A stretch of DNA of 64,000 nt from Henriciella algicola (lineage in GTDB: Bacteria; Pseudomonadota; Alphaproteobacteria; Caulobacterales; Hyphomonadaceae). The position numbers were made by a program, and so were the translations under genes. The stretch spans positions 372,001 through 436,000 of the forward strand of contig NZ_QWGA01000008.1 of assembly GCF_003576245.1 (NCBI RefSeq). Reading direction: 5' to 3'. Positions 1-64,000 of the stretch are shown here, in pieces. A model generated the notes under the pieces. It saw only the letters and a list, made by a program, of their open reading frames with translations, did not search any database and was not told the DNA's origin. The first letter of the stretch is position 1, and every line of letters starts with the position of its first letter.

Positions 1-166
1 CAAGGCCAAGTGCGGCTGGACGCCCTATGACGGCTTCGAAGCCACTGGCTGGCCGGTCGCGACCATCATTCGCGGCCAGTTCGTCATGCGTGATGGAGAG
101 ATCACCCAGAAAGGCGGCGGCAAACCGGTCAAGTTCAATGAGACGCTGGAGCCGGAGGCGGTCTAG
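1..166 (+). CDS. Cyclic amidohydrolase (dihydroorotase/hydantoinase-type), C-terminal end only
   Basis: Only the last 54 codons are inside the window, read in the frame starting at base 2 and ending at TAG 164-166. The translated tail contains KCGWTPYDG, TGWPVATIIRG and VMRDGEI, the typical closing segment of dihydroorotase and related cyclic amidohydrolases, where the C-terminus returns to the small beta-sandwich. The catalytic metal site lies upstream and cannot be seen. The family hydrolyses or closes cyclic amide rings (pyrimidine synthesis or hydantoin/allantoin breakdown); which substrate applies cannot be decided from this piece. Confidence 0.65.
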   Translation, partial: KAKCGWTPYDGFEATGWPVATIIRGQFVMRDGEITQKGGGKPVKFNETLEPEAV

Positions 167-254
167 TCTCGCTCAACCGAGCTCTGCATTGACGGCTACA
201 GGGACGTAGCCGATTACAAATTTAATCAATTGAAATCATTCAGGTGGGGACCCG

Positions 255-818
255 ATGATCAAACCTCTATTTGCTTGCGCGCTTTTTGGGCTGTTGTCTG
301 CCACGGGCGGACCAGCTGGGGCGCAATCTTCGGGGGTCGAGCAATCAACTTGTACGACGCTGCAAGCGTGTTACGGGCTAGGTGGTCAGGCGTTCAATGC
401 GCGAGATTACTCTGCAGCCGTGCCTCCTTTTGCGAAGGGGTGCGAGATGGGGCACGGCCAATCGTGCTTCTACGCGGGCGAGGCGTCGAAGAATGCAGGC
501 GATCGCCCCGCCGCGCGCAATTTCTACAGACTAGCCTGCGAGCGGATGTGGGAGGCGGGTTGTCTGTCATATTCCCGATCGCTGCTCGACGAGCGCGGTG
601 GGCCGGTGGATCACAAGAAGGCGATCGAACAGTTGACAGACGCCTGCAATGAGCCCGGCGCCAATCAGGCCGGTGCGTGCCAGACACTGGCATCTGCCTA
701 TTCAGTCGGCGAATATGGTCTGCCGCTCGACAATGCTAAGGCGAAAGCCATTGCTGAAAAAAGTTGCGACCTTGGTGATGGCTTTGGATGCCTGCTCGCG
801 GCGCAGTACGAGGATTGA
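255..818 (+). CDS. Secreted Cys-rich Sel1/Hcp-like repeat protein
   Basis: The 187-residue product starts with a signal peptide (residues 1-24, ending AGAQ) and is therefore probably periplasmic. The mature part consists of short helical repeats in which cysteines recur with Sel1-like spacing (FAKGCEMGHGQSC, YRLACERMWEAGC, LTDACN...GAC, EKSCDLGDGFGC). This paired-cysteine pattern resembles Helicobacter Hcp-type Sel1 proteins, where each repeat is locked by a disulfide. The start at 255 follows a G-rich stretch (gtgggga) and opens the signal peptide. Sel1 proteins are usually protein-protein adaptors; no partner is visible. Neighbours are unrelated. Confidence 0.7.
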   Translation: MIKPLFACALFGLLSATGGPAGAQSSGVEQSTCTTLQACYGLGGQAFNARDYSAAVPPFAKGCEMGHGQSCFYAGEASKNAGDRPAARNFYRLACERMWEAGCLSYSRSLLDERGGPVDHKKAIEQLTDACNEPGANQAGACQTLASAYSVGEYGLPLDNAKAKAIAEKSCDLGDGFGCLLAAQYED

Positions 819-867
819 GGGAGCCAGGACGGAGGCTTCGTTCTGAAAGGCTAGCCCTGCAACGATT

Positions 868-1455
868 ATGAGCATTCCAACGGAACTGATCGACGGCCTC
901 AAAGCCCGGTACGCTGAGCCGCAGCGCCACTATCACACATGGGGTCATATCGAGGCGCTCAAACGTCATTTTGATAGTCTGAAGGCGCATTGGCACCGGC
1001 CTGAGCCCGTGCTCTGGGCGCTTTACTGGCATGATGCGATCTATGATCCGACGCGGCCCGACAATGAGGAGCTGAGTGCGCAGCTGCTCGAGGACGAGGG
1101 GGCTTCGCATCTGGAAGCCGCAGACCTCGCCTTTGCGGCCGAGATCATCCGTGCGACGGCAAAGCATGACGTGCCAGATGGTCTCAGCGATGACGACCGC
1201 GCAGACCTCGCGCTTTTCCTCGATATCGACCTTTCCATTCTGGGCGCGCCGGAACCGGTCTTTGACCAGTATGAAGTGAATGTCCGGAGGGAATACGCCT
1301 TCGTGCCGGAAGAGGTTTTCCGGGCGGGCCGCGCGAAAGTGCTGAAGAGCTTTGCTGACCGTCCGGCCATCTATTTCACAGAAGAGGGCCGCAGCCGCTG
1401 GGACGCGCAGGCCCGTGGGAATCTTTCTAGGTCGCTCGCGCAGCTGGCAGGCTGA
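868..1455 (+). CDS. HD-superfamily predicted metal-dependent phosphohydrolase
   Basis: This 195-residue protein has the signature of the small HD family related to COG4339: RHYHTWGHIE near residues 20-29, the metal-binding pair H55-D56 in YWHDAIYD, DNEELSA at 65-71, H100 and an acidic LDIDLS segment near 118-123. These residues form the HD metal site, so phosphohydrolase activity is likely; the substrate is unknown for the family. No signal peptide, so cytoplasmic. It stands alone between the Sel1-like gene and the M20 peptidase. Confidence 0.75.
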   Translation: MSIPTELIDGLKARYAEPQRHYHTWGHIEALKRHFDSLKAHWHRPEPVLWALYWHDAIYDPTRPDNEELSAQLLEDEGASHLEAADLAFAAEIIRATAKHDVPDGLSDDDRADLALFLDIDLSILGAPEPVFDQYEVNVRREYAFVPEEVFRAGRAKVLKSFADRPAIYFTEEGRSRWDAQARGNLSRSLAQLAG

Positions 1456-1579
1456 GCGCCGGGAAGCGCCGCAGTCCGGTTCGGGTCGAAAATCTATAGC
1501 TGACAGGCGTCGTCATCTGACTATGGTCTCGCGAGTCGGCCCGCCGTTTCGCGGTCATTTGAATTACGGAGTTTGCCCC

Positions 1580-2998
1580 ATGTCATTCAGGATTTCACTA
1601 CTCGCTGCGGCTGCTGCCGTTTCGATCGCGCCGATCGCCAGTGGCCAGGAGCGTACCGAGTTCGAGCAGCAGGCACGGGAAATCTATCGCAATGTCGTCG
1701 AAGTGCGCTCTGCGCGCGGGCATGAGAATGTGCCGAAGATCGTCGACTATGTGGTCGGTGAGCTGAAAGCGGCGGGCTTCTCGGACGACGACATTGAAGT
1801 CACCGATTATGACAATGATGGCGAGGCGACGCAGGGCCTCGTCGTCTGGTACCGCTCACCTGATCCGCAGGACAAGCCGATCGCGCTTCTGGCGCATATG
1901 GATGTCGTTGACGCACTGGCCGAGGACTGGGTGCGCGAGCCTTACACGCTGATCGAGGAAGAAGGGTATTTCTTCGGGCGCGGGACGGCGGACAACAAAT
2001 ATGGCGTGACCAGCCTGGTCGCGACCTTCATCCGCCTCAAGGAAGAGGGTTTCGAGCCGACGCGTGACCTCGTCATGGTGCTGTCCGGCGATGAAGAAAC
2101 CGGCATGGTGTCGACGCGGGCGCAGGCCAACTGGGTGGCTGAAGAGGTCGACCCGGCCTTCGTGCTGAACGCTGATGCGGGCGGGCTGTCGCTTGGCCCG
2201 GATGGAGAGCCGCTCGACTATGGCGTGCAGGGCGCAGAGAAGACCTATGCGACCTTTGAGCTGACCGTCACCAATCCGGGCGGGCACTCTTCTGCGCCGC
2301 GCGCCGACAATGCGATCTATGAGCTTGCCGATGCGCTAAAGAAGATCGAGGCTTACAAGTTCCCGGTCCGCTATAACGATCTGACGCTGGCCTCGATTGA
2401 GGCGGCTGGCCGCAAACGGCTAGACCAGCTTGGCAACGCCCAGCGTGCCTTTGCCGCCGACCCGACCGATGAGGACGCGATCGAGGTGCTGCGGGCCAAC
2501 CCGGCGACGGTCGGCCAGATCGGCACGACCTGTATCGCCACCATGCTGCGCGCGGGTCATGCAGAGAATGCACTGCCACAGTCTGCGACCGCGACCGTCA
2601 ATTGCCGGATCTTTCCGGGTGTCGGCATTGAGGCGACCGAAGCCACGCTGAAAGACGTGGTCGCCAATGAGGACGTGCAGTTCAAACTCATCTCGGACCT
2701 CGTCGAGAGCCCTGAGTCCGGCATGCGCGACGATGTACTGGCGGCGGTCCAGACGGCGCTTGAGGCTCGCGGCGTCACTGATGTGGAGATCATTCCGCAC
2801 ATGTCGGCAGGCGGCACGGACGGCATGCACTACCGCAACCTCGGCTATGACACCTATGGCGTCGGCGGGGCGGCCGCCAAGCAGAACGACACGTTCGCGC
2901 ATGGCCTCAATGAGCGGCTGCTGGTCTCCAGCTTTTATGACGGTCTCGACCACTTCTACGTGATCCTGAAAGAACTGGCTGGACCGCAGGAAGGCTGA
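1580..2998 (+). CDS. Exported M20 family metallopeptidase
   Basis: The ATG at 1580 begins a clear signal peptide (residues 1-22, ending ASGQ), so I prefer it to an upstream in-frame start at 1352 that would bury this peptide inside the protein. The 472-residue product carries the M20 two-zinc centre: H106 and D108 in LLAHMDVV, D138 in GTADNKYG, the acidic pair E172-E173 in SGDEETG, D199 in LNADAGG, and a late His in FAHGLNE. A dimerisation (lid) domain should lie around residues 220-340. The family cleaves dipeptides or acylated amino acids; a periplasmic peptidase role is inferred. Confidence 0.85.
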   Translation: MSFRISLLAAAAAVSIAPIASGQERTEFEQQAREIYRNVVEVRSARGHENVPKIVDYVVGELKAAGFSDDDIEVTDYDNDGEATQGLVVWYRSPDPQDKPIALLAHMDVVDALAEDWVREPYTLIEEEGYFFGRGTADNKYGVTSLVATFIRLKEEGFEPTRDLVMVLSGDEETGMVSTRAQANWVAEEVDPAFVLNADAGGLSLGPDGEPLDYGVQGAEKTYATFELTVTNPGGHSSAPRADNAIYELADALKKIEAYKFPVRYNDLTLASIEAAGRKRLDQLGNAQRAFAADPTDEDAIEVLRANPATVGQIGTTCIATMLRAGHAENALPQSATATVNCRIFPGVGIEATEATLKDVVANEDVQFKLISDLVESPESGMRDDVLAAVQTALEARGVTDVEIIPHMSAGGTDGMHYRNLGYDTYGVGGAAAKQNDTFAHGLNERLLVSSFYDGLDHFYVILKELAGPQEG

Positions 2999-3032
2999 TC
3001 CCGGCCGGCCGCCGCGCCAGTAGCTTTTTTGG

Positions 3033-3067
3033 CCTGTCCCGCTAAGGTTCATCCTTGGGGGGACAGG
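3033..3067 (+). promoter_or_regulatory. Hairpin covering the ribosome binding site of the first DUF6090-like gene
   Basis: Bases 3033-3047 pair with 3053-3067 around the 5-base loop TTCAT: 15 positions with one G-G mismatch and one G-U pair. The right arm holds the G-rich stretch expected to act as Shine-Dalgarno for the ATG at 3072, so the structure would hide the ribosome site. There is no T run after it, arguing against a simple terminator. A translational control role is inferred. Confidence 0.45.
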
Positions 3068-3071
3068 TGCC

Positions 3072-3869
3072 ATGATTTTGCGGCGGCTTTCGCGCTATGT
3101 TGCCGAGCAGAACTGGATTGCAGTCGCGATCGAGTTCGTTCTCATCGTGCTCGGTATCTATCTTGGCTTGTGGCTCGGCAATCTGAATGAAGACCAGCAG
3201 GACCGTGAGCTTTACGGCGAAGCCTTCGGCCGCGTGATTGTCGAGCTGGAAAACAATCTGGCGGGGATCGAGGCCGAACAGGAGACGATCCGCGAACATC
3301 TGCCTGTCGTGCAACTGGCGCTGGGCGACTTGCGGGCCTGCCGCACGGGCCCGGCGGCGGAAGCGAATGTGCAGGCTGCCCTCGCGCCAATTGAGTGGGA
3401 TATCGAGTTCATCCTCGATACGCATGCGCTAGATCAGCTGATCGCGAATGAAGCGTTCCTGCCTTACCAGGACGCCGACACGCGTGAGACCCTCATGTCG
3501 CTGATCAGCTATATCGATCAGTTGCAGCGCTATTCGATCGAGATGAATGACAAGCTGCAGAGCGACCCGCTCAGCACGCTGCACATCGCAGCGCCCGGTG
3601 AGCTTAGCTATGCAAGCCCTGATGAGCTTATCGCTGAGCTCGAAAGCGGCGACGTGGCTGGCTCATCGATCTGGCGCGAGACAGAGCTGATCGTGCCATT
3701 GGAGGAAGCCTGCCAGGACAAGGCCTTCCTGATGGAATTCTACGCCTGGGAGGTGTCCGCCTACTGGCACGCGGCAGCGGCCCACAGCCTTGCAGAGACG
3801 ATCCGCGAGGGGCTGGCAACCCTTCGAGATGGGAGGACTGGCGCAGAAACCGAAGGAGCCGCGCAATGA
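3072..3869 (+). CDS. DUF6090-like single-pass membrane protein, paralogue 1 of 3
   Basis: A 265-residue protein with a short basic start (MILRRLSRYV), a QNW motif and one membrane helix at about residues 18-38 (FVLIVLGIYLGLWLGN), followed by a long soluble helical part. This head is shared with the two next genes, and the layout matches proteins annotated as DUF6090, of unknown function. The stop overlaps the start of paralogue 2 by ATGA, implying coupled translation. The start sits just 3' of a strong hairpin. The N-terminus is probably cytoplasmic and the bulk periplasmic, by the positive-inside rule. Confidence 0.65.
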   Translation: MILRRLSRYVAEQNWIAVAIEFVLIVLGIYLGLWLGNLNEDQQDRELYGEAFGRVIVELENNLAGIEAEQETIREHLPVVQLALGDLRACRTGPAAEANVQAALAPIEWDIEFILDTHALDQLIANEAFLPYQDADTRETLMSLISYIDQLQRYSIEMNDKLQSDPLSTLHIAAPGELSYASPDELIAELESGDVAGSSIWRETELIVPLEEACQDKAFLMEFYAWEVSAYWHAAAAHSLAETIREGLATLRDGRTGAETEGAAQ

Positions 3870-4693
3870 TCCTGCGGCGCCTCTCCCAATCCATTCGCAA
3901 GCAGGACTGGTTCACGGTTTTTGTTGAGACCATGATCGTGGTGCTGGGTGTATTCATCGGTCTGCAGGTCAATAACTGGAACGCTGAACGCCAGCGCCAG
4001 GCGAGCGAGCGCGACTATCTGGAGAGGCTGCACCGCGATGTCGTGGAGCTGACGCAGCGGCGCGCGACTTATGCTGAAGGTCGGCCGGTCATTCTGCGGG
4101 CGCTGGAGCTTCTGACGGAGTTCGTCAATGGAGAGCGCGAAGACCTCAGTGCTGCAAAAGAATATGTCCGCAGCGCTGTGCCCGCCCAGAGGGACACGTC
4201 GGACGAAGAGCTCGACTCACGCTTCTGCGGACTTATGGACGGATCATCCTATCTGACGCCTCCCCCGTCGGAGCTGCCCACGGCGACTGAACTTGTCTCG
4301 GCCGGTCGCATCGACATGATCACGTCGGACAAGGTGAAGCTCGCGCTGCTTTCCTATCTGCAGCAGGTCGAGAGATCGCAGGAATTCATTGAAGTAAGCC
4401 AATTGGGGGTTATCGAGCTTTCCGCTGCTTTCCCGGACCTCTTTCGCATTCGCTATGTCATGGGCGTCGACTATTCCCAGGGCGCCGAAAGCCACCCGGT
4501 TTATGACTGCGACTATGAGGCAATGGCGCAGAACAATGCTTTCCTGAACGCACTCAATCGGAACCGGGCCCAATATCATGGCTATGTCGGGCGCGCCGTT
4601 CAGCCTGCAAGTGATAGGCTAGCGGAGTTACATGCTGCCATCGACGAAGCGATCGGGATTGAGCATGAGGGCGATACGGAGACGGCAGAATGA
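3866..4693 (+). CDS. DUF6090-like single-pass membrane protein, paralogue 2 of 3
   Basis: The 275-residue product repeats the head of its neighbours: MILRRLSQSIRKQDW, then a membrane helix (about residues 19-38, TMIVVLGVFIGLQV) ending in NNWNAERQ. The soluble part has diverged and is mostly helical, with a Pro-rich loop (TPPPSELPTA) and two cysteines. It overlaps the upstream gene and the downstream gene by ATGA at each end, so the three are one transcription unit. Tandem duplication followed by divergence is the simplest origin. Function is unknown. Confidence 0.65.
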   Translation: MILRRLSQSIRKQDWFTVFVETMIVVLGVFIGLQVNNWNAERQRQASERDYLERLHRDVVELTQRRATYAEGRPVILRALELLTEFVNGEREDLSAAKEYVRSAVPAQRDTSDEELDSRFCGLMDGSSYLTPPPSELPTATELVSAGRIDMITSDKVKLALLSYLQQVERSQEFIEVSQLGVIELSAAFPDLFRIRYVMGVDYSQGAESHPVYDCDYEAMAQNNAFLNALNRNRAQYHGYVGRAVQPASDRLAELHAAIDEAIGIEHEGDTETAE

Positions 4694-5412
4694 TCCTTCA
4701 GCGTCTCGCCACATCGATCCGCAAGCAGGACTGGTTCACGGTGGTGATAGAGACGCTGATCGTGGTGTTCGGCGTGTATCTCGGTATCCAGCTTGGCAAC
4801 TGGAATGGCGCGCGGGCGGACCGCGCGGAAGGGGAACGTCTTGTCGGGCAGCTTTACGAGGAGCTGACGACCTCTCTGGATACGGGCGCAGTGTGCATTG
4901 AGCGCGCAGAGGCAGTCTTCGAGCGGGCGCGGGACGTGTATGAGATGCTACGTCAGGGCGAGGCGGGGGATGGCGGCGATGCAGCGTTCCGCGAAGAGTT
5001 TCTGCAGATTGGTCCGTGGACGGACCTTTGCGTTATCCGGTCAACGCTCGACGAATTGCATGCCGGCCGCATCGCACTCGTCGATGATGAGGGGCTGAAG
5101 CAGCAGATCCTGCACTTTCGCGATACGATGGATGGATATGAGACGAGTATCAACAATCTTGGCGCTTCCTACATGACGACGCTCGAGGTCATGTTCTCTG
5201 AGGTCGACTTTGACTGGAGCGGCGGCAGGCGGGCGCTGACGACACCTTTCGACGAGTTGGCGAACAATGTCGTGTTCATGCGCAATCTGGAATCGGCGGC
5301 GTTTCTGCTGTCGCAGATCCACCGCTATCACCTCATGTTCGAGGACGATCTCCTTGGCATGCATGAGGAGCTCGCCGTCTATCTGGGCGAAGAGATTGAG
5401 GCGGCGCCCTGA
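4690..5412 (+). CDS. DUF6090-like single-pass membrane protein, paralogue 3 of 3
   Basis: The 240-residue protein begins MILQRLATSIRKQDW and has a helix at about residues 19-39 (TLIVVFGVYLGIQLGNWN). Its head is closest to paralogue 2 (both share IRKQDWFTV). The rest is soluble and acidic, with LVGQLYEEL after the membrane segment. It begins inside the stop codon of paralogue 2 and closes the operon; the S41 peptidase that follows is convergent. No catalytic motif is recognisable in any of the three. Confidence 0.65.
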   Translation: MILQRLATSIRKQDWFTVVIETLIVVFGVYLGIQLGNWNGARADRAEGERLVGQLYEELTTSLDTGAVCIERAEAVFERARDVYEMLRQGEAGDGGDAAFREEFLQIGPWTDLCVIRSTLDELHAGRIALVDDEGLKQQILHFRDTMDGYETSINNLGASYMTTLEVMFSEVDFDWSGGRRALTTPFDELANNVVFMRNLESAAFLLSQIHRYHLMFEDDLLGMHEELAVYLGEEIEAAP

Positions 5413-5443
5413 CGGGCGGCCCGCCTCAACACGGGGCCTCCCG

Positions 5444-7150
5444 TTAGTTGCTGCGGCCGCGATATTCACCCGGCATCGAGAGGTCACGGTTGATGTCCAT
5501 GACGTCTGGCCGTGGCAGGTGGATCGCCGGACCAGAAGGCTGGGCCGTTTCGGATGAGCGGAATGGCTGGACGCTGGAGGCGCTGCTGGAGCTGGTCGGC
5601 GCCGGGCAGGAGCCATTGGCGCGGTATTGCAGGGCTGCCCCGATCAGCGGGTCGCCGGTCGTGCCGAGGGGCGCTACAAGGTCATCGGCCACCTGACAGC
5701 CCGGTGCGCGCACGCCGAACTGGAAGTTCGCGTTCTGCGGGACGAAACCGTCCGCATAGTCGCCGAACCCTTTCTCGTTCACCCCCTGGAACTGGATCGT
5801 GTAATAGGTCCGCCCGCAATTATCCGTCGGGTAGAAGCCAAACGGCTTGCCGCAGGTGATATCGCCAATCAGCACGACTTCGACATCGATGCCGCGAAGC
5901 CCGTTGATGACCGCCTCACTGGCCGAACAGGTGCGCGCGGTTGAGAGGATGTAGACCCGGTTCAGATTGAGGGCAGGCAGGCTCTGTCCACTATTCACGG
6001 AAAAGCCCTGGCCGGTCGAGTAGAACGGGATCGGGTTGTTCACCCGGCCGGTTACCGGGTTGAGGTTGCCGGCGCGGTCATTGAAGCGCAGGAGCTCAAA
6101 TGTGCGGTTCGCGGTCCGGGACTGACCCGCGATCATGTATGAAACCTGGCTCGCGACCGCCAGAAGGCCGCCGCCATTATAGCGAAGGTCGAGGATGAGG
6201 TCGCTGACGCCCGCATCGCTCATTTGCTGCATTGCGTTCACGATCTGCTCTTCGGACGAGAAGGGGCTGAACGTGGTGAAGTGGATGTAGCCGACCTGGC
6301 CGCTGGCCGTGTCGAAGATTGCGGTCTCATTCACAGGCTGCCGGGTGATGCTGCCGGCGGCGACAGTGACCGTGCGCTCTGTCCCGTCAGGATCGCGCAG
6401 GCGGAATTCATGCGTTTCACCTGCCGTCGTTGGGAAGAGACCATTATTGAGCGTGTCGATACCGCTTTGCGTGTTAACGTTCACAAAGTCGACGCCGTCA
6501 ATTTCGAGGATGCGAGAGCCGCGCTCAAAGTTTGGCTGGCCATTGACGGTCTGGGCCGCCGGAGAGCCCGGCTCAGTATAGGTGACGCGGAAATCGCGCG
6601 GCGGCGTGGACGAAATGGCCCGGAAATTTACGCCATAGCCAGCGGTCGGGGCCGAATTGCGCGAGGCGAGATAATCCTCCGTCGGCTCACTGAAGTGGAA
6701 GTCATCTTTCGGCGTACCGGATGGCAGGACTTCGCTGGTCTTCAGGAGGTCGAAATAGGCGACGCGGTCGTTGTAATTATACGGATTGAGATCGGGTACC
6801 TCATTGCGCCAGAGATAGGTCTCGTCCGTCCATGAGCGCAGCCAGAACAGCTCCTCAACGAGAAGACCCTGCTCGTCCGGGAAGGGATTGCCCTCAATGT
6901 CTACGCCGGAGCGTGGATTGGCGCACTGGTCCTTGAACTGACTGGCCGCCGGATAGACGCCCGCCTGATAGGACGGCCCCGATGGTGGTGGGGGCGGCGG
7001 CGGAGGAGGAGGGGGCGGTGGAGGCGGAGGCGGCGCCGCTGCATTCCCGCCGCCTCCGCCGCCGCCGCCACCGCCACAGGCCGATGCGAGGCCAAGCGCG
7101 GCAGATGCCAGCAGAATCTTGAGAAGACGGCTTGAGGAAGCTGGGCGCAT
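5444..7150 (-). CDS. S41 family peptidase, lipoprotein with poly-Gly and poly-Pro linker
   Basis: The 568-residue product has a lipoprotein signal (lipobox LASAC), immediately followed by about ten Gly and then about seventeen Pro, a flexible then rigid spacer that would hold the enzyme away from the membrane. After a helical N-terminal region comes a PDZ-like segment (GSRILEIDGVDF) and the S41 core: LDLRYNGGG, the Ser of TCSASEAVING and the Lys of CGKPFGFYP, which form the Ser-Lys dyad. The tail is Ser/Pro-rich. S41 enzymes cut proteins near the C-terminus; the substrate is unknown. It is convergent with the DUF6090-like operon. Confidence 0.85.
   Translation of the reverse strand: MRPASSSRLLKILLASAALGLASACGGGGGGGGGGNAAAPPPPPPPPPPPPPPPPPSGPSYQAGVYPAASQFKDQCANPRSGVDIEGNPFPDEQGLLVEELFWLRSWTDETYLWRNEVPDLNPYNYNDRVAYFDLLKTSEVLPSGTPKDDFHFSEPTEDYLASRNSAPTAGYGVNFRAISSTPPRDFRVTYTEPGSPAAQTVNGQPNFERGSRILEIDGVDFVNVNTQSGIDTLNNGLFPTTAGETHEFRLRDPDGTERTVTVAAGSITRQPVNETAIFDTASGQVGYIHFTTFSPFSSEEQIVNAMQQMSDAGVSDLILDLRYNGGGLLAVASQVSYMIAGQSRTANRTFELLRFNDRAGNLNPVTGRVNNPIPFYSTGQGFSVNSGQSLPALNLNRVYILSTARTCSASEAVINGLRGIDVEVVLIGDITCGKPFGFYPTDNCGRTYYTIQFQGVNEKGFGDYADGFVPQNANFQFGVRAPGCQVADDLVAPLGTTGDPLIGAALQYRANGSCPAPTSSSSASSVQPFRSSETAQPSGPAIHLPRPDVMDINRDLSMPGEYRGRSN
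6984..7076. repeat. GGN/CCN low-complexity tract inside the S41 peptidase gene
   Basis: The plus strand shows a G-rich GGN tract (about 6984-7035, the Pro codons on minus) and then a C-rich CCN tract (about 7046-7076, the Gly codons). The two are complementary to one another and could fold into a hairpin. Such tracts are prone to slippage in units of three, changing linker length without breaking the frame. Confidence 0.7.
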
Positions 7151-7281
7151 GGGACGGGTCCTGTCGCGGCTGTTGAACTATAAGCTACCAGCATGCTTGC
7201 ACGCATTGCCGAAGAGGAACAGACCTCTTCAGCGCGTCAGCTGCGACTTTCTGAAACGCGGGGTTTAAAAGGTGCCGGCCC

Positions 7282-7956
7282 TCAAACCCGATCCGTCATG
7301 GCGTGGAGGCGGGCGGCATCTTCAAACTTGATGGTGCCATAGCCGACAGAGATGACGCCCCTTTCGGTCAGGGCTCTCAAGGTCTGGTTGACGGTCACCT
7401 TGGACAGGCCAAGCATTTTGGAGACATCGGCCTGGGTGCAGGTGACAAGCCTCTCATCCTTCATCAGCCGCTCGACGAGGGAGAGGAAGTTGATGATGCG
7501 CTGACGTGCGGGGAGGCGACGCGCATCGTCATAAAGCTCAAGCAGCAGCGCCAGACGGGCCGTGGTGACAAAATGGAAGGCGCGAAGGTATTCGGGGTCG
7601 CTGGTAAAGAGGCCGCGAAGATCCTCAGCAGCGATTTCGTTCACGACGGTGCGCCCTTCAGCGACTGCAGCAAGGCGTCTCAAAGGCGTCTCACCGAGCG
7701 GACTTGAGAAGGCGCTGAACTCACCGAAGTGATGACCCGGCCCAAGGCGGGCTAGCGTGTGAAAGCCTTCCTCCTGAAGATATTTTCCGAAAAGCAGGGC
7801 GCCGCTTTCAATCCACCCCATCGAATCGGCGACATCGCTCGGCTGGTGCAGGATTTCGCCGTCACGATATGTCTTCGGGCGGGCGAGTTTCTGAAGCTCC
7901 GAACGCTGTGGTTCAGCCAGTACGTCGAAGAAGGCAGGCAATCCAAAGTCGAACAA
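7282..7956 (-). CDS. Crp/Fnr family transcriptional regulator
   Basis: The 224-residue protein has a cyclic-nucleotide-binding-like beta barrel (about residues 15-120, with LGPGHHFGEFSAFSSPLGE in place of the phosphate-binding cassette) and a C-terminal winged helix with recognition helix in TQADVSKMLGLSKVTVNQTL. No Fnr-type cysteine cluster is present, so direct oxygen sensing by an iron-sulfur cluster is unlikely. The start is a TTG at 7956: an in-frame TGA lies three codons upstream, and GGAGG sits about 11 bases before it. It is divergent from the K+ channel gene, with a 205-base shared gap. Confidence 0.8.
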   Translation of the reverse strand: MFDFGLPAFFDVLAEPQRSELQKLARPKTYRDGEILHQPSDVADSMGWIESGALLFGKYLQEEGFHTLARLGPGHHFGEFSAFSSPLGETPLRRLAAVAEGRTVVNEIAAEDLRGLFTSDPEYLRAFHFVTTARLALLLELYDDARRLPARQRIINFLSLVERLMKDERLVTCTQADVSKMLGLSKVTVNQTLRALTERGVISVGYGTIKFEDAARLHAMTDRV

Positions 7957-8161
7957 GGGCTCTCATTCCTCCCGCTTTGATTTTTCGCGAAGTGTCCCCC
8001 CTCGCTATGCTCAGCTATATAGAAGTCACTGAATGTTTAAAGAGTGAAAGGTTTGTGCAGCTGCGCGCATCTGTGCTGCAGCGCGAAACAGTGACAATCC
8101 AGAGTTGGGGCTTTGCTCTTTCTATTGATCTGGCGACAGGCGCATGTGACACCCCGAAGCA

Positions 8162-8944
8162 ATGAGCAAACGGACAGGTTTGAATCGCCAGCTTTTCTGG
8201 CTTTACGAAGGCACGGGCAGGGCTTCCTTCTGGTTCCGCTGGGCGCTGCTTGCTTTCGACTTCGTGACAATCGCGTACTTTCTCTGGGCGCCGTTCAACC
8301 AGCGAGAGCGCGGACATCACTTCATCGATTACGTCATTGGCGGGGTAATCCTGTTGGACCTTCTGGCCAGGCTCTACATCGCTAGCCCGCGCCACCGTTT
8401 CTTTCTGAGGTGGATCAACTGGGCAGATATCGTCGTCGTGGTGACGATGTTTGCGCCTCTGCTCGTGTCGAACTTCGCCTTCCTGCGCATTTTGCGCGCT
8501 GTCAGGGCGATCCGCGCCTTCACATTCATCCGCCGTGTGAAGGTGCTGACGCCGTTCTTTCAGCGTCATGAACGCATCATTGACAAGGTCACCAATCTCG
8601 TCGTGTTCGTCTTTGTGATGTCGGCGATTACCTATGCGACGCAGGTCGGCCGCAACGAAGATATCACCACTTATACTGACGCGGTCTATTTCACCGTGAC
8701 AGTGCTGACCACGACCGGCTTTGGCGACATCATCATGACCGATGAGTTCGGCCGCTGGCTCGCCGTCTTTACGATGGTGCTTGGCCTGTCGCTCTTTTTC
8801 CAGTTACTGCGTGCCATCGTCGAACCTGAAAACAGGGTCGATTGTGAGTGCGAGACGTGCGGGCTGATGCGCCATGACCGCGATGCGGTTCACTGCAAGC
8901 ATTGCGGCGCACCCATGAAGATCAAGACTGAAGGCCTTTCATGA
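8162..8944 (+). CDS. Voltage-gated-type potassium channel with C-terminal zinc ribbon
   Basis: The 260-residue protein has the six-helix layout of a Kv-type channel: S1 near 27-43, S2 near 56-73, S3 near 88-104, an S4 with regularly spaced Arg (R109, R112, R115, R118, then R124-R125), S5 near 144-160, and a pore loop with the K+ filter TTGFGD at 184-189, then S6 near 199-219. Unusually, the C-terminal tail ends in a compact Cys cluster (C228, C230, C233, C245, C248) with the CxxC...CxxC spacing of a zinc ribbon. Its stop overlaps the next gene by ATGA, so the two are co-translated. Confidence 0.85.
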   Translation: MSKRTGLNRQLFWLYEGTGRASFWFRWALLAFDFVTIAYFLWAPFNQRERGHHFIDYVIGGVILLDLLARLYIASPRHRFFLRWINWADIVVVVTMFAPLLVSNFAFLRILRAVRAIRAFTFIRRVKVLTPFFQRHERIIDKVTNLVVFVFVMSAITYATQVGRNEDITTYTDAVYFTVTVLTTTGFGDIIMTDEFGRWLAVFTMVLGLSLFFQLLRAIVEPENRVDCECETCGLMRHDRDAVHCKHCGAPMKIKTEGLS

Positions 8945-10806
8945 CCTCTGACGTTCCTTTCCGCGATATTCCGTACCTGCCGCAAAAGCTTGAGGTGGAA
9001 CGGCGCAGCGATGGCTCGATCGTCCTGCGCAACGGCCAGCCGAAGCGGCCCCACCCACCGCATATGCTGGCGCCTCTGGTCTATTGGGCAAGTGCGCGGC
9101 CAGACCAGGTCTTCCTTGCGCAGCGTGACCCGGATGACCCGTCAAAGCCCGGCTGGAAGACGGTGACCTATGCTGAAGCGCTCTATCAGGTGCGCGCGCT
9201 GGCTCAGGGCTTCATTGATGCAGGCGCCGGTCCGGACAAGCCGCTGATGATCCTGTCGCGTAACGCGATTGAGCATGCGCTTGTCATGTACGCCGCGATG
9301 TGGGCGGGTAGCCCTGTCGTGCCAGTAACGCCTGCCTATGCAACGCTGAGCGAGGATTTTGCGCGGTTGAAGCATGTCGACAAGCTGACAGAGCCTGCCT
9401 TTGTCTATGTCGAGGACGGCATCCAGTTTCAGCGCGGCCTGAAAGGTATGGGCGTTGGTGAGCGGCTGGTGATCTACCGCAAGAGCGCGCCGGACGTGCA
9501 CAATTCGATCTCGCTGCATGATTTTGCGAAGAAGCCGACGAGCAAGGTCGATCTCGCCTATGACCGCCTGTCGGAAGACGCGGTCGCCAAATACATGCTG
9601 ACCTCCGGGTCTACCGGAGAGCCAAAGGCCGTCATCAACACGCACGGCAATATCGCTTCCATGGTGAAGATGATCCGCTCCGTCTGGGACGTGGAGAAGC
9701 TGGAAGAGATGGCCGATGGCCCGCAGGTCATGGTAAGCTTCCTGCCGTGGAGCCATACTTATGGGGCCAATTCCATCCTTCATTCGATGCTCGACTGGGG
9801 CGGCACGCTCTATATCGACTGGGGTGCGCCGACGCCTGCGCGCCTGCCGGAGATGCTACGCAACCTGAAGGAAATCGCGCCGACACAGCACACAACCGTG
9901 CCAGCCGCATGGGCCGCGATTGCGACCGAGCTGGAACAGGACCGCGCGCTGGCGGAGACGTTCTTCTCCCGCATCATGGTCATGGCCTATGGCGGCGCAA
10001 GCATGGGCCAGGACATCTATGAGCGCATCCAGAAAGTCGCCGTAGAGGTAACGGGTGAGCGGATCAGCCTGTCGGCAGGCTATGGCGCGACTGAAACCTC
10101 CCCGACCATTTCGAACGTCCACTGGCCGAGCGATACGATGGGCCTGCTCGGCCTGCCGCTGCCGGGCGTCGAGATGAAAATGGTGCCTGCAGGCGAGAAG
10201 ATGGAGCTGCGCGTGCGCGGGCAGGGCATCACGCAGGGCTACCTTAAGAACCCGGAAAAGACCGCAGAAGCCTTCGACGAGGAAGGCTTTTACAAGCTGG
10301 GCGATGCGGTGAAGTTCAAGGATTCGGAGAACCCCGAAGAAGGCCTCGCCTTTGACGGGCGGCTGGCAGAGGAATTCAAGCTCGCCAATGGCACCTGGGT
10401 GTCAGCGGGCACGGTGCGCGTAAAAGTCGTCGAGGCGGTCGATGGCGCGCTGTCGGATGTCGTGGTCTGCGGCCTAAATAAGGATGACATCGCCCTGATC
10501 GGCTTCCTCAATGAGGCCTGGTGCAGACGCAAGACAGGGCGCAATGTGGCCCTCGACGAGTTGGCGCACGACGATCAGGTACGCGCGTCGGTGCGCGAAG
10601 GCATTGAGCGCTATAACAAGGCGAACCCGAATGCGGCCAAGCGCATTGCGCGCATCCTGCTGCAATGGGACCAGCCCAAGGCCGACGCAGGCGAGATCAC
10701 TGAAAAGGGCTATATCAATCAGGGCCGCGTGCAGGCGCTGCGGGCGCGTGAGGTCGAGCGGCTCTACAAAGCGCCATATGACGACGAAGTGATCCTCGTC
10801 GACTAG
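8941..10806 (+). CDS. Feruloyl-CoA synthase-like AMP-dependent acyl-CoA ligase
   Basis: The 621-residue protein is an adenylate-forming (ANL) enzyme: phosphate-binding motif TSGSTGEPKAV at residues 221-231, the SFLPWSHTYG segment, the A5 motif GYGATETSP, and GDAVKF in the hinge region. Overall form and length (including the DIPYLPQKLEVERRSDGS start) resemble feruloyl-CoA synthases, which activate hydroxycinnamic acids with ATP and CoA. The substrate is inferred from similarity; no hydratase/aldolase gene is adjacent. It overlaps the K+ channel gene upstream and precedes a ThDP enzyme by 66 bases. Confidence 0.75.
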   Translation: MTSDVPFRDIPYLPQKLEVERRSDGSIVLRNGQPKRPHPPHMLAPLVYWASARPDQVFLAQRDPDDPSKPGWKTVTYAEALYQVRALAQGFIDAGAGPDKPLMILSRNAIEHALVMYAAMWAGSPVVPVTPAYATLSEDFARLKHVDKLTEPAFVYVEDGIQFQRGLKGMGVGERLVIYRKSAPDVHNSISLHDFAKKPTSKVDLAYDRLSEDAVAKYMLTSGSTGEPKAVINTHGNIASMVKMIRSVWDVEKLEEMADGPQVMVSFLPWSHTYGANSILHSMLDWGGTLYIDWGAPTPARLPEMLRNLKEIAPTQHTTVPAAWAAIATELEQDRALAETFFSRIMVMAYGGASMGQDIYERIQKVAVEVTGERISLSAGYGATETSPTISNVHWPSDTMGLLGLPLPGVEMKMVPAGEKMELRVRGQGITQGYLKNPEKTAEAFDEEGFYKLGDAVKFKDSENPEEGLAFDGRLAEEFKLANGTWVSAGTVRVKVVEAVDGALSDVVVCGLNKDDIALIGFLNEAWCRRKTGRNVALDELAHDDQVRASVREGIERYNKANPNAAKRIARILLQWDQPKADAGEITEKGYINQGRVQALRAREVERLYKAPYDDEVILVD

Positions 10807-10872
10807 AAGATCAGACAACATCAAACGGCGGCGCTGAGCGCGGCCCGGTAAAGAAATTATCAGGAGGACGCC

Positions 10873-12432
10873 ATGGCGGAACAGAAACTGACAGGCGCAG
10901 ACGCATTGGTCTCAACGCTGGCGGATAATGGGCTGGACGCCTGTTTCGCAAACCCCGGCACGTCGGAAATGCACCTTGTGACCGCGCTCGACCGTGAGAC
11001 GCGGATCAAGTCGGTGCTCTGCCTGTTCGAAGGCGTCGCGACGGGCGCAGCCGATGGCTATGCCCGCATCGCTGGCAAGCCGGCCATGACGCTGCTGCAC
11101 CTCGGCGCGGGCTACCTCAATGGCGGGGCGAACATCCATAATGCCAAGCGCGCGCACACGCCGATGATCAATGTGATTGGCGATCATGCCGTCGATCACC
11201 GCAAGTATGATGCGCCGCTGAACTCTGACATCATGGGCCTTGCGGGGCCCAATTCGGTCTGGATCAAGTCAGCGGACAATGTGAAGGCGACCGGCAAGCT
11301 GGCCTCAGAAGCCTTCGCCGCGAGCTTTGGGCCTGTCTCTGGCCCCGTGTCCCTGATCCTGCCTGCGGATACCGCCTGGCTCGAAGGCGGCGAGAAGGGC
11401 GGCAAGGCGCAGCTGCCTCAGATGCGCCAGACATCGGCCGAACTGATCGCTGAGGCCAAGGAAGCCATTGGCAAAGCGAAAGCGCCTGTCATCCTTATCA
11501 ACGGCACCGCGCTGACCGAGCAGGGGCTCGCCGCAGCGGCGCGCCTCAAGGCCGCAGGTGTGCGCGTCATCACCGACACTTTCTACTGGAAGATGCGCCG
11601 GGGCGCTGGCGTCTTCGCGCCGGACCGCATGCAGTATTTCGCTGAAGGCGCGATGTCAGACCTAGAGGGCGCAGACCTCATGCTGGTCGCGGGCACCAGC
11701 CTGCCGGCCGCCTTCTTTGCCTATCCGGGCAAGCCAAGCCTGCTCGTGCCGGAGGGCTGCGAGACGCTGGACCTTGGCGGCGCGGATACCGATAGCGCCA
11801 AGACGCTGCTCGCGCTCGCCGATGCGATGGGCGCGGCCGACATTGCCGATCCGATGCCGCTTCGCAAACCGGACGCGCCTAAGGGTGATCTCAATGCCGC
11901 GGCGGTCGGTGCCAGCGTGGCGCGCCACATGCCGGAAAATGCCATCGTGTCTGATGATGGCGTCTCCAACTCGCTGCCTGTCTTCCTGTCGACCATGACG
12001 GCAGAGCCGCATGACTGGATGATGCTGACGGGCGGCGCGATCGGGCAGGGGCTGCCGCTGGCGCTTGGCGCCGCTGTTGCTGCGCCTGACCGCAAGGTCA
12101 TCGCGCTGACCGGCGACGGGGCCGGCATGTACACCAATCAGGCGCTGTGGAGCATGGTGCGCGAAGGCGCTGACGTGACCACGATCGTCTTCGTCAACCA
12201 CACCTATCGCATCCTGAATATCGAGCTTCACCGCACGGGCGCGGGCAATCCGGGGCCGACGGCCAAGGACATGCTGGCCATCGGTGAGCCGGATATCGAC
12301 TGGGTCAGCCTTGCTGAATCCATGGGCGTCGAGGCGACAGCCGTTACCACGGCAGAGGATTTCGACGAGGCCTTCGAGAAAGCGATGAAGTCCAGTGGGC
12401 CGAAGCTGATCGCGGCCATTGTGCCGGGCTGA
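10873..12432 (+). CDS. Thiamin-diphosphate enzyme, acetolactate synthase large-subunit-like
   Basis: This 519-residue protein has the three-domain layout of the pyruvate oxidase/benzoylformate decarboxylase superfamily. The N-terminal domain has NPGTSEMHL and the activating Glu in FEGVATGAADGYAR; the C-terminal domain has the ThDP/Mg motif starting GDGAGMYTNQA and closing with the Asn of VFVNHTYRIL. It is shorter than true AHAS (about 560-600) and no small subunit is nearby, so valine synthesis is doubtful; a 2-keto acid decarboxylase or carboligase role is equally possible. SD GGAGG precedes the ATG. Confidence 0.75.
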   Translation: MAEQKLTGADALVSTLADNGLDACFANPGTSEMHLVTALDRETRIKSVLCLFEGVATGAADGYARIAGKPAMTLLHLGAGYLNGGANIHNAKRAHTPMINVIGDHAVDHRKYDAPLNSDIMGLAGPNSVWIKSADNVKATGKLASEAFAASFGPVSGPVSLILPADTAWLEGGEKGGKAQLPQMRQTSAELIAEAKEAIGKAKAPVILINGTALTEQGLAAAARLKAAGVRVITDTFYWKMRRGAGVFAPDRMQYFAEGAMSDLEGADLMLVAGTSLPAAFFAYPGKPSLLVPEGCETLDLGGADTDSAKTLLALADAMGAADIADPMPLRKPDAPKGDLNAAAVGASVARHMPENAIVSDDGVSNSLPVFLSTMTAEPHDWMMLTGGAIGQGLPLALGAAVAAPDRKVIALTGDGAGMYTNQALWSMVREGADVTTIVFVNHTYRILNIELHRTGAGNPGPTAKDMLAIGEPDIDWVSLAESMGVEATAVTTAEDFDEAFEKAMKSSGPKLIAAIVPG

Positions 12433-12442
12433 TCAGGCGCAC

Positions 12443-12994
12443 ATGGCCAAAGTCGTCATTCTCAACGGGACGAGCAGTTCGGGGAAGACGTCTCTGGCCC
12501 GCGCGATCCAGCGCCTCGCGAATGGCCCCGTGTTGCGCGTCAGCATGGACGACTTTCTTGAGATGATGCCGCCGCGCTTTGCCAATGACGATGAGGCGTT
12601 CAGCTTCCGCCAGGTCCCGAATGCGGAGCCTGCTGAGGTCGAGATCGGGACCGGCTCTTACGGAGAGGCGCTCATGCGCGGCATGCGAGCCTCTATTGCG
12701 GCTCTCGCCGATCAGGGCCTCGATCTGGTGGTCGACGATGTCATGCTGGGGGCAGACGATCAGGCTCATTACCGCGACGTGCTGGCCGAACACTGCGTTA
12801 CTTTTATCGGGGTGCGCTGCGCACTCGAGACAGTAGAGCGGCGTGAGCGGGACAGGGGCGATCGTGATATCGGCATGGCCCGCTGGCAGTTTACCCGCGT
12901 CCATGCAGGCCGGGACTATGATCTTGAAGTCTCGACCGACGAGGTGTCGCCGGATGAGGGCGCGCGGGTCATTCTGGATGCCGTCGGGATGTAG
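12443..12994 (+). CDS. Chloramphenicol-phosphotransferase-like P-loop kinase
   Basis: The 183-residue protein starts with a beta strand and Walker A (VVILNGTSSSGKTSLARA, residues 4-21), followed by a SMDDFLEMMP segment resembling the CPT family, a hydrophobic strand ending in acidic residues (LVVDDVML), and a regular pattern of Arg in the lid (ERRERDRGDRD). CPT enzymes phosphorylate small hydroxylated substrates. Whether this protein acts on an antibiotic is not indicated. I start at 12443 because the glycine-rich loop then lies at the usual distance from the N-terminus. Confidence 0.7.
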   Translation: MAKVVILNGTSSSGKTSLARAIQRLANGPVLRVSMDDFLEMMPPRFANDDEAFSFRQVPNAEPAEVEIGTGSYGEALMRGMRASIAALADQGLDLVVDDVMLGADDQAHYRDVLAEHCVTFIGVRCALETVERRERDRGDRDIGMARWQFTRVHAGRDYDLEVSTDEVSPDEGARVILDAVGM

Positions 12995-13010
12995 CGCTTT
13001 GCGGCTTCAT

Positions 13011-13105
13011 CCTTCGACAAGCTCAGGATGAGGAAGCTGTGTCGTGGATGAGGTAAGATCTTCGCGACCCGATACAAAACGGCCTCACCCTGAGCTTGTC
13101 GAAGG
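13011..13105. repeat. Inverted repeat element between convergent genes
   Basis: The 23-base arm 13011-13033 (CCTTCGACAAGCTCAGGATG plus AGG) is repeated inverted at 13083-13105 with a single mismatch. The arms are separated by 49 bases. The core TTCGACAAGCTCAGG is of the kind found as dispersed palindromes in alphaproteobacterial intergenic regions. It lies between the stops of the CPT-like gene and the glycine-zipper gene. Confidence 0.75.
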
Positions 13106-13138
13106 GCGAGGCCGATTGATTTTTACTGCCTTGGCAGC

Positions 13139-13939
13139 CTAGTCGACATACTCCCAGCGGTCGCCGCCGACATTACAGGCGGTGCGTTCGCGGTTGCCTT
13201 GGTAGACGATGCGGCACTCACCGCTGTCATAGCCCTGACTCTGGTAGCCGGTATTATAGCCGGTCGTGGTCGCGCCATTGCTGTAGGTGGTGCTGGTGCG
13301 ATAGGTCCGCTCACCGCCGTAAAGCTCATCCTGGCTATAGGTCCGGTTATAGGTGTCGTTGCCATAGCTGCCCCGATTATAGGCGTTCGGATCGTAGCGA
13401 TTGTCATAGGTAACGCGTGACGGAGGATTGGTCCGGTTGCCGTACTGATAGGTCGGCTGGGCCTGCGCCCGGCGGGCACAGTCATCGCTGCCGCTGCCGC
13501 CAAGGGCAGAGCCTGCAACACCGCCAACGATTGCGCCGATCACGGCACCGGCGATCTGGTCACCATCATTATTGTCGCGGTGGTGACGCCCATAGCCGCG
13601 CCGGTTGTAGCGGTCATAACGTCCATAGCGGTCGCGGCGATCGTACCGGTCATAGCCGCGGTGGCGGTTACGATAGCGGTTGTCATCGTCGTCATCGGCA
13701 ATGGTCGCCCCGAGCAGGCCGCCTGCGATTGCGCCGACCACGCCTGCGGTCTGCTGGCGTTGGCGGCGCTCTCGTTCACAGTTCAGGTAGGCGGCATTGC
13801 TGTTGGCCGACTGGTTATAGCCGGATTGGCCATAGCCATAGCTGTCATAATCGGAATAGCCATAGTTCTGGGCGCCAGCCGGCAGCGCGATTGCGAGCGC
13901 TGCGGCGCTGCCCAGAATTGCTGTACGCATCTTGAACAT
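13139..13939 (-). CDS. Secreted Tyr/Asn-rich glycine-zipper protein
   Basis: The start at 13939 is set by AAGGAG five bases upstream; the open frame extends further but without a ribosome site. The 266-residue product has a signal peptide (ending ALPAGAQ), a Tyr/Ser/Asn-rich stretch, and two glycine-zipper segments (GVVGAIAGGLLGATIAD and GAVIGAIVGGVAGSALGG) separated by an Asp patch and an Arg/Tyr/Asp-rich region (YDRYDRRDRYGRY). Another Tyr/Asn-rich repeat and a Cys-containing end (SGECRIVYQGNRE...ACNV) follow. Glycine-zipper 2TM proteins are usually outer-membrane or envelope proteins. Function is unknown; composition is unlike neighbouring enzymes. Confidence 0.7.
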   Translation of the reverse strand: MFKMRTAILGSAAALAIALPAGAQNYGYSDYDSYGYGQSGYNQSANSNAAYLNCERERRQRQQTAGVVGAIAGGLLGATIADDDDDNRYRNRHRGYDRYDRRDRYGRYDRYNRRGYGRHHRDNNDGDQIAGAVIGAIVGGVAGSALGGSGSDDCARRAQAQPTYQYGNRTNPPSRVTYDNRYDPNAYNRGSYGNDTYNRTYSQDELYGGERTYRTSTTYSNGATTTGYNTGYQSQGYDSGECRIVYQGNRERTACNVGGDRWEYVD

Positions 13940-14094
13940 CTGGTCTCCTTTGCCGGGGCGAACATCGCCCCCTGTTTCTTCATCTGCCACCTTAGCATCT
14001 GCGCCTGAACGCAGGCTGAAGGGTAAATTACAATTAATACAACCTTCTAGACTTGCGGCTGGACGAAGCGGGCTTGCTGCCCCATTTTTCCTAT

Positions 14095-15165
14095 ATGGCT
14101 ATCATGCAAGAAACGGGAAAGACGCTTGCCCGGGCGCGATATGGCGCGGCGCAGGCGATGCGCGCGGCTTGGTACGGCGCGCAGTACACGATCGCGAAAC
14201 GCCGCTCTGCAGGCTTTAACCGGCCGGGCGAACCAGAGTTTAAGCCGATCAATCCGGTCGACACGAAAGAGCTGCGCCGGGCTTATCTCGGCCTGTTCGC
14301 AAAGGACCGCGCCAATATAGAGGCGGGGCTCTATCCATCCCCCGAAGATGTCCGGCTCGCGGACCTGCCAAAGGCTGTCAGCCGGGCGCGCTATTTCATG
14401 CGGGACGTGGCCGATGTGGACCGCAGGCGCGTTGCGCGTGAAGGCGACGAGGTGAGAGAACAGTTCGAGGGCAGCAATCGCTACCCGGACTATTACCAGC
14501 AGAACTTCCACTACCAGACCGATGGCTGGCTGTCTGATGACAGCGCCAAGCTCTACGACCATCAGGTCGAGGCGCTGTTTACTGGCGCGGCAGACGCCAT
14601 GCGGCGCGGGGCGCTGGCAGAGATTGCACGAGAGATGAAAGGCCGCGACCAGAGAGAGGTGAAGCTGCTCGATCTCGCCTGTGGCACGGGCCGCTTCCTG
14701 CGTGAGACAATGCGGGCCTTTCCGAGGCTGCAGGCGACCGGTCTGGACCTCTCGCCCAATTATGCAGACCGTGCCCGCCAGCTCGTCGCGCCATGGCCGC
14801 GGGTTGAGATCATCGAGGGGCAGGCCGAAGTGCTGCCGCTGGAAGATGAGAGCCTCGACATGATCGTGTCGATCTATCTTTTCCATGAGCTGCCAGAGGA
14901 GGTGCGTGCGAAGGCCATCGCTGAGGCTGCGCGTGTTCTCAAACCTGGCAGTGCCTTCATCGTAGCCGATAGCCTGCAATTCGGGGATAATGAGGGCCTC
15001 GACGGGATCCTTGAATATTTCCCTGAAGGTTTTCACGAACCCTATTACAATGCCTATCTCGCATGGGACTTTGCGCCTGCCATGGAGGCAGCGGGTTTCA
15101 AACTGGAACGGAGAGAGCTTGCATTCCTCACCAAGGTGAATGTCTGGCGCAAGACGGAAGGATAG
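14095..15165 (+). CDS. Class I SAM-dependent methyltransferase
   Basis: The 356-residue protein has a basic helical N-terminal part and a Rossmann methyltransferase domain: motif I LLDLACGTGRFL, the acidic strand end in GLDLSPNY, the AEVLPLEDESLDMI segment and IYLFHELPEEVR. This is the methyltransferase-11/25 type. The substrate is not evident. The start is uncertain: ATG 14095 and ATG 14104 are both possible, with no convincing SD; 14053 is a third option. It is followed after only 5 bases by an SDR gene, so the two are probably one operon. Confidence 0.75.
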   Translation: MAIMQETGKTLARARYGAAQAMRAAWYGAQYTIAKRRSAGFNRPGEPEFKPINPVDTKELRRAYLGLFAKDRANIEAGLYPSPEDVRLADLPKAVSRARYFMRDVADVDRRRVAREGDEVREQFEGSNRYPDYYQQNFHYQTDGWLSDDSAKLYDHQVEALFTGAADAMRRGALAEIAREMKGRDQREVKLLDLACGTGRFLRETMRAFPRLQATGLDLSPNYADRARQLVAPWPRVEIIEGQAEVLPLEDESLDMIVSIYLFHELPEEVRAKAIAEAARVLKPGSAFIVADSLQFGDNEGLDGILEYFPEGFHEPYYNAYLAWDFAPAMEAAGFKLERRELAFLTKVNVWRKTEG

Positions 15166-15170
15166 GCAGT

Positions 15171-15980
15171 ATGGCAGGCAACAGGCTCGCACTTATCACG
15201 GGCGCATCGGCAGGCATCGGCGCTGAATTTGCGCGCCAGTATGCGGCGAAGGGGTGGGATGTCGCACTGACGGCGCGCCGTCTAGACAGGCTGGACGGCC
15301 TCGCGCGCGAGATTGAGGAGAAATACAAGGTCTCCGCGATGACGATCTCGCAGGACCTTGCCCGCGACGGCGCCGCCGACACGATCTTGCATGAGTTGAA
15401 GGAAGCGGGCCGCCATGTCGATGCACTGGTGAACAATGCGGGTTACGGCTTGCCGGGCACCTTCTTCAATACGAGCTGGAAGGAGCAGGCAGACTTCATC
15501 CGCGTGCTCTACACCGTGCCGATCGAGCTGACGCACAAGCTTTTGCCCGGCATGGCAGAGCGTGATTTTGGCCGTATTATCAATGTGGCGTCCCTTGCGG
15601 GCTATGCGCCAGGGTCGAGCGGCCACACCCTCTATGCCAGCGTGAAGGCGGGCCTGATCAAATTCTCCGAGAGCGTGCATGCAGAGGCGGAAACGGCAGG
15701 TCATGACATTCACTGCACTGCGCTTTGCCCCGGCTTCACCTGGACCGAATTTCACGATGTGAACGGCACGCGCGAGATGACCAATGAGTCGCCAGAGTGG
15801 ATGTGGATGGAAGCGGCGCCTGTCGTGAAGGCAGGGCTCGAAGGCGTTGCGCGTGGTCAGCCGGTTGTCGTGCCGGGCATGGTGAACAAAGGTGTCGCGA
15901 CACTGACGCGGATCCTGCCAGAGCCTGTTGGCCGGGCCATCATGAAAAAGCAGGGCAAACGCTTCCGGAAAGTGGATTAG
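15171..15980 (+). CDS. Short-chain dehydrogenase/reductase
   Basis: A 269-residue SDR: nucleotide motif TGASAGIG at residues 10-17, ARRLDRL after strand 2 suggesting NADP preference, NNAGYG, the catalytic Ser in INVASLAGY and YASVK as the YxxxK pair. This is the classical SDR fold; length and the C-terminal tail (VGRAIMKKQGKR) match alphaproteobacterial members of the YdfG/DltE-like group, substrate unknown. The ATG at 15171 is 5 bases past the methyltransferase stop. Its TAG shares TTAG with the convergent hemW stop. Confidence 0.8.
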   Translation: MAGNRLALITGASAGIGAEFARQYAAKGWDVALTARRLDRLDGLAREIEEKYKVSAMTISQDLARDGAADTILHELKEAGRHVDALVNNAGYGLPGTFFNTSWKEQADFIRVLYTVPIELTHKLLPGMAERDFGRIINVASLAGYAPGSSGHTLYASVKAGLIKFSESVHAEAETAGHDIHCTALCPGFTWTEFHDVNGTREMTNESPEWMWMEAAPVVKAGLEGVARGQPVVVPGMVNKGVATLTRILPEPVGRAIMKKQGKRFRKVD

Positions 15981-17143
15981 GGCGAAAGCTCTGCAGCGAT
16001 CCTGTCAGCGAGCAGGCGGCCTTCTCGGGTAAGCGATACTGTGGGCCCGTTTTGGCGGATCAGACCCGTCTCGATGAGGCTTTGAAGCGTAGTTGCGTCC
16101 GTCTCACTGCCTGTGATGCGGGCAATACGTTCCAAATCAAAACCCACATCCGCTCTTAGCCCGAGCGCGAGCAATTCTCGTGCATTGTCCAGTGGTGAAA
16201 GTTCGATGAGGGAGGAGCGATCAAGGGGTGTTTGCACGCTCAGCTGATAGTCAGCGGGACGTGCAGCGGCGTGGGTCGCAATGCGCGCGCCATCCACTGT
16301 CAGACGGCCATGCGCGCCCGGGCCGATGCCAATCCAGTCACCGCCGCGCCAGTAGGTGAGATTATGGCGTGACTGGTACTGCTTCGATGCCGCGTGATTT
16401 GAGACCTCATAGGCCGGCAGGCCATGCGCTTCGCTAATGTCCTGCGTCAGCTCATACAGGTCAGCCTGATCATCATCATCCATGGGGACAAGTTCCCCCC
16501 GCTTGGCGCGCTGGCCAAAGGCGGTTCGCTCCTCAATGGTCAGCTCATAGAGCGAAAGGTGAGGCGCGCCGAGCGACAGGGCCTCAGTCAGTTCCGTTTT
16601 CCAACTCGTCTGGGGTTGGCCCGGCCGCGCATAGATGAGATCGATCGACAGATTGTCGAAAACGGTGAGGGCTTCAGCGACCGACTGCTTCGCCATCGCC
16701 GCATCATGATCGCGACCAAGGAATGTGAGGGCCTCATCTTCGAGGGACTGGATGCCCAGCGAAAGGCGCGTGATGCCCGCCGCCTTCCAGCTTTCCAGAG
16801 CTGCGGGGCTGATATCGACCGGGTTCGCCTCCAGCGTGATTTCAACGTCTGCCGCAAGCCCGAAGCACCGGTCCGCCGTCTCGATCAAGGCCGCGATATC
16901 TTCAGGCGCCATCAGTGATGGCGTACCCCCACCCAGATAGACTGACCCCAATGCCGGATGCCCCGCGAGCAGGTCGGCATGGCGGCCAAGGTCGGCCAGC
17001 AGCGCCGCGTTCAGCGGGCCATTGTCCCGGTCTTTGGCCGCATAGACGTTGAAGTCGCAATAGGGGCAGATGCGCGAGCAATAGGGCCAGTGGATATAGA
17101 GCCCGAAACCATGCGCCGGGCCAAAGGGTGGGGCATCAGCCAT
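15977..17143 (-). CDS. hemW: Radical SAM haem chaperone HemW
   Basis: The 388-residue protein has the radical SAM cluster motif CSRICPYCDF (C22, C26, C29) near the N-terminus, LGGGTPSL, LEANPVD, LSLGIQS and the C-terminal HemN-type winged helix. The cluster lacks the additional Cys of true HemN right after the motif (CDF), which is the mark of HemW, a haem-binding protein once annotated as oxygen-independent coproporphyrinogen oxidase. It follows rdgB with the stop/start overlap TAATG, as in many alphaproteobacteria. Confidence 0.88.
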   Translation of the reverse strand: MADAPPFGPAHGFGLYIHWPYCSRICPYCDFNVYAAKDRDNGPLNAALLADLGRHADLLAGHPALGSVYLGGGTPSLMAPEDIAALIETADRCFGLAADVEITLEANPVDISPAALESWKAAGITRLSLGIQSLEDEALTFLGRDHDAAMAKQSVAEALTVFDNLSIDLIYARPGQPQTSWKTELTEALSLGAPHLSLYELTIEERTAFGQRAKRGELVPMDDDDQADLYELTQDISEAHGLPAYEVSNHAASKQYQSRHNLTYWRGGDWIGIGPGAHGRLTVDGARIATHAAARPADYQLSVQTPLDRSSLIELSPLDNARELLALGLRADVGFDLERIARITGSETDATTLQSLIETGLIRQNGPTVSLTREGRLLADRIAAELSP

Positions 17144-17742
17144 TAAAGAAGGGAAGCTTTCAGCTTTGCGAAGGCATCGGCGCGGTGGCTCATGGCGTGT
17201 TTCTTTGCCGGGTCCATTTCGCCGAATGTCTCGGTCTCACCCTTTGCGACGAAGACCGGGTCAAAGCCGAAGCCTTTATCGCCCCGCGGCGGCCAGACCA
17301 CCTCACCCTCGACCGTGCCTTCGAAGACTTCCTCATGCCCGTCGGGCCAGACGACGGCGAGCGTTGAGACAAAGCGCGCCGTTCTGTCCGTCGCGCCGCT
17401 TTCCTTCAGCAGCGTCTCCACCTTTTTCATGGCGATATAGAAATCGCGCGGTTCCCCCGCCCAGAGCGCCGTGTGCACGCCTGGCATGCCGCCAAGCGCG
17501 TCAACTTCGAGGCCGCTATCGTCTGAAAGGGCCGGCGCGCCAGTTGCCTTGCAGGCTGCGCGCGCCTTGATGAGGGCATTGCCTGAAAAGGTCTGTTCGG
17601 TCTCTTCCGGTTCGTCGAGTTCAAGCTCGATAGCCGAAACAACTTCCATGCCGACGGGTTCGAAAAGGTCCTTTAGTTCGCGGACCTTACCCTTGTTATG
17701 CGTCGCCGCGACGAGGCGGCCTTTCTCAAGTTTGCGAGTCAT
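17143..17742 (-). CDS. rdgB: RdgB/HAM1 non-canonical purine NTP pyrophosphatase
   Basis: Hydrolyses dITP, dXTP and ITP to monophosphates, keeping deaminated purines out of DNA. The 199-residue product starting at ATG 17742 has the family features: [14 protein letters not shown] at the start, [25 protein letters not shown] with the catalytic acidic residues, and [11 protein letters not shown] plus SHRADAF at the end. A frame open to 17781 would add 13 residues not found in the family. It overlaps hemW by one base. In many relatives rph precedes it directly; here an accessory block intervenes. Confidence 0.9.
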
Positions 17743-17859
17743 GCGTGGATGTGGCTCCGATCTTGCTTTCTGTGTGAACACGATTATCGTTTAACGGTAA
17801 ATTCGCATGTGGCTGCCAGATAATGGTCGTTCAGCGGTATCTGAGGATTTGAAAGAGAT

Positions 17860-18390
17860 ATGACAATCCGCCAGCATAACTCCATGGCTGCGTTTCTTTC
17901 GGGACTGATGCAGGTCGTGATCTGGATCGCGATTCTGAGCGGCATCATCGCATTCATCCTGATCGGCGTCGGACTGATTGGCAGCCTGAATGGCGGCGTC
18001 ATGCGCGTGCCCGGCATGGAGGCCTATGTCGAGGGCGTCGCACCGGGCCAGTTCATTGCCGGCCTTGCCGGGCTCGCCGTTTTCGCGCCGGGCATTATCT
18101 ATGTCTGCATCCAGTTGCGTAGCATCCTCTCAACACTCGCCAATGGCGACCCCTTCGTGCCCGAGAATGGCCCGCGCCTCACGCGTATCGCTCTGGCAAT
18201 CGGCGCGATCGAACTTGCGCGCTATCTGACCGTTATTCTCCTCAACGCTTTTGTCGACCTTGGCAGCGACCAGCCATTGAGGCTCAGCATCAACCTTGCC
18301 GCCTGGGCGGCAGTCATAGCGCTTTTCGTCCTGGCGCAGGTGTTCCGCGAAGGAACACGCCTGCGCGAGGAAGAGAAGATGACGATTTAG
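17860..18390 (+). CDS. DUF2975 four-helix membrane protein
   Basis: The 176-residue product has four predicted membrane helices (about residues 14-41, 62-86, 105-128 and 142-160), the layout of DUF2975, with the conserved GDPFVPENGPRL loop between helices 2 and 3. These genes are almost always followed by a small XRE-type regulator, as here (16 bases downstream). The pair is thought to be a membrane-linked regulatory unit, but its signal is not known. Confidence 0.8.
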   Translation: MTIRQHNSMAAFLSGLMQVVIWIAILSGIIAFILIGVGLIGSLNGGVMRVPGMEAYVEGVAPGQFIAGLAGLAVFAPGIIYVCIQLRSILSTLANGDPFVPENGPRLTRIALAIGAIELARYLTVILLNAFVDLGSDQPLRLSINLAAWAAVIALFVLAQVFREGTRLREEEKMTI

Positions 18391-18406
18391 GAGGGCCTGA
18401 CCCTAT

Positions 18407-18652
18407 ATGGCCATTCGCGTAACCCTTGACCGCGTTCTCCTTGAGCGCCGCATGTCCCTGACAGAGCTTTCTGACCGTGTTGGCGTGACCCTCGCCAATC
18501 TGTCGATCCTGAAGACCGGCAAGGCAAAGGCGGTTCGTTTCTCGACGCTTGAAGCCCTTTGCCGAGAGCTTGGATGCCAGCCCGGCGATATCCTCATCTT
18601 CGACGAGGAAGGCGACGGCGCCGCCGAGGACGAGGATGAAGAGGCGGCGTAG
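18407..18652 (+). CDS. Small XRE/Cro-type DNA-binding protein
   Basis: An 81-residue protein with a single helix-turn-helix (LTELSDRVGVTLANLSILKTG, about residues 18-38) and the phrase CRELGCQPGDIL typical of the YozG-type regulators that partner DUF2975 proteins. The C-terminus is a highly acidic tail (DEEGDGAAEDEDEEAA). Likely a dimeric repressor of its own operon. Confidence 0.82.
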   Translation: MAIRVTLDRVLLERRMSLTELSDRVGVTLANLSILKTGKAKAVRFSTLEALCRELGCQPGDILIFDEEGDGAAEDEDEEAA

Positions 18653-18661
18653 GCTCCGGAC

Positions 18662-18964
18662 ATGGCGCGGTTCGACCTGATCGCGACTTACATGATGGCG
18701 AACCGCAAGACCGGGACGCTTTATACCGGATCGACATCTGACCTGTGGACCCGGATCGGCCAGCACAAATCAGGTAAGGGTTCGGTCTTCACCGCAAAAT
18801 ATGGTTGCGACCGGCTTGTCTGGTGCGAATTCCATCAGGACATCTCAGCAGCTGTGCACCGCTAAAGGCGGCTAAAGGCATGGCCGAGGCAGTTGAAAAT
18901 CAATCTGATTGAAGAGGTCAATCCGGACTGGAAGGACCTTACGATGACCCTTCCGTTCACGTGA
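18662..18964 (+). pseudogene. GIY-YIG endonuclease-domain gene interrupted by an in-frame TAA
   Basis: The frame from ATG 18662 encodes a normal GIY-YIG start (TGTLYTGSTSDLWTRIGQHK, GSVFTAKYGCDRLVWCE) and stops at TAA 18863-18865. The same frame continues without a further stop to TGA 18962-18964 and encodes the rest of the domain (RRLKAWPRQLKINLIEEVNPDWKDL). The family has a Glu after Ala-x-x-Arg at exactly the TAA position, so one G-to-T change (GAA to TAA) explains it. A 9-base direct repeat, GCTAAAGGC (18861-18869 and 18871-18879), covers the site. Either a recent pseudogene or a sequencing error. Confidence 0.8.
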
Positions 18965-19121
18965 TGCTTTCCAGCTTTTGGCTTGCCACGGCTTGTCCGT
19001 GGCACCCAGCTTCTGACCTACCGGCTCGCGCAAATCAGAAGATGGACCCCTCGAACAAGCCGTGGGGAGGCAACCAAATTTGATACGACGCATTGCTTGG
19101 ATCAGCACTATCGGGGACCCC

Positions 19122-19625
19122 ATGATGCAATTTTATAGAGGTGCAGCCGTTCTTCTCACCGCCCTCACCCTCGCTGCATGTGGCGGCGGGGACCGTGAAG
19201 TTGGTGAGTTCAAGAATGACTGGCTCGGCAACGAGATCAAGATTGATCGCCTTCAGGACCCGAAAGTGCAGGGCATTACCTGCCATATCGCCTATTTCGA
19301 CCGCGGCGTCTGGGACCGGATCGGCAAGGGCAACTGGTTCGAGGACCCGTCGAATTCCTCCATTTCCTGCCTGAAGACCGGCCCCGTCACCATCGGCCGG
19401 ATCGATCTCGATCGCTCGGGCGAGGAAGTCTGGGACCGTGGACGCTCGCTCATCTTCAAGCAACTCGCTGTGCGCCGGATCTATGACCCTGAAAGCGACG
19501 CGATGATGTACGTCTCATTCTCACGCAAGCCGGTCGACGGCTCCGCCAAGATGAGCCTCTCCACCGTGCCCCTATGGGACGCCGATGTTACCTGGGAGGG
19601 CCGGGAGAAGCCTGTGGTAGAATAG
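19122..19625 (+). CDS. creA: CreA family protein, predicted lipoprotein
   Basis: The 167-residue protein starts at ATG 19122 with a lipoprotein signal (lipobox LAAC) and continues with CreA features: IKIDRLQDPKVQGITCHIAYFDRG, SNSSISCLKTGPV, LIFKQLAVRRIYDPESD and a STVPLWD end. Two cysteines (in ITC and SC) would form the conserved disulfide. CreA is a periplasmic protein of unknown biochemical role, common in proteobacteria. Preceded by a 157-base gap with no gene. Confidence 0.8.
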   Translation: MMQFYRGAAVLLTALTLAACGGGDREVGEFKNDWLGNEIKIDRLQDPKVQGITCHIAYFDRGVWDRIGKGNWFEDPSNSSISCLKTGPVTIGRIDLDRSGEEVWDRGRSLIFKQLAVRRIYDPESDAMMYVSFSRKPVDGSAKMSLSTVPLWDADVTWEGREKPVVE

Positions 19626-19684
19626 GCAGCTGGTAAGGGCAGGTGCGTATGTATCTCGCCCGGAATTGAAGTTAGCTAGCCCGC

Positions 19685-20122
19685 ATGACCTACCAGACAC
19701 GCTCTGCTGAGGAGCGACGACGCGATATTCAGGCCCATGCCGCGAGCCTTGGCATCGATGACGCCTTCATCGAGACGCTTGTGGAAACCTTTTATGGGCG
19801 CGTGAGAGAGCACGAGCGCCTCGGGCCGATCTTCAATGGTGAGATTGATGACTGGCCGGACCACCTCGCAAAGCTGAAAGACTTCTGGGCGTCGGTGGCG
19901 ATGAATGCGGGGCGCTATTCCGGCAAGCCCGTCCCAGCGCATATGAAGCTCGAGGGCGTCGGGCGCGAGGACTTCGGCGAATGGCTGGGCCTGTTCAAGC
20001 GCACGCTGGAGGAGATCGCGCCGCGGGCCGAGACCGTGGATTACTTCATGGTCCGCGCCGAACGGATCTCGCAAAGTTTGCAATTGGCAATGTTCGGGCT
20101 GGAGAGTCTGGAGCGGCGTTAG
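19685..20122 (+). CDS. Group III truncated haemoglobin
   Basis: The 145-residue product matches the 2-on-2 globins of group III: TFYGRVREHERLGPIF, W..HL..LKDFW, NAGRYSGKPVPAH with the proximal His in AHMKL. These bind O2 or NO at a haem and are linked to low-oxygen physiology; actual role here unknown. It closes the accessory block inserted between the rdgB-hemW and rph genes. Confidence 0.85.
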   Translation: MTYQTRSAEERRRDIQAHAASLGIDDAFIETLVETFYGRVREHERLGPIFNGEIDDWPDHLAKLKDFWASVAMNAGRYSGKPVPAHMKLEGVGREDFGEWLGLFKRTLEEIAPRAETVDYFMVRAERISQSLQLAMFGLESLERR

Positions 20123-20125
20123 AGC

Positions 20126-20248
20126 CCCACCCTATCTTTCCCCTCAAGCGAGGAGGGGACCACGTTTCGCCAAAGGCTGGCGTGGGCAGAGTATCAAAAC
20201 GCTGCGTGTTGCGCCCCCTCCCCGCAAAGTGGGGAGGGTCGGGGCGGG
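20126..20248. repeat. G/C-rich palindromic intergenic element
   Basis: This 135-base region between the convergent globin and rph stops holds several hairpins. The best is CCCTCCCC at 20216-20223 pairing with GGGGAGGG at 20231-20238 around a 7-base loop. A second C/G-rich pair lies near 20140-20158. The element looks like a repetitive palindrome rather than a factor-independent terminator, as no T run follows. Confidence 0.5.
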
Positions 20249-20257
20249 GTCTTGAGC

Positions 20258-20983
20258 CTAGCCGATCGCCTTGCGCTGGTGCTCGAAGAGTTCGGTGCAG
20301 CCCTTTTCGGCGAGTTCCAGAAGACGCTCGACTTCGGGGCGGGTCATCGGGCGCTCTTCGCCAGTGCCCTGGATCTCGATGAAGCCGCCATCGGAGCTCA
20401 TCACGACGTTCATGTCGCCTTCGCCGCCGGAGTCTTCAGGGTAGTCGAGGTCGAGAACGGGGTGGTCCTTGAACAGGCCGACAGAGATGGCCGCCGCCTG
20501 CTTCTGGATCGGGTCGGTCTTGATGACGCCTTCCTCGCGCAGATACTTCATGGCGAGGGCCATGGCGACGAAGCCGCCGGTGATCGACGCAGTACGCGTG
20601 CCGCCGTCGGCTTGTATGACGTCGCAGTCGATGGTGAGCTGGTTTTCGCCAAGCGCGCTCAGATCCACGACAGAGCGCAGCGAGCGACCGATGAGGCGCT
20701 GGATTTCCTGCGTGCGGCCGGACTGCTTGCCCGCGGCGGCTTCACGGCGGCCGCGCGTATGCGTGGCGCGCGGTAGCATGCCGTATTCGCCGGTGACCCA
20801 GCCTTTGCCCTGACCGCGCAGCCATGGCGGGACATTGTCCTGCCAGCTAGCGGTGCAGAGCACATGCGTGTGGCCGAACTTTGCAAGGCATGAGCCTTCG
20901 GCATAGCGGGTCACATTGGTTTCAAGCACGATGTCGCGAAGCTGGTCAGCGGCGCGGCCGGATGGGCGGATAAGGTCAGCCAT
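20258..20983 (-). CDS. rph: RNase PH
   Basis: Phosphorolytic 3'-5' exonuclease that trims tRNA and rRNA 3' ends. The 241-residue product has the family pattern: [11 protein letters not shown] at the start, [64 protein letters not shown] and [11 protein letters not shown] with the phosphate site. Full length. Its ATG overlaps the stop of the MFS gene (TGATG), so it depends at least partly on that gene's transcript. Confidence 0.93.
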
Positions 20984-22377
20984 CAGAGATCTCCTTCTTT
21001 CACCGGCGGGTGAAGCGACTCCAGATTGGCTTGTCCACCCCTGTTGATGGCTTCGGCGGTTTCCTGCTGCGATGCGCGCGTGATCGGGTACTTCCAGATG
21101 AGCAGCGCGGCGAGGAAGTAGGAGATGACCGGCACCGCGACGAAGACGACCATCAGGCCGGTGACGGTGCCAGCAGAGTTTGCGCCAGACGGGTTAAACC
21201 CGACAAGCACGCCAAGCAGGATGTACGGGATGCCGATGGCGAAGCTCGCGCCAGTCTTATAGGCGCCGGACATCAGCGAATAGAACAGCCCCGACCGGTT
21301 TGCGCCGCCGCGCACCTCTTCAGCCTCGACCAGGTCTGCCATCATGGAGCGCACCAGGATGAAGGGTGAGCCATAGCCAAAGCCTGAAATCATTGCGGCG
21401 ATGAAGAGGAGGACCGGGCCGCCGCCCATCAGCGAGAGCGGGAAGTAGGAGATGTAGGTCAGCGCCGACCAGAGGCAGACATAGCGCATGGCGATGTACT
21501 TCTCGGTCCGCTTGGACAGCCAGACCCAGAAAGGCATGGCGACAAAGCCCGCAATAAAGTGCGCCATCAGGATGAGCGGCGCGAGATTGACGACGCCAAA
21601 GCCCCATTGGGCGGCGAACAGAAAGGTGCCAGCCGTGCCCGCAATAGCGATACCGATGAAGATCTCGGTCGCGAGCAGGCGCCAGAGCGTCTGCTGGCGA
21701 AGTGCCTCCAGAATGGCGCTTGGAGCAAAGCTCGCCTTTGGTTGCGACGGGTCTGGCTTCGGGTCCGGCACCATGAGGCAGGCCGCGCCGACAGTCAGCG
21801 GCAGCGCAATGACGAGGATCCAGCCCATGATCGCGATCTGGTCGCTACGGTCGACATCACCCGTCTGGGCCAGAAGGGTCGGCAGGCCCAGCATCATCAA
21901 CATGGTGGAGATGGTGAAAAGCTCTCGCCACATAAAGAGGCGCGAGCGGTCATCATAGGAGCGCGCAACGGACGGCGCCCACGCCTGGTGGGGCGTCGTG
22001 ATCATCGTCGTGCCGATATAGAAGATGAAGAGGATGATGCCGAGGAAGAGCGGCGAGACCGGCGGTCCAATCGGGTTGTAGAGCAGGTAAACCGCAGGGA
22101 GCAGGATCGGCACGGCTATCAGTAGCCAGTGGCGAATCTTTCCGTGCCGGCTTGGCTTGGTGTCGACCAGCCAGCCCATGACGGGGTCTGAAAACAGGTC
22201 CCAGAAACGCAGGATCATGAAAATGATGCCGACGGTGGCCGTACCAAGGCCCATCTGGTCTGCGTAAAAGGGAGCGATAAATACGGCCATTGGCAGGCCG
22301 ACCGCCCCGAAGGGGATTCCGACCGAACCGTAAGCAATCACTTGTGAGGTAGACAGTTTCGCTGGCACACTGGACAT
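20983..22377 (-). CDS. MFS transporter, GPH/sugar-cation symporter-like
   Basis: A 464-residue, twelve-helix carrier with the glycoside-pentoside-hexuronide (GPH) family style: start [31 protein letters not shown] in loop 2-3 and [19 protein letters not shown] after helix 4. GPH carriers take up sugars or glycosides with Na+ or H+; some alphaproteobacterial relatives carry other solutes. Located upstream of rph in one transcription unit and divergent from hrcA. Confidence 0.75.
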
Positions 22378-22465
22378 GGATCAGACTGAAACCCATTTGC
22401 AGCGCGCGTCCAAGAGAAAAACAACCGATTAAACTCACGATTGCAAACCCCGGAAATTCGCGCAA

Positions 22466-23542
22466 ATGACCGAGAATTTCAAACCAACCGGCCTGTTACA
22501 GAGCCTCGATGAGCGCTCCCGATCGATCTTTCGGGAGATCGTCGAAACCTATCTGGAAACCGGTGAGCCTGTTGGCTCTCGTACCCTCTCGAAGAGCGGG
22601 ATTGGCCTGTCGCCAGCCTCCATCCGCAATGTCATGTCGGACCTGACAGAGCTTGGGCTTCTGGACAGTCCCCACATCTCTGCTGGCCGCATGCCGACCC
22701 ATATCGGACTACGCCTATTCGTCGATGGTTTCCTCGAAATCGGTGAGCCGGTCGAGAATGATCGCGGCGCCATCGAGGATCGCCTGCGCGCCAGTGGCCG
22801 CGACTTGCAGGGCGTCCTGAAGGAAGCGTCCTCGCTGCTTTCCGGGCTTGCGGGCGGGGCAGGGCTGGTGACCTCTCCGACACGTGAGCGGCCTGTCCGC
22901 CATGTTGAATTCGTGCCGCTGGCGACGGGTGAAGCGCTCTGTATTCTCGTCGACGAGCTGGGCGAAGTGGAGAACCGGCTGGTGCCTGTGCCGAAGGGAC
23001 TGCCGGTCACGACGCTGATCGAGGCCGGAAACTACCTCGCTGCGCGCATGAAAGGGCGCACCCTTCGTGAAGCTGCAGCAGCGATCCGGAGTGAAATCGC
23101 AGAACGACGCGCAGAACTTGATGCCGCGGCGACCTCGCTGGTGGAGAAAGGTCTCGCAGAATGGGGCGGCGAGGTCCCGGGCGAGGAGCGTGCACTGATT
23201 GTGCACGGGCGCGCTAATCTCCTCTCTGATTCGCGCGCGGCCGAGGACATGGAGCAGGTCCGCCAGCTTTTCGATATCCTTGACCGCCAAAAAGGCCTTC
23301 TGGACGTGCTGGACTCGACCCGCGAGGCTGAAGGCGTTCGCCTTTTCATCGGGGCTGAAAACAGGCTTTTTCCGTTATCGGGTTCAAGCCTGATTGTTGC
23401 CCCCTATATGAACGCCTCAAGACAGGTTATCGGCGCACTCGGCGTGATCGGTCCGACCCGGCTTAATTATGCAAGGGTTATCCCGATGGTTGACTATACC
23501 GCGCGTATGGTCAGCCAGATACTCGGCGAGCGTCAGAAGTGA
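22466..23542 (+). CDS. hrcA: Heat-inducible transcription repressor HrcA
   Basis: The 358-residue product has the HrcA winged-helix head ([56 protein letters not shown]) and the GAF-like C-terminal domain ending in [21 protein letters not shown]. HrcA represses chaperonin genes at CIRCE operators. No CIRCE element was seen beside hrcA or dnaK here, so its targets are probably elsewhere (groESL). It is followed by grpE after 19 bases. Confidence 0.93.
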
Positions 23543-23561
23543 AGAACAAACGGAAGCGAAC

Positions 23562-24161
23562 ATGACTGAAGATCAGAAGCGTCCACCAGAAGCGGTAGAA
23601 ACTGAAAACCTCGATGCAGGCTCCCCGGAGTCAGAGGTGCTGGAAGAGGCTGCAGAAGCCCAGAACCGTGAACCGGACGCTGAAACCCGAATTGCTGAGC
23701 TGGAAGGCGAGGTCACGGCCCTGAAGGACCAGGTGCTGCGCGCCCATGCGGAAATGGAAAACGTCCGCAAGCGGTCCCAGAAGGAAATCGTCGATGCACG
23801 CACCTATGCGGTCGAAAAGTTCGCAGGCGACCTTCTCAGCGTGTCTGACAATCTTGCGCGCGCGCTGGCGGCCCTGCCGGATGACGAACGCGAAGCGCTG
23901 ACCGAGGCAGGGCAGAACCTGCTGGGCGGTGTGGAGATGACGCAGAAGGAGCTGCACGCAAAGCTCGCCAAACATGGTGTGACTGCGATTGACGCAGAGC
24001 CGGGCGCCACCTTCGACCCGAACAAGCACGAAGCCGTCAGCCAGATCCCGTCGCAACACCCATCCGGTACGATTGCCGAAACCTTCCAGTCAGGTTGGAA
24101 GATCGGGGACCGCACACTGCGTGCAGCAATTGTAGCGGTTAGCTCGGGCCCGGCGAACTAG
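23562..24161 (+). CDS. grpE: Nucleotide exchange factor GrpE
   Basis: Releases ADP from DnaK. The 199-residue protein has an acidic disordered start, a coiled coil (about residues 45-90, AELEGEVTALKDQVLRAHAE), ENVRKRSQKEI and the beta domain GVTAIDAEPGATFDPNKHEAV with a C-terminal SGWKIGDRTLRAA. I start at ATG 23562, 19 bases after the hrcA stop; an earlier in-frame start would lie inside hrcA. Its TAG shares CTAG with the convergent DUF2061 gene. Confidence 0.92.
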   Translation: MTEDQKRPPEAVETENLDAGSPESEVLEEAAEAQNREPDAETRIAELEGEVTALKDQVLRAHAEMENVRKRSQKEIVDARTYAVEKFAGDLLSVSDNLARALAALPDDEREALTEAGQNLLGGVEMTQKELHAKLAKHGVTAIDAEPGATFDPNKHEAVSQIPSQHPSGTIAETFQSGWKIGDRTLRAAIVAVSSGPAN

Positions 24162-24403
24162 GCGTTATAAGGACCGGGTTCGACATTGGAGACCTGGTCC
24201 TTGCTTGCCACCCTGCGCCAGGCATCTTCGTGCAGCATATAAGCGACCGTCTGTACGGCAGGCTCTATAAGGCCAATGCCCAGTGAGATGGCGAGGTTGC
24301 CTGTCAGTGCATAGGCAACGGACACCGCGACTGTCAGGTGCATGACGCTGTAAGTCATCGTTTTCACGACGGCACGGGGCAAACGGGGCAACAAGCTGGA
24401 CAT
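24158..24403 (-). CDS. DUF2061 small membrane protein
   Basis: An 81-residue protein with two predicted helices and the DUF2061 pattern (RAVVKTMTYSVMHL, ALTGN, ISLGIGLIEPAVQTVAYMLHEDAWRR). Function unknown. It is inserted antisense between grpE and dnaK, and its stop overlaps the grpE stop. Confidence 0.78.
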   Translation of the reverse strand: MSSLLPRLPRAVVKTMTYSVMHLTVAVSVAYALTGNLAISLGIGLIEPAVQTVAYMLHEDAWRRVASKDQVSNVEPGPYNA

Positions 24404-24514
24404 GCCAGATGAAATAGGCAGCGCCAGCTAAAGTTCCAGACTATTATTCGTGATGAATGCATAAAGAATTTCAATATCTAGCAGAGGTTGGCTCACTCAA
24501 ATGTGATCCAGCCT

Positions 24515-24542
24515 CTTGAGCCAGCAAAAGGCCTTCCCATAT
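24515..24542 (+). promoter_or_regulatory. Heat-shock (sigma-32/RpoH) promoter of dnaK
   Basis: CTTGAG at 24515-24520 as -35 and CCCATAT at 24536-24542 as -10, 15 bases apart, match the RpoH pattern (CTTGAA, CCCCATNT; alphaproteobacterial CTTG-N17-CYTATNT, with one mismatch). It lies about 130 bases upstream of the dnaK ATG, giving a long leader. No CIRCE inverted repeat is present, so dnaK control seems to be by RpoH and not HrcA. Confidence 0.65.
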
Positions 24543-24672
24543 CGCAGCGGTAGGACGTGTTTGCCAATGATGGCAGGCACACATCTCAACCCGTAGAGCC
24601 GCTGTTTCGGGGTGCTGCCTCGACAGGCCCTGAAAAACGAAATGGCGGCGGCTGAAAGAAGAGAGAGTAGAA

Positions 24673-26583
24673 ATGGGAAAGATTATCGGTATCGACCTCG
24701 GCACCACGAACAGCTGTGTTGCCGTCATGGATGGCAAGGAAGCCAAGGTCATTGAGAATGCAGAAGGCGCACGCACGACCCCGTCCGTGGTTGCTTTCAC
24801 CGAAGGCGGCGAACGCCTCATCGGTATGCCGGCGCGCCGTCAGGCCGTCACCAACCCTGATTTCACCTTCTATGCGATCAAGCGCCTGATCGGCCGTCAA
24901 TTCGACGACCCGACCGCGCAGAAGGACAAGGCGATTTCGCCATTCGAGATCGTCAAGGGCAAGGGCGGCGACGCCTGGGTGAAGGGCCGCGACAAGGAAT
25001 ACGCGCCGCAGGAAATCTCTGCCTTCATCCTGACCAAGATGAAGGAAACCGCTGAGAACTATCTCGGCGAGACGGTGACCCAGGCGGTCATCACGGTTCC
25101 AGCCTACTTCAACGACGCCCAGCGTCAGGCCACCAAAGACGCCGGCAAGATCGCAGGCCTTGAAGTCCTGCGCATCATTAACGAGCCGACGGCTGCAGCG
25201 CTCGCTTACGGTCTCGACAAGGAAGAGAACAAGACGATTGCCGTCTATGACCTTGGCGGTGGTACGTTCGACGTGTCGCTCCTCGAGATTGGCGACGGTG
25301 TCTTCGAAGTGCTGTCGACCAATGGTGACACCTTCCTCGGCGGTGAAGACTTCGACCTTCGTATCGTCGATTTCCTCGTCAGCGAGTTCAAGAAGGATCA
25401 GGGCATTGACCTCTCCAAGGACAAGCTCGCCCTTCAGCGTCTGAAAGAAGAAGCCGAGAAGGCGAAGAAGGAACTGTCGTCTGCATCGCAGTACGAAGTG
25501 AACCTGCCATTCATCACGGCCGACCAGTCCGGTCCAAAGCACCTCAACATCAAGCTGAGCCGTGCAAAATATGAGGGCCTCGTCGAGGACCTCGTGAAGC
25601 GCACGATCGAGCCTTGTAAGAAGGCGCTGGCCGATGCTGGCAAGTCGACCTCCGACATCGACGAAGTCGTGCTCGTTGGCGGTATGACCCGGATGCCAGC
25701 CGTGCAGGCTGCCGTGAAGGACTTCTTCGGCAAGGAGCCACATAAGGGTGTGAACCCTGACGAGGTTGTTGCCATCGGTGCAGCCATTCAGGGCGGCGTC
25801 CTTCAGGGCGACGTGAAGGATGTTGTCCTTCTCGACGTGACCCCGCTGTCGCTTGGTATCGAAACTCTGGGCGGTGTCTTCACGCGCCTGATCGACCGCA
25901 ACACCACGATCCCGACCAAGAAGTCGCAAACCTTCTCGACCGCTGAAGACAATCAGCCGGCCGTGACGATCCGCGTCTTCCAGGGTGAGCGTGAGATGGC
26001 TGCCGACAACAAGATCCTTGGCCAGTTCAACCTCGAAGGCCTGCCAGCTGCCCCGCGCGGCGTCCCGCAGATCGAGGTGACGTTCGACATCGACGCCAAC
26101 GGCATCGTGAACGTGTCCGCCAAGGACAAGGCGACCAACAAAGAGCAGAAGATCACCATTCAGGCGAATGGCGGCCTTTCCGACGACGAAATCAACTCGA
26201 TGATGAAGGACGCAGAGTCCAACGCCGAGGCTGACAAGAAGCGCCGCGAACTGGTCGAAGCCAAGAACGGCGCCGAAGCTCTGGTCCACCAGACCGAGAA
26301 GCAACTCGCTGAGCATGGCGACAAGGTCGGCACCGAGGTGAAGGCTGAAATCGAGAAAGCCTCTGAGGAGCTGAAGAAGGCTGCCGAAGGCGAGAACCTC
26401 GAAGACATCCAGGCCAAGCACCAGGCGCTGATGACCGCTGCCATGAAGCTGGGCGAGGCAATCTATGCCAGCCAGCAGGAAGAAGCGGCTGAAAGCGATG
26501 CAAAAGCTGATGCAGCTTCGAGCGACGATGACGTCGTCGATGCTGACTTCGAAGAGGTGGACGACGACCGCAAGTCGGCCTAA
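24673..26583 (+). CDS. dnaK: Molecular chaperone DnaK (Hsp70)
   Basis: The 636-residue protein is a normal Dna[75 protein letters not shown] and the substrate-binding domain with [13 protein letters not shown], then a helical lid and an acidic tail ending [11 protein letters not shown]. Preceded by a heat-shock promoter and followed by a strong terminator, so it is transcribed alone. dnaJ, usually next to it, is not in the window. Confidence 0.96.
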
Positions 26584-26607
26584 ACCCACCCTCATCTGAC
26601 ACTGAAG

Positions 26608-26636
26608 CGCCCCGCAAAACACTTGCGGGGCGTTTT
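26608..26636 (+). terminator. Rho-independent terminator of dnaK
   Basis: A perfect 10-bp stem, CGCCCCGCAA at 26608-26617 with TTGCGGGGCG at 26623-26632, a 5-base loop and a TTTT run, 25 bases past the dnaK stop. Confidence 0.9.
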
Positions 26637-26695
26637 GCTATCACAAGACAGGGCGGCACTGCCGAGGCGTATCGTCCCGAGAATGGGAAGCAGCA

Positions 26696-28036
26696 ATGGA
26701 ACAGCTTACCGAACTTGGTTTTGTCCAGTCACTTCAGGAGTTCTGGGCGCAGGTCGAGAGTGTGCTGAACACAGGGTTTCTGGGACAGCCCATCGGGCGC
26801 GGCGTTCTCGCCATTGTCATTCTGCTGATTGCCTTCTTTGCGCGTGGGCTCATCGCAAAGCTTATCGTTGCCACGCTCGGCAAGATGGCGGGCGAAACAA
26901 AAACAGAGTTCGACGACAAACTGGTGGAGGCGCTGAAGGCGCCGATCTCTCTGCTTCCTGTCGCGGCCGGTATCTTCTTTGCCGCGCAGGCAATGGGCGC
27001 AGAGGGCGACGTCGACACTTTCTTCATCTCGCTGACCCAGTCGGTCATCATCTTTGCGATCTTCTGGGCGCTCTACCGTGTCGTGAAGCCGCTCCTGAAG
27101 CTCGCTGGACGCGTGCAGCAGGTGTTGGGCGACACCTTCATTGGCTGGGTGACGCGGATACTGCAGGGCGTCATCGTTTTCATTGGCGGCGCGGCAATCC
27201 TGAATGTCTGGGGCATTCCAGTCATTCCATTCCTTGCTTCGCTCTCGCTTCTATCTGTGGCCGTCGCGCTCGGTGCGCAGGACCTCTTCAAGAACCTCAT
27301 CGCTGGCATGACGATCATCGCAGAGCAGCGCCTTGCCAAGGGCGACTGGGTCTTCGTCGATGGTGTGGTCGAAGGCACAGTGGAGGATGTCGGCTTTCGC
27401 TCCACCACGGTGCGCCGTTTCGACAAGGCGCCTGTATATGTGCCGAACGCCAAGCTGGCCGATAATCCGCTGGTCAACTTCTCGCGCATGACGCATCGCC
27501 GGATCTACTGGAAGATCGGGCTAGAATACCGCACCGACAGCGAGACGCTGAACAAGATCCGCGGCGCCATCGCTGACTATATCGAGAAGACTGACGATTT
27601 TGCACCAGCCTCCGATGTGTCGACGTTCGTGCATGTCGATGAGTTTGGTGATTCCGCCGTGAACCTGATGGTCTATTGTTTTACCAAGACGACGACTTGG
27701 GGCGAATGGCTCGCCATCAAGGAACAGCTTGCCTTCTTCATCAAGAAGACGGTCGAGGAGCATGAAGCGAGCTTCGCCTTCCCGAGCCGCTCTCTCTATT
27801 TCGAGAAGCTGCCTGACGGCTTCGCGCCCGAAACCTTCAATCCGCCCGGCGAGGATGAAGATGGAGATGGCGAGGATAACAACGATGTCCCGTCCAAGAA
27901 CCGCAGCAAGAGCGTGAAAGCCTCCGCAAAGGGGCGCTGCCGCTCCACCAGGGGCCCGCAACCGAAAGGAAGGGCTGTCGACGGTGAAGGCGGGGACAAG
28001 GGCGCTGAGGCTGGCGATGACGGTGAAGCCGAGTGA
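26696..28036 (+). CDS. MscS family mechanosensitive channel
   Basis: A 446-residue channel with four or five N-terminal helices, the pore-lining helix LASLSLLSVAVALGAQDLFKN (residues about 181-201), and the MscS beta domain (RLAKGDWVFVDGVVEGTVEDVGFRSTTVR, YVPNAKLADNPLVN). The C-terminal 65 residues (from PPGEDEDGDGEDNND) are unusual: a charged, low-complexity extension, first acidic, then Lys/Arg-rich, then acidic. It releases solutes on hypo-osmotic shock. The next gene starts at its stop (GTGA). Confidence 0.87.
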   Translation: MEQLTELGFVQSLQEFWAQVESVLNTGFLGQPIGRGVLAIVILLIAFFARGLIAKLIVATLGKMAGETKTEFDDKLVEALKAPISLLPVAAGIFFAAQAMGAEGDVDTFFISLTQSVIIFAIFWALYRVVKPLLKLAGRVQQVLGDTFIGWVTRILQGVIVFIGGAAILNVWGIPVIPFLASLSLLSVAVALGAQDLFKNLIAGMTIIAEQRLAKGDWVFVDGVVEGTVEDVGFRSTTVRRFDKAPVYVPNAKLADNPLVNFSRMTHRRIYWKIGLEYRTDSETLNKIRGAIADYIEKTDDFAPASDVSTFVHVDEFGDSAVNLMVYCFTKTTTWGEWLAIKEQLAFFIKKTVEEHEASFAFPSRSLYFEKLPDGFAPETFNPPGEDEDGDGEDNNDVPSKNRSKSVKASAKGRCRSTRGPQPKGRAVDGEGGDKGAEAGDDGEAE

Positions 28037-28545
28037 GCCTCCCCTCCCTTGAGGCAGACTGCAGCCAGTGCGCCGCGCTCTGCTGCGTGCTGCTTCCTTT
28101 CGACAAGTCTGAGGCCTTCGCCTTCGACAAGGCCGGGGGCGAGCCATGCAAACACCTCGACGGGTGCAATGCCTGCCGTATTCATGAGCAGCTATCGGAG
28201 CGCGGGTTCAAAGGCTGTGTCGCTTTTGACTGTCACGGCGCCGGTCAGCGCGTTGTTCAGGAGGTATTCGCGGGCAGAAGCTGGCGGGACGATCCAACGC
28301 TCATGACGCGGATGGGGCGGGCCTTCCACACGATGCGTCGCATACATGAATTGCTCTTGCTGCTACGTGAAGCTGCCAGGCTGCCCCTGAGCGCGGCTCA
28401 GAAAGGCGAACACGCCGCACTGGTGAGTGCGCTCGTTCCGGAAAGTGACTGGACGGAGGAAAGCCTGGAAGCCTTTGACATCCGTACGGTCGAGGAGGAG
28501 GTCCGCCAGTTTCTGACTGGCCTTCGGGACATCGCGGCTGCCTAG
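28033..28545 (+). CDS. Cys-rich N-terminal-domain protein, YkgJ-like
   Basis: The GTG at 28033 overlaps the mscS stop as GTGA. The 170-residue product has nine cysteines in its first 70 residues (C10, C13, C17-C18, C39, C45, C48, C62, C67) in the order CSQCAALCC, GEPCKHLD, CNACRIHEQL, GCVAFDCHGAGQ. This cluster resembles the Zn/Fe-binding head seen in front of some pentapeptide repeat proteins and YkgJ-type proteins. The rest is helical (FHTMRRIHELLLLLREAARL) and has no repeats. Function unknown; linked in transcription to mscS. Confidence 0.55.
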   Translation: MSLPSLEADCSQCAALCCVLLPFDKSEAFAFDKAGGEPCKHLDGCNACRIHEQLSERGFKGCVAFDCHGAGQRVVQEVFAGRSWRDDPTLMTRMGRAFHTMRRIHELLLLLREAARLPLSAAQKGEHAALVSALVPESDWTEESLEAFDIRTVEEEVRQFLTGLRDIAAA

Positions 28546-28639
28546 TCTTGATCGTGGCCGCGTGCAGCGTGTCGCACCAGCGGAACATGTCTGTAGGGCT
28601 GGGAATTCTAGCTTCTGTCTGACCTACAGGAGCCCCAAA

Positions 28640-30121
28640 ATGACCGACGCCTATACCGATCTCGACCAGATTTTCCTCGCCGGTAAATGGCGCAAGGGTT
28701 CCGGCAAGACGCTGACGAACAAGAACCCTTTCACAGGCGAAACCATCTTCGAGATGAAAGCGGCAACAGCGGATGATGTCGATGAAGCCTGTAAGGCGGC
28801 CAAGGCAGCGCAGAAAGAATGGGCCGCGCTGCCGCCGTCCGCGCGGTCGGCCAAGATGTCAGCGCTCGCTGACGCGCTTGAGGCGCGCCGCGAGGAGGTC
28901 ATGGGCTGGATCACGCGGGAAATTGGCGGCACGCAGGTGAAAGCCGCGCTAGAGGTGCAACTCGTCCTCGGCGTCCTGCGCGAAGCAGCCGTTCTGCCCT
29001 TCATGGTCGAAGGCCGCATCCTGCCAGAGGACATCCCCGGCAAAGAGTCCCGGTCCTACCGCCAGCCTGTCGGCGTCATCGCCCTCATCAGCCCTTGGAA
29101 CTTTCCGCTACAACTTACCGCCCGTACGCTTGCGCCGGCGCTGGCAGTCGGCAATGTCGTGGTGCTGAAACCCGCTAGCGATTCAATTGTCACCGGCGGG
29201 ACAATCTTCGCCAAGCTGCTGGAAGAAGCTGGGTTTCCAGAAGGCCTCGTCAGCGTCCTTCCCGGCGGTGGCTCTGATGTTGGTACAGCGCTGATCGAGC
29301 ATGAAATACCGCGTCTTGTTTCCTTCACGGGTTCTACGCCGGTTGGCCGGGGCATCGCTGAAACGGTCGCGAAATCGACCATCCTGAAGCCGCTTGAGCT
29401 GGAGCTTGGCGGCAATGGACCGATTGTCGTTCTGGACGACGCAGATATCGGTGCGGCTGTCGATGCCGCGATCTGGGGCAAGTTCATGCATGCCGGACAG
29501 ATCTGCATGGCGATCAATCGCATTATCGTCGACGACAGCATTTTTGATGAGTTCACGGACAAATTCGTGGCACGCGCCAAGGCGTTGAAGGTCGGCGACC
29601 CGTCGAAGCCTGACACTTTTGTTGGGCCGCTCGTAAACGCCGATCAGGCTGATGGCGTCATGGAGCTGATCGAGAAGGCGAAGGCGGAAGGCGCTGGCTG
29701 CCGTGTTGGCGGCGCGCGCGATGGCCTCGTCATCCCGCCGCATGTCTTTGTTGATGTGGATGAGAACTCCTGTCTCTGCACCAATGAGATCTTCGGACCT
29801 GTAGCTCCGATTGTGCGGGCAAGGGATGAGGCCGATGCACTTCGCCTGGCAAACAAGACCGAATACGGTCTTTCCAGCGCAGTCTTCAGCCGTGACATCG
29901 AACGCGGTGTTGCCTTCGCCAAGCAGGTTGAGGCGGGCATGACCCATGTGAACGATCAGCCGGTGAATGACTCGCCCTTTAGCCCGTTCGGAGGCGAGAA
30001 GAATTCAGGTATCGGCCGCTTCAATGGCCGCTGGGCGGTCGAGGCTTTCACGACCGATCACTGGATCACCATTCAGCGTGAGCCGCGCCAGTATCCATTC
30101 TCACTTGATGATCTCGGCTAG
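28640..30121 (+). CDS. NAD(P)-dependent aldehyde dehydrogenase, benzaldehyde/vanillin-type
   Basis: The ATG at 28640 has CAGGAG eight bases upstream; an earlier in-frame start would add 26 residues not seen in the family. The 493-residue enzyme has the ALDH motifs: SPWNFPLQLT with N154, FTGSTPVGR, LELGGNGP with general base E255, and the nucleophile C289 in GQICMAINR, and the tail PFGGEKNSGIGRFNGRW. It oxidises an aldehyde to acid with NAD(P)+. Similarity to benzaldehyde/vanillin dehydrogenases is by general pattern; the substrate is unproven, though a feruloyl-CoA synthase-like gene exists 18 kb away. Confidence 0.82.
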   Translation: MTDAYTDLDQIFLAGKWRKGSGKTLTNKNPFTGETIFEMKAATADDVDEACKAAKAAQKEWAALPPSARSAKMSALADALEARREEVMGWITREIGGTQVKAALEVQLVLGVLREAAVLPFMVEGRILPEDIPGKESRSYRQPVGVIALISPWNFPLQLTARTLAPALAVGNVVVLKPASDSIVTGGTIFAKLLEEAGFPEGLVSVLPGGGSDVGTALIEHEIPRLVSFTGSTPVGRGIAETVAKSTILKPLELELGGNGPIVVLDDADIGAAVDAAIWGKFMHAGQICMAINRIIVDDSIFDEFTDKFVARAKALKVGDPSKPDTFVGPLVNADQADGVMELIEKAKAEGAGCRVGGARDGLVIPPHVFVDVDENSCLCTNEIFGPVAPIVRARDEADALRLANKTEYGLSSAVFSRDIERGVAFAKQVEAGMTHVNDQPVNDSPFSPFGGEKNSGIGRFNGRWAVEAFTTDHWITIQREPRQYPFSLDDLG

Positions 30122-30143
30122 GGCGGGGCAACCGCGACTAAAG

Positions 30144-30168
30144 AAAAACCCCGGCGCTTGGGCCGGGG
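30144..30168 (-). terminator. Rho-independent terminator of ctrA
   Basis: On the minus strand a 7-bp stem (CCCCGGC at 30162-30168, GCCGGGG at 30149-30155) with a 6-base loop runs into five T (30144-30148). It lies about 30 bases after the ctrA stop. Confidence 0.85.
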
Positions 30169-30198
30169 CTTCCTGACTGTTCGGTTTGAAGGCGTCCG

Positions 30199-30918
30199 CT
30201 ACGCAGCGATCGCGTCTTCTTTCTTCTTCGGGTCGCGCAGGACATAGCCACGGCCCCAGACGGTTTCGATGTAGTGCTCGCCATCCGGATTGTCGGAGGT
30301 GGCGGTCGCTTTTGCGAGCTTCTTGCGGAGCTTACAGATGAAAACGTCGATAATCTTGAGTTCAGGCTCGTCCATGCCGCCATAGAGGTGGTTCAGGAAC
30401 ATTTCCTTGGTGAGCGTCACGCCCTTGCGGAGCGAGAGCAGCTCGAACATCTGGTATTCCTTGCCCGTGAGGTGGACGCGGTCGCCTTCGACCTCAACCG
30501 TCTTGGAGTCGAGATTGACGACAATCTCGCCGGTGCGGATGACGCTCTCAGCATGGCCCTTGGAGCGGCGGACAATCGCCGTGATGCGGGCAATCAGCTC
30601 ATCCTTGTTGAATGGCTTGGTGAGATAATCGTCAGCGCCGTAGCCGAGGGTCTTCACCTTGGCTTCGATGTCTGGATTGCCGGAGAGGATGAGGACCGGC
30701 GTATTAATGCGGGCCATTCGCAGCTGCTTGAGTACGTCGTAGCCAGAGATGTCTGGCAGGTCGAGGTCGAGCACGATGATGTCGTATTCATACACCTTGC
30801 CGAGGTCCACGCCCTCTTCACCGAGGTCGGTGGTGTAGATGTTGAAGCCGGCCGCCTTGAGCATCAGTTCGATGCTGCGTGCGACGGAGCTGTCGTCCTC
30901 AATTAGAAGCACTCGCAT
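30199..30918 (-). CDS. ctrA: Cell-cycle response regulator CtrA
   Basis: CtrA is the alphaproteobacterial master regulator of cell-cycle and flagellar genes. The 239-residue product is an OmpR/PhoB-type regulator: receiver with E7-D8-D9, phospho-acceptor D51 in VLDLDLPD and TKPF, then a winged helix with [14 protein letters not shown] and YETV-like [13 protein letters not shown]. The Ala-Ala end (DAIAA) matches the ClpXP degradation signal of Caulobacter CtrA. It ends the minus-strand flagellar cluster, after a 124-base gap holding GANTC sites. A terminator follows. Confidence 0.95.
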
Positions 30919-30931
30919 GTGTCACTCTCCC

Positions 30932-30936
30932 GAATC
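30932..30936. promoter_or_regulatory. GANTC (CcrM) methylation site at ctrA, proximal
   Basis: GAATC at 30932-30936, 14 bases before the ctrA ATG. In Caulobacter a GANTC site in the ctrA promoter lets its methylation state control timing. Position here makes it a candidate for the same role. Confidence 0.5.
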
Positions 30937-30973
30937 AGTCTAGCGACACAGTAGCCGCCCCGTTAACCAATGT

Positions 30974-30978
30974 GAATC
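30974..30978. promoter_or_regulatory. GANTC (CcrM) methylation site at ctrA, distal
   Basis: GAATC at 30974-30978, 56 bases before the ctrA ATG, inside the intergenic promoter region. A weak CtrA half-site pair (TATT-N7-TTAA on the minus strand) lies near 31002-31017. Confidence 0.5.
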
Positions 30979-31042
30979 TATGGAGCGAGAATTACCAAGA
31001 GTTTAACACTGGTAATAAAACGCCCCATTTTGTTCACACCTC

Positions 31043-31894
31043 TTAATAATGCAGGTCCCGTCCGCCCGAGCGGCCGATGAATGTCTGTGCGATGGCGATC
31101 GCATCCTGGATCGGCTGTGCCGTCGGATCGGTCGAAATCAGCGTCCGCTGGCAGCGCACCGCTTCGCGCACCTTCTCGTCGCGGTGGACTATACCGGCGA
31201 GCGGCGGGCGGTAGCCCTGGAACTTGCGGCAGGCCATGGCGATCGCTTCATAGGTCTGCTGACCCATGGCGCGGTTCGCCGCCTGGTTGATCGCGACATG
31301 CTGGTCGACATCCGGGGCGTAGCCGCGAAGCACCTTCATGAAGGCATAGCCGTCTGTCATGGAGGACGGGTCGTCCGTGATCACGATCAGCGCCTTGTCG
31401 GCCGCGCGCGCAAGGCGCATGCAGTTGGCTTCGATACCGGCACCAAGGTCGAGAACGATCTTGTCATATTGCAGCGACAGCGTCGTCAGGCCAGCGGCGA
31501 GGCGGGACACCTCGTCAGTGGAGAGCTCTGCGAGCGCGCCGGAGCCGGACCGGCCCGGAAGGACGTCAAAGCCGCCGTCGCCAGCGCCGCCATCAACCGG
31601 CGTCACCGCGTCTTCAAGCTCAACCCAGCCAGCGATCACCGCAGCGATGTCGGTGATCGGCTCGATGCCGAGCTGAACGTCTACGTTTGCAAGACCAAGG
31701 TCGCCGTCGACAAGAAGCGTCCTCTGCCCCTGCTGGGCAAAGGCACTGGCCAGTGTGATCGACATGAACGTCTTTCCCACACCGCCTTTCCCGGATGCGA
31801 CCGCAATGATCGAACCCGGTTCAACACGTCTGTGATGAGACTTGCCTTGCGGCGCTTTTGGTCTGTCCATCGATTTTGGAAGCATGAAGCTCAT
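31043..31894 (-). CDS. flhG: Flagellar number regulator FlhG (MinD-like ATPase)
   Basis: A 283-residue ParA/MinD-type ATPase with the deviant Walker A VASGKGGVGKTFMS, LLVDGDLGLANVDVQLG, VLDLGAGIEANC and TDDPSSMTDGYAFMKVL, a pattern typical of FlhG/FleN, which limits flagellar number and works with FlhF at the pole. Start at ATG 31894 has GAGAGGAG nine bases upstream. It lies 1 base after the flhF stop. The ATPase motifs are intact, in contrast to FlhF. Confidence 0.85.
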   Translation of the reverse strand: MSFMLPKSMDRPKAPQGKSHHRRVEPGSIIAVASGKGGVGKTFMSITLASAFAQQGQRTLLVDGDLGLANVDVQLGIEPITDIAAVIAGWVELEDAVTPVDGGAGDGGFDVLPGRSGSGALAELSTDEVSRLAAGLTTLSLQYDKIVLDLGAGIEANCMRLARAADKALIVITDDPSSMTDGYAFMKVLRGYAPDVDQHVAINQAANRAMGQQTYEAIAMACRKFQGYRPPLAGIVHRDEKVREAVRCQRTLISTDPTAQPIQDAIAIAQTFIGRSGGRDLHY

Positions 31895-31895
31895 C

Positions 31896-32903
31896 TCATG
31901 CAGCTCCTCTCAGTGCGAAATCTGCTGAAGCTTCTTCCAGCAGTATCTTTGATAGCCGGGCCGGTGTTGCGGGGGTGAGCCCGCCGCCGATAAACGGGGT
32001 GATCCCGAGTTGGGCGAAGGATATGCCAGCGCCGCTCAGCGCTGCGACGATACCGCCGCGCCTGCGCGTCACATCCAGCTTGGAGACGATCGCGCGCTTC
32101 ACACCGGCATCGGCAAAAGCGTGCGCAGCGTCGGCAAGATCATCGGGGTGGCCCTCGGCCGACATGACGAGAACAGGTTCAGCGTCAATGACGGCAATAA
32201 GGTCTTTAAGGCTAGCCATGTCTTCCCGGTCGAAGGGAACGATGGCCGGAAGGTCGATCACGCAGCGGTCACCTTCTTCGCGCGCGGTGCGCAGCAGTTC
32301 GAAAAGGTCGTCTGGCGTGCGAGCGACGCGGATCTGGTCCTGCTCAAGCTCGAGATAGGCTGCGAGTTGCGCCCCGCCGGCCGTGGCGTCGAGGTCTGCA
32401 GCGACCGGAAGGATGCGCGTGTCAGCGACAGCGGCCCTGCGGGTCAGTTTCGCGGCAGTTGCCGTGCGGCCATGTCCTGGTGGGCCGACAAGGATGATGT
32501 CGCGCACCGGGCGGGCTGCAATCGGGTCACAGCTGATGAGCGCGTCGAGGCCGCAGGCCAGGATATCTGCCGGGTCGCTGGACTTGGCGCTCGCCGGGAT
32601 ACCCGCATCTGCAACACGGTCAGCAAAGCGCGGCGGGGCGCCATGCCAGAGCAGCGCGTCGCGCACACGGTTACGCAGTGAATTTTCCTGCGGACGTCCC
32701 ATGACGCCGGTACGGTCAATACGGGTCACAAAGCGTGGCTCGCTTGGAACCATGCCGCCGCCAAGCTTGTCGGTCGCAGCACGGACTTCAACGCCGCCAG
32801 GGACTTCGCGCTCCGAGAGAATGATGGCGTCGTCGCCCATCTCGGCAAAGATCATGGCCTTTGCCGCTTCCAGACTCTCGGCTGCGAACATTTTCATGCG
32901 CAT
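31896..32903 (-). CDS. flhF: FlhF-like SRP-type GTPase homologue with degenerate motifs
   Basis: FlhF places the flagellum at the pole by a GTP-driven dimer. The 335-residue product keeps the FlhF layout: start MRMKMFAAESLEAAKAMIFAEMGDDAIILS, a variable linker and the NG-type domain with SKLD. But key motifs have changed: the P-loop reads GPPGHGRT (Arg for the invariant Lys, about residue 146), the DTYR motif is DLDA, and the G3 DTAG is IDLPAI. GTP binding is therefore doubtful. I start at ATG 32903 (GGAG 10 bases upstream) rather than TTG 32909. An inverted repeat lies 46-68 bases upstream. Confidence 0.75.
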   Translation of the reverse strand: MRMKMFAAESLEAAKAMIFAEMGDDAIILSEREVPGGVEVRAATDKLGGGMVPSEPRFVTRIDRTGVMGRPQENSLRNRVRDALLWHGAPPRFADRVADAGIPASAKSSDPADILACGLDALISCDPIAARPVRDIILVGPPGHGRTATAAKLTRRAAVADTRILPVAADLDATAGGAQLAAYLELEQDQIRVARTPDDLFELLRTAREEGDRCVIDLPAIVPFDREDMASLKDLIAVIDAEPVLVMSAEGHPDDLADAAHAFADAGVKRAIVSKLDVTRRRGGIVAALSGAGISFAQLGITPFIGGGLTPATPARLSKILLEEASADFALRGAA

Positions 32904-32948
32904 GAGCAAATCACTCCATTCTGGAGATCGGTTGTCAGCGAGAAAGGT

Positions 32949-32971
32949 TAACGAATTCTGTCAATTCGTTA
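32949..32971. promoter_or_regulatory. Inverted repeat upstream of flhF
   Basis: Perfect 9-base arms TAACGAATT (32949-32957) and AATTCGTTA (32963-32971) around CTGTC. The minus strand also offers TTGACA within it, as a possible -35. It lies between fliN and flhF (127-133 base gap), where an internal promoter or operator would be placed. The binding protein is unknown. Confidence 0.5.
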
Positions 32972-33036
32972 GGACTGGCAGAGTTATCCCCAGTCTTTCT
33001 GGTGCGAAAATCATGACCGGAATCCTGAAAGAGGGC

Positions 33037-33294
33037 TCAGGCGGCCTGCTTTTCGTCAAGGATTTCAGAGAGTTTCACGCCCAGCTGACCATTGCTAATG
33101 ATCAGACGCCCGCGCGCCAGAAGCTGGTCGGAGACGTAGATGTCCACAGGTTCATTAATAGATTTCTGCAACGCGATGACCTCGCCGCCGCGCATCGCGC
33201 TCAGCTTCTCCATCGGGATTCGCGCCTCGCCGAGAATGACGTCGACACGCACAGGCACATCCAGCAGATTTGATCCAGACGCACGCCCGCTCAT
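33037..33294 (-). CDS. fliN: Flagellar motor switch protein FliN
   Basis: The 85-residue product is a SpoA domain: LLDVPVRVDVILGEARIPME, GEVIALQKSINEPVDIYVSDQLLARGRLIISNGQLGVKLSEIL, which forms the C-ring with FliG and FliM. Start ATG 33294 is chosen because of GGGAGGAG seven bases upstream; an earlier in-frame start at 33345 would give 102 residues. FliM is not in the window. Confidence 0.85.
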   Translation of the reverse strand: MSGRASGSNLLDVPVRVDVILGEARIPMEKLSAMRGGEVIALQKSINEPVDIYVSDQLLARGRLIISNGQLGVKLSEILDEKQAA

Positions 33295-33389
33295 CGTGTC
33301 GCTCCTCCCAGTTTCGGTATCAAGGGTTGGCTGAAATGGTTTCACGCGGGTTACCGCGCGAGCTTGCCCCTCGAATTTTCAGGTTCGAA

Positions 33390-33752
33390 TCACCTCTGGA
33401 AGAGATTGCCCTGTCCGTCAACGAGCTCGGATGCAATCTTGCGAATCCGTGTCTTGGCATCCTGGCGAACAGCCTCTGAAATCGACGCTTTTTCGAGGGT
33501 ATTCGCCAGCTCGACGATCTGCAGCAGGGCAATACGAAGCGCGTCAGACGAACGCTCCATGGCTGCATTGCGTGCCTTGGCCTCGCGGTCACGTACCATG
33601 TCCAGCGTGCTGCGCCGCGTATCTTCGAGAAGCGCGGCGAGTTCAGAGATGCTGATGGCGATTTTCTCTGGCCCCATTGGGGCAGGGGCAGGCGCGCTGA
33701 AGTCGCTGCGAAACTCGAACGGGGTCACGGTCAACTGGCGGGCGGCGCTCAT
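33390..33752 (-). CDS. Short FliH/FlbE-like flagellar protein
   Basis: The 120-residue product lies exactly where FliH/FlbE is encoded in CtrA-controlled fliF-fliG operons, and it starts within the fliG stop (ATGA). It begins with a Pro/Ala-rich segment and is otherwise a long helix with coiled-coil character (about residues 35-110, ALLEDTRRSTLDMVRDREAK). FliH proteins are normally about 200 residues and bind FliI and FliN. This one is about half that size, so assignment rests mainly on position. Confidence 0.45.
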   Translation of the reverse strand: MSAARQLTVTPFEFRSDFSAPAPAPMGPEKIAISISELAALLEDTRRSTLDMVRDREAKARNAAMERSSDALRIALLQIVELANTLEKASISEAVRQDAKTRIRKIASELVDGQGNLFQR

Positions 33753-34690
33753 TCGATCAGCTCATCGTCAATGTCGTCATGCGCGAGGATGTCGCCCCGG
33801 CGCGCCAGATGACGGGCAATGTCAGTAATCTCGGTACGGGCCGCTTCGACGCGCGAGCGCTTTACCGGCCCTGTCGCCTCGATTTCAGAGACGAGAAGCT
33901 CCCCGGCGCGCTTGGTCATGTTGCGCAGGAAGACGTCCCGCACAGGTTTGCCAGCGCCCTTGAGCGCCAGAGCCAACACAGTGCGATCGATCTGCGAAAG
34001 AACCGTCTGGATTGCGGCAGGGTCCAGCGCGGCAAGGTCATCAAAGGTGAACATGTGCGCGCGGATACGCTCGCCGCAGCCGGGGTCTGAGGTTTCCAGC
34101 GCCTTGAGGAAAGACGTCTCCAGCCCATTGCTCAGCCGGTCAAAGATGCGGGCAACGCCAACTGCGCCCGCGGCCTTGAGGCGATCGGCGCGCGTCGCCG
34201 CCAATCCTTCAAGCTGTCCCTCGATCGTCTTCAGCGTCGCCGGGTGAACCGGGCCAAGCAGCATCAGTCCGCGCATCGCCTTGATTGCAGCGGGCCGGGG
34301 CAGGGCGTGGACAAGTTTCGCCGCGCCGGGCGCTGGCATCTGCGACAGGATCAGCGACAGCGTTTGAGGGTGCTCCCCTTCCAGCATGCCGGCCAGTGTG
34401 TCTGCGTCGAGGTCACAAAGGCGCTGCCAGATATTCTGCGGCTCACCGGCGGGAAGTTCAGGCTGGCGCGACAGTGCACGGCGAAGCGCCGCGGCGTCTT
34501 CTGCCTGCGGCTGAATGGGGCCTGCCGTCATAGCCTGACGAAGGTGAGCTGTTTCACCGGCCGAAAGCTCATTCCAGACACCGGCGGCTGCGGGGCCGAG
34601 CAGCCGCATCAGGCGCGCAGCGCGGTTGAGGCCGGGCTGGCCTGTGGCCTGTGGAGCGGCTTCAGTCTGTTGCAGGGCTGGAAGGCTCAT
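33749..34690 (-). CDS. fliG: Flagellar motor switch protein FliG
   Basis: A 313-residue FliG with the three domains: N-terminal FliF-binding (about 20-80, NRAARLMRLLGPAAAGVWNEL), middle with the EHPQ motif (EGEHPQTLSLILSQM, residues 105-119) and the C-terminal torque domain (ERIRAHMFTFDDLAAL, DRTVLALALKGA, RDVFLRNMTKRAGELL, GPVKRSRVEAAR), where the charged residues for stator contact are kept. It overlaps fliF and the FliH-like gene by ATGA. Thus the rotor is expected to be functional. Confidence 0.92.
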   Translation of the reverse strand: MSLPALQQTEAAPQATGQPGLNRAARLMRLLGPAAAGVWNELSAGETAHLRQAMTAGPIQPQAEDAAALRRALSRQPELPAGEPQNIWQRLCDLDADTLAGMLEGEHPQTLSLILSQMPAPGAAKLVHALPRPAAIKAMRGLMLLGPVHPATLKTIEGQLEGLAATRADRLKAAGAVGVARIFDRLSNGLETSFLKALETSDPGCGERIRAHMFTFDDLAALDPAAIQTVLSQIDRTVLALALKGAGKPVRDVFLRNMTKRAGELLVSEIEATGPVKRSRVEAARTEITDIARHLARRGDILAHDDIDDELIE

Positions 34691-35373
34691 TTCTCGCCCT
34701 CATCTGATGATAGCCAGCCGCGAACGACGCGCGCCACGGCCTTGGGGTCGCGCAGCGCGGCTTCCTTCACGTCGATAAACTCATCTTCGTTCGCTGGCTC
34801 GCCGTGCTCAGCAGGCGCGTGCATCACCTTGCTCGCGGGCTTCAGTTCAAGCGGGCCGTTGGCGCGCGGGAAGGGATCAGAGATCTCTTCGCGGTTCCGC
34901 GCTGGAAACAGCATGAAGATCAGGATGAGGACAGCGACTGCGCCAAGCGCGCCCAGCTCATACATCTCGACGGTCTGCAGTCCGCCAGCGGTCCCCGGCG
35001 CAAAGGCGAAGGGCTGGATGTGCAGGCTGTCAGCGGCCCGGTCATATCCGGCGGTCGTTTCAAGGATGGTGACAACGCGGTCGAAGACTACCCGGTCGAC
35101 AGGCACGCTGCGCTCGGTCGAATTTACCAGAAGCAGGAATTGCTGGTTGCCATCGCTGCCCGTGTGCGTTGCGACGCGCACATTCTGCGCACCGAAAACC
35201 GGCTCCAGCAGGCTCGTCAGCTGGCGCTGCTCAAAGGTCTGCGCATTGGGCGGTGGGGCGCCGTCGGACAACAGCGTATTGGCGCGCCATGCGAAAAGGC
35301 ACGCAGTGATGGCGAGCGCAATGAGCGCCACCAGCCGCGTGCCTCCTGGCATGAATGACCTGCCTGCTGTCAT
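34687..35373 (-). CDS. fliF: Truncated FliF-like MS-ring protein (lacks RBM1/RBM2)
   Basis: Only 228 residues, against about 530-570 in normal FliF. It has a membrane helix at 12-31, a short periplasmic part containing RBM3-like pieces (LTSLLEPVFGAQNVRVATH at 52-70; FDRVVTILETTAGYDRAADS at 97-116), a second helix at 138-157 and the FliG-binding tail (EAALRDPKAVARVVRGWL, 204-221). RBM1, RBM2 and the beta-collar insertion are absent. The start ATG 35373 has GAGGGG eight bases upstream; sciP sits 102 bases further on, so no missing 5' half fits here. Position before fliG supports identity. Confidence 0.7.
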   Translation of the reverse strand: MTAGRSFMPGGTRLVALIALAITACLFAWRANTLLSDGAPPPNAQTFEQRQLTSLLEPVFGAQNVRVATHTGSDGNQQFLLLVNSTERSVPVDRVVFDRVVTILETTAGYDRAADSLHIQPFAFAPGTAGGLQTVEMYELGALGAVAVLILIFMLFPARNREEISDPFPRANGPLELKPASKVMHAPAEHGEPANEDEFIDVKEAALRDPKAVARVVRGWLSSDEGEK

Positions 35374-35419
35374 GGATCAGCCCCTCGGGAAAACTCCCGC
35401 AAGGCTAGGCCTGTCAGCG

Positions 35420-35435
35420 TAAACGGCGCTTTAAC
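35420..35435. promoter_or_regulatory. Candidate CtrA-binding site upstream of fliF
   Basis: TAAA-N7-TTAAC at 35420-35435 differs by one base from the CtrA consensus TTAA-N7-TTAAC. It is 47-62 bases ahead of the fliF ATG, as expected for a CtrA-activated class II flagellar promoter. Confidence 0.45.
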
Positions 35436-35474
35436 GGATCAAAGCGGCTTAGCAGGGATGATGGAGTGCCAGAT

Positions 35475-35753
35475 CTAGTTGGCGCGGTACTGCTGCAGGC
35501 GCGTGGTGCGCAGACCCTTGGTGCCAAATTCGTCATAGAGGCGCGACCAGCCGGCCAGCTCTTCCTCGGACAGGGCGTAGCGTTCACACGCTTCATTCTT
35601 TGAAAGCAGACCTCCGCGCACGGCAGCAACCACCTGTGCTTTGCGACGCGTGACCCATCGCCGGATACCTGGCGGCGGCAGATCCTCCCTGGTCATGACC
35701 TGGCCATCCGGCCCTTTTATGCTCAGAGTTCTTGCTGCGTGCTGCTGCGCCAT
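35475..35753 (-). CDS. sciP: CtrA inhibitor SciP (DUF1153)
   Basis: SciP binds CtrA and blocks transcription of CtrA targets in swarmer cells. The product (92 residues from ATG 35753; 96 from ATG 35765) has the DUF1153 pattern: LPPPGIRRWVTRRKAQVVAAVRGGLLSKNEACERYALSEEELAGW, then RTTRLQQYR. A helix-turn-helix is formed by the EACERYALSEEEL part. I prefer 35753 on a GGTGG just upstream. It is 102 bases in front of fliF on the same strand. Such proximity to fliF and to ctrA is notable. Confidence 0.88.
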   Translation of the reverse strand: MAQQHAARTLSIKGPDGQVMTREDLPPPGIRRWVTRRKAQVVAAVRGGLLSKNEACERYALSEEELAGWSRLYDEFGTKGLRTTRLQQYRAN

Positions 35754-35964
35754 GAGATCCACCATTTCTTAGCGGTTGAAGTCCTGAAGGCGCGTTTTGC
35801 GCCCCGAACTCTGCTCTAGCGCGGGGGACTTAAATGACCTTTCAGCGAAGCCTGTGAGTTTTCATGAAAATTCGATACGTTCTCGCAGGCCCCATTAAGC
35901 AAGGCTTTGCAAATCTGTCCCCGTCTGGGTCAGGTGTGCCGGAACCGGACAACTTCCTTTATTT

Positions 35965-37143
35965 TTAGGCGCTCAATCGTTCATCTGCGGCGATTGTGGA
36001 GGCAATAAAGCCTCCGCCAAGCACGCGACTTTTTGATGAAAAATCGTACAGGACGCAGGCCTGCCCCTTCGCAACCCCTTCTTCCGGGATGTCGAAGAAG
36101 ACAGCAGGCTCATCGCCCGACCAGCCAAGATGCGCGGGAAGCGGCTCACGGGTAGAGCGAACGCGCGCCAGAACGGGCAAGCCCTTGTCGCAGGCCGCTT
36201 CAAGGCTGCCATCGCCCAGCCAGTTCAGTTCTTCCATCGTCAGGCCAGCCGTCAGCAACGCCTCGCGCGGGCCGACAATGACCCGGCGCGTCGCCGCATC
36301 GATCTTGACCACGAAGAGAGGCTCACCCGTCGCGACGCCAAGGCCGCGGCGCTGGCCGATCGTATAGTGGATGACGCCGTCATGCTCTCCTAGGACACGG
36401 CCATCGAGATGCACGATCTCACCGCCGCGACCGGCCGCTGGACGCAGTTTCTTGACCACATCGGCGTAGGAGCCTTGCGGCACGAAACAGATGTCCTGGC
36501 TGTCAGGCTTGGACGCCACGGGCAGGTTGTACTTCTCAGCCAGCTCGCGCACGCGCGTCTTGGGCAGGCCGCCCAGCGGGAAGCGCAGATAGTCGAGCTG
36601 CTCGCGGGTCGTCGCAAACAGGAAATAGGACTGGTCGCGTGAGGCATCCTCGGCGCGGTGCAGCTCTGACCCGTCAGGCCCATCGGTGCGGCGGATATAG
36701 TGCCCCGTCGCCAGACAGTCGGCGCCAAGCTCCTTCGCGGTGGCGAGGAGGTCCTTGAACTTTACGGTCTGGTTGCAGCGGATACAGGGAATGGGTGTGG
36801 AGCCAGCCATATAGGTGTCGGCAAAGTCTTCCATCACCTGTTCCTTGAACCGGCTTTCATAGTCGAGGACATAGTGCGGGATACCGACCTGATCGGCGAC
36901 ATTGCGCGCATCATGAATGTCCTGACCTGCACAGCAGGCGCCCTTCTTCTCAATGGCGGCGCCATGATCATAGAGCTGCAGCGTGATGCCCACGACATCA
37001 TAGCCTTCATCTGCCAGCATGGCGGCAACGACGGAGCTATCGACACCGCCAGACATGGCGGCCACGACGCGGGTTTCGGACGGGGGTTTTGGCAGCCCAA
37101 GCGAGTTGAGCTCGCCCGCAGGGGCGATCTTCGTATCGGTCAT
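35965..37143 (-). CDS. mnmA: tRNA-specific 2-thiouridylase MnmA
   Basis: Makes s2U34 in the anticodon of tRNAs for Lys, Glu and Gln. The 392-residue product has the PP-loop [20 protein letters not shown], the first Cys in [35 protein letters not shown] with the second catalytic Cys, GQRRGLG and the C-terminal beta domain. Start ATG 37143 is supported by GGAGGATG; an upstream in-frame ATG at 37185 is less likely. Confidence 0.94.
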
Positions 37144-37357
37144 CTCATCCTCCAGCGGGTTCAAGGCCCGCAGCAGAAACATCAATTTGAAGCGCGCTAC
37201 ATAGTCGATCCTGGACGCGATGTCAGGGGCGGGGTGTCAGCAAGGTCCGGCAGTGCGCAAAAGCAACAACTGCAAAGATACTGCCGTCATGAGTTTGCCC
37301 ATCATTCGCATTTGCAGTAGGCGCTTCCGGAACATTTTTTGAGGGGCCCCGAAAACG

Positions 37358-39481
37358 ATGAAAAACCTGCAGAAAACGCTATTGGGCGCGAGCGCGCTGA
37401 CCCTTCTCTTGGCAGCGCCGGTTGCGGCAGCGCAAGAGAATGAGAAAGATCAGGTTCTCGATTCAATTCTGGTGACCGGCCAGTATCTCTACACCGACGA
37501 AGTGAACGCGCTTAAATCGCCGACGCCAATCATCGACGTGCCGCAGAGCCTCTCCATCATCACGGCTGACCAGATAGAGCAGCAGGGCTTCAACAGCATC
37601 GGCGATATCATCGACTACACGCCCGGCGTGAACACCTCGCAGGGCGAAGGCCACCGCGATGCAGTCGTCTTCCGCGGCGTGCGTTCGACGGCTGACTTCT
37701 TCATCGATGGCGTGCGCGATGACGTGCAGTATTACCGCCCGCTCTATAACCTCGAGCAGATCGAGATCCTGCGCGGCCCGAATGCGCTTCTCTTCGGCCG
37801 GGGCGGCACGGGCGGCATCCTCAACCGTGTCACCAAGAAGGGTGTCGTCGGCGAGACCTTCACAGGCTATCAGGCCAGCGTCGATACGTTTGGCGGCTTT
37901 GGCGCACAGATCGACCAGAACGTCGCCCTGAATGACACTTCCGCCCTCCGCATCAATGCGATGTATGAGAGCCTCGACAATCACCGTGACTTCTATGACG
38001 GCGAGCGGATCGGCATCAATCCGACCGCGCGTTTTGAACTGAGCCCTGCGACGACGCTCGACCTCTCCTATGAGTATCTCGATCATGAGCGCTTTGTGGA
38101 CCGGGGTATTCCAACCGGCGCCGATGGCCGCCCGGTCGAAGCCTTCCGCAAGATTGTGTTTGGCGATCCGGAGCTGAACCGTACTTTCCTTGAGGCGCAC
38201 CTGCTGCGCTCATCGCTCCAGCATCGCTTCTCCGAAGCGCTGAAGGCCAATGTCAGCCTGTTCTATGGTGACTATGACAAGCGCTACATGAACTTCTACG
38301 CGTCTGGCTATAATGAGGCGGCGACGCCGAACCTTGTCACGCTGGACGGCTATGAGGACTCCACCAAGCGTCAGAACACCATCCTGTCAGGCAATCTCGT
38401 CTGGGAGCCAGCGACCTGGGGCTTTGAGCACACCATCATTCTCGGCGGCGAGTATATCGACACGTCGAATGACAATGACCGCTTCAACGCCTTCTGGGAC
38501 ACAACGGCTGATGACAATGAAGTCTTCGACATCCGCCGACCGCTCACCCTGCGCGGCGGCGTCGGCATCAACGCTGCTGGCCAGCTGACGACCAATGACT
38601 ACAGCGTCGACATCAATGACTTCACAAAGGCCGAAGTCGATGTCTTCTCCGCCTATATCCAGGATGAGATCGAGATTTCAGACAAGCTCGACGTGATCCT
38701 CGGTCTGCGCTTCGACAGTTTCGACATCGAAGTCCTGAACGTCATCGCCAATGAGACCCGCAGCCGCAAGGATGAAGAGATTTCTCCGCGCCTCGGCCTC
38801 GTCTACAAGCCGCAGGAGAACATCTCCCTCTATGCGAGCTATAGCGAGACCTTCCTGCCGCGCAGCGGTGAGCAATTCTCCGACATCAATGGCGCAGCAA
38901 ACCAGCTTGACCCCGATGAGTTCACCAATCTGGAAGCGGGCCTCAAATGGGATCTCATCGGCGGGGTCAGCCTGACCGCGGCCATCTTCGAGATTGAACA
39001 GCGCTCCCCGCAGGTCGCCGACAATGACCCGTCCACGCTGGAAGTGATCGAGTCCGAAACGCAGGGCTTTGAGGTCCAGGTGCAGGGTGAGGTCAGCGAC
39101 CGCTGGTTCATCTCGGCGGGCTATTCCTATCTCGACGGCGAGATCGTCAACCGCACCGGCCCGACCGGCAACCGCCCGCGTGAGCTGCCAGAACACATGG
39201 CCTCGCTCTGGAATACCTACCGCCTTACAGACCGGTTCGGCATCGGCCTTGGCGTGACCTATCAGGATGAGAGCTTCATCGACAATGGTAATACGGCGAT
39301 CCTGCCGGCCTACACGCGCGTTGATGCAGCGGCCTTCTATGATGTTTCAGACGCTGTCCGCGTGCAGCTCAACATCGAGAACGTCACCGATGAGCTCTAC
39401 TTCCCGAACGCCCACGCGACCCATCAGGCAAGCGTCGGCGCGCCGCTCAATGCAAGGCTGACCATTAGCGGGCGTTTCTGA
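37358..39481 (+). CDS. TonB-dependent siderophore receptor
   Basis: The 707-residue outer-membrane protein has a signal peptide (ending APVAAAQ), a TonB-box region (DSILVTGQY), a plug domain (PQSLSIITADQIEQQG, FRGVRSTADFFIDGVRDD, EILRGPNALLFGRGGTGGILNRVTK) and a 22-strand-type barrel ending with aromatic Phe (ISGRF). PQSLSII and the LLFGRG motif are typical of FhuA/FoxA-type ferric siderophore receptors. The 214-base upstream gap contains a GCGAATGAT sequence near 37302 that might be part of an iron-responsive operator, but no clear Fur box. Confidence 0.85.
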   Translation: MKNLQKTLLGASALTLLLAAPVAAAQENEKDQVLDSILVTGQYLYTDEVNALKSPTPIIDVPQSLSIITADQIEQQGFNSIGDIIDYTPGVNTSQGEGHRDAVVFRGVRSTADFFIDGVRDDVQYYRPLYNLEQIEILRGPNALLFGRGGTGGILNRVTKKGVVGETFTGYQASVDTFGGFGAQIDQNVALNDTSALRINAMYESLDNHRDFYDGERIGINPTARFELSPATTLDLSYEYLDHERFVDRGIPTGADGRPVEAFRKIVFGDPELNRTFLEAHLLRSSLQHRFSEALKANVSLFYGDYDKRYMNFYASGYNEAATPNLVTLDGYEDSTKRQNTILSGNLVWEPATWGFEHTIILGGEYIDTSNDNDRFNAFWDTTADDNEVFDIRRPLTLRGGVGINAAGQLTTNDYSVDINDFTKAEVDVFSAYIQDEIEISDKLDVILGLRFDSFDIEVLNVIANETRSRKDEEISPRLGLVYKPQENISLYASYSETFLPRSGEQFSDINGAANQLDPDEFTNLEAGLKWDLIGGVSLTAAIFEIEQRSPQVADNDPSTLEVIESETQGFEVQVQGEVSDRWFISAGYSYLDGEIVNRTGPTGNRPRELPEHMASLWNTYRLTDRFGIGLGVTYQDESFIDNGNTAILPAYTRVDAAAFYDVSDAVRVQLNIENVTDELYFPNAHATHQASVGAPLNARLTISGRF

Positions 39482-39485
39482 CGCG

Positions 39486-39509
39486 CTCAGGGCGCCAGTT
39501 GGCCCTGAG
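39486..39509. terminator. Terminator-like hairpin after the TonB receptor
   Basis: CTCAGGGC (39486-39493) and GCCCTGAG (39502-39509) form a perfect 8-bp stem around an 8-base loop between two convergent genes. No T run follows on either strand, so termination strength is uncertain. Confidence 0.4.
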
Positions 39510-39520
39510 CCGGCTGGCGC

Positions 39521-40144
39521 CTAGCCTTCGCTAAGCCCAAGCTTTGCTGCCAGCGCGTCATGGCAACCCGGCACGAAATGAAACGCGTCCCAGCCATGCT
39601 GGCGGGCCGCTTCGACATTCTCAGCCATGTCATCGACCAGGATCACGTCCTTGCCGCCATGCCCCAGCGCGTTTTCGATGTGCGCAAAGTAGGCAAGGTC
39701 CGGCTTGGCGAGGCGCATGCGGCCGGCGGCGAACACGGTGTGCATGTGCTCACCAAACCCCATCTCCTCGATCCAGTCGGCGCGGTAGACCTCATTATTA
39801 GTCGCGATGACATTGGTGATGCCCGCCCGGCGCGCCCGCTGGACGATATCCAGCGTCTTCTCATCGGGGATGTGATCCTTGTCGAACCAGTAGTCGATGA
39901 CCTCTCCCGCCCGGTGCGGCACGCCATGCTCTGCGGCCCAGCTCCCGACCAGCTCGTGCAGGTCCGCCTCGCCGACCATGGCCTGCTGGAACCGGCCAGA
40001 GAAGAGATAGTTCGCCAGCGAGTCGATCGGCAGGCCCGTATCCTCTTCAAACGTCGTCATCCATTTGAAGACGCCGTTCTGGACATTGGCATTGAGGACC
40101 CCGTCAAAGTCCCAGGCGATCAGTTTGTAGCGTGGTTCGGTCAT
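39521..40144 (-). CDS. HAD-superfamily hydrolase (beta-phosphoglucomutase-like)
   Basis: The 207-residue product has the HAD core: nucleophile DFDGVLN near the start, ATNNEV (motif II), K in AKPDL (motif III), and DDMAENVEAA (motif IV). The cap is helical, of subclass IA. The ATG at 40144 overlaps the stop of the preceding gene (ATGA). An earlier in-frame start would place 25 odd residues before the nucleophile. Phosphatase acting on small phospho-metabolites; substrate unknown. Confidence 0.8.
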   Translation of the reverse strand: MTEPRYKLIAWDFDGVLNANVQNGVFKWMTTFEEDTGLPIDSLANYLFSGRFQQAMVGEADLHELVGSWAAEHGVPHRAGEVIDYWFDKDHIPDEKTLDIVQRARRAGITNVIATNNEVYRADWIEEMGFGEHMHTVFAAGRMRLAKPDLAYFAHIENALGHGGKDVILVDDMAENVEAARQHGWDAFHFVPGCHDALAAKLGLSEG

Positions 40145-40941
40145 TGCGTGCTCGTATCCGGGTCGAAAGCTGTGCCTTTCAGGCGCGTCGGCAGCGGATT
40201 GCCCGGCGTCCTCGGCCATTGGCCCAGTATCTCTTCAGGCTCATAGAGTTCCTGGAAGAAGACGAATGTATCGTGGCTGTAGTTTGCGCGGATCGCTTCT
40301 TCCATCGGCTCATCGAGGAGGAGCAGCGTCCAGACAAGGTCGGGCGAGAAGACGGTGCGCACAGTCGAAAGGTCCACCGCGCCGCCAGCGTGCAGGCGTT
40401 TCATCTTGTGAAAGACGTGCACAAAGCGCCGGCGCGCAGAATCAAAGCGCTGATACTCGGCCTCTTCCTCAGGCGTGCGGTCCGTTTTGTGCCGCAGGAC
40501 GCCATAGCGTCCCAGCGCGCCCGCCCGCTCATACTCAAACAGGACGCCGGAAGCCTGCCGGAACTCATCGGCGGCGATATCGTCCATGAAGGCCAGAATG
40601 ATCTGGAGATTTAGCGCCTTGCGTTGATTATCGGCGACTTCCTCCAGCTCCTGTTTCTGAAGCTCCAGCGCTTTCTTCTGTGCGCTATTGGTCAGCATGA
40701 TGCCAATCAGGGCAAAGCCGGAAAAGAACGCGCTCGCGGCCCCGAACATCGCGCCATATTGAGAGACCCTCGTGGCCGCGAGGTCTTCCAGCCGGAACAG
40801 CTGCATCAGCGCGATCGGCACCAGCCCGAAGACCAGCCAGAGGGCAATCGCGATGATCGACCACTGATAGATATTGAGCCGCTCATGAAGCGGATCTTTT
40901 TCTTTTGGCGCGTCGGTGGGGGAGGGTTTTGGCTTGGACAT
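40141..40941 (-). CDS. Two-helix membrane protein with long cytoplasmic helical part, unknown
   Basis: The 266-residue product has two membrane helices (about residues 27-48 and 64-85) followed by a heptad-like helical region (SAQKKALELQKQELEEVADNQRKA) and a domain with DDIAADEFRQASGVLFEYER and SARRRFVHVFHKMKRL. The C-terminal half resembles DUF4760-type proteins of unknown function. Start ATG 40941 has GAGG six bases upstream. It is translationally coupled to the HAD gene. Confidence 0.6.
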   Translation of the reverse strand: MSKPKPSPTDAPKEKDPLHERLNIYQWSIIAIALWLVFGLVPIALMQLFRLEDLAATRVSQYGAMFGAASAFFSGFALIGIMLTNSAQKKALELQKQELEEVADNQRKALNLQIILAFMDDIAADEFRQASGVLFEYERAGALGRYGVLRHKTDRTPEEEAEYQRFDSARRRFVHVFHKMKRLHAGGAVDLSTVRTVFSPDLVWTLLLLDEPMEEAIRANYSHDTFVFFQELYEPEEILGQWPRTPGNPLPTRLKGTAFDPDTSTQ

Positions 40942-41075
40942 GCGCAACCTCATGGACCAGAACGCCGCCCCCGTCACCCCCGCGCTATCCTGCCGCGCGT
41001 CAGGATGCGCGCCTGTTCATCACACTGACATCTGGATATGGTCTGCCCCATCAATCCGCGCTGAGGAGTGCTCCG

Positions 41076-42494
41076 ATGGAACTAGACGCCCTGATCCTGT
41101 CCCGGCTCCAGTTCGCATTCGTGATTGCCTTCCACATCATTTTTCCAGCTTTCACGATTGGTCTCGCCGCTTTCCTTGCGGTCTGTGAAGGCCTCTGGCT
41201 CTGGACCAAGCGGGACGTGTTCAAGCGTCTCTACCTGCACTGGATCAAGATTTTCGCGCTCGCCTTCGCCATGGGCGTCGTCTCCGGCGTTGTGATGTCA
41301 TACCAGTTCGGCACGAACTGGTCGGTCTTTGCAGACAAGACCGGCAGCGTGATCGGCCCGCTGCTTGGCTATGAAGTGCTCACCGCCTTCTTCCTTGAGG
41401 CGACCTTCCTCGGTGTGATGCTGTTTGGCTGGAAGCGGGTCGGCAACAAGCTCCACTTCATCGCGACCTCTGCGGTTGCCGTCGGCACGACGATTTCGGC
41501 CTTCTGGATCCTCTCGGCAAACAGCTGGATGCAGACACCGGCTGGCTTCGCCATCGACGCAGAGACCGGCAATTTCTACGCGACGAACTTCTGGGACGTC
41601 GTTTTCAATCCGAGCTTCCCGTCGCGCTATGTCCACATGATGCTGGCGGCCTTCATCACGACGGCTGCGGTCATCCTTGCGGCGGGTGCCTGGCAGGTTG
41701 TCCGCCACCATGAGGAAGAGCCGACACGCTGGCAGATGCGCATGGCGGTCGGCACGCTGGCAGTGCTGATGCCGCTGCAGATCTGGGCTGGTCACTGGTC
41801 GGGCGAAGTCGCCCATGAGTATCAGCCTGCAAAGGTCGCCGCGATTGAAGGCTGGTGGGAGACGAGTGAGGTCCAGCCCACCATCCTGTTCGGTTTCCCG
41901 GATGAAGAAAATGAGCGCAACATTGCGGAGATCGCCATTCCGGGCACCAGCCCATACCTCTTCCCCCATGCGGAAGGGGAGCTGGAAGGCCTCGACGCGT
42001 TTGCTGAGGAAGACCGCCCGCCGGTCGCCATCGTGTTCTGGGCCTTCCGCATCATGGTTGGTGCGGGCATGGCGATGCTGGCCCTCGGCATCTGGGGCTG
42101 TTTCCTCTGGTGGCGCAAACGTATCGACAAGCCAGGCTTGTTCCACCTGCTCGCCATACCGGGCGGTGCGCTGGGCTTCATCGCGGTGATCACCGGCTGG
42201 GTCGTTGCCGAGGTTGGCCGCCAGCCCTTCACCGTCTATGGGCAGCTGCGCACCGAAGACAGCCTTGCGCCGGTCTCGACCGAACAGGTCGCCACCTCGC
42301 TGATCATCTTCATGGTCGTCTATGCGATCATCTTTACAGCAGGCACCGTCTACATGGCGCGCATCGCGACACGTGGCTTCCAGGACGACGCGCCAGAGCC
42401 GCCAGAGCGCGAACACCGCGCACCAGGTACGCCGATGGGCGCTGTCGATGATCCGGCTGAAACCGGGCCGCGCGGCCGCCATCCGGATGAATAG
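41076..42494 (+). CDS. cydA: Cytochrome bd (CIO-type) ubiquinol oxidase subunit I
   Basis: Reduces O2 to water with ubiquinol, without proton pumping. The 472-residue product has the haem ligand His in AFHIIFPAFTIG (H20), GYEVLTAFFLEATFLG with the haem d acidic residues, HMMLAAF and the GRQPFTVYGQLRT signature of the cyanide-insensitive (CIO) class with a short Q-loop. Start ATG 41076 has GAGGAG eight bases upstream; the frame is open further upstream but only overlaps the divergent gene. The tail is charged and Pro-rich. cydB follows after 17 bases. Confidence 0.92.
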   Translation: MELDALILSRLQFAFVIAFHIIFPAFTIGLAAFLAVCEGLWLWTKRDVFKRLYLHWIKIFALAFAMGVVSGVVMSYQFGTNWSVFADKTGSVIGPLLGYEVLTAFFLEATFLGVMLFGWKRVGNKLHFIATSAVAVGTTISAFWILSANSWMQTPAGFAIDAETGNFYATNFWDVVFNPSFPSRYVHMMLAAFITTAAVILAAGAWQVVRHHEEEPTRWQMRMAVGTLAVLMPLQIWAGHWSGEVAHEYQPAKVAAIEGWWETSEVQPTILFGFPDEENERNIAEIAIPGTSPYLFPHAEGELEGLDAFAEEDRPPVAIVFWAFRIMVGAGMAMLALGIWGCFLWWRKRIDKPGLFHLLAIPGGALGFIAVITGWVVAEVGRQPFTVYGQLRTEDSLAPVSTEQVATSLIIFMVVYAIIFTAGTVYMARIATRGFQDDAPEPPEREHRAPGTPMGAVDDPAETGPRGRHPDE

Positions 42495-42511
42495 AAAGAG
42501 AGGGCAGGGCT

Positions 42512-43552
42512 ATGGAACTTGATCTTCCACTGATCTGGGGCTTGCTGATCGCGGCTGCGGTCATGCTCTACGTCCTTCTCGATGGCATGGACCTCGGCAT
42601 CGGTATGCTGACCGGCTTTGCCAAGGACGATGACGAACGCAATCTGATGACCGCCACGATCGAGCCTGTCTGGGACGGGAACGAGACCTGGTTGATCCTC
42701 GGTGGCGGCGGCCTCTTCGCAGCCTTCCCACTCGCCTATGCCATCCTGATGCCCGCCTTTTACCTGCCCGTCCTGCTCATGCTGGCGGCACTCATCTTTC
42801 GCGGCGTGGCCTTTGAGTTCCGGCACAAGGCGGTGCGCAAACCGACCAAGCTCTTCTGGAACGGGGCCTTCTTCTATGGCTCGCTGACCGCCGCACTGGC
42901 GCAAGGGCTCATCCTCGGCGGTTTCATTCAGGGCGTCACGGTTGAGGGCCGCAGCTTTGCTGGCGGCGCCTTCGATTGGCTCACCCCGTTCTCGCTGCTC
43001 GTCGCTGTCTCTGTTGCGATCGGCTACATCCTGCTCGGCGCTTGCTGGCTAGTGCTCAAGACTGAAGGCGACGTCCAGCGCCGCGCACGCAATCGCGGCA
43101 AGATCGCGCTCGTCGGTGTTGCGGTCTGTTTCGCCGCCGTCAGCCTCGCCACACTGTCTATCGATCCGCGCGTAACAGAGCGCTGGGGCTTCTCCATGGC
43201 AGAGGTTGAGTTCGCCAAGATCCTCCCGCTTTCGCCAATCCCGCTCATCGGTCTGGTCCTGACCGTGCTTGTCTGGCGTGACCTCTCCGGCAAGGTTTCG
43301 GCGCCTGACTGGCGTCCCTATGTCCTGTCGGCAGGCATCTTTCTGTCCGGCTATCTCGGCCTCGCTGTCAGCCTGTTTCCGAATATCGTGCCATTCGAGA
43401 TCGACATCTGGCAGGCCGCTGCCCGCGACAATGCCCTGATGCTGATGTTCGTCGGTGCAGCCGTGATGCTGCCGGTCATCCTGATCTATACCGGATATGT
43501 CTACTCGCTCTTCTGGGGCAAGGTGGACCCGGACGAGGCCTATCATGACTGA
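42512..43552 (+). CDS. cydB: Cytochrome bd (CIO-type) ubiquinol oxidase subunit II
   Basis: A 346-residue membrane protein with eight to nine helices: WGLLIAAAVMLYVLLDGMDLGIG, PVWDGNETWLILGGGGLFAAFP, and the FEFRHK segment, all standard for CydB. It forms the oxidase with the upstream cydA gene and overlaps the DUF2474 gene by 8 bases. Confidence 0.93.
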   Translation: MELDLPLIWGLLIAAAVMLYVLLDGMDLGIGMLTGFAKDDDERNLMTATIEPVWDGNETWLILGGGGLFAAFPLAYAILMPAFYLPVLLMLAALIFRGVAFEFRHKAVRKPTKLFWNGAFFYGSLTAALAQGLILGGFIQGVTVEGRSFAGGAFDWLTPFSLLVAVSVAIGYILLGACWLVLKTEGDVQRRARNRGKIALVGVAVCFAAVSLATLSIDPRVTERWGFSMAEVEFAKILPLSPIPLIGLVLTVLVWRDLSGKVSAPDWRPYVLSAGIFLSGYLGLAVSLFPNIVPFEIDIWQAAARDNALMLMFVGAAVMLPVILIYTGYVYSLFWGKVDPDEAYHD

Positions 43553-43703
43553 CCTGATTGAACCTCAAGGCCCCGATGAGACGGGCGGCTCTGCTGGCCC
43601 GCTCTGGAAAAGGCTCGCCTGGTTCTGGGGCATCGCGATTGTCAGCGTCACCGTTGTGGCCGCGACGGCCTATATCCTGCGCGGCTTTCTGTTCATCGGT
43701 TGA
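43545..43703 (+). CDS. DUF2474 single-helix miniprotein of the bd oxidase operon
   Basis: A 52-residue protein that starts within cydB (8-base overlap) and has one helix (WGIAIVSVTVVAATAYILRGFLF) with LWKRLAWF in front. DUF2474 proteins are found with CIO-type cydAB and are the likely equivalent of CydX, a small subunit needed for stability; here this is inferred from position and topology. Confidence 0.78.
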   Translation: MTDLIEPQGPDETGGSAGPLWKRLAWFWGIAIVSVTVVAATAYILRGFLFIG

Positions 43704-43807
43704 GGACGACGTCTCGGCCGGGTTGAACCTGCTTGACCCCACGCGGCGCTGCGGCCACGCTTTAAGGCACCATCAACCGACCGATTCCCAATGGAAAGGA
43801 GCGCCAA

Positions 43808-44143
43808 ATGGCTGGCAAATTCGAACTCTACACCGACAAGGCAGGCGAATTCCGCTTCAGGCTCAAAGCCGGCAATGGCGAGATCATTCTGGCGAGCGAA
43901 GGCTACAAGCAGAAAGCCAGCGCGACGAACGGAATTGAATCGGTCAAGAAGAACGCATCTGACGATGCGCGTTATGAGCGCAAGGAAACGGACGCGGGCA
44001 ATTTCCGCTTTAATCTGAAGTCCACCAACGGCCAGGTTATCGGCACGTCTGAAAGCTACAAGAGCGCTTCGGGCCGCGACAATGGCATCGAGTCGGTCAA
44101 GAAGAACGCGCCAGACGCCCGCGTTGAAGACATGACGGCGTAA
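43808..44143 (+). CDS. YegP family protein with two DUF1508 repeats
   Basis: The 111-residue product consists of two copies of DUF1508: GEFRFRLKAGNGEIILASEGYK...NGIESVKKNA and GNFRFNLKSTNGQVIGTSESYK...NGIESVKKNA. Each repeat is a beta-hairpin-like unit, and the two form the YegP fold. SD AAAGGAG precedes the ATG. Function is not known. Confidence 0.9.
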   Translation: MAGKFELYTDKAGEFRFRLKAGNGEIILASEGYKQKASATNGIESVKKNASDDARYERKETDAGNFRFNLKSTNGQVIGTSESYKSASGRDNGIESVKKNAPDARVEDMTA

Positions 44144-44172
44144 GGCTTTTCAGCTTTAAAGAATTCCGGAAG

Positions 44173-44205
44173 GGCGCGCGCAGGTCTCACTGCGGGCGCC
44201 TTTTT
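44173..44205 (+). terminator. Rho-independent terminator of the YegP gene
   Basis: 11-bp stem (44173-44183 with 44190-44200, one mismatch), 6-base loop and five T. Lies 30 bases past the stop. Confidence 0.85.
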
Positions 44206-44208
44206 CCG

Positions 44209-44793
44209 TTAGAGCGACAGTTTGAGATGCTGGAGCAGGAGGACCGTCTTGGCGTCTGTGATCTCGCCAGTCGCGATGCGGCCATAGGCATCTTCGAAGG
44301 GAAGCTCGACGACTTCGATGTCTTCGCCCTCATCGCTCGCGCCGCCGCCGCTCGCGACCTTGTCTGAGGGTTTGTAGCTCGCCGTGTAGCACCAGACCCG
44401 CTCCCCAAAGCTTGCGGGACTTGCATACATCGCCGTCACCAGGTGAAGGTCGTGCACTTGGTAGCCAAGCTCTTCCATGGCTTCGCGGCGCGTGGCTTCT
44501 TGCGGGTCCTCGTCTTCGATAACGCCCGCGCAGGCCTCCCACATCGGCTCTTCATCGCCTTTCATGAAGACGGGCAGGCGTAGCTGGCGGATGAGGAGGA
44601 CGGTGCCGCGCGCGCTGTCATAGGGAAGCACCGCGCAGGCGTCGGGGCGGTTATAGACCTCGCGGGTCAGGCGCTCCCGGCGACCGTCGCGGCGCTCATA
44701 GTCAATCGTATGCTTGACCAGCGGGACCCAGTCATCCGCGAGCACTTCGCTGGAGACAAGGGTCACGCGGTCCTTGAGCGGTTTGACGCTCAT
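44209..44793 (-). CDS. NUDIX hydrolase, NudK/ADP-ribose pyrophosphatase-like
   Basis: The 194-residue product has a NUDIX box (AGVIEDEDPQEATRREAMEELGY) with the REAMEE metal motif, preceded by beta strands (VLPYDSARGTVLLIRQLRLP), typical of NudK/NudF types that hydrolyse GDP-mannose or ADP-ribose. An extra Gly/Glu-rich insertion (SGGGASDEGEDIEV) is present. It starts within the stop codon of the desaturase gene. Confidence 0.8.
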   Translation of the reverse strand: MSVKPLKDRVTLVSSEVLADDWVPLVKHTIDYERRDGRRERLTREVYNRPDACAVLPYDSARGTVLLIRQLRLPVFMKGDEEPMWEACAGVIEDEDPQEATRREAMEELGYQVHDLHLVTAMYASPASFGERVWCYTASYKPSDKVASGGGASDEGEDIEVVELPFEDAYGRIATGEITDAKTVLLLQHLKLSL

Positions 44794-45686
44794 GCGAAGC
44801 GAGGGGCGATCTTCAGTCCTTTGACCCAGCCAAGCTTCTCATAGATCAGCAGCATGGTGCCATTATAGTCGACGATACGATTCCAGACGCCCTTGCGCGG
44901 ACGGTGCAGCGCCGAGACAGGCTCATCATGGTGATGGTCGTGGAAGGCTTCACCGCCGGTCAGAAGCGCCATGGCATGGTCAGCCCAGGCCGGGGTCTTG
45001 AGGTGACCAAGCACATTGATGCCATAGGTCGTCGCGTGGAACTGGATCGCCCGGCCGATGACGACGCTTGCATGGATGATCCCGGTCAGCACGAGCGAGC
45101 CACCGGCTGCCCAGACGACCAGATAGATCGCAGCCGGGATGAAGAGGTGGATGACCAGCGAGATCGAATTGTAGAAGCCATCCATCCAGACAATGACTGG
45201 GTGGTTCTTCAGCCACATTGGCATTGGACGCATCGTATCTTTCGGGTCGCGGAACAGGATCCAGCCAACCCAGGCCCAGCGCTTGCTCTCGAACGGGTTG
45301 TGCGGGTCGCCCGGACCGTCGGCGAAGCGGTGATGCTGGGAGTGGTAGTTCACCCAGTCTTTCACATTCCCCTGCATGGCGATCATCAGATTGACCATGG
45401 TCAGGACCTGCGCTGGCCAGGCCAGTTCGCCTGCCCGGTGCTGCATGATGCGGTGAAGCGGGCCGATGCCTGCATTGCAGACGAAAATCGTGAAGGCGAT
45501 GACGCCCAGTGAGAGCGGAACGTACCAGAGCTTGAGCTCGATCTGTGTCAGCGCAAATCCCAGCGCGACCATCGTGGTCAGCAGCGCGATGCCGAGCGCT
45601 GGATAGATGAAGGCCGAAAACAGGCTCGGCATATCGATTGTCTTCCAGGATTTTGGAATGGCAAGCGAGCGAGGAATTTTGGTCAT
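44790..45686 (-). CDS. Delta-9-type fatty acid (acyl-CoA) desaturase
   Basis: A 298-residue, four-helix membrane enzyme with the three di-iron His boxes: HRIMQH (H78, H83), HSQHH (H115, H118, H119) and HDHHH near residue 250. GDPHNPF after the second box is the usual delta-9 desaturase mark. It adds a double bond to saturated acyl chains and tunes membrane fluidity. Operon with the NUDIX gene (ATGA overlap). The 182-base gap upstream has no other gene. Confidence 0.85.
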   Translation of the reverse strand: MTKIPRSLAIPKSWKTIDMPSLFSAFIYPALGIALLTTMVALGFALTQIELKLWYVPLSLGVIAFTIFVCNAGIGPLHRIMQHRAGELAWPAQVLTMVNLMIAMQGNVKDWVNYHSQHHRFADGPGDPHNPFESKRWAWVGWILFRDPKDTMRPMPMWLKNHPVIVWMDGFYNSISLVIHLFIPAAIYLVVWAAGGSLVLTGIIHASVVIGRAIQFHATTYGINVLGHLKTPAWADHAMALLTGGEAFHDHHHDEPVSALHRPRKGVWNRIVDYNGTMLLIYEKLGWVKGLKIAPRFA

Positions 45687-45868
45687 TCAGGGCTCCGGTG
45701 TCGGCAGGCGATTGCGTACAGTCTGAACCAGACTGCCTGACGCGATGTTAAGAACCAATCGCATTTTGGCAAAGGAAAAATCGCCGCGGATTACTGCATT
45801 GCAATCTGTGTTTGCGCACACCGTCAGAAACACCACCCATGCACCGTCACTGCACCCTGTTTTTGGCG

Positions 45869-46147
45869 CTATTTCCACTCATAGACGAGTGCACTTTCCC
45901 GATGTGCAAACCGGTCAAGATGACGCTCAATGACGTCGCAAAGTTGGTCCAGAGAATCTGGGGAGTCAGAGGTTACCTCCAGGCCAAGCGCGCTCTCGCT
46001 TGCCTGCATATTCAGTTCGCCAAGCGGCAGATTGATCCGGCTTTTCGTCTCTGAATAGTCGACGTCGAACTTGTGTGCCCAGTGTTTGCTGAGCTGTTGC
46101 AGGTAGCGGCTGGCATTCTCTGTCGCCACGAGGGTCGTTCTTTTCAT
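45869..46147 (-). CDS. DUF2218 protein
   Basis: A 92-residue protein of the DUF2218 family: TENASRYLQQLSKHWAHKF, LPLGELNMQASESALGLEV and RHLDRFAHRE. Function is unknown; relatives are often near siderophore or metal uptake genes. It is isolated between the desaturase and the FAD-dehydrogenase operon. Confidence 0.75.
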   Translation of the reverse strand: MKRTTLVATENASRYLQQLSKHWAHKFDVDYSETKSRINLPLGELNMQASESALGLEVTSDSPDSLDQLCDVIERHLDRFAHRESALVYEWK

Positions 46148-46270
46148 TGCATTTTCTCCGGTATGATCCCGAAGACGTAAATGCGATGCACTCGCAACTG
46201 AGGGCGCTCATGCGGAATGGTTGTTATGCGAGGCGCGGATGAGAACGGTGTCGTTGGTCAGGTAGCCGCC

Positions 46271-47680
46271 CTAGACCGATACCACCCGGCCGGGGTTCAT
46301 GATGCCGAGCGGATCAAGCGCCAGCTTTATGGCCCGCATCGTCTCTGTAGCTGCTTTCGGCCTGATCTCGGCGAGCTCATCGCGCTTCAAACGGCCAACC
46401 CCGTGCTCTGCGCTGATCGACCCACCAAACTTCATCGCATGCGCATGTACGATGCGGGTAACCTCTTCGGCATTGTCAGAAAGCGCTGAGTTTTCAGGGT
46501 TCTTGGGCGCGCAGGCCGAATAGTGGAGATTGCCGTCGCCGACATGACCGAAGGCGACGATCTCCGCTTCCGGCACCAGTTTCTGGATCGCTTCTTCAGT
46601 TGCGGTGAGAAAATCCGGAATGGCAGAAACCGGGACGGACACATCATGGTTGAGGGCCGTGCCATAGGCACGCTTGGACAGGGGGATCGTCTCGCGGATG
46701 TGCCAGAAGCTCGATGCCTGCTGGCCGCTCTCAGCGATGAGAACGTCGGCGGCAAGTTCTCGCTCCATCCCGTCGGCGAGGGCCGCCATCAGCGTCTCCC
46801 GCGCCTGATCTTCCCGCGACATTGAAACCTCAACCAGAACCCTCCAGGGCAGGTCGGACGGGGCCGGGTCGCGGGTGTCAGGCACGTCGGCCTTCACCAT
46901 CTCGATGGCATTGGCCGGGATGATCTCGAAGCTGGTCACCGTGTCGCCGGCATGGTCGCGGACCAGCGCCAGAAGATCGACGACATTGGCAGGTGTCTCG
47001 CAGGTCACCCAGGCAGTCGCCTTTGAAACCTTTGGAAAAAGTTTGAGCGTCGCCGCAGTGATAAGGCCCAGCGTGCCTTCAGCACCCGCGAAAAGATGCT
47101 TCAGATCATAGCCGGTATTGTTCTTTCGAAGGCCAGACAGCCCGTCCCAGATCTCGCCAGAGGGCAGAACAACTTCGAGCCCAAGAATAAGGTCGCGCAT
47201 CATCCCATATCGCAGCACGGCGACACCGCCCGCATTGGTCGAGATCAGCCCGCCAATGCTTGCCTGACCCTCAGAGCCAAGCGACAGCGGGAAAAAGCGA
47301 CCAGCCTCTTCAGCGGCCTGCTGCGCGCTCACAAGCGTCGCGCCAGCCTCAATGGTCATTGAGTTGTTGCGGGTATCGACGCCGCGAAGCTTGGTCATCC
47401 GGCGCATGGAAACGGTGATCTCACCATGCGGCGTGCCACCGTCGACAAGGCCCGTATTGCCGCCCTGCGGGACCAGCGCGACGCGATGTTCAGCGCAGAG
47501 TTTGACGAGGCTCGCAGCTTCTTCGGTAGAGGCTGGCATCGCCAGAAACGGCGTCTCGCCATTATTGGTACCGCGCCATGGAGAGGCGACCTCTTCAAGC
47601 TTGTCGGGGTCTTCGCTCCAGCCAGACGGGCCTAGCAAGCCCTTGGCAGCGTTCAGGAATTCTTCGTTCGGGCGGTTCAT
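46271..47680 (-). CDS. FAD-binding oxidoreductase (GlcD / D-2-hydroxyglutarate dehydrogenase-like)
   Basis: The 469-residue product has an FAD-binding-4 (PCMH) domain with VPQGGNTGLVDG, TIEAGATL, LGSEGQASIGGLISTNAGGV and the C-terminal FAD-oxidase domain with GHVGDGNLHY and ISAEHGVGRLKRDEL, which supply substrate- and metal-binding His. Relatives oxidise D-2-hydroxy acids such as D-lactate, D-2-hydroxyglutarate or glycolate. It overlaps the PaiB-like gene by ATGA and is the last gene of the operon. Confidence 0.85.
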   Translation of the reverse strand: MNRPNEEFLNAAKGLLGPSGWSEDPDKLEEVASPWRGTNNGETPFLAMPASTEEAASLVKLCAEHRVALVPQGGNTGLVDGGTPHGEITVSMRRMTKLRGVDTRNNSMTIEAGATLVSAQQAAEEAGRFFPLSLGSEGQASIGGLISTNAGGVAVLRYGMMRDLILGLEVVLPSGEIWDGLSGLRKNNTGYDLKHLFAGAEGTLGLITAATLKLFPKVSKATAWVTCETPANVVDLLALVRDHAGDTVTSFEIIPANAIEMVKADVPDTRDPAPSDLPWRVLVEVSMSREDQARETLMAALADGMERELAADVLIAESGQQASSFWHIRETIPLSKRAYGTALNHDVSVPVSAIPDFLTATEEAIQKLVPEAEIVAFGHVGDGNLHYSACAPKNPENSALSDNAEEVTRIVHAHAMKFGGSISAEHGVGRLKRDELAEIRPKAATETMRAIKLALDPLGIMNPGRVVSV

Positions 47681-48282
47681 GAGCGGCGCTCCATCATGGT
47701 CGCAATGGTTGGGTCGCCGCCTGCAGCTTTCAAGGCCTGACCGGCCCGGATGCGCGCCTCTTCAGGCTTGTTCTGCCCGACCTTGGTTATCCCTTCGAGC
47801 CGTTGCGGCGTAAGTTTGAAGGTCACGATCGAGGTCAGCATCCGCTTTAACTGAGCCCGGTCCATCGATGCGACGGTCCATGCCGGCTTCGGTGAAAGAC
47901 CCGCTTCGAAGCGGGCTGAGAGGTCTTCGAGAAACTGCTCGGCCTCAGCTTCATCACAAATGCTGACAGTGCCTTCAGCTTCGACGGAGAGGTAGTTCCA
48001 GGTCGGCACCTGCTTCTCCATGCCATACCAGTCGGGCGAGATATAATCGTGAGGGCCAGAGAAGACGATGAGCGCGTGGCCGATGTTCGCTATGCCCCGC
48101 GCGGCGGGGTTCGCCTTCGACAGGTGAAACCGCAGCGTGCCGTCCGCCTCTGCCAGCACAGGCGTATGCGCGGCGCGAGGGCGCCCTTCGAGGAGGCCAA
48201 TTGCCAGCGCAAAAGGCCAGTCGCCGATGCGCTTCAGGAGGGTGGCGCGGTCTGTTTCGAGATAGGCGGGAGCGGGGTGCAT
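47677..48282 (-). CDS. PaiB-like FMN-binding protein
   Basis: The 201-residue product is a flavin split-barrel protein of the PaiB/transcriptional-regulator-type FMN-binding family: RAAHTPVLAE, LRFHLSKANP, GPHDYISPDWYG and VPTWNYLSVEAEG. PaiB represses sporulation genes in Bacillus, but a redox/FMN enzyme function is as likely. It lies 9 bases after the Sua5-type gene. Confidence 0.8.
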   Translation of the reverse strand: MHPAPAYLETDRATLLKRIGDWPFALAIGLLEGRPRAAHTPVLAEADGTLRFHLSKANPAARGIANIGHALIVFSGPHDYISPDWYGMEKQVPTWNYLSVEAEGTVSICDEAEAEQFLEDLSARFEAGLSPKPAWTVASMDRAQLKRMLTSIVTFKLTPQRLEGITKVGQNKPEEARIRAGQALKAAGGDPTIATMMERRS

Positions 48283-48291
48283 CCTGCCTGT

Positions 48292-49227
48292 CTAGCCGCG
48301 ATCAGCGGCGCGAACCAGCCGGTCATTGATCGCTGCCCCAAGGCCATTGACCGGGATCGGGGCGACGGCGATACGGTCATGCGTTTCGTCGAGCTGACGC
48401 ATCATGGAGAAGAGGTTCGCAGCGGCCTCAATGAGGCTCTCACGCGACGACAGGTTCAGGGTCGCTTCGCCTGGCCCGAAGCCCAGAAAGGCCTCGCCAG
48501 GTTCTGGCGTCTCTACGTTCAGCCGCAGGCGCGCATTCGGAGCATAGTGGCGCAGGAGCTGTCCAGGCGATGTCGGCTTGTCGGCGCTGCCGCCCATCTC
48601 AATGCCGGGCCAGACGGCTTCGATTGCCTCCGGCAGGACTGTGCCCTGACGCAAAAGGACAGGCGTCTCGCCGCGCGCATCGATGACCGTCGACTCGATA
48701 CCTTCGCTGCACGGCCCCCCATCAAGAATGAGGTCGACCTTGTCTCCCATATCGCCGGAGACATGCTGTGCGGTCGTTGGGCTGATACGCCCTGACGGAT
48801 TGGCGGATGGCGCGACCAGCGGGCCACCGAACGCCTCCAGCAATGCGCGCGCTGCCGGGTGAACTGGTACACGCAGGGCCAGCGTATCGAGACCGGCGCG
48901 GGCCAGCGAGCAGACTGTCGTGGTGTCGACGGCATCGACCACAAAGGTGAGCGGGCCCGGCCAGAATTCGGCGGCAAGCGCCCGTGCTTTTTCGGAAAAC
49001 CGCCCCTGCGCAAACGCCGCCTCTGCAGAGGCGCAATGCGCGATCAGCGGGTTGAATGCTGGCCGGCCCTTGGCGGCGTAAAGGCGCGCGACGGCGTCAG
49101 CGTTTGCCGCGTCTGCTGCGAGCCCATAGACCGTCTCTGTCGGCATAGCGACGAGGCCGCCTTCTTTGAGAATGCGTGCCGCCCGATCAAGGGCGGCGGA
49201 ATCCGGTTTCAGGACTGGGGCCGTCAT
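48292..49227 (-). CDS. L-threonylcarbamoyladenylate synthase (Sua5 type)
   Basis: Makes threonylcarbamoyl-AMP for t6A37 of ANN-decoding tRNAs. The 311-residue protein has the YrdC domain (PTETVYGLAADA, KGRPAFNPLIAH, WPGPLTFVV, LALRVPVHP, PSANPSG) and a Sua5 C-terminal domain (LRHYAPNA onward), so the long form, not TsaC. It heads the three-gene minus-strand operon. Confidence 0.9.
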   Translation of the reverse strand: MTAPVLKPDSAALDRAARILKEGGLVAMPTETVYGLAADAANADAVARLYAAKGRPAFNPLIAHCASAEAAFAQGRFSEKARALAAEFWPGPLTFVVDAVDTTTVCSLARAGLDTLALRVPVHPAARALLEAFGGPLVAPSANPSGRISPTTAQHVSGDMGDKVDLILDGGPCSEGIESTVIDARGETPVLLRQGTVLPEAIEAVWPGIEMGGSADKPTSPGQLLRHYAPNARLRLNVETPEPGEAFLGFGPGEATLNLSSRESLIEAAANLFSMMRQLDETHDRIAVAPIPVNGLGAAINDRLVRAADRG

Positions 49228-49249
49228 GGCTCAGTCGCCTAGCACTCAA

Positions 49250-50452
49250 TCAGCCGGCAGGCGAGGCCACGACTCGCACATCGATGCGCACAGATTCCGA
49301 TACATAGGAAGCGCTCGCGTCAGACGTCTGGCCGAGATCGAGCGGCGTGCGCTCCACGGTCGTGTCGCCCGTCATCACTGTAGAGGCGCCATCCTCTTCA
49401 AGCGTGAAGGCGAATGGCACCGTGACCGATCCATCCTTGATTTGAAGCGTGGCATCGGCACTGTAGAGTGTGCCGGTCTGCTGGAAGCCTGTCAGGTGGA
49501 CGGTCGCTTGCGGGAAGGATGACACGCCAAACCATTCGGCGGATTTGAGGCTGTCGGTGTAGAGCTTCTTCGGTGTCGCGGCTGAGCCCGTATTCACCGT
49601 GACAAGCACCTCTGAGGCAGCAAGGTTGTCCGCGTCGAAGTCGATATCGGCGCTCCAGTCGCCGAAGCTGCCCTCATAGGTCTGGCCTTCATGGGTGAAG
49701 GTGAAAGCGATTGAGGACTGGTCATAATCGACGGTCCAGTTCGGCTCGACTGAAATTTCGCTCACATCTGCCGGGGCGTCGCCCGAGCTATTTTCGCCGC
49801 CGCTGCTGGAGAAGAGCTGTGGGACGAAGGCAATGATCAGGAAAAGCGCGATGGCTGCGCCGAAAGCGGCGAGGAAGCCGCGTGGCGGCGGGCTTGGCTT
49901 ATCCGTCTTGCCAAAGAGGCCCGGCAGCATGCGTTTCAGCACGCCTTCTTCATGCCCGAACTCATGTTTCAGGGCACCGCCAAGATGCAGGGCAAGAAGG
50001 GCAAGCGCGACCCAGGCGAGTTTTGAGTGAATGTTTGAAACGAGGCCAAAGCCGGTCTCATTTGCGAGAAAACCGACACCCGGAATATCTGGCCAGCTGA
50101 ACAGGCCGAAGATCACAGTCGGAATGTCGAAATCATAGGAAATCGAAACCGTGAGCCACCCGGTCAACGGCATGATGACCATCAGGGCATAGAAGCCGAT
50201 ATGGACAGCATGGCTGGCCTTGCTCTCCCACGGTTTCATGCCCGTGGGCAATGGGGGCGGCGGGTTCATCACCCGCCAGATGATCCGCGCGACTGTCAGG
50301 ATCAGGATCGTGATGCCGACCGATTTGTGGAACTGGAACCAGGATTCCTTGCCGTCCATGTTCCAGCCAAGCCAGATCATGAACAGGATGCCGAATGCAA
50401 TCGCCCAGTGAAGGGCGATTGCAACGGCGGAGTAGCGCGGTGATCGTGTCAT
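49250..50452 (-). CDS. Cytochrome b561-YceI fusion protein
   Basis: The 400-residue protein joins a four-helix cytochrome b561 domain (about 1-190; haem His in ALHWAIAFG, FHKSVG, HAVHIGFYALMVIMPLTGW, HSKLAWVALALLALHL) to a membrane helix (about 193-212) and a YceI beta-barrel domain (about 235-400; WTVDYDQSSIAFTFTHEG). YceI proteins bind isoprenoid quinones or lipids in the periplasm; b561 moves electrons, so a quinone-linked redox role is inferred. Two further YceI genes lie upstream on the same strand. Confidence 0.85.
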   Translation of the reverse strand: MTRSPRYSAVAIALHWAIAFGILFMIWLGWNMDGKESWFQFHKSVGITILILTVARIIWRVMNPPPPLPTGMKPWESKASHAVHIGFYALMVIMPLTGWLTVSISYDFDIPTVIFGLFSWPDIPGVGFLANETGFGLVSNIHSKLAWVALALLALHLGGALKHEFGHEEGVLKRMLPGLFGKTDKPSPPPRGFLAAFGAAIALFLIIAFVPQLFSSSGGENSSGDAPADVSEISVEPNWTVDYDQSSIAFTFTHEGQTYEGSFGDWSADIDFDADNLAASEVLVTVNTGSAATPKKLYTDSLKSAEWFGVSSFPQATVHLTGFQQTGTLYSADATLQIKDGSVTVPFAFTLEEDGASTVMTGDTTVERTPLDLGQTSDASASYVSESVRIDVRVVASPAG

Positions 50453-50458
50453 GAAGAC

Positions 50459-51214
50459 TTAATTGCCGTCTGTTTCGGCATCCGTCTCTGCGGCTTCCTG
50501 CTGCAGGAATTCGCCTGAGAACTCGACGACGACTTCATCAGAGATCATGCCCTGAAGAGCATCCTGACCGAACTCGGAGCGATTGATCGTCGTGCCAGCA
50601 TCGAAACCGATAAGGTCCCGGGTGCCGAACCAGGGCACATTGGCGACACCGTTGAAGGTGACGTCGAGCGTGACAGGCTGGGTCTGGCCGAGGAAGGTGA
50701 GGTCGCCCGTCACCGTTCCCGTCGTGTCGCCCGTGCGCGTCACTTCGGTGGAGGTGAAGGTGATCTCAGGATAGGCGCCCGCATTCATGAAGCCCTCATC
50801 CTGGGCCAGCGCTTCGGTCCAGCTGTCATGCGGGCTGTCCGGGTGGCCTGCCTTGTAGTCACCGGGAAAGTGCGTCCAGACCGAAGTCGGGTCGATGGTG
50901 AGCGTGAGGCTGGAGCTTGCTGGATCTGCAGCGTTGAAATCAAGCGTGCCGTCAAAGCTCGTGAAGCTGAGCGTGTATTCCGAGAGGCCCTGGTGCATGA
51001 CCTTGGCGGTCAGGAAGGCGTGCGTCGGTTCGATGGAATAGGTCGCGGAGGCGACTTCGGCCAGAACGCCTTCGCCAGCAGCGGCGTCGGCTTCGATCTC
51101 TACGGTTTCAGTCGCATCTGTTTCGGCGGTGCCGGACGTGTCCGTCTCGGCGCCGGAGCATGCCGCCAGAACCAGGAGGCTCGAAGCAGCTAGAAAGGTC
51201 GTTGTGAGTTTCAT
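50459..51214 (-). CDS. YceI family lipoprotein
   Basis: A 251-residue YceI protein with a lipoprotein signal (lipobox VLAAC) and an acidic linker. The barrel reads YSIEPTHAFLTAKVMHQG, FTSFDGTLDFNA, WFGTRDLIGFDAGTTINRSEFG, ending in DEVVVEFSGEFLQ. It is 6 bases upstream of the b561-YceI fusion and 28 bases from the third YceI gene, so one operon. Confidence 0.85.
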   Translation of the reverse strand: MKLTTTFLAASSLLVLAACSGAETDTSGTAETDATETVEIEADAAAGEGVLAEVASATYSIEPTHAFLTAKVMHQGLSEYTLSFTSFDGTLDFNAADPASSSLTLTIDPTSVWTHFPGDYKAGHPDSPHDSWTEALAQDEGFMNAGAYPEITFTSTEVTRTGDTTGTVTGDLTFLGQTQPVTLDVTFNGVANVPWFGTRDLIGFDAGTTINRSEFGQDALQGMISDEVVVEFSGEFLQQEAAETDAETDGN

Positions 51215-51242
51215 CTTGTATCAGCCCTGATTGTCTGGAGGT

Positions 51243-51884
51243 CTATTCGTTCTCGATGAATTCGCCGGAGAACTCGATCGCGACGTCGTTCGAGATCACG
51301 CCCTGAAGCGCATCCATGCCGAATTCAGTCCGGTCGATAATGGTGCTCGCGGTAAAGCCGATCGTGTCGCGTTCGCCCATCCATGGTGGGTTGGCGACGC
51401 CATTGTAGGTGACATCCAGCGTGACCGGGCGGGTCTCACCGCGGAAGCTGAGATCGCCTGTCACCGTGCCGGTGAAGTCGCCGGTCATTTCGGCGCTGGT
51501 CGAGGTAAAGGTGATTTCGCCAAACTCGTCGGCCTGAAGGAAGCGGTCGTCATTGGCGAGCGCGTCGTTCCAGTTTTCGAATTCGCTGTCCGGGTGGCCG
51601 GCCTTGTAATCGGCAGGGTAGTTGGCTTCCAGAGCAGCTGGATTGATGGTCAGATTCAGCGTCGACGCGGTCGGGTCTTCGGAGTTGAAGTCGAGCGTCG
51701 CGTCAAAGTCGGTGAAGTAGACCGTATAGGTCGAAATACCGTTATGGGTGACGTTGAAGGTCAGGAAGGAATGGTTCGGGTCGAGCTGGTAGGTGGCATT
51801 GGCGACACCTTCCAGGGTTTGTTCGGCGAGTGCAGGTGCAGCGGTAAGCGCTGCGAGCACTGCTGTTGTTACGATACGGCGCAT
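51243..51884 (-). CDS. YceI family periplasmic protein
   Basis: A 213-residue YceI protein with a cleavable signal peptide (ending APALAEQ) and the same barrel features as its neighbour (YQLDPNHSFLTFNVTHNG, WMGERDTIGFTASTIIDRTEFG, IEFSGEF). SD GAGGAGG lies seven bases before ATG 51884. It is the first gene of the operon. Similarity to the lipoprotein suggests a local duplication. Confidence 0.87.
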   Translation of the reverse strand: MRRIVTTAVLAALTAAPALAEQTLEGVANATYQLDPNHSFLTFNVTHNGISTYTVYFTDFDATLDFNSEDPTASTLNLTINPAALEANYPADYKAGHPDSEFENWNDALANDDRFLQADEFGEITFTSTSAEMTGDFTGTVTGDLSFRGETRPVTLDVTYNGVANPPWMGERDTIGFTASTIIDRTEFGMDALQGVISNDVAIEFSGEFIENE

Positions 51885-52003
51885 GGACGGACCTCCTCAT
51901 ACATGGTCAAGAATGCGTGCAAACTAAATATACTAGCCGTTCAACCTGACCAGTCCGGCTTTAGACCCTGTAGAGAATAGTACTTATCCGGGAGATGCAT
52001 CAT

Positions 52004-53770
52004 ATGAGCTATCGGGCACCCGTTGAGGACATGGCTTTCGCCTTGAGACAGCTTGCCGGAATTGGCCGCCTGTCGGGCGAGCATTTCGAAGCTTTCGACG
52101 ATGAGCTGATCGATCCGATCCTCGAAGAGGCGGGAAAACTCGCCAGTGATGTGCTGGCGCCGCTGAACCAGACAGGCGATGAGCAGGGCGCTCAGCTGAC
52201 CGGTGACGGGGTCGTCGCGCCGCATGGCTTTGCCGACGCTTACCGCCAGTTCGCAGAAGGTGGCTGGATGGGGCTCGCCGCGCCTGTCGAATGGGGCGGG
52301 CAGGGCCTGCCGCGCACGCTGTCGAATGCGGTGCTCGAAATGCTGCATGGGTCAAATATGAGCTTCGGTCTCTGCCCGATGCTGAGCGCAGGTGCGATCG
52401 AGGCGCTGCTGGCGCATGGCGGCGAGGCAGAGAAGAAGAAATACCTGCCCAAGCTGATCTCTGGCGAGTGGACGGGCACAATGAACCTGACAGAGCCTCA
52501 GGCAGGCTCTGATGTCGGCGCGCTGAAGACCAAGGCCGTGCCGCAGGAAGATGGCTCCTACAAGATCTCAGGCCAGAAGATCTACATCACCTGGGGCGAC
52601 CACGACATGACGGATAATATCATCCATCTTGTCCTCGCCCGCCTGCCGGATGCGCCGGAAGGCTCGCGCGGTATTTCACTCTTCGTCGTGCCGAAAGTGA
52701 TGGTGAATGAGGATGGCTCGCTCGGTGAGCGCAACGCTGTCCAGTGTATCGGGCTTGAGAAGAAGATCGGCATTCATGCGAGCCCGACCTGCGTCATGGA
52801 ATATGACGGCGCGACCGGCTGGCTGGTCGGTGAGGAGAATAAGGGCCTCGCCTGCATGTTCACGATGATGAACGCGGCGCGCCTTAATGTCGGGCTTGAA
52901 GGGGTCGGCGTTTCAGAAGCAGCCTACCAGACCGCCTATGCCTATGCGAATGAGCGCAAGCAGGGCAAAGTGGACGGCGTCGATGGGCCTGCGCCCATCC
53001 TGCACCATGCCGACATTCGCCGCACGCTGACGACGATGCGCGCGCATACGATGGCGGCGCGCGCCATCTGCTATGCTTGCGGTGTGGCGGCTGACCTTTC
53101 GGACGCCGCAGAAGACGAGGCGACCCGTGAGGCTGCGCGCCTTCGCGAAGAACTCCTGACGCCAATCGCAAAGGCGTGGTCGACTGATACCGGCGTTGAG
53201 ATGGCCAGCCTTGGTGTGCAGATCCATGGCGGCATGGGCTTCATGAATGAGACGCTGGCCGCGCAGCTTTACCGCGATGCGCGGATCGCCCCGATCTATG
53301 AAGGTACGAACGGCATTCAGGCCATCGACCTTGTCGGGCGCAAACTCTCCATGGCGGGCGGACGTGCGATGAGCGACATGATCGATGAAGTGCGTGAAAC
53401 CGCGCGCGCGGCGCGTGAGACCAATGACCCGCAGCTGGGGCAGATCGCCGACAGGCTGGTTGCGGCCGCTGATGCACTTGGCGAAGCCACCGACTGGATG
53501 AAAGCCGCCATGAAGGATGAGCGCGAGAAAGGCCTTTCAGGTGCGACGGCCTATCTGGAGCTTGCAGGCGACGTGATCGGCGGTCACTTCCTGACAAGGG
53601 GCGCGCTATCGGCGCGGGCGGACAATTCCGCGCTGCGGGGCCGGATGACGGCGCTTGCAGGCTTTTTCGCTGAAACCTCGCTCGCCGAAGCGCCGGGCCG
53701 CGTTTCGGGCATCACCCGAGGCGGCGACAGCTTCCTTGCCGAGAGTGAGGCCCTGTTCGGGCTGAGCTAG
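52004..53770 (+). CDS. Acyl-CoA dehydrogenase, DmdC-like
   Basis: The 588-residue flavoprotein starts at ATG 52004 (MSYRAPVEDM) with GGGAG about eight bases upstream; ATG 51995 is in frame but overlaps the SD. Acyl-CoA dehydrogenase features: MNLTEPQAGSDVGALKTKA, KIYITWGDHDMTDNIIHLVLAR, NAARLNVGLEGVGVSEAAYQTAYAYANERKQG, IAPIYEGTNGIQAIDLVGRKL with the catalytic Glu, and an added C-terminal domain. Length and layout fit 3-methylmercaptopropionyl-CoA dehydrogenases (DmdC) and long-chain relatives; the substrate is not fixed. Confidence 0.85.
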   Translation: MSYRAPVEDMAFALRQLAGIGRLSGEHFEAFDDELIDPILEEAGKLASDVLAPLNQTGDEQGAQLTGDGVVAPHGFADAYRQFAEGGWMGLAAPVEWGGQGLPRTLSNAVLEMLHGSNMSFGLCPMLSAGAIEALLAHGGEAEKKKYLPKLISGEWTGTMNLTEPQAGSDVGALKTKAVPQEDGSYKISGQKIYITWGDHDMTDNIIHLVLARLPDAPEGSRGISLFVVPKVMVNEDGSLGERNAVQCIGLEKKIGIHASPTCVMEYDGATGWLVGEENKGLACMFTMMNAARLNVGLEGVGVSEAAYQTAYAYANERKQGKVDGVDGPAPILHHADIRRTLTTMRAHTMAARAICYACGVAADLSDAAEDEATREAARLREELLTPIAKAWSTDTGVEMASLGVQIHGGMGFMNETLAAQLYRDARIAPIYEGTNGIQAIDLVGRKLSMAGGRAMSDMIDEVRETARAARETNDPQLGQIADRLVAAADALGEATDWMKAAMKDEREKGLSGATAYLELAGDVIGGHFLTRGALSARADNSALRGRMTALAGFFAETSLAEAPGRVSGITRGGDSFLAESEALFGLS

Positions 53771-54516
53771 TGCCTGGCAAAGTGCGATGAGCTGGGGCTG
53801 CCCGCAGGATTGGCGCGGACAAGCTCAATCGGCTTCGGGCCTTCCTGCAGGCCAAGCATCTCCGGCGTGAAACCGAAGGGAAGCTCGTTCACGCCGACGA
53901 TGAAGCACTGCTCCATGAAGCGTTTGGCGTCAGGGAGGGTAAACAGCGCATAGTCCCGGTGGTTCTCGTGGTCGGCAACCGGAACATTCTTGAACAGGTA
54001 CCGGAAGGTGCGTTCCCACTTTTCGGTGTCTTCGAACTCAATTGCGCCAAGGACGCCGTGCGGACACTCATGGCTGCCTGTGGTGCGCACGCGAATGACC
54101 GGCATGAAGCCGTCCTTCTCGAACACGTTGAGGTGCCAGGAATTGAGTTTGGAGTAGCGGCCCTCGGTGAACTGCTGGAGGTCAGACTCCAGGCGTTCGC
54201 GCTTTAACTCGTGTGTCGCGGTCTTGAGCTCGCGCTCCATCAGCCGTTTCAGCCGACCATTGAGGTCTTCCTGCAGTTTGATGAGCGGCTGCATGGCGTC
54301 GATCAGCGGGGCGAACTCCTCTTCCTGACGCGCCTGCCATTCCTGACGTTTACGGGCGTCTTTCTTCGCGGTGGATTCCCTGAAGAAGAGGAGCTTGAGG
54401 ACAATGAGCCCGAGAATGGCACCGCCGGTCCAGACCAGCCATTCCGGGACGTCCTGCCCGCCTATGGAGTATGCTCTCGCCACGATGGGTTGTGGCAGGT
54501 CCAGTGCTGCGAACAT
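53767..54516 (-). CDS. Single-helix membrane protein with coiled coil, unknown family
   Basis: The 249-residue product has one membrane helix (about residues 25-46, LVWTGGAILGLIVLKLLFF), a long charged coiled coil (about 50-115, RKRQEWQARQEEEF...LKRERLESDLQQF), and a C-terminal domain with SHECPHGVLGAIEFEDTEKWERTFRYLF and PDAKRFMEQCF. I do not recognise the family. Its stop overlaps that of the acyl-CoA dehydrogenase (CTAG). Confidence 0.6.
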   Translation of the reverse strand: MFAALDLPQPIVARAYSIGGQDVPEWLVWTGGAILGLIVLKLLFFRESTAKKDARKRQEWQARQEEEFAPLIDAMQPLIKLQEDLNGRLKRLMERELKTATHELKRERLESDLQQFTEGRYSKLNSWHLNVFEKDGFMPVIRVRTTGSHECPHGVLGAIEFEDTEKWERTFRYLFKNVPVADHENHRDYALFTLPDAKRFMEQCFIVGVNELPFGFTPEMLGLQEGPKPIELVRANPAGSPSSSHFARH

Positions 54517-54704
54517 CGATCTATCCCCCTGATATACCCGAAACTGTAGCCGTTATTATGGCTCACGCCGGACATGTACAGGCTGGCGCGGGCGATCCCT
54601 GAACCAGCGCCAGGTGGCTCACGCAGAATCGGGAGGCGGTAGGGCGATCGACCGCCCTCCATAGCTAAGATGCTAGGATATCGCGGTCATGGGATTCGGG
54701 AAGT

Positions 54705-55334
54705 TCAGCCCTGCCAGCGGGAAATCAGTTCGGCTGGATCGGGGCGTGCGCGTTCCTGCGGGTCTGCTGTCGCCTTGCCGAGGTAGAAATAGCCGGCAAT
54801 GCGCTCACGGCTTGAGAGGCCGAGTACCTGGTCAATGCCCTTGGAAAAGCTGACCCATTCGGTCAGCCAGACACCGGCATAGCCAGCTGCATTGGCGCTG
54901 AGGAGCAGATTGTGGCCGAGGGCCCCTGCTGACAACTCCTGTTCCCAGACGGGCGTTCTGTTGTCGTCTTTCGGGCTGGACACGAGGATCACGACGCAGG
55001 GCGCACGGAGTGGGAGGGCCTTTGTGGCTTCGAGATCTGCATCCGAAGCAAATTCGTTTTCCTGCTTGTGAACCTCCGCCGCCTTCTCACCGAAAGCTTG
55101 CCGCGCGTCGCCTTCGAGAATGATGAACCGCCAGGGCGAAAGGCGCCGGTGATCCGGGACACGCGTTGCCGCCGTGAGAATGGCATCGAGCGTGTCGGGG
55201 TCCGGTCCCGGGCCGCCGATGAAAGCCTTGTTGGCTGACCTGCGCAGCGCAAGAAAGTCGCGTACCGTCTCGCTTTCGCGCGTCGCCTGCATAGTGGTTC
55301 CGACGGCGGGGGCATCAGGGAAGAGTTTCGTCAT
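54705..55334 (-). CDS. Nitroreductase family protein
   Basis: A 209-residue FMN-dependent nitroreductase: RRSANKAFIGGPGPD, ATRVPDHRRLSPWRFIILEGDARQAFGE, ELSAGALGHNLLLSANAAGYAGVWLTEW and the tail IAGYFYLGKA. The pattern matches the YdjA-like type. ATG 55334 is preferred; upstream TTG at 55367 is also open. It is divergent from the TetR-efflux operon and may share its operator region. Confidence 0.8.
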   Translation of the reverse strand: MTKLFPDAPAVGTTMQATRESETVRDFLALRRSANKAFIGGPGPDPDTLDAILTAATRVPDHRRLSPWRFIILEGDARQAFGEKAAEVHKQENEFASDADLEATKALPLRAPCVVILVSSPKDDNRTPVWEQELSAGALGHNLLLSANAAGYAGVWLTEWVSFSKGIDQVLGLSSRERIAGYFYLGKATADPQERARPDPAELISRWQG

Positions 55335-55407
55335 GCCCAAGAAATAGGATCGCGGCGACCAATTCAAACCTCGCAGGACGCAAATAATAGCGCACTTTGC
55401 AGATTGA

Positions 55408-55422
55408 GTGAACGGTGTTCAC
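55408..55422. promoter_or_regulatory. Palindromic operator between nitroreductase and TetR genes
   Basis: GTGAAC-GGT-GTTCAC at 55408-55422 is a perfect 6-base inverted repeat with a 3-base spacer; a further TTGAAC half-site lies at 55426-55431. The form and position suit a TetR-family operator that could control both divergent units. Confidence 0.6.
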
Positions 55423-55494
55423 AAATTGAACGGCTATTGCTTAGTGACGCGGGTTCGGCTAGGTTCCCATGGGTGCAGCTGAGGGTGGCGCGAC

Positions 55495-56157
55495 ATGCAG
55501 GACAGCGAGATTTCGCCAGCAGAGCGGCGCCGCTTGCGCGTGCGCGGGGCGATACTGGACGCGGCCGAAAAAGTGTTCGCCGAAGAGGGAGAGGCTGGTC
55601 TCTCCATTCGCCGGATTGCCGATGAGATCGACTATTCCCCGGCGGCCATCTACAAATATTTCAGCTCCAAGGACGACCTTGTCGATGAGCTGAAGGAGTC
55701 CTTTTTCGGGCGGCTTCTGGGAGCGGTTCACGAGATCGCAGACCGGCGCGACCCGTTCAGCGTCCGGGCGCGTCGTTGCATGACGGGTTATGTCCGCGTC
55801 GCTATAGAGAAACCTCATCATTATGTGGCGGCCTTCTCCGGCGTTCGGGCGGATGATGAGACATCGTTTGATGCGGATGGGTTCGATGGCACGAATAAGG
55901 GGCAAGCCTTCAGCGTGCTGACTGACATGGTCACTGAGGGCGTCGAGGGCGGGCATTTCCGCGCTGAACTCGACCCGGTCAACACAGCCAAGTCCGTCTG
56001 GGCCTCCATACACGGACTTGCCATGATGATCGCCCACCTGCCTGATTTTCCCGCCACAGCGTCCATGCCCGGCGGAATGCAGCAGGCTGAGTTCATCGAA
56101 TTTCATTCCGACCTGATCGTCCGCAGCCTCGAGAAAACAAGTGGAGGTGCCGCATGA
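55495..56157 (+). CDS. TetR/AcrR family repressor of the efflux operon
   Basis: A 220-residue TetR-type regulator: helix-turn-helix at about residues 32-52 (LSIRRIADEIDYSPAAIYKYF), a SKDDLVDEL start of helix 4, and a helical ligand domain of the WHG type (residues 90 on). It overlaps the adaptor gene by ATGA, and probably represses the operon from the upstream palindrome. Confidence 0.87.
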   Translation: MQDSEISPAERRRLRVRGAILDAAEKVFAEEGEAGLSIRRIADEIDYSPAAIYKYFSSKDDLVDELKESFFGRLLGAVHEIADRRDPFSVRARRCMTGYVRVAIEKPHHYVAAFSGVRADDETSFDADGFDGTNKGQAFSVLTDMVTEGVEGGHFRAELDPVNTAKSVWASIHGLAMMIAHLPDFPATASMPGGMQQAEFIEFHSDLIVRSLEKTSGGAA

Positions 56158-57320
56158 GCGACTATGACCGCACGCCCCGGCCAAGCTTTCTGAAGGGCCT
56201 GCTCTTCATTGCCGTGATCGCCGTCGGCGTCGCGCTGCTTGCGATGTTCGTCCTCAGTCAACGCTCCAGCGAAGGCCCGCTCGTCATCAGCGAGGAGCCG
56301 ACGCCGCTCGCCGTTGATGTCGTCGTGGCGGATGTGCAGTCATCGCTCGCGCTTGATGAGAAGTTCACCGGCATTGTTCAGCCGCGTCGGTCCAGTGACC
56401 TTGGTTTTGCCGATGGCGGGCGCATTGCTGCGCTGAATGTCGATGTTGGTGACCGAGTTACCGATGGGCAGATCCTGGCCGTGCTGGATACGAGGGCGCT
56501 TCGCTCGCAGCTCGCCTCCGCTGAGGCACGGGTAAATGAGGCGCGTGCTTCGCATGCGCTGGCGATGAATACGGTCGAGCGTCAGCAGACATTGATGGCG
56601 CGTGGCCATGTCTCCCAGCAGCGGGTTGATGAAGCGCTGGCGCAGGCTGCGACGGCCGATGCACGTATCGAAGCAGCGAAAGCGCAGGCCGATACGCTGC
56701 GCGTGCAGATCGACCTTGCGAGCATCACCGCGCCTTATCCCGGTGTGATTACCGCCCGCAATTTTGATGAGGGCGCAATTGCCCCGCAGGGCGCGCCAGT
56801 CTTCGCGCTGGTGGAGACTGGGTCGCTCGAGGCGCGGATCGGTTTGCCCGCAAACCTCGCCTCCACGCTGGAGCCGGGGCAGGTCTATACGCTGCAAAGC
56901 GACAATGGCCCGATCGATGCGCGCCTACGCTCTGTCACAGGTGTCATCGAGGCCGGGCAGCGCAGTGTCACGACGGTGTTCGATATTACTGATGCGACGA
57001 CGGTTTCGGCAGGGGCGGTCGTGCGCCTCTCCCTCTCACGCGATGTAGAAGAGAATGGCTTGTGGCTGCCGGTGTCTGCGCTTGCGGAAGGCCAGCGGGG
57101 GCTTTGGTCGCTCTATATTGCCGTGCCGCAGGACGGTGGTTGGGTGGCACGTCCGGGACTGGTCGAAGTGGTCCAGAGCGATGGCGAACGCGCATTCGTT
57201 CGCGGTGCGATTTCCGATGGTGATCGGATCATCATTGACGGCCTGCAGCGTGTCGCGCCTGGACAGGCCGTTGCGCCGCGACCCGCGCCGATGGCTGCGT
57301 CCTATTCGAGCGAAGGCTAG
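56154..57320 (+). CDS. RND efflux periplasmic adaptor (MFP)
   Basis: The 388-residue product has an N-terminal membrane anchor (about residues 13-34) and no lipobox, a barrel-sandwich part (FTGIVQPRRSSDLGF, GGRIAALNVDVGDRVTDGQILAVLD), an alpha-hairpin (about 100-165) and ITAPYPGVITARNFDEG. It joins the RND pump to an outer-membrane channel; no channel gene lies in the window. Gene spacing to the RND gene is 18 bases. Confidence 0.9.
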   Translation: MSDYDRTPRPSFLKGLLFIAVIAVGVALLAMFVLSQRSSEGPLVISEEPTPLAVDVVVADVQSSLALDEKFTGIVQPRRSSDLGFADGGRIAALNVDVGDRVTDGQILAVLDTRALRSQLASAEARVNEARASHALAMNTVERQQTLMARGHVSQQRVDEALAQAATADARIEAAKAQADTLRVQIDLASITAPYPGVITARNFDEGAIAPQGAPVFALVETGSLEARIGLPANLASTLEPGQVYTLQSDNGPIDARLRSVTGVIEAGQRSVTTVFDITDATTVSAGAVVRLSLSRDVEENGLWLPVSALAEGQRGLWSLYIAVPQDGGWVARPGLVEVVQSDGERAFVRGAISDGDRIIIDGLQRVAPGQAVAPRPAPMAASYSSEG

Positions 57321-57338
57321 GGAAAGGGGAAACACGCA

Positions 57339-60300
57339 ATGCGTACGCTTTTCTACCGACTGCCGCGGCTCAGCATACTCGCCATTCTTGTTATTCTGGC
57401 GGGTGCGATCGGCTCTCTCCTGACGCTTGGTCGTCAGGAAGACCCAACGCTTGTTGAGCGGTTCGGTTATGTGCTGACCACACTGCCGGGCGCCGATGCC
57501 GAGCGTATTGAAGCGACGATTACCGACCCGATCGAGAGCGCGATCCGGGAACTGCCTGAGGTCGACGAGGTCCGGTCGAGCTCACGTCAGAATGTCTCCC
57601 AGATCACGATCACCATGGACGAGGGCCTTAGCGAAGCTGAGGTCGACGATGCCTGGACGCTGGTCCGGGCGAAGGTCGATGGCGCGCGCGCAAACCTGCC
57701 GCCGGGGACAAGTTTCCCACGGATCGAGCGTCAGTATGTCGGCGCGTCGACCATGCTGGTCTCACTGGTCTGGACCGGTGAGAGCGACCCGGAACTCGCG
57801 GTGATGTCGCGCTTTGCGCGCAACCTGTCAGACCGGTTCCAGAATCTGGCAGGCACAGAAGAAACTGAAATATATGGGCTCCCGCGTGAAGAGGTCCGCG
57901 TTGTTATCGACCCGGATGCACTGTCTGCCGCTGGCCTGAGCATGAGCGATGCGGCCCAGCTGGTCGCCGCATCGGATGCCAAGGCCCCCGCCGGTCAGGT
58001 GCGCGGCGACCGCGCAGATGTTGGCGTGGAGATTGGCGGCTCATTTGACGGGATTGCGCGCATCCGATCTGTGCCGCTGGTCCAGCGCCCGGACGGTAGC
58101 GCCCTGCGGGTCGGTGATATTGCAGACGTCCGAAAGGGCATCGAGGACCCGGCCACGGTGATGAACTTTACCAATGGCCAGCGCTCCATCGTGGTCAGCG
58201 CGTTCATCCAGCCCAACCAGCGCGTGGATCAGTGGGCAGAGCGTGCGCGCGCCCTTGTAGCAGAGTTCGATGCGGCGTCACCCGCCGCGATCGATGTTCA
58301 GCTCGTTTTCGATCAAAGCGTTTACACCAATGATCGTCTCAACGGTCTTGCGCAGAACCTCGCTTTCTCGTCTGTGATCGTCTTTGTGGCGCTGTTCCTG
58401 GTGATGGGGTGGCGGGCGGCTTTCGTTGTTGGCGCCGCGCTGCCGTTGACTATCGCGCTGGTCCTCATCCTGTTCAACGTCTTCGGCTATCCGCTGCACC
58501 AGATGTCGGTTACCGGGCTCGTCATCTCGCTCGGCCTTCTGATCGACAATGCGATTGTGGTCTTCGATGAGTATGATCAGGAACGCGCGCGCGGTCACAG
58601 CGTCGTCGAAGCAATCGACATCGCTCTGTCCAAACTTTTTGGACCGCTCTTTGCCTCGACGCTGACCACGGCGCTCGCCTTCGCGCCGATTGCGCTCATG
58701 CCGGGGGCGGCGGGTGAGTTCATCGGCATGCTTGGCGTGTCGGTGATCTTCTCAGTGATCGCATCCTTCGTCCTGTCGATGACGATCATTCCGTTTCTCG
58801 CAGGCCGGTTTGACCGCAAGAGGGTCATTGGGGAACGGAATAACTGGTTTCGCGACGGCATTTCCATTGATGCCGTGACTGACGGCTATCGCTGGACGGT
58901 GGGCGCGGTTCTGCGGTTTCCGCCGCTGGGTCTCGCTATTGGCCTCGTGCCCGCTTTGATTGGCTTTTCTCTCGGCGGCAGCCTGCCGCTCCAGTTTTTT
59001 CCTCAGACCGAACGCGACCAATTTCAGGTCGAGATCAGCTTGCCGCCGACCGCGACCATCTTTGAAGCCGAGAGGGCGGCGATGCGAGCGACGCAGTTAC
59101 TGCGTGAGTATTCCGAGGTCGAACTTGTCAATTTCACGCTCGGGGAGTCCGCCCCGCGGGTCTATTATAATGCTTTCAACAATACCCAGGGCGTGCCGGG
59201 CTTTGCGGCGGGCTGGGTGCAGCTGACGGATAATCTGTCGACGCGTCGTCTCGTTCGCCAGATACAGGACGATCTGCGGATGGAGTTTCCCGGCGCGCAG
59301 TTCCTGGCGCTGCCGTTTGAGCAGGGACCGCCCGTGCCGGCACCGATCGAGTTCTATATTCGCGGCGACAGCCTCGAGACGCTGAACCGCCTTGGCAATG
59401 AAACGCGGCGGGTCCTGTCTGCGACGCCGGGGGTGACCTATACGCAGGCGAGCCTGCAGCTCGGTGCCCCAACGGTTACCATCCGTGCCGATGAAGCCGC
59501 GACGGCGATGACAGGGGAGCGGCTGGCAGGTCTCGCGCAGGATGTTCGCGCAGAGCTGGAAGGCGTGCCAGCCGGATCGATCCTGGAAGGTATTGAGGAA
59601 ATTCCGGTCCGCGTGATTGCGCCGCAAGCACGTCGGTCACAGCTTTCAGACCTTCGCGCCATGTCGGTCGGTACCGTCAATGGCCGTGAAGGGGCGCCGC
59701 TCGCGACGCTCGGTGAGATGACGCTAGATCCGCAGACCGCGGTGATTACGCGGTTTGACGGGCGGCGGGTAAACCAGATTTTCGGCTTTACCGAACCTTT
59801 CTCTTTGCCGTCCCCTGTGCTGGAGCGCTTTCAGGCGCTGCTGGAGGCTTCCGGATTTGAGACGCCGCCGGGATACGACATCCTCATAGGCGGTGAGGCG
59901 GAAACCCGCGCCGAGGCAATGACAAACCTCCTATCGCTGGCTGTGCCGCTCATCATCATCATGGCAGGCGCCGTGACGCTGGTTTTCAATTCCTTCCGGC
60001 TTTCGTTGCTTATTCTGCTGACCGGCTTTCTATCGGTCGGGCTGGCTTTTGGTGGGGTCTGGATGTTCAACCTGCCGCTCGGCTTCAACGCGATTGTCGG
60101 CTCGCTGGGCCTGCTCGGGATATCGATCAACAGCTCGATCGTCGTTCTGTCCCTGCTGCAGGGGAACGCTGCCGCACGCGCGGATGATGTCCTCGCCCAG
60201 CGAGAGATCGTCGTCGATGCGACCCGCCATATCGTGGCAACCACCCTGACGACGATGGGCGGTTTCATCCCTATCATCCTGACGGGCGATGTTTTCTGGC

Positions 60301-60470
60301 TGCCTCTGGCGACAGCGATTGCCGGCGGGGTGGCAGGGTCTGCGCTGCTGGCGCTTTACTTCACGCCGGCGGCCTACAGGCTGATGACGATGAAGCCCGG
60401 ACGGCGCCTGTTTGCGCGGCTGCGGGGGCGGCGCTACGACCCTTCATTGCAGGCTTCCCAAGCTGAGTGA
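57339..60470 (+). CDS. RND efflux permease (HAE1/AcrB type)
   Basis: The 1043-residue, twelve-helix permease has the RND signature: LGRQEDPTLVERFGYVLTT, PGADAERIEATITDPIE, two large periplasmic loops, and TM4 GLVISLGLLIDNAIVVFDEYDQERA. In TM4 the usual Asp-Asp reads D403-N404, and the TM10 site normally holding the relay Lys reads GISINSSIVV (N931). A Lys for proton relay was not found at that site, so coupling may differ from AcrB. SD GGAAAGGGGAAA precedes the ATG. Confidence 0.9.
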   Translation: MRTLFYRLPRLSILAILVILAGAIGSLLTLGRQEDPTLVERFGYVLTTLPGADAERIEATITDPIESAIRELPEVDEVRSSSRQNVSQITITMDEGLSEAEVDDAWTLVRAKVDGARANLPPGTSFPRIERQYVGASTMLVSLVWTGESDPELAVMSRFARNLSDRFQNLAGTEETEIYGLPREEVRVVIDPDALSAAGLSMSDAAQLVAASDAKAPAGQVRGDRADVGVEIGGSFDGIARIRSVPLVQRPDGSALRVGDIADVRKGIEDPATVMNFTNGQRSIVVSAFIQPNQRVDQWAERARALVAEFDAASPAAIDVQLVFDQSVYTNDRLNGLAQNLAFSSVIVFVALFLVMGWRAAFVVGAALPLTIALVLILFNVFGYPLHQMSVTGLVISLGLLIDNAIVVFDEYDQERARGHSVVEAIDIALSKLFGPLFASTLTTALAFAPIALMPGAAGEFIGMLGVSVIFSVIASFVLSMTIIPFLAGRFDRKRVIGERNNWFRDGISIDAVTDGYRWTVGAVLRFPPLGLAIGLVPALIGFSLGGSLPLQFFPQTERDQFQVEISLPPTATIFEAERAAMRATQLLREYSEVELVNFTLGESAPRVYYNAFNNTQGVPGFAAGWVQLTDNLSTRRLVRQIQDDLRMEFPGAQFLALPFEQGPPVPAPIEFYIRGDSLETLNRLGNETRRVLSATPGVTYTQASLQLGAPTVTIRADEAATAMTGERLAGLAQDVRAELEGVPAGSILEGIEEIPVRVIAPQARRSQLSDLRAMSVGTVNGREGAPLATLGEMTLDPQTAVITRFDGRRVNQIFGFTEPFSLPSPVLERFQALLEASGFETPPGYDILIGGEAETRAEAMTNLLSLAVPLIIIMAGAVTLVFNSFRLSLLILLTGFLSVGLAFGGVWMFNLPLGFNAIVGSLGLLGISINSSIVVLSLLQGNAAARADDVLAQREIVVDATRHIVATTLTTMGGFIPIILTGDVFWLPLATAIAGGVAGSALLALYFTPAAYRLMTMKPGRRLFARLRGRRYDPSLQASQAE

Positions 60471-60540
60471 GTGCATCACGCGTAACCCGCTGCTTACCTT
60501 TGCAGGGATAATCGCGATCTGAATCGAGCTTACGGCTCCA

Positions 60541-61098
60541 ATGAAACTGAGCGCTGCACGTATGTCATCAGAACAGGCCCTCGATCTTTCTGAAATGGAC
60601 CCGGCCGAATGGCGGGTGCTGGTGAATGAGGTTGTCTATGGCCCGTACACGCTGGGCCAGATGGTCGGCTTCATCGCTGAGAAGCGCGTTGGCCCGGGCA
60701 CGCAGGTCGCCGAAGGTGATGGCGGAGCGTTCCTGCCAGCCCAGCAGCACCATCCGCTTGTCGCCCATCTGAAAGATGCGCTTCGCCCGTCCGTCCAGAA
60801 GGAAGGAGTGGAGGACGTCTCCAACTACCTCATCATCGCCAAGCTTACCGGCACAGGTGAAATCCAACTCGTCAGCACGCTGAACCGGCTCGGCAAGTTT
60901 GCCCAGATCATGCCAGGCGTCTGGGCGCTACGGTCGAGTGTGAGGCAGGCGCGGTTGCGCGACCAGCTAAACCAGACGGTGACCTCTGCCGATCAGGTTA
61001 TGATCGCCAATGCCACCACGGGCAGGCTTGCCTGGCTCAATCTCGGGCTTGAGGCCGACGTCCACATCCGCAGGGTGTGGAGCGCCGATCTGGACTAG
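60541..61098 (+). CDS. GYF-2-like (DUF4339) domain protein
   Basis: The 185-residue protein has a GYF-2-like core at about 20-60 (EWRVLVNEVVYGPYTLGQMVGFIAEKRVGPGTQVAEGDGG), a fold usually found in membrane-linked prokaryotic proteins. The C-terminal part reads SNYLIIAKLTGTGEIQLVSTLNRLGKFAQIMPGVWALRS and has no known pattern to me. No membrane helix. Its stop overlaps that of the GMC gene (CTAG). Confidence 0.6.
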   Translation: MKLSAARMSSEQALDLSEMDPAEWRVLVNEVVYGPYTLGQMVGFIAEKRVGPGTQVAEGDGGAFLPAQQHHPLVAHLKDALRPSVQKEGVEDVSNYLIIAKLTGTGEIQLVSTLNRLGKFAQIMPGVWALRSSVRQARLRDQLNQTVTSADQVMIANATTGRLAWLNLGLEADVHIRRVWSADLD

Positions 61099-62738
61099 GC
61101 TGGTTCTGCGACCTCAGCTGGCGCCGGGGCGGAGAGGCCCCGGATCATGTCAGCCGCCTTTTCCGCGACCATGATGGTCGGCGCATTCGTATTCCCGCTG
61201 ACCAGCGTTGGCATCACGGACGCATCGACGACGCGGAGGCCCTCGATACCGCGCACGCGCAGGTCTCCGTCTAGCGGGGCCGCATCATCGACACCCATGC
61301 GAACCGTGCCGACAGGGTGATAGATCGTCTCGCCGGTCTTGCGGATAAAGGCGTCGATCTCTGCATCGGTGCGCACATCCTGACCAGGCATGATCTCGTC
61401 GCCGCGCAGGGCGTCGAACGCATTCTGGCCTGCAATCTCGCGGCAGATCTTGACGCCCTCGCGCATAGCGCGGCGGTCTTCTTCGGTCGCGAGATAGTTC
61501 GGGTCGATCAGCGGATGATCGAACGGGTCGGCGCTGGCGAGCGTGATACTGCCACGGCTTTCAGGGCGCAGCTGGCAGGCATGGATGGTAAAGCCATCCG
61601 CTTTCACCTGCGTGCGGGCATGATCGATCATGATCGCGTTGACGAAGTGCAGCTGGAGGTCGGGCCGGTCGAGTCCTTCGCGCGATTTCAGGAAGCCGCC
61701 TGCCTGCAGGAAGTTGTCGCGGCCAGCGCCCTGCTTGCGCAGGAGGTAGTTGAGACCGACAGCAATCTTCTTGAGGCCCGCCTGACGCGAATAGGCAGAC
61801 AGTTTCTGGGTCATCTTGTGAATGACGGTGACGTCGAGATGGTCCTGCAGGTTCTCACCGATGCCGGGCATGTCCTGCACAACGTCGATGGAATGTTTGC
61901 GAAGTTCGGCGGCCGGGCCGAGGCCCGAAAGCTTCAGGATCTGCGGCGACTGGACGGCGCCTGCGCAGATGAGAACTTCGCGGTCTGCGCGCACCAGTTT
62001 CGGTTCAGCGCCGCGACCGGACAGCGTTTCGACGCCGATGGCGCGTTTGCCCTCAAACCGGATCTTCGAGACGAGCGCGGTCGACATGACGGTCAGGTTT
62101 GGTCTGTCTTTCAAGACAGGATGGAGGAAGGCACGCGCTGTGCTCCAGCGTTCGCCGTCATTGATGGTGCGCTGATATGGGCCGACGCCTTCCTGCTGCG
62201 CGCCGTTGAAGTCTGGCGTGTAGGGGTAGCCTGCCTGCTCGCCGGATTTGATGAAGCTGTCATAGGCCACGGAGTCGAGCGGGCTATCCTCTACGACGAG
62301 CGGGCCGTCTTGGCCGTGGAAGGTCTCATCCTTGCCGCGATAGCCTTCAGAGCGGCGGAAATAGGGGAGAACGTCAGCATAGCTCCAACCGGTGAGGCCG
62401 GACTGGCGCCACTGGTCATAGTCGCGCGCATGCCCGCGAATATAGACCATGCCATTGATGGAAGAGGAGCCGCCCCAGCCTTTGCCACGCGGCCACCAGA
62501 GTTTGCGCCCGTCCATGTGCTTCTGGGCTTCTGTGTAGAAACCCCAATTGTGCGGGCCTGCATCCTTGATCAGGCCGCCGACGCCTGCCGGCATGCGGAT
62601 CATCAGGCTCTTGTCCTGCCCGCCGGCCTCGACGAGGCAGACTTTCACGTCCGGGTCGGCGCTCAGACGGTTCGCGAGCACGCAGCCGGCGCTGCCTGCG
62701 CCAACGATCACATAGTCGAAGTTTGCAGTCTCTGGCAT
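61095..62738 (-). CDS. GMC family FAD-dependent alcohol/choline dehydrogenase
   Basis: A 547-residue flavoenzyme: FAD-binding YVIVGAGSAGCVLANRL, LVEAGG, GKGWGGSSSINGMVYIRG, LICAGAVQSPQILKLSGLGP and the C-terminal GMC pattern VGTVRMG and GNTNAPTIMVAEKAAD. H in IYHPVGT and N in GNTN are the catalytic pair. Similar to choline dehydrogenase BetA and to alkanol dehydrogenase AlkJ; no betaine gene is adjacent, so an aliphatic alcohol substrate is as likely. SD GGGAG is about eight bases upstream. Confidence 0.85.
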   Translation of the reverse strand: MPETANFDYVIVGAGSAGCVLANRLSADPDVKVCLVEAGGQDKSLMIRMPAGVGGLIKDAGPHNWGFYTEAQKHMDGRKLWWPRGKGWGGSSSINGMVYIRGHARDYDQWRQSGLTGWSYADVLPYFRRSEGYRGKDETFHGQDGPLVVEDSPLDSVAYDSFIKSGEQAGYPYTPDFNGAQQEGVGPYQRTINDGERWSTARAFLHPVLKDRPNLTVMSTALVSKIRFEGKRAIGVETLSGRGAEPKLVRADREVLICAGAVQSPQILKLSGLGPAAELRKHSIDVVQDMPGIGENLQDHLDVTVIHKMTQKLSAYSRQAGLKKIAVGLNYLLRKQGAGRDNFLQAGGFLKSREGLDRPDLQLHFVNAIMIDHARTQVKADGFTIHACQLRPESRGSITLASADPFDHPLIDPNYLATEEDRRAMREGVKICREIAGQNAFDALRGDEIMPGQDVRTDAEIDAFIRKTGETIYHPVGTVRMGVDDAAPLDGDLRVRGIEGLRVVDASVMPTLVSGNTNAPTIMVAEKAADMIRGLSAPAPAEVAEPA

Positions 62739-62889
62739 TTTGTTTTCTCCCTTGGCAGGGAGGTTTCGTAATTGTTGACGGCGGTGTCAACTTTTGATCG
62801 GCCATCAACCTTTTGTGAATATAGATTTCTTAGCATTCGGCGTGGACCGGCAATTGATCACTGCAAGGGTCCGTCAGGCAGGAGGCCGC

Positions 62890-63492
62890 ATGGAAGCCGT
62901 CAAACCAAGGGCAGCAGGACTGCGCCCAGCGCTCGACCTTCGCAAGGACAGGCGCCGCAACAGGCGCGTCAACGTCCAGCTGAACGGCCGCTTCCTTGCT
63001 GAGAGCGGCGAAGACCACACGCTCCTGACAGAGAATATTTCGTGCGGCGGCGCTGCCTTCATGTCTCGCCAGAAGCCCGCGATCGGTAGCCGCGTTGTCT
63101 GTTACCTTGATGATCTCGGCCGCATCGAAACCGATGTCGTGCGCCACACGGATGCGGGATTTGCCGTCCAGTTCAGCGTGACCATGCGCAAGAAGGAAAA
63201 GATCGCCGACCGGCTGACCTGGCTCGCGAACGTCAAGGCGCTGGGGCTGACAGATGAGCGCGAGGCACCGCGCTATGCCTCAGGCGGCCCGGCGCTCGTG
63301 ACCCGCGCGGATGGCCGTGTCCTGCAATGCCGGACGATTGATATATCTCTCTCGGGGGCCGCCTTCGAGACCGATGGCCCCGCGCCTTTCGTGGGCGAGC
63401 GGGTAACGGTAGGCAATCTCGTTGGAGAGGTCGTGCGTACGCTGAGAAACGGCTTTGCCATTCGCTATGTCGGCAAGCAGGACGCCAGCTGA
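62890..63492 (+). CDS. Tandem PilZ-domain protein
   Basis: Start ATG 62890 has AGGAGG five bases upstream. The 200-residue product has two PilZ domains. The first has an Arg-rich motif (RRRNRRV, residues 21-27) and NISCGG (49-54); the second has REAPR (124-128) and DISLSG (151-156). Both thus keep the RxxxR and (D/N)xSxxG motifs that bind cyclic di-GMP. It is a candidate c-di-GMP receptor; output is unknown. Divergent from the GMC gene. Confidence 0.82.
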   Translation: MEAVKPRAAGLRPALDLRKDRRRNRRVNVQLNGRFLAESGEDHTLLTENISCGGAAFMSRQKPAIGSRVVCYLDDLGRIETDVVRHTDAGFAVQFSVTMRKKEKIADRLTWLANVKALGLTDEREAPRYASGGPALVTRADGRVLQCRTIDISLSGAAFETDGPAPFVGERVTVGNLVGEVVRTLRNGFAIRYVGKQDAS

Positions 63493-63569
63493 ACGCTGCG
63501 AGAGCCTTGAAGCATCAGCTCAGGCGATCCATCTGCACTGAAAGACGCAAGGCTTGAAGGATAAGGCCC

Positions 63570-64000
63570 ATGGTCGACAATCCAGACATCGGCGCACCGC
63601 CGCCACCATGGCGCAGACTGCGCTTCGAAGCGAAAGCTGCGGCTGCCGATGAGCCGACGCTTGCAAGCTATATCGATGCAGCGATCCTGTCGCATGACAC
63701 GATCTGTCAGGCGCTCTCATTCCATTTGGCAGAGAAGCTGGCCGGGCCCGAGATCGGTGCGCAGCAGGTACGCCACGTCATCGCGCATTGCTATGATGAG
63801 AACCACTGGATGATCGAAGCGGCAGAGCGCGACCTTCAGGCCGTGCTCGAGCGCGACCCGGCCTGCCGCGGCCTGCTCCAGCCTTTCCTGTTCTTCAAAG
63901 GCTTTCTGGCCCTGCAGACACAGCGTGTTGCCAATCGGCTCTGGCGCGATGGTCGCGAGACGCTGGCCTTCCACTTCCAGTCACGCGCCAGCGAGCGTTT
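63570..64000 (+). CDS. cysE: Serine O-acetyltransferase, N-terminal part (runs off window)
   Basis: From ATG 63570 the frame stays open to the end of the window. The first 143 residues match the CysE helical head: LASYIDAAILSHDTICQALSFHLAEKL, CRGLLQPFLFFKGFLALQTQRVANRLWRDGRETLAFHFQSR. The left-handed beta-helix lies beyond the edge. CysE acetylates serine with acetyl-CoA as the first step to cysteine. Confidence 0.88.
   Translation, partial: MVDNPDIGAPPPPWRRLRFEAKAAAADEPTLASYIDAAILSHDTICQALSFHLAEKLAGPEIGAQQVRHVIAHCYDENHWMIEAAERDLQAVLERDPACRGLLQPFLFFKGFLALQTQRVANRLWRDGRETLAFHFQSRASER

Follow-up and report, generated by a model that had tools for sequence, protein, structure and literature searches.

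The question raised by this locus is what a 228-residue relative of the MS-ring protein FliF does directly in front of a fliG gene. An earlier note, made from the sequence alone, had described the protein as carrying both membrane helices, RBM3 only and a FliG-binding tail, with RBM1 and RBM2 lacking, and had proposed either a new minimal MS ring or a specialised paralogue. In the window, by which we mean the whole 64,000-nucleotide stretch of Henriciella algicola DNA that was analysed, the gene for this protein (mini-FliF), its parts and its upstream neighbour are placed as follows.

34687–35373, minus strand: mini-FliF open reading frame, 228 residues
35266–35346, minus strand: first predicted membrane helix of mini-FliF, residues 10–36, from the AlphaFold2 model
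35008–35235, minus strand: RBM3 without beta-collar, residues 47–122, helix-strand-strand-helix-strand, called from AlphaFold2 and hhalign and weakly from Foldseek
34909–34974, minus strand: second predicted membrane helix, residues 134–155, from AlphaFold2 and hhalign
34705–34788, minus strand: putative FliG-binding-type C-terminal tail, residues 196–223, from the alignment and hhalign
35475–35765, minus strand: SciP, the CtrA inhibitor (NCBIfam CtrAInhibSciP, 126.8 bits against a cut-off of 100), the upstream marker of the ancestral fliF locus

As the earlier note had it, the frame has its own ribosome site (GAGGGG precedes the ATG) and lies directly before the fliG gene, here called fliG2, whose start overlaps the mini-fliF stop as ATGA at 34687–34690. 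fliG2 overlaps its own next gene in the same way, and from these start/stop overlaps the three genes look co-transcribed. Since sciP ends 101 bases upstream of the mini-fliF start, there is no space for a lost 5' half, again as claimed. A scan of 35300–35950 gave no sigma-70 promoter, and the exact CtrA-box pattern did not occur across the window. A truncated pseudogene is ruled out: at 25 of the 26 loci (23 of the 24 genomes) the frame is open and 213–245 residues long, and dN/dS is well below 1. The exception is a 126-residue frame in genome G023.

Searches of Pfam, NCBIfam and the PDB sequences with mini-FliF returned no FliF match, and by Pfam the YscJ/FliF domain PF01514 (RBM1-RBM2) is absent. 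The relationship appeared in profile comparison. A profile of 25 mini-FliF relatives was aligned by hhalign with a profile of 31 full FliFs (30 from relatives and the main FliF of this genome), and the two matched: one run gave a probability of 98.8% (E 6.4e-16), a local run one of 97.8% (E 6.6e-13). Mini-FliF residues 64–227 paired with full-FliF residues 355–556, and a second, weaker match paired residues 50–78 with 243–271, the first half of RBM3 (66%, E 5.6e-5). Twenty column-shuffled alignments reached at most 1.4% probability and a FliG alignment 0.2%; the shuffled controls rule out a chance likeness. RBM1 and RBM2 have no counterpart in the profile alignment, in keeping with what had been read from the sequence, and in the local alignments neither does the beta-collar of RBM3 (full-FliF columns about 272–354). 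The two gaps thus indicate that RBM1 and RBM2, and the collar within RBM3, have been removed.

AlphaFold2 modelled the monomer with a mean pLDDT of 73 and a pTM of 0.45, and the RBM-like fold that the earlier note had proposed to look for is present, between two long helices. When this model was submitted to Foldseek, a KH domain ranked first, with two FliF rings in the next places and PrgK domain 2 after them. The second-ranked chain, the Salmonella FliF MS ring (6scn_K), had an E-value of 4.5e-3 and TM-scores of 0.25 and 0.35; no match reached E ≤1e-3 and many ribosomal chains scored alike, so that this likeness of the predicted model to the FliF ring is supportive, not decisive. In an alignment of 16 of the 20 homologue sequences fetched (A1), L17, A19 and R30 in the first helix and P210 and W220 in the tail are invariant in 16 of 16 rows. 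On these comparisons we read mini-FliF as a FliF cut down to the first membrane helix, a collar-less RBM3, the second membrane helix and a predicted FliG-binding tail, the composition that had been suggested. SpoIIIAG/SpoIIIAH and PrgK/EscJ are also single- or few-RBM ring proteins with RBM folds anchored in the membrane, and PrgK domain 2 and EscJ are among the Foldseek matches of the model. Mini-FliF differs from them in aligning in sequence to FliF, and we know of no ring protein of their type with a FliG-binding tail.

Homologues of mini-FliF occur in 28 of 61 genomes: 25 of the 29 from its own genus (this genome included), three of the eight from other genera of the family and none of the 24 from the rest of the order. 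Among named genomes, two short mini-FliF peptide patterns matched four records, each of them from Henriciella: H. barbarensis, H. marina and two MAGs. The A1 profile matched in 30 of 385 genomes of the class. Two strong matches are mini-FliFs; the 28 weak ones (E 4e-11 to 7e-4) lie in frames of 527–641 residues, which is full-FliF size, in 27 cases and in a 126-residue frame in one. The latter is a tail-type match (E 2.2e-4) in a distant member of the class (G357:C1:1987219-1987464); its congener G434 has a frame of 568 residues, and the short frame would be a frameshift or another short FliF. Pairwise dN/dS was 0.06–0.26 for mini-FliF and 0.06–0.30 for FliG2 (21 pairs each among seven loci, all from genomes carrying the main flagellum). 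Judged by these substitution ratios, mini-FliF is under purifying selection.

The genome was searched for a second fliF, as the earlier note had proposed. Its only PF01514 protein is a 506-residue full FliF (C2:35064-36584), set in a flagellar cluster with fliN, fliP, a divergent FliG, FliM, MotB, MotA, FlhA, FlgE/K/L/I and others; where a frame in this cluster has no family call, we take its name from the look of its sequence. Mini-FliF as the cell's only MS ring is ruled out by this protein, and the proposal of a new minimal MS ring for the flagellum falls with it. It also supplies one half of what the earlier note had named as refuting evidence, a full-length fliF elsewhere, the other half being that the small copy is silent. 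The cluster order, fliF-(fliH)-fliN-fliP facing motB-flgE-flgK-flgL-flgI, matches that of the fla1-type cluster of Rhodobacterales as described in the available portion of PMC11974857. The main FliG (L003:3257-4360) is very divergent, with a FliG_C score of 43 bits against 119 for FliG2, and the two share only 28% identity. The main FliM (L003:10344-11252, an open frame of 305 residues) has no N-terminal LSxxEIxxLL peptide of the CheY-docking type and no room for one.

Where, then, does mini-FliF come from? Its neighbours downstream are listed here in the order of the gene run.

33749–34690, minus strand: FliG2, 313 residues; FliG_M and FliG_C above cut-off, FliG_N shortened and below cut-off
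33390–33752, minus strand: FliH-position protein, 120 residues, assigned by position and weakly by hhalign (24%, E 8e-4)
33037–33345, minus strand: FliN2, 102 residues with an uncertain start codon; FliMN_C 73 bits
31896–32909, minus strand: FlhF-like SRP-type GTPase, 337 residues; TIGR03499 68 bits, below its cut-off of 174
31043–31894, minus strand: FlhG-position MinD-family ATPase, 283 residues
30199–30918, minus strand: response regulator, presumably CtrA-like by its sequence, 239 residues, downstream of the FlhG-position gene in a conserved position

Comparison with other Hyphomonadaceae, another check that had been suggested, found a full FliF at the syntenic locus. Two genomes of the family (G030 and G034) have the order sciP-fliF-fliG-fliH position-fliN-FlbD position-FlhA-flhF-flhG, with native FliFs of 560 and 559 residues, FlbD-position proteins of 460 and 462 residues (assigned by position) and FlhAs of 714 and 704 residues that match PF00771. 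The mini loci of G012, G022, G005 and G032 keep this order without the FlbD-position gene and FlhA; FliF is short and CtrA follows FlhG. A further locus (G035) is intact from sciP to FliN2, FlhF and FlhG not being seen within the 19 kb read. Because this gene order is shared with G030 and G034, mini-FliF is, by position, the shrunken orthologue of the original FliF of the Hyphomonadaceae, and a mobile or recent paralogue is ruled out by the conserved synteny. The "specialised paralogue" proposal comes closer. By synteny, however, mini-FliF is the original FliF of the family, and it comes with a second set of motor proteins, one that three genomes keep in the absence of full FliF and FlhA. It resembles FliF in RBM3, the second membrane helix and the predicted FliG-binding tail (by profile), in the adjacent fliG and in the sciP-fliF synteny; it differs in lacking RBM1, RBM2 and the beta-collar, in its length (228 against about 560 residues) and in the missing flhA, so that no export gate gene is present at the locus. 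Two PF01514 proteins each occur in G030, G048, G050, G052 and G060. These genomes probably hold two flagellar systems in parallel, a picture that might fit an intermediate state.

A conserved second motor set very probably exists. All 28 mini-FliF genomes have FliM2, a second-kind MotA and a second-kind MotB, the kinds of MotA and MotB being told apart by score (the second kind scores lower) with sequences inspected for six or seven. FliG2 is present in 27; in the remaining genome (G036) the contig ends within the locus. These genomes span four genera, and 25 of them also have a full FliF and FlhA. Those 25 carry two FliG and four FliMN_C proteins, except G036 (one and three) and G011 (a third FliG match, below cut-off); G013 has a third MotB match, also below cut-off. 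Each flagellated mini-FliF genome has one FlhA, split into two matches in G014. FliG, MotA and MotB occur once each in the genera with the native flagellum (G030, G031, G033 and G034).

FliG, FliM/FliN, MotA and MotB of the second set score above the curated Pfam cut-offs. The NCBIfam equivalog cut-offs are missed by the second set for fliN (74.4 against 84.05), MotA1 (276.4 against 303.8) and MotB (162.9 against 277), and by both copies for fliG (FliG2 153.7 and main FliG 74.6, cut-off 226.7) and fliM (FliM2 28.6 and main FliM 15.7, cut-off 219.6). A PDB sequence search with FliM2 gave no match. The motif residues with roles in MotA, MotB and FliG are largely kept. MotB2 has the proton-site motif WKxAYADFLTAL and the peptidoglycan-binding EGHTD motif in six of six rows, and MotA2 has DALPALG and YGxxGP in seven of seven. 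The proton-binding role of the MotB Asp appears in PMC7885107 (motB D33N). In the torque region of FliG2 (26 rows from 24 genomes) the LK motif has its Lys in 25 rows, the helix that follows has its Arg in all 26, and the EHPQT motif varies between EHPQ, ENPQ, ESPQ and, once, ERPA; part of the FliF-binding N domain is missing. The FliM2 peptide [IV]L[ST]xxEIxxLLRP, of the CheY-docking type, occurs in 28 of 28 aligned rows (33 genomes have a match). The set thus resembles the bacterial flagellar motor in having one member per family, with torque, proton-channel and CheY-docking-type motifs. It differs in having no flhA at its locus, in the shortening of FliF, FliG, FliM and MotB and in persisting in three genomes without FlhA. 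The FliH-position protein is also shorter than its native copy, and MotA, FlhF and FlhG are not. In MotB2 (L129:8795-9514) the linker between the plug and the peptidoglycan-binding domain has an estimated 60–65 residues fewer than in native MotB, a shortening that could change how far MotB2 extends towards the cell wall.

The genes for MotA2, MotB2 and FliM2 are unlinked and lie beside genes of no evident relation; no functional partner, load-bearing partner or diguanylate cyclase was identified among these neighbours. With the MotB and MotA regions of G030, stator gene counted, eight genes are in common around MotB2 and five around MotA2. G034 gave matches to four genes around MotB and to none around MotA, and FliM2 has no neighbour in common with the native FliM of G030. 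MotA2 is 40% identical to the main MotA and 43% to the native one, and MotB2 34% and 37% to the main and native MotB. Identity to the native proteins is higher for the main copies (55% for MotA, 46% for MotB) than for the second copies. The lineage of MotA2 and MotB2 rests on the synteny with G030.

Genomes without FlhA show both retention and decay of the set. FlhA is absent from nine of the 61 genomes (G005, G006, G010, G012, G022, G023, G027, G029 and G059), and three of these, G005, G012 and G022 (95, 100 and 99% complete), have mini-FliF. They lack full FliF, FlhA and all other main-flagellum markers tested, and each has no more than a single FliG, MotA and MotB and two FliMN_C proteins. 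The run mini-FliF-FliG2-FliH2-FliN2-FlhF-FlhG is intact, FliM2 is present and the lone stator proteins align with MotA2 and MotB2, so the motor proteins of these genomes belong to the second set. Assembly loss is possible for one of the three and unlikely as the cause of the missing genes in all. In the FliG2 tree they form one clade (88/87 support) with long end branches (0.42–0.61 changes per column), and the loss may therefore have been a single one. In comparisons among them, pN was 0.30–0.31 against a pS of 0.69–0.75, near saturation, for FliG2, and 0.44–0.45 against 0.63–0.68, a weaker margin, for mini-FliF.

In G023 (90% complete), the 126-residue protein between sciP and fliG2 (L086:4005-4385, minus strand) has two hydrophobic segments, judged by eye, and a FliF-type tail ending DPEKTASVIRSWIS..., with no space for an RBM. 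From its sequence it looks like a FliF reduced to a membrane tether for FliG; the genome gave no MotB match. G006 keeps FliN2, FlhF, FlhG and CtrA in order (L087:5277-8315) and has lost mini-FliF, FliG2 and FliH2; it has no MotA or MotB match, and FliN2 with FlhF/FlhG may have a separate role of its own. G027 keeps MotA2, MotB2 and FliM2, with no match to mini-FliF, FliG or FliN. G010 (87% complete), which has the main FliG, two MotA and two MotB matches, is probably merely incomplete.

Three other accounts of the set have to be weighed. It could be a second switch and stator set for the main flagellum, in which FliG2, FliM2, FliN2 and MotA2B2 would supplement or swap with the main motor, as happens with dual stators elsewhere, mini-FliF would form an accessory ring and FliM2 would supply the chemotaxis input lacking in the main FliM. 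Full FliF and FlhA do accompany mini-FliF in 25 of 28 genomes, and the LSxxEIxxLL peptide is present in FliM2 and absent from the 305-residue main FliM. The intact set of the three genomes without full FliF and FlhA, which form one long-branched FliG2 clade, and the low identity of FliG2 to the main FliG make this account unlikely. The gene run also lends itself to a polar landmark, with mini-FliF, FliG2 and FliN2 as a non-rotating scaffold that would load FlhF and FlhG at the pole to place flagellum, pili or stalk, linked to cell-cycle control by CtrA and SciP. According to the portion of PMC11236974 available, FliF in other bacteria is guided to the cell pole by FlhF; flhF and flhG are part of the run here, and FliN2, FlhF, FlhG and CtrA outlast mini-FliF, FliG2 and FliH2 in G006. 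FlhF and FlhG sit in the same run, however, in genomes with a normal native flagellum, and a landmark leaves MotA2 and MotB2, with intact ion-channel motifs in three flagellum-less genomes, unexplained; we consider it quite unlikely.

Could the set instead be a functionless remnant of a replaced flagellum, still in the course of being lost? The shortening of FliF, FliG, the FliH-position protein, FliM and MotB (MotA, FlhF and FlhG excepted) and the partial loss of the set in G006, G023 and G027 would fit. Against this stand the low dN/dS of mini-FliF and FliG2, the occurrence of FliM2, MotA2 and MotB2 in every mini-FliF genome and of FliG2 in all but one, across four genera, and the conserved key motifs, and decay is the most improbable of the accounts considered.

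We prefer, at a probability of roughly 60%, a filament-less, export-less rotor and stator retained after a flagellar replacement. The support is drawn from sequences: homology, synteny, co-occurrence, selection, key residues and persistence without full FliF and FlhA. Mini-FliF would have been inherited vertically from the original Hyphomonadaceae FliF and then reduced, while swimming in the lineage would have been taken over by another, fla1-like flagellum. The original flagellum would have lost flhA, its export gate gene, and flbD from the locus, and at the places read none of its own rod, hook or filament genes survives. What would have been kept is its torque core, with mini-FliF as the membrane anchor, FliG2, FliM2 (with its CheY-docking-type peptide) and FliN2 as rotor and switch, MotA2 and MotB2 as a proton stator and FlhF and FlhG as positioning factors. 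RBM1, RBM2 and the collar, the housing of export gate and rod, would have become useless and been lost, and RBM3, the helices and the FliG-binding tail would have stayed. We infer that the proteins of the set form a ring driven by MotA2B2. What was kept converts proton flow into torque on a ring that can be switched, and what was lost serves to build or hold a filament, the pattern expected of a motor with another job; this suggests a rotary motor kept for a job other than swimming. That mini-FliF, FliG2, FliM2, FliN2 and MotA2B2 make a working, export-independent, proton-driven inner-membrane rotor without a flagellum, serving as sensor or actuator, with one RBM in its periplasmic ring (none in one genome), we put at even odds. 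The loss from the FliG2 N domain, the scattered genes for MotA2, MotB2 and FliM2 with no evident partner beside them, the greater likeness of the main stator copies to the native ones and the incomplete sets of the FlhA-less G006, G027 and G023 count against the preferred reading.

As to what a retained rotor would do, we tentatively favour, at clearly less than even odds and by analogy, a sensor or signalling platform. It would be a dedicated load or surface sensor or a proton-flux-gated signalling platform, probably polar, with CheY-type inputs tuning FliM2. In late flagellar mutants of Caulobacter whose rotor is intact, holdfast production is stimulated via MotAB, its proton channel and DgcB (PMC7885107, as far as its text was available). 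A stator and an inner-membrane rotor without outer parts can thus signal there, as they would here, with the difference that the motor described in that text is the swimming flagellum's own and the present set is a separate one. The same text has load sensed through the filament and argues that the motor is no tetherless sensor; the tactile version of our proposal is the weaker for it. A survey (PMC12199754) reports, in the part available, that 11% of non-motile species have a rotor protein but no filament proteins, and suggests an alternative function; that part describes no defined set of the present kind for such "half motors", and FliF is not named in the main text. In the available main text of PMC12700997, on flagellar losses in Caulobacterales, fliF, fliG and motA are absent and the set is undescribed. 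Among titles and abstract openings on Henriciella/Hyphomonas flagella, truncated FliF and filament-less motors, a partial coverage that is no proof of novelty, no report of the set was found.

Mini-FliF defines a minimal FliF, and an MS ring without RBM1, RBM2 and collar would offer a simple scaffold for structural work. In these bacteria, the retained set provides a natural experiment on which flagellar motor parts merit retention once nothing is left to propel.
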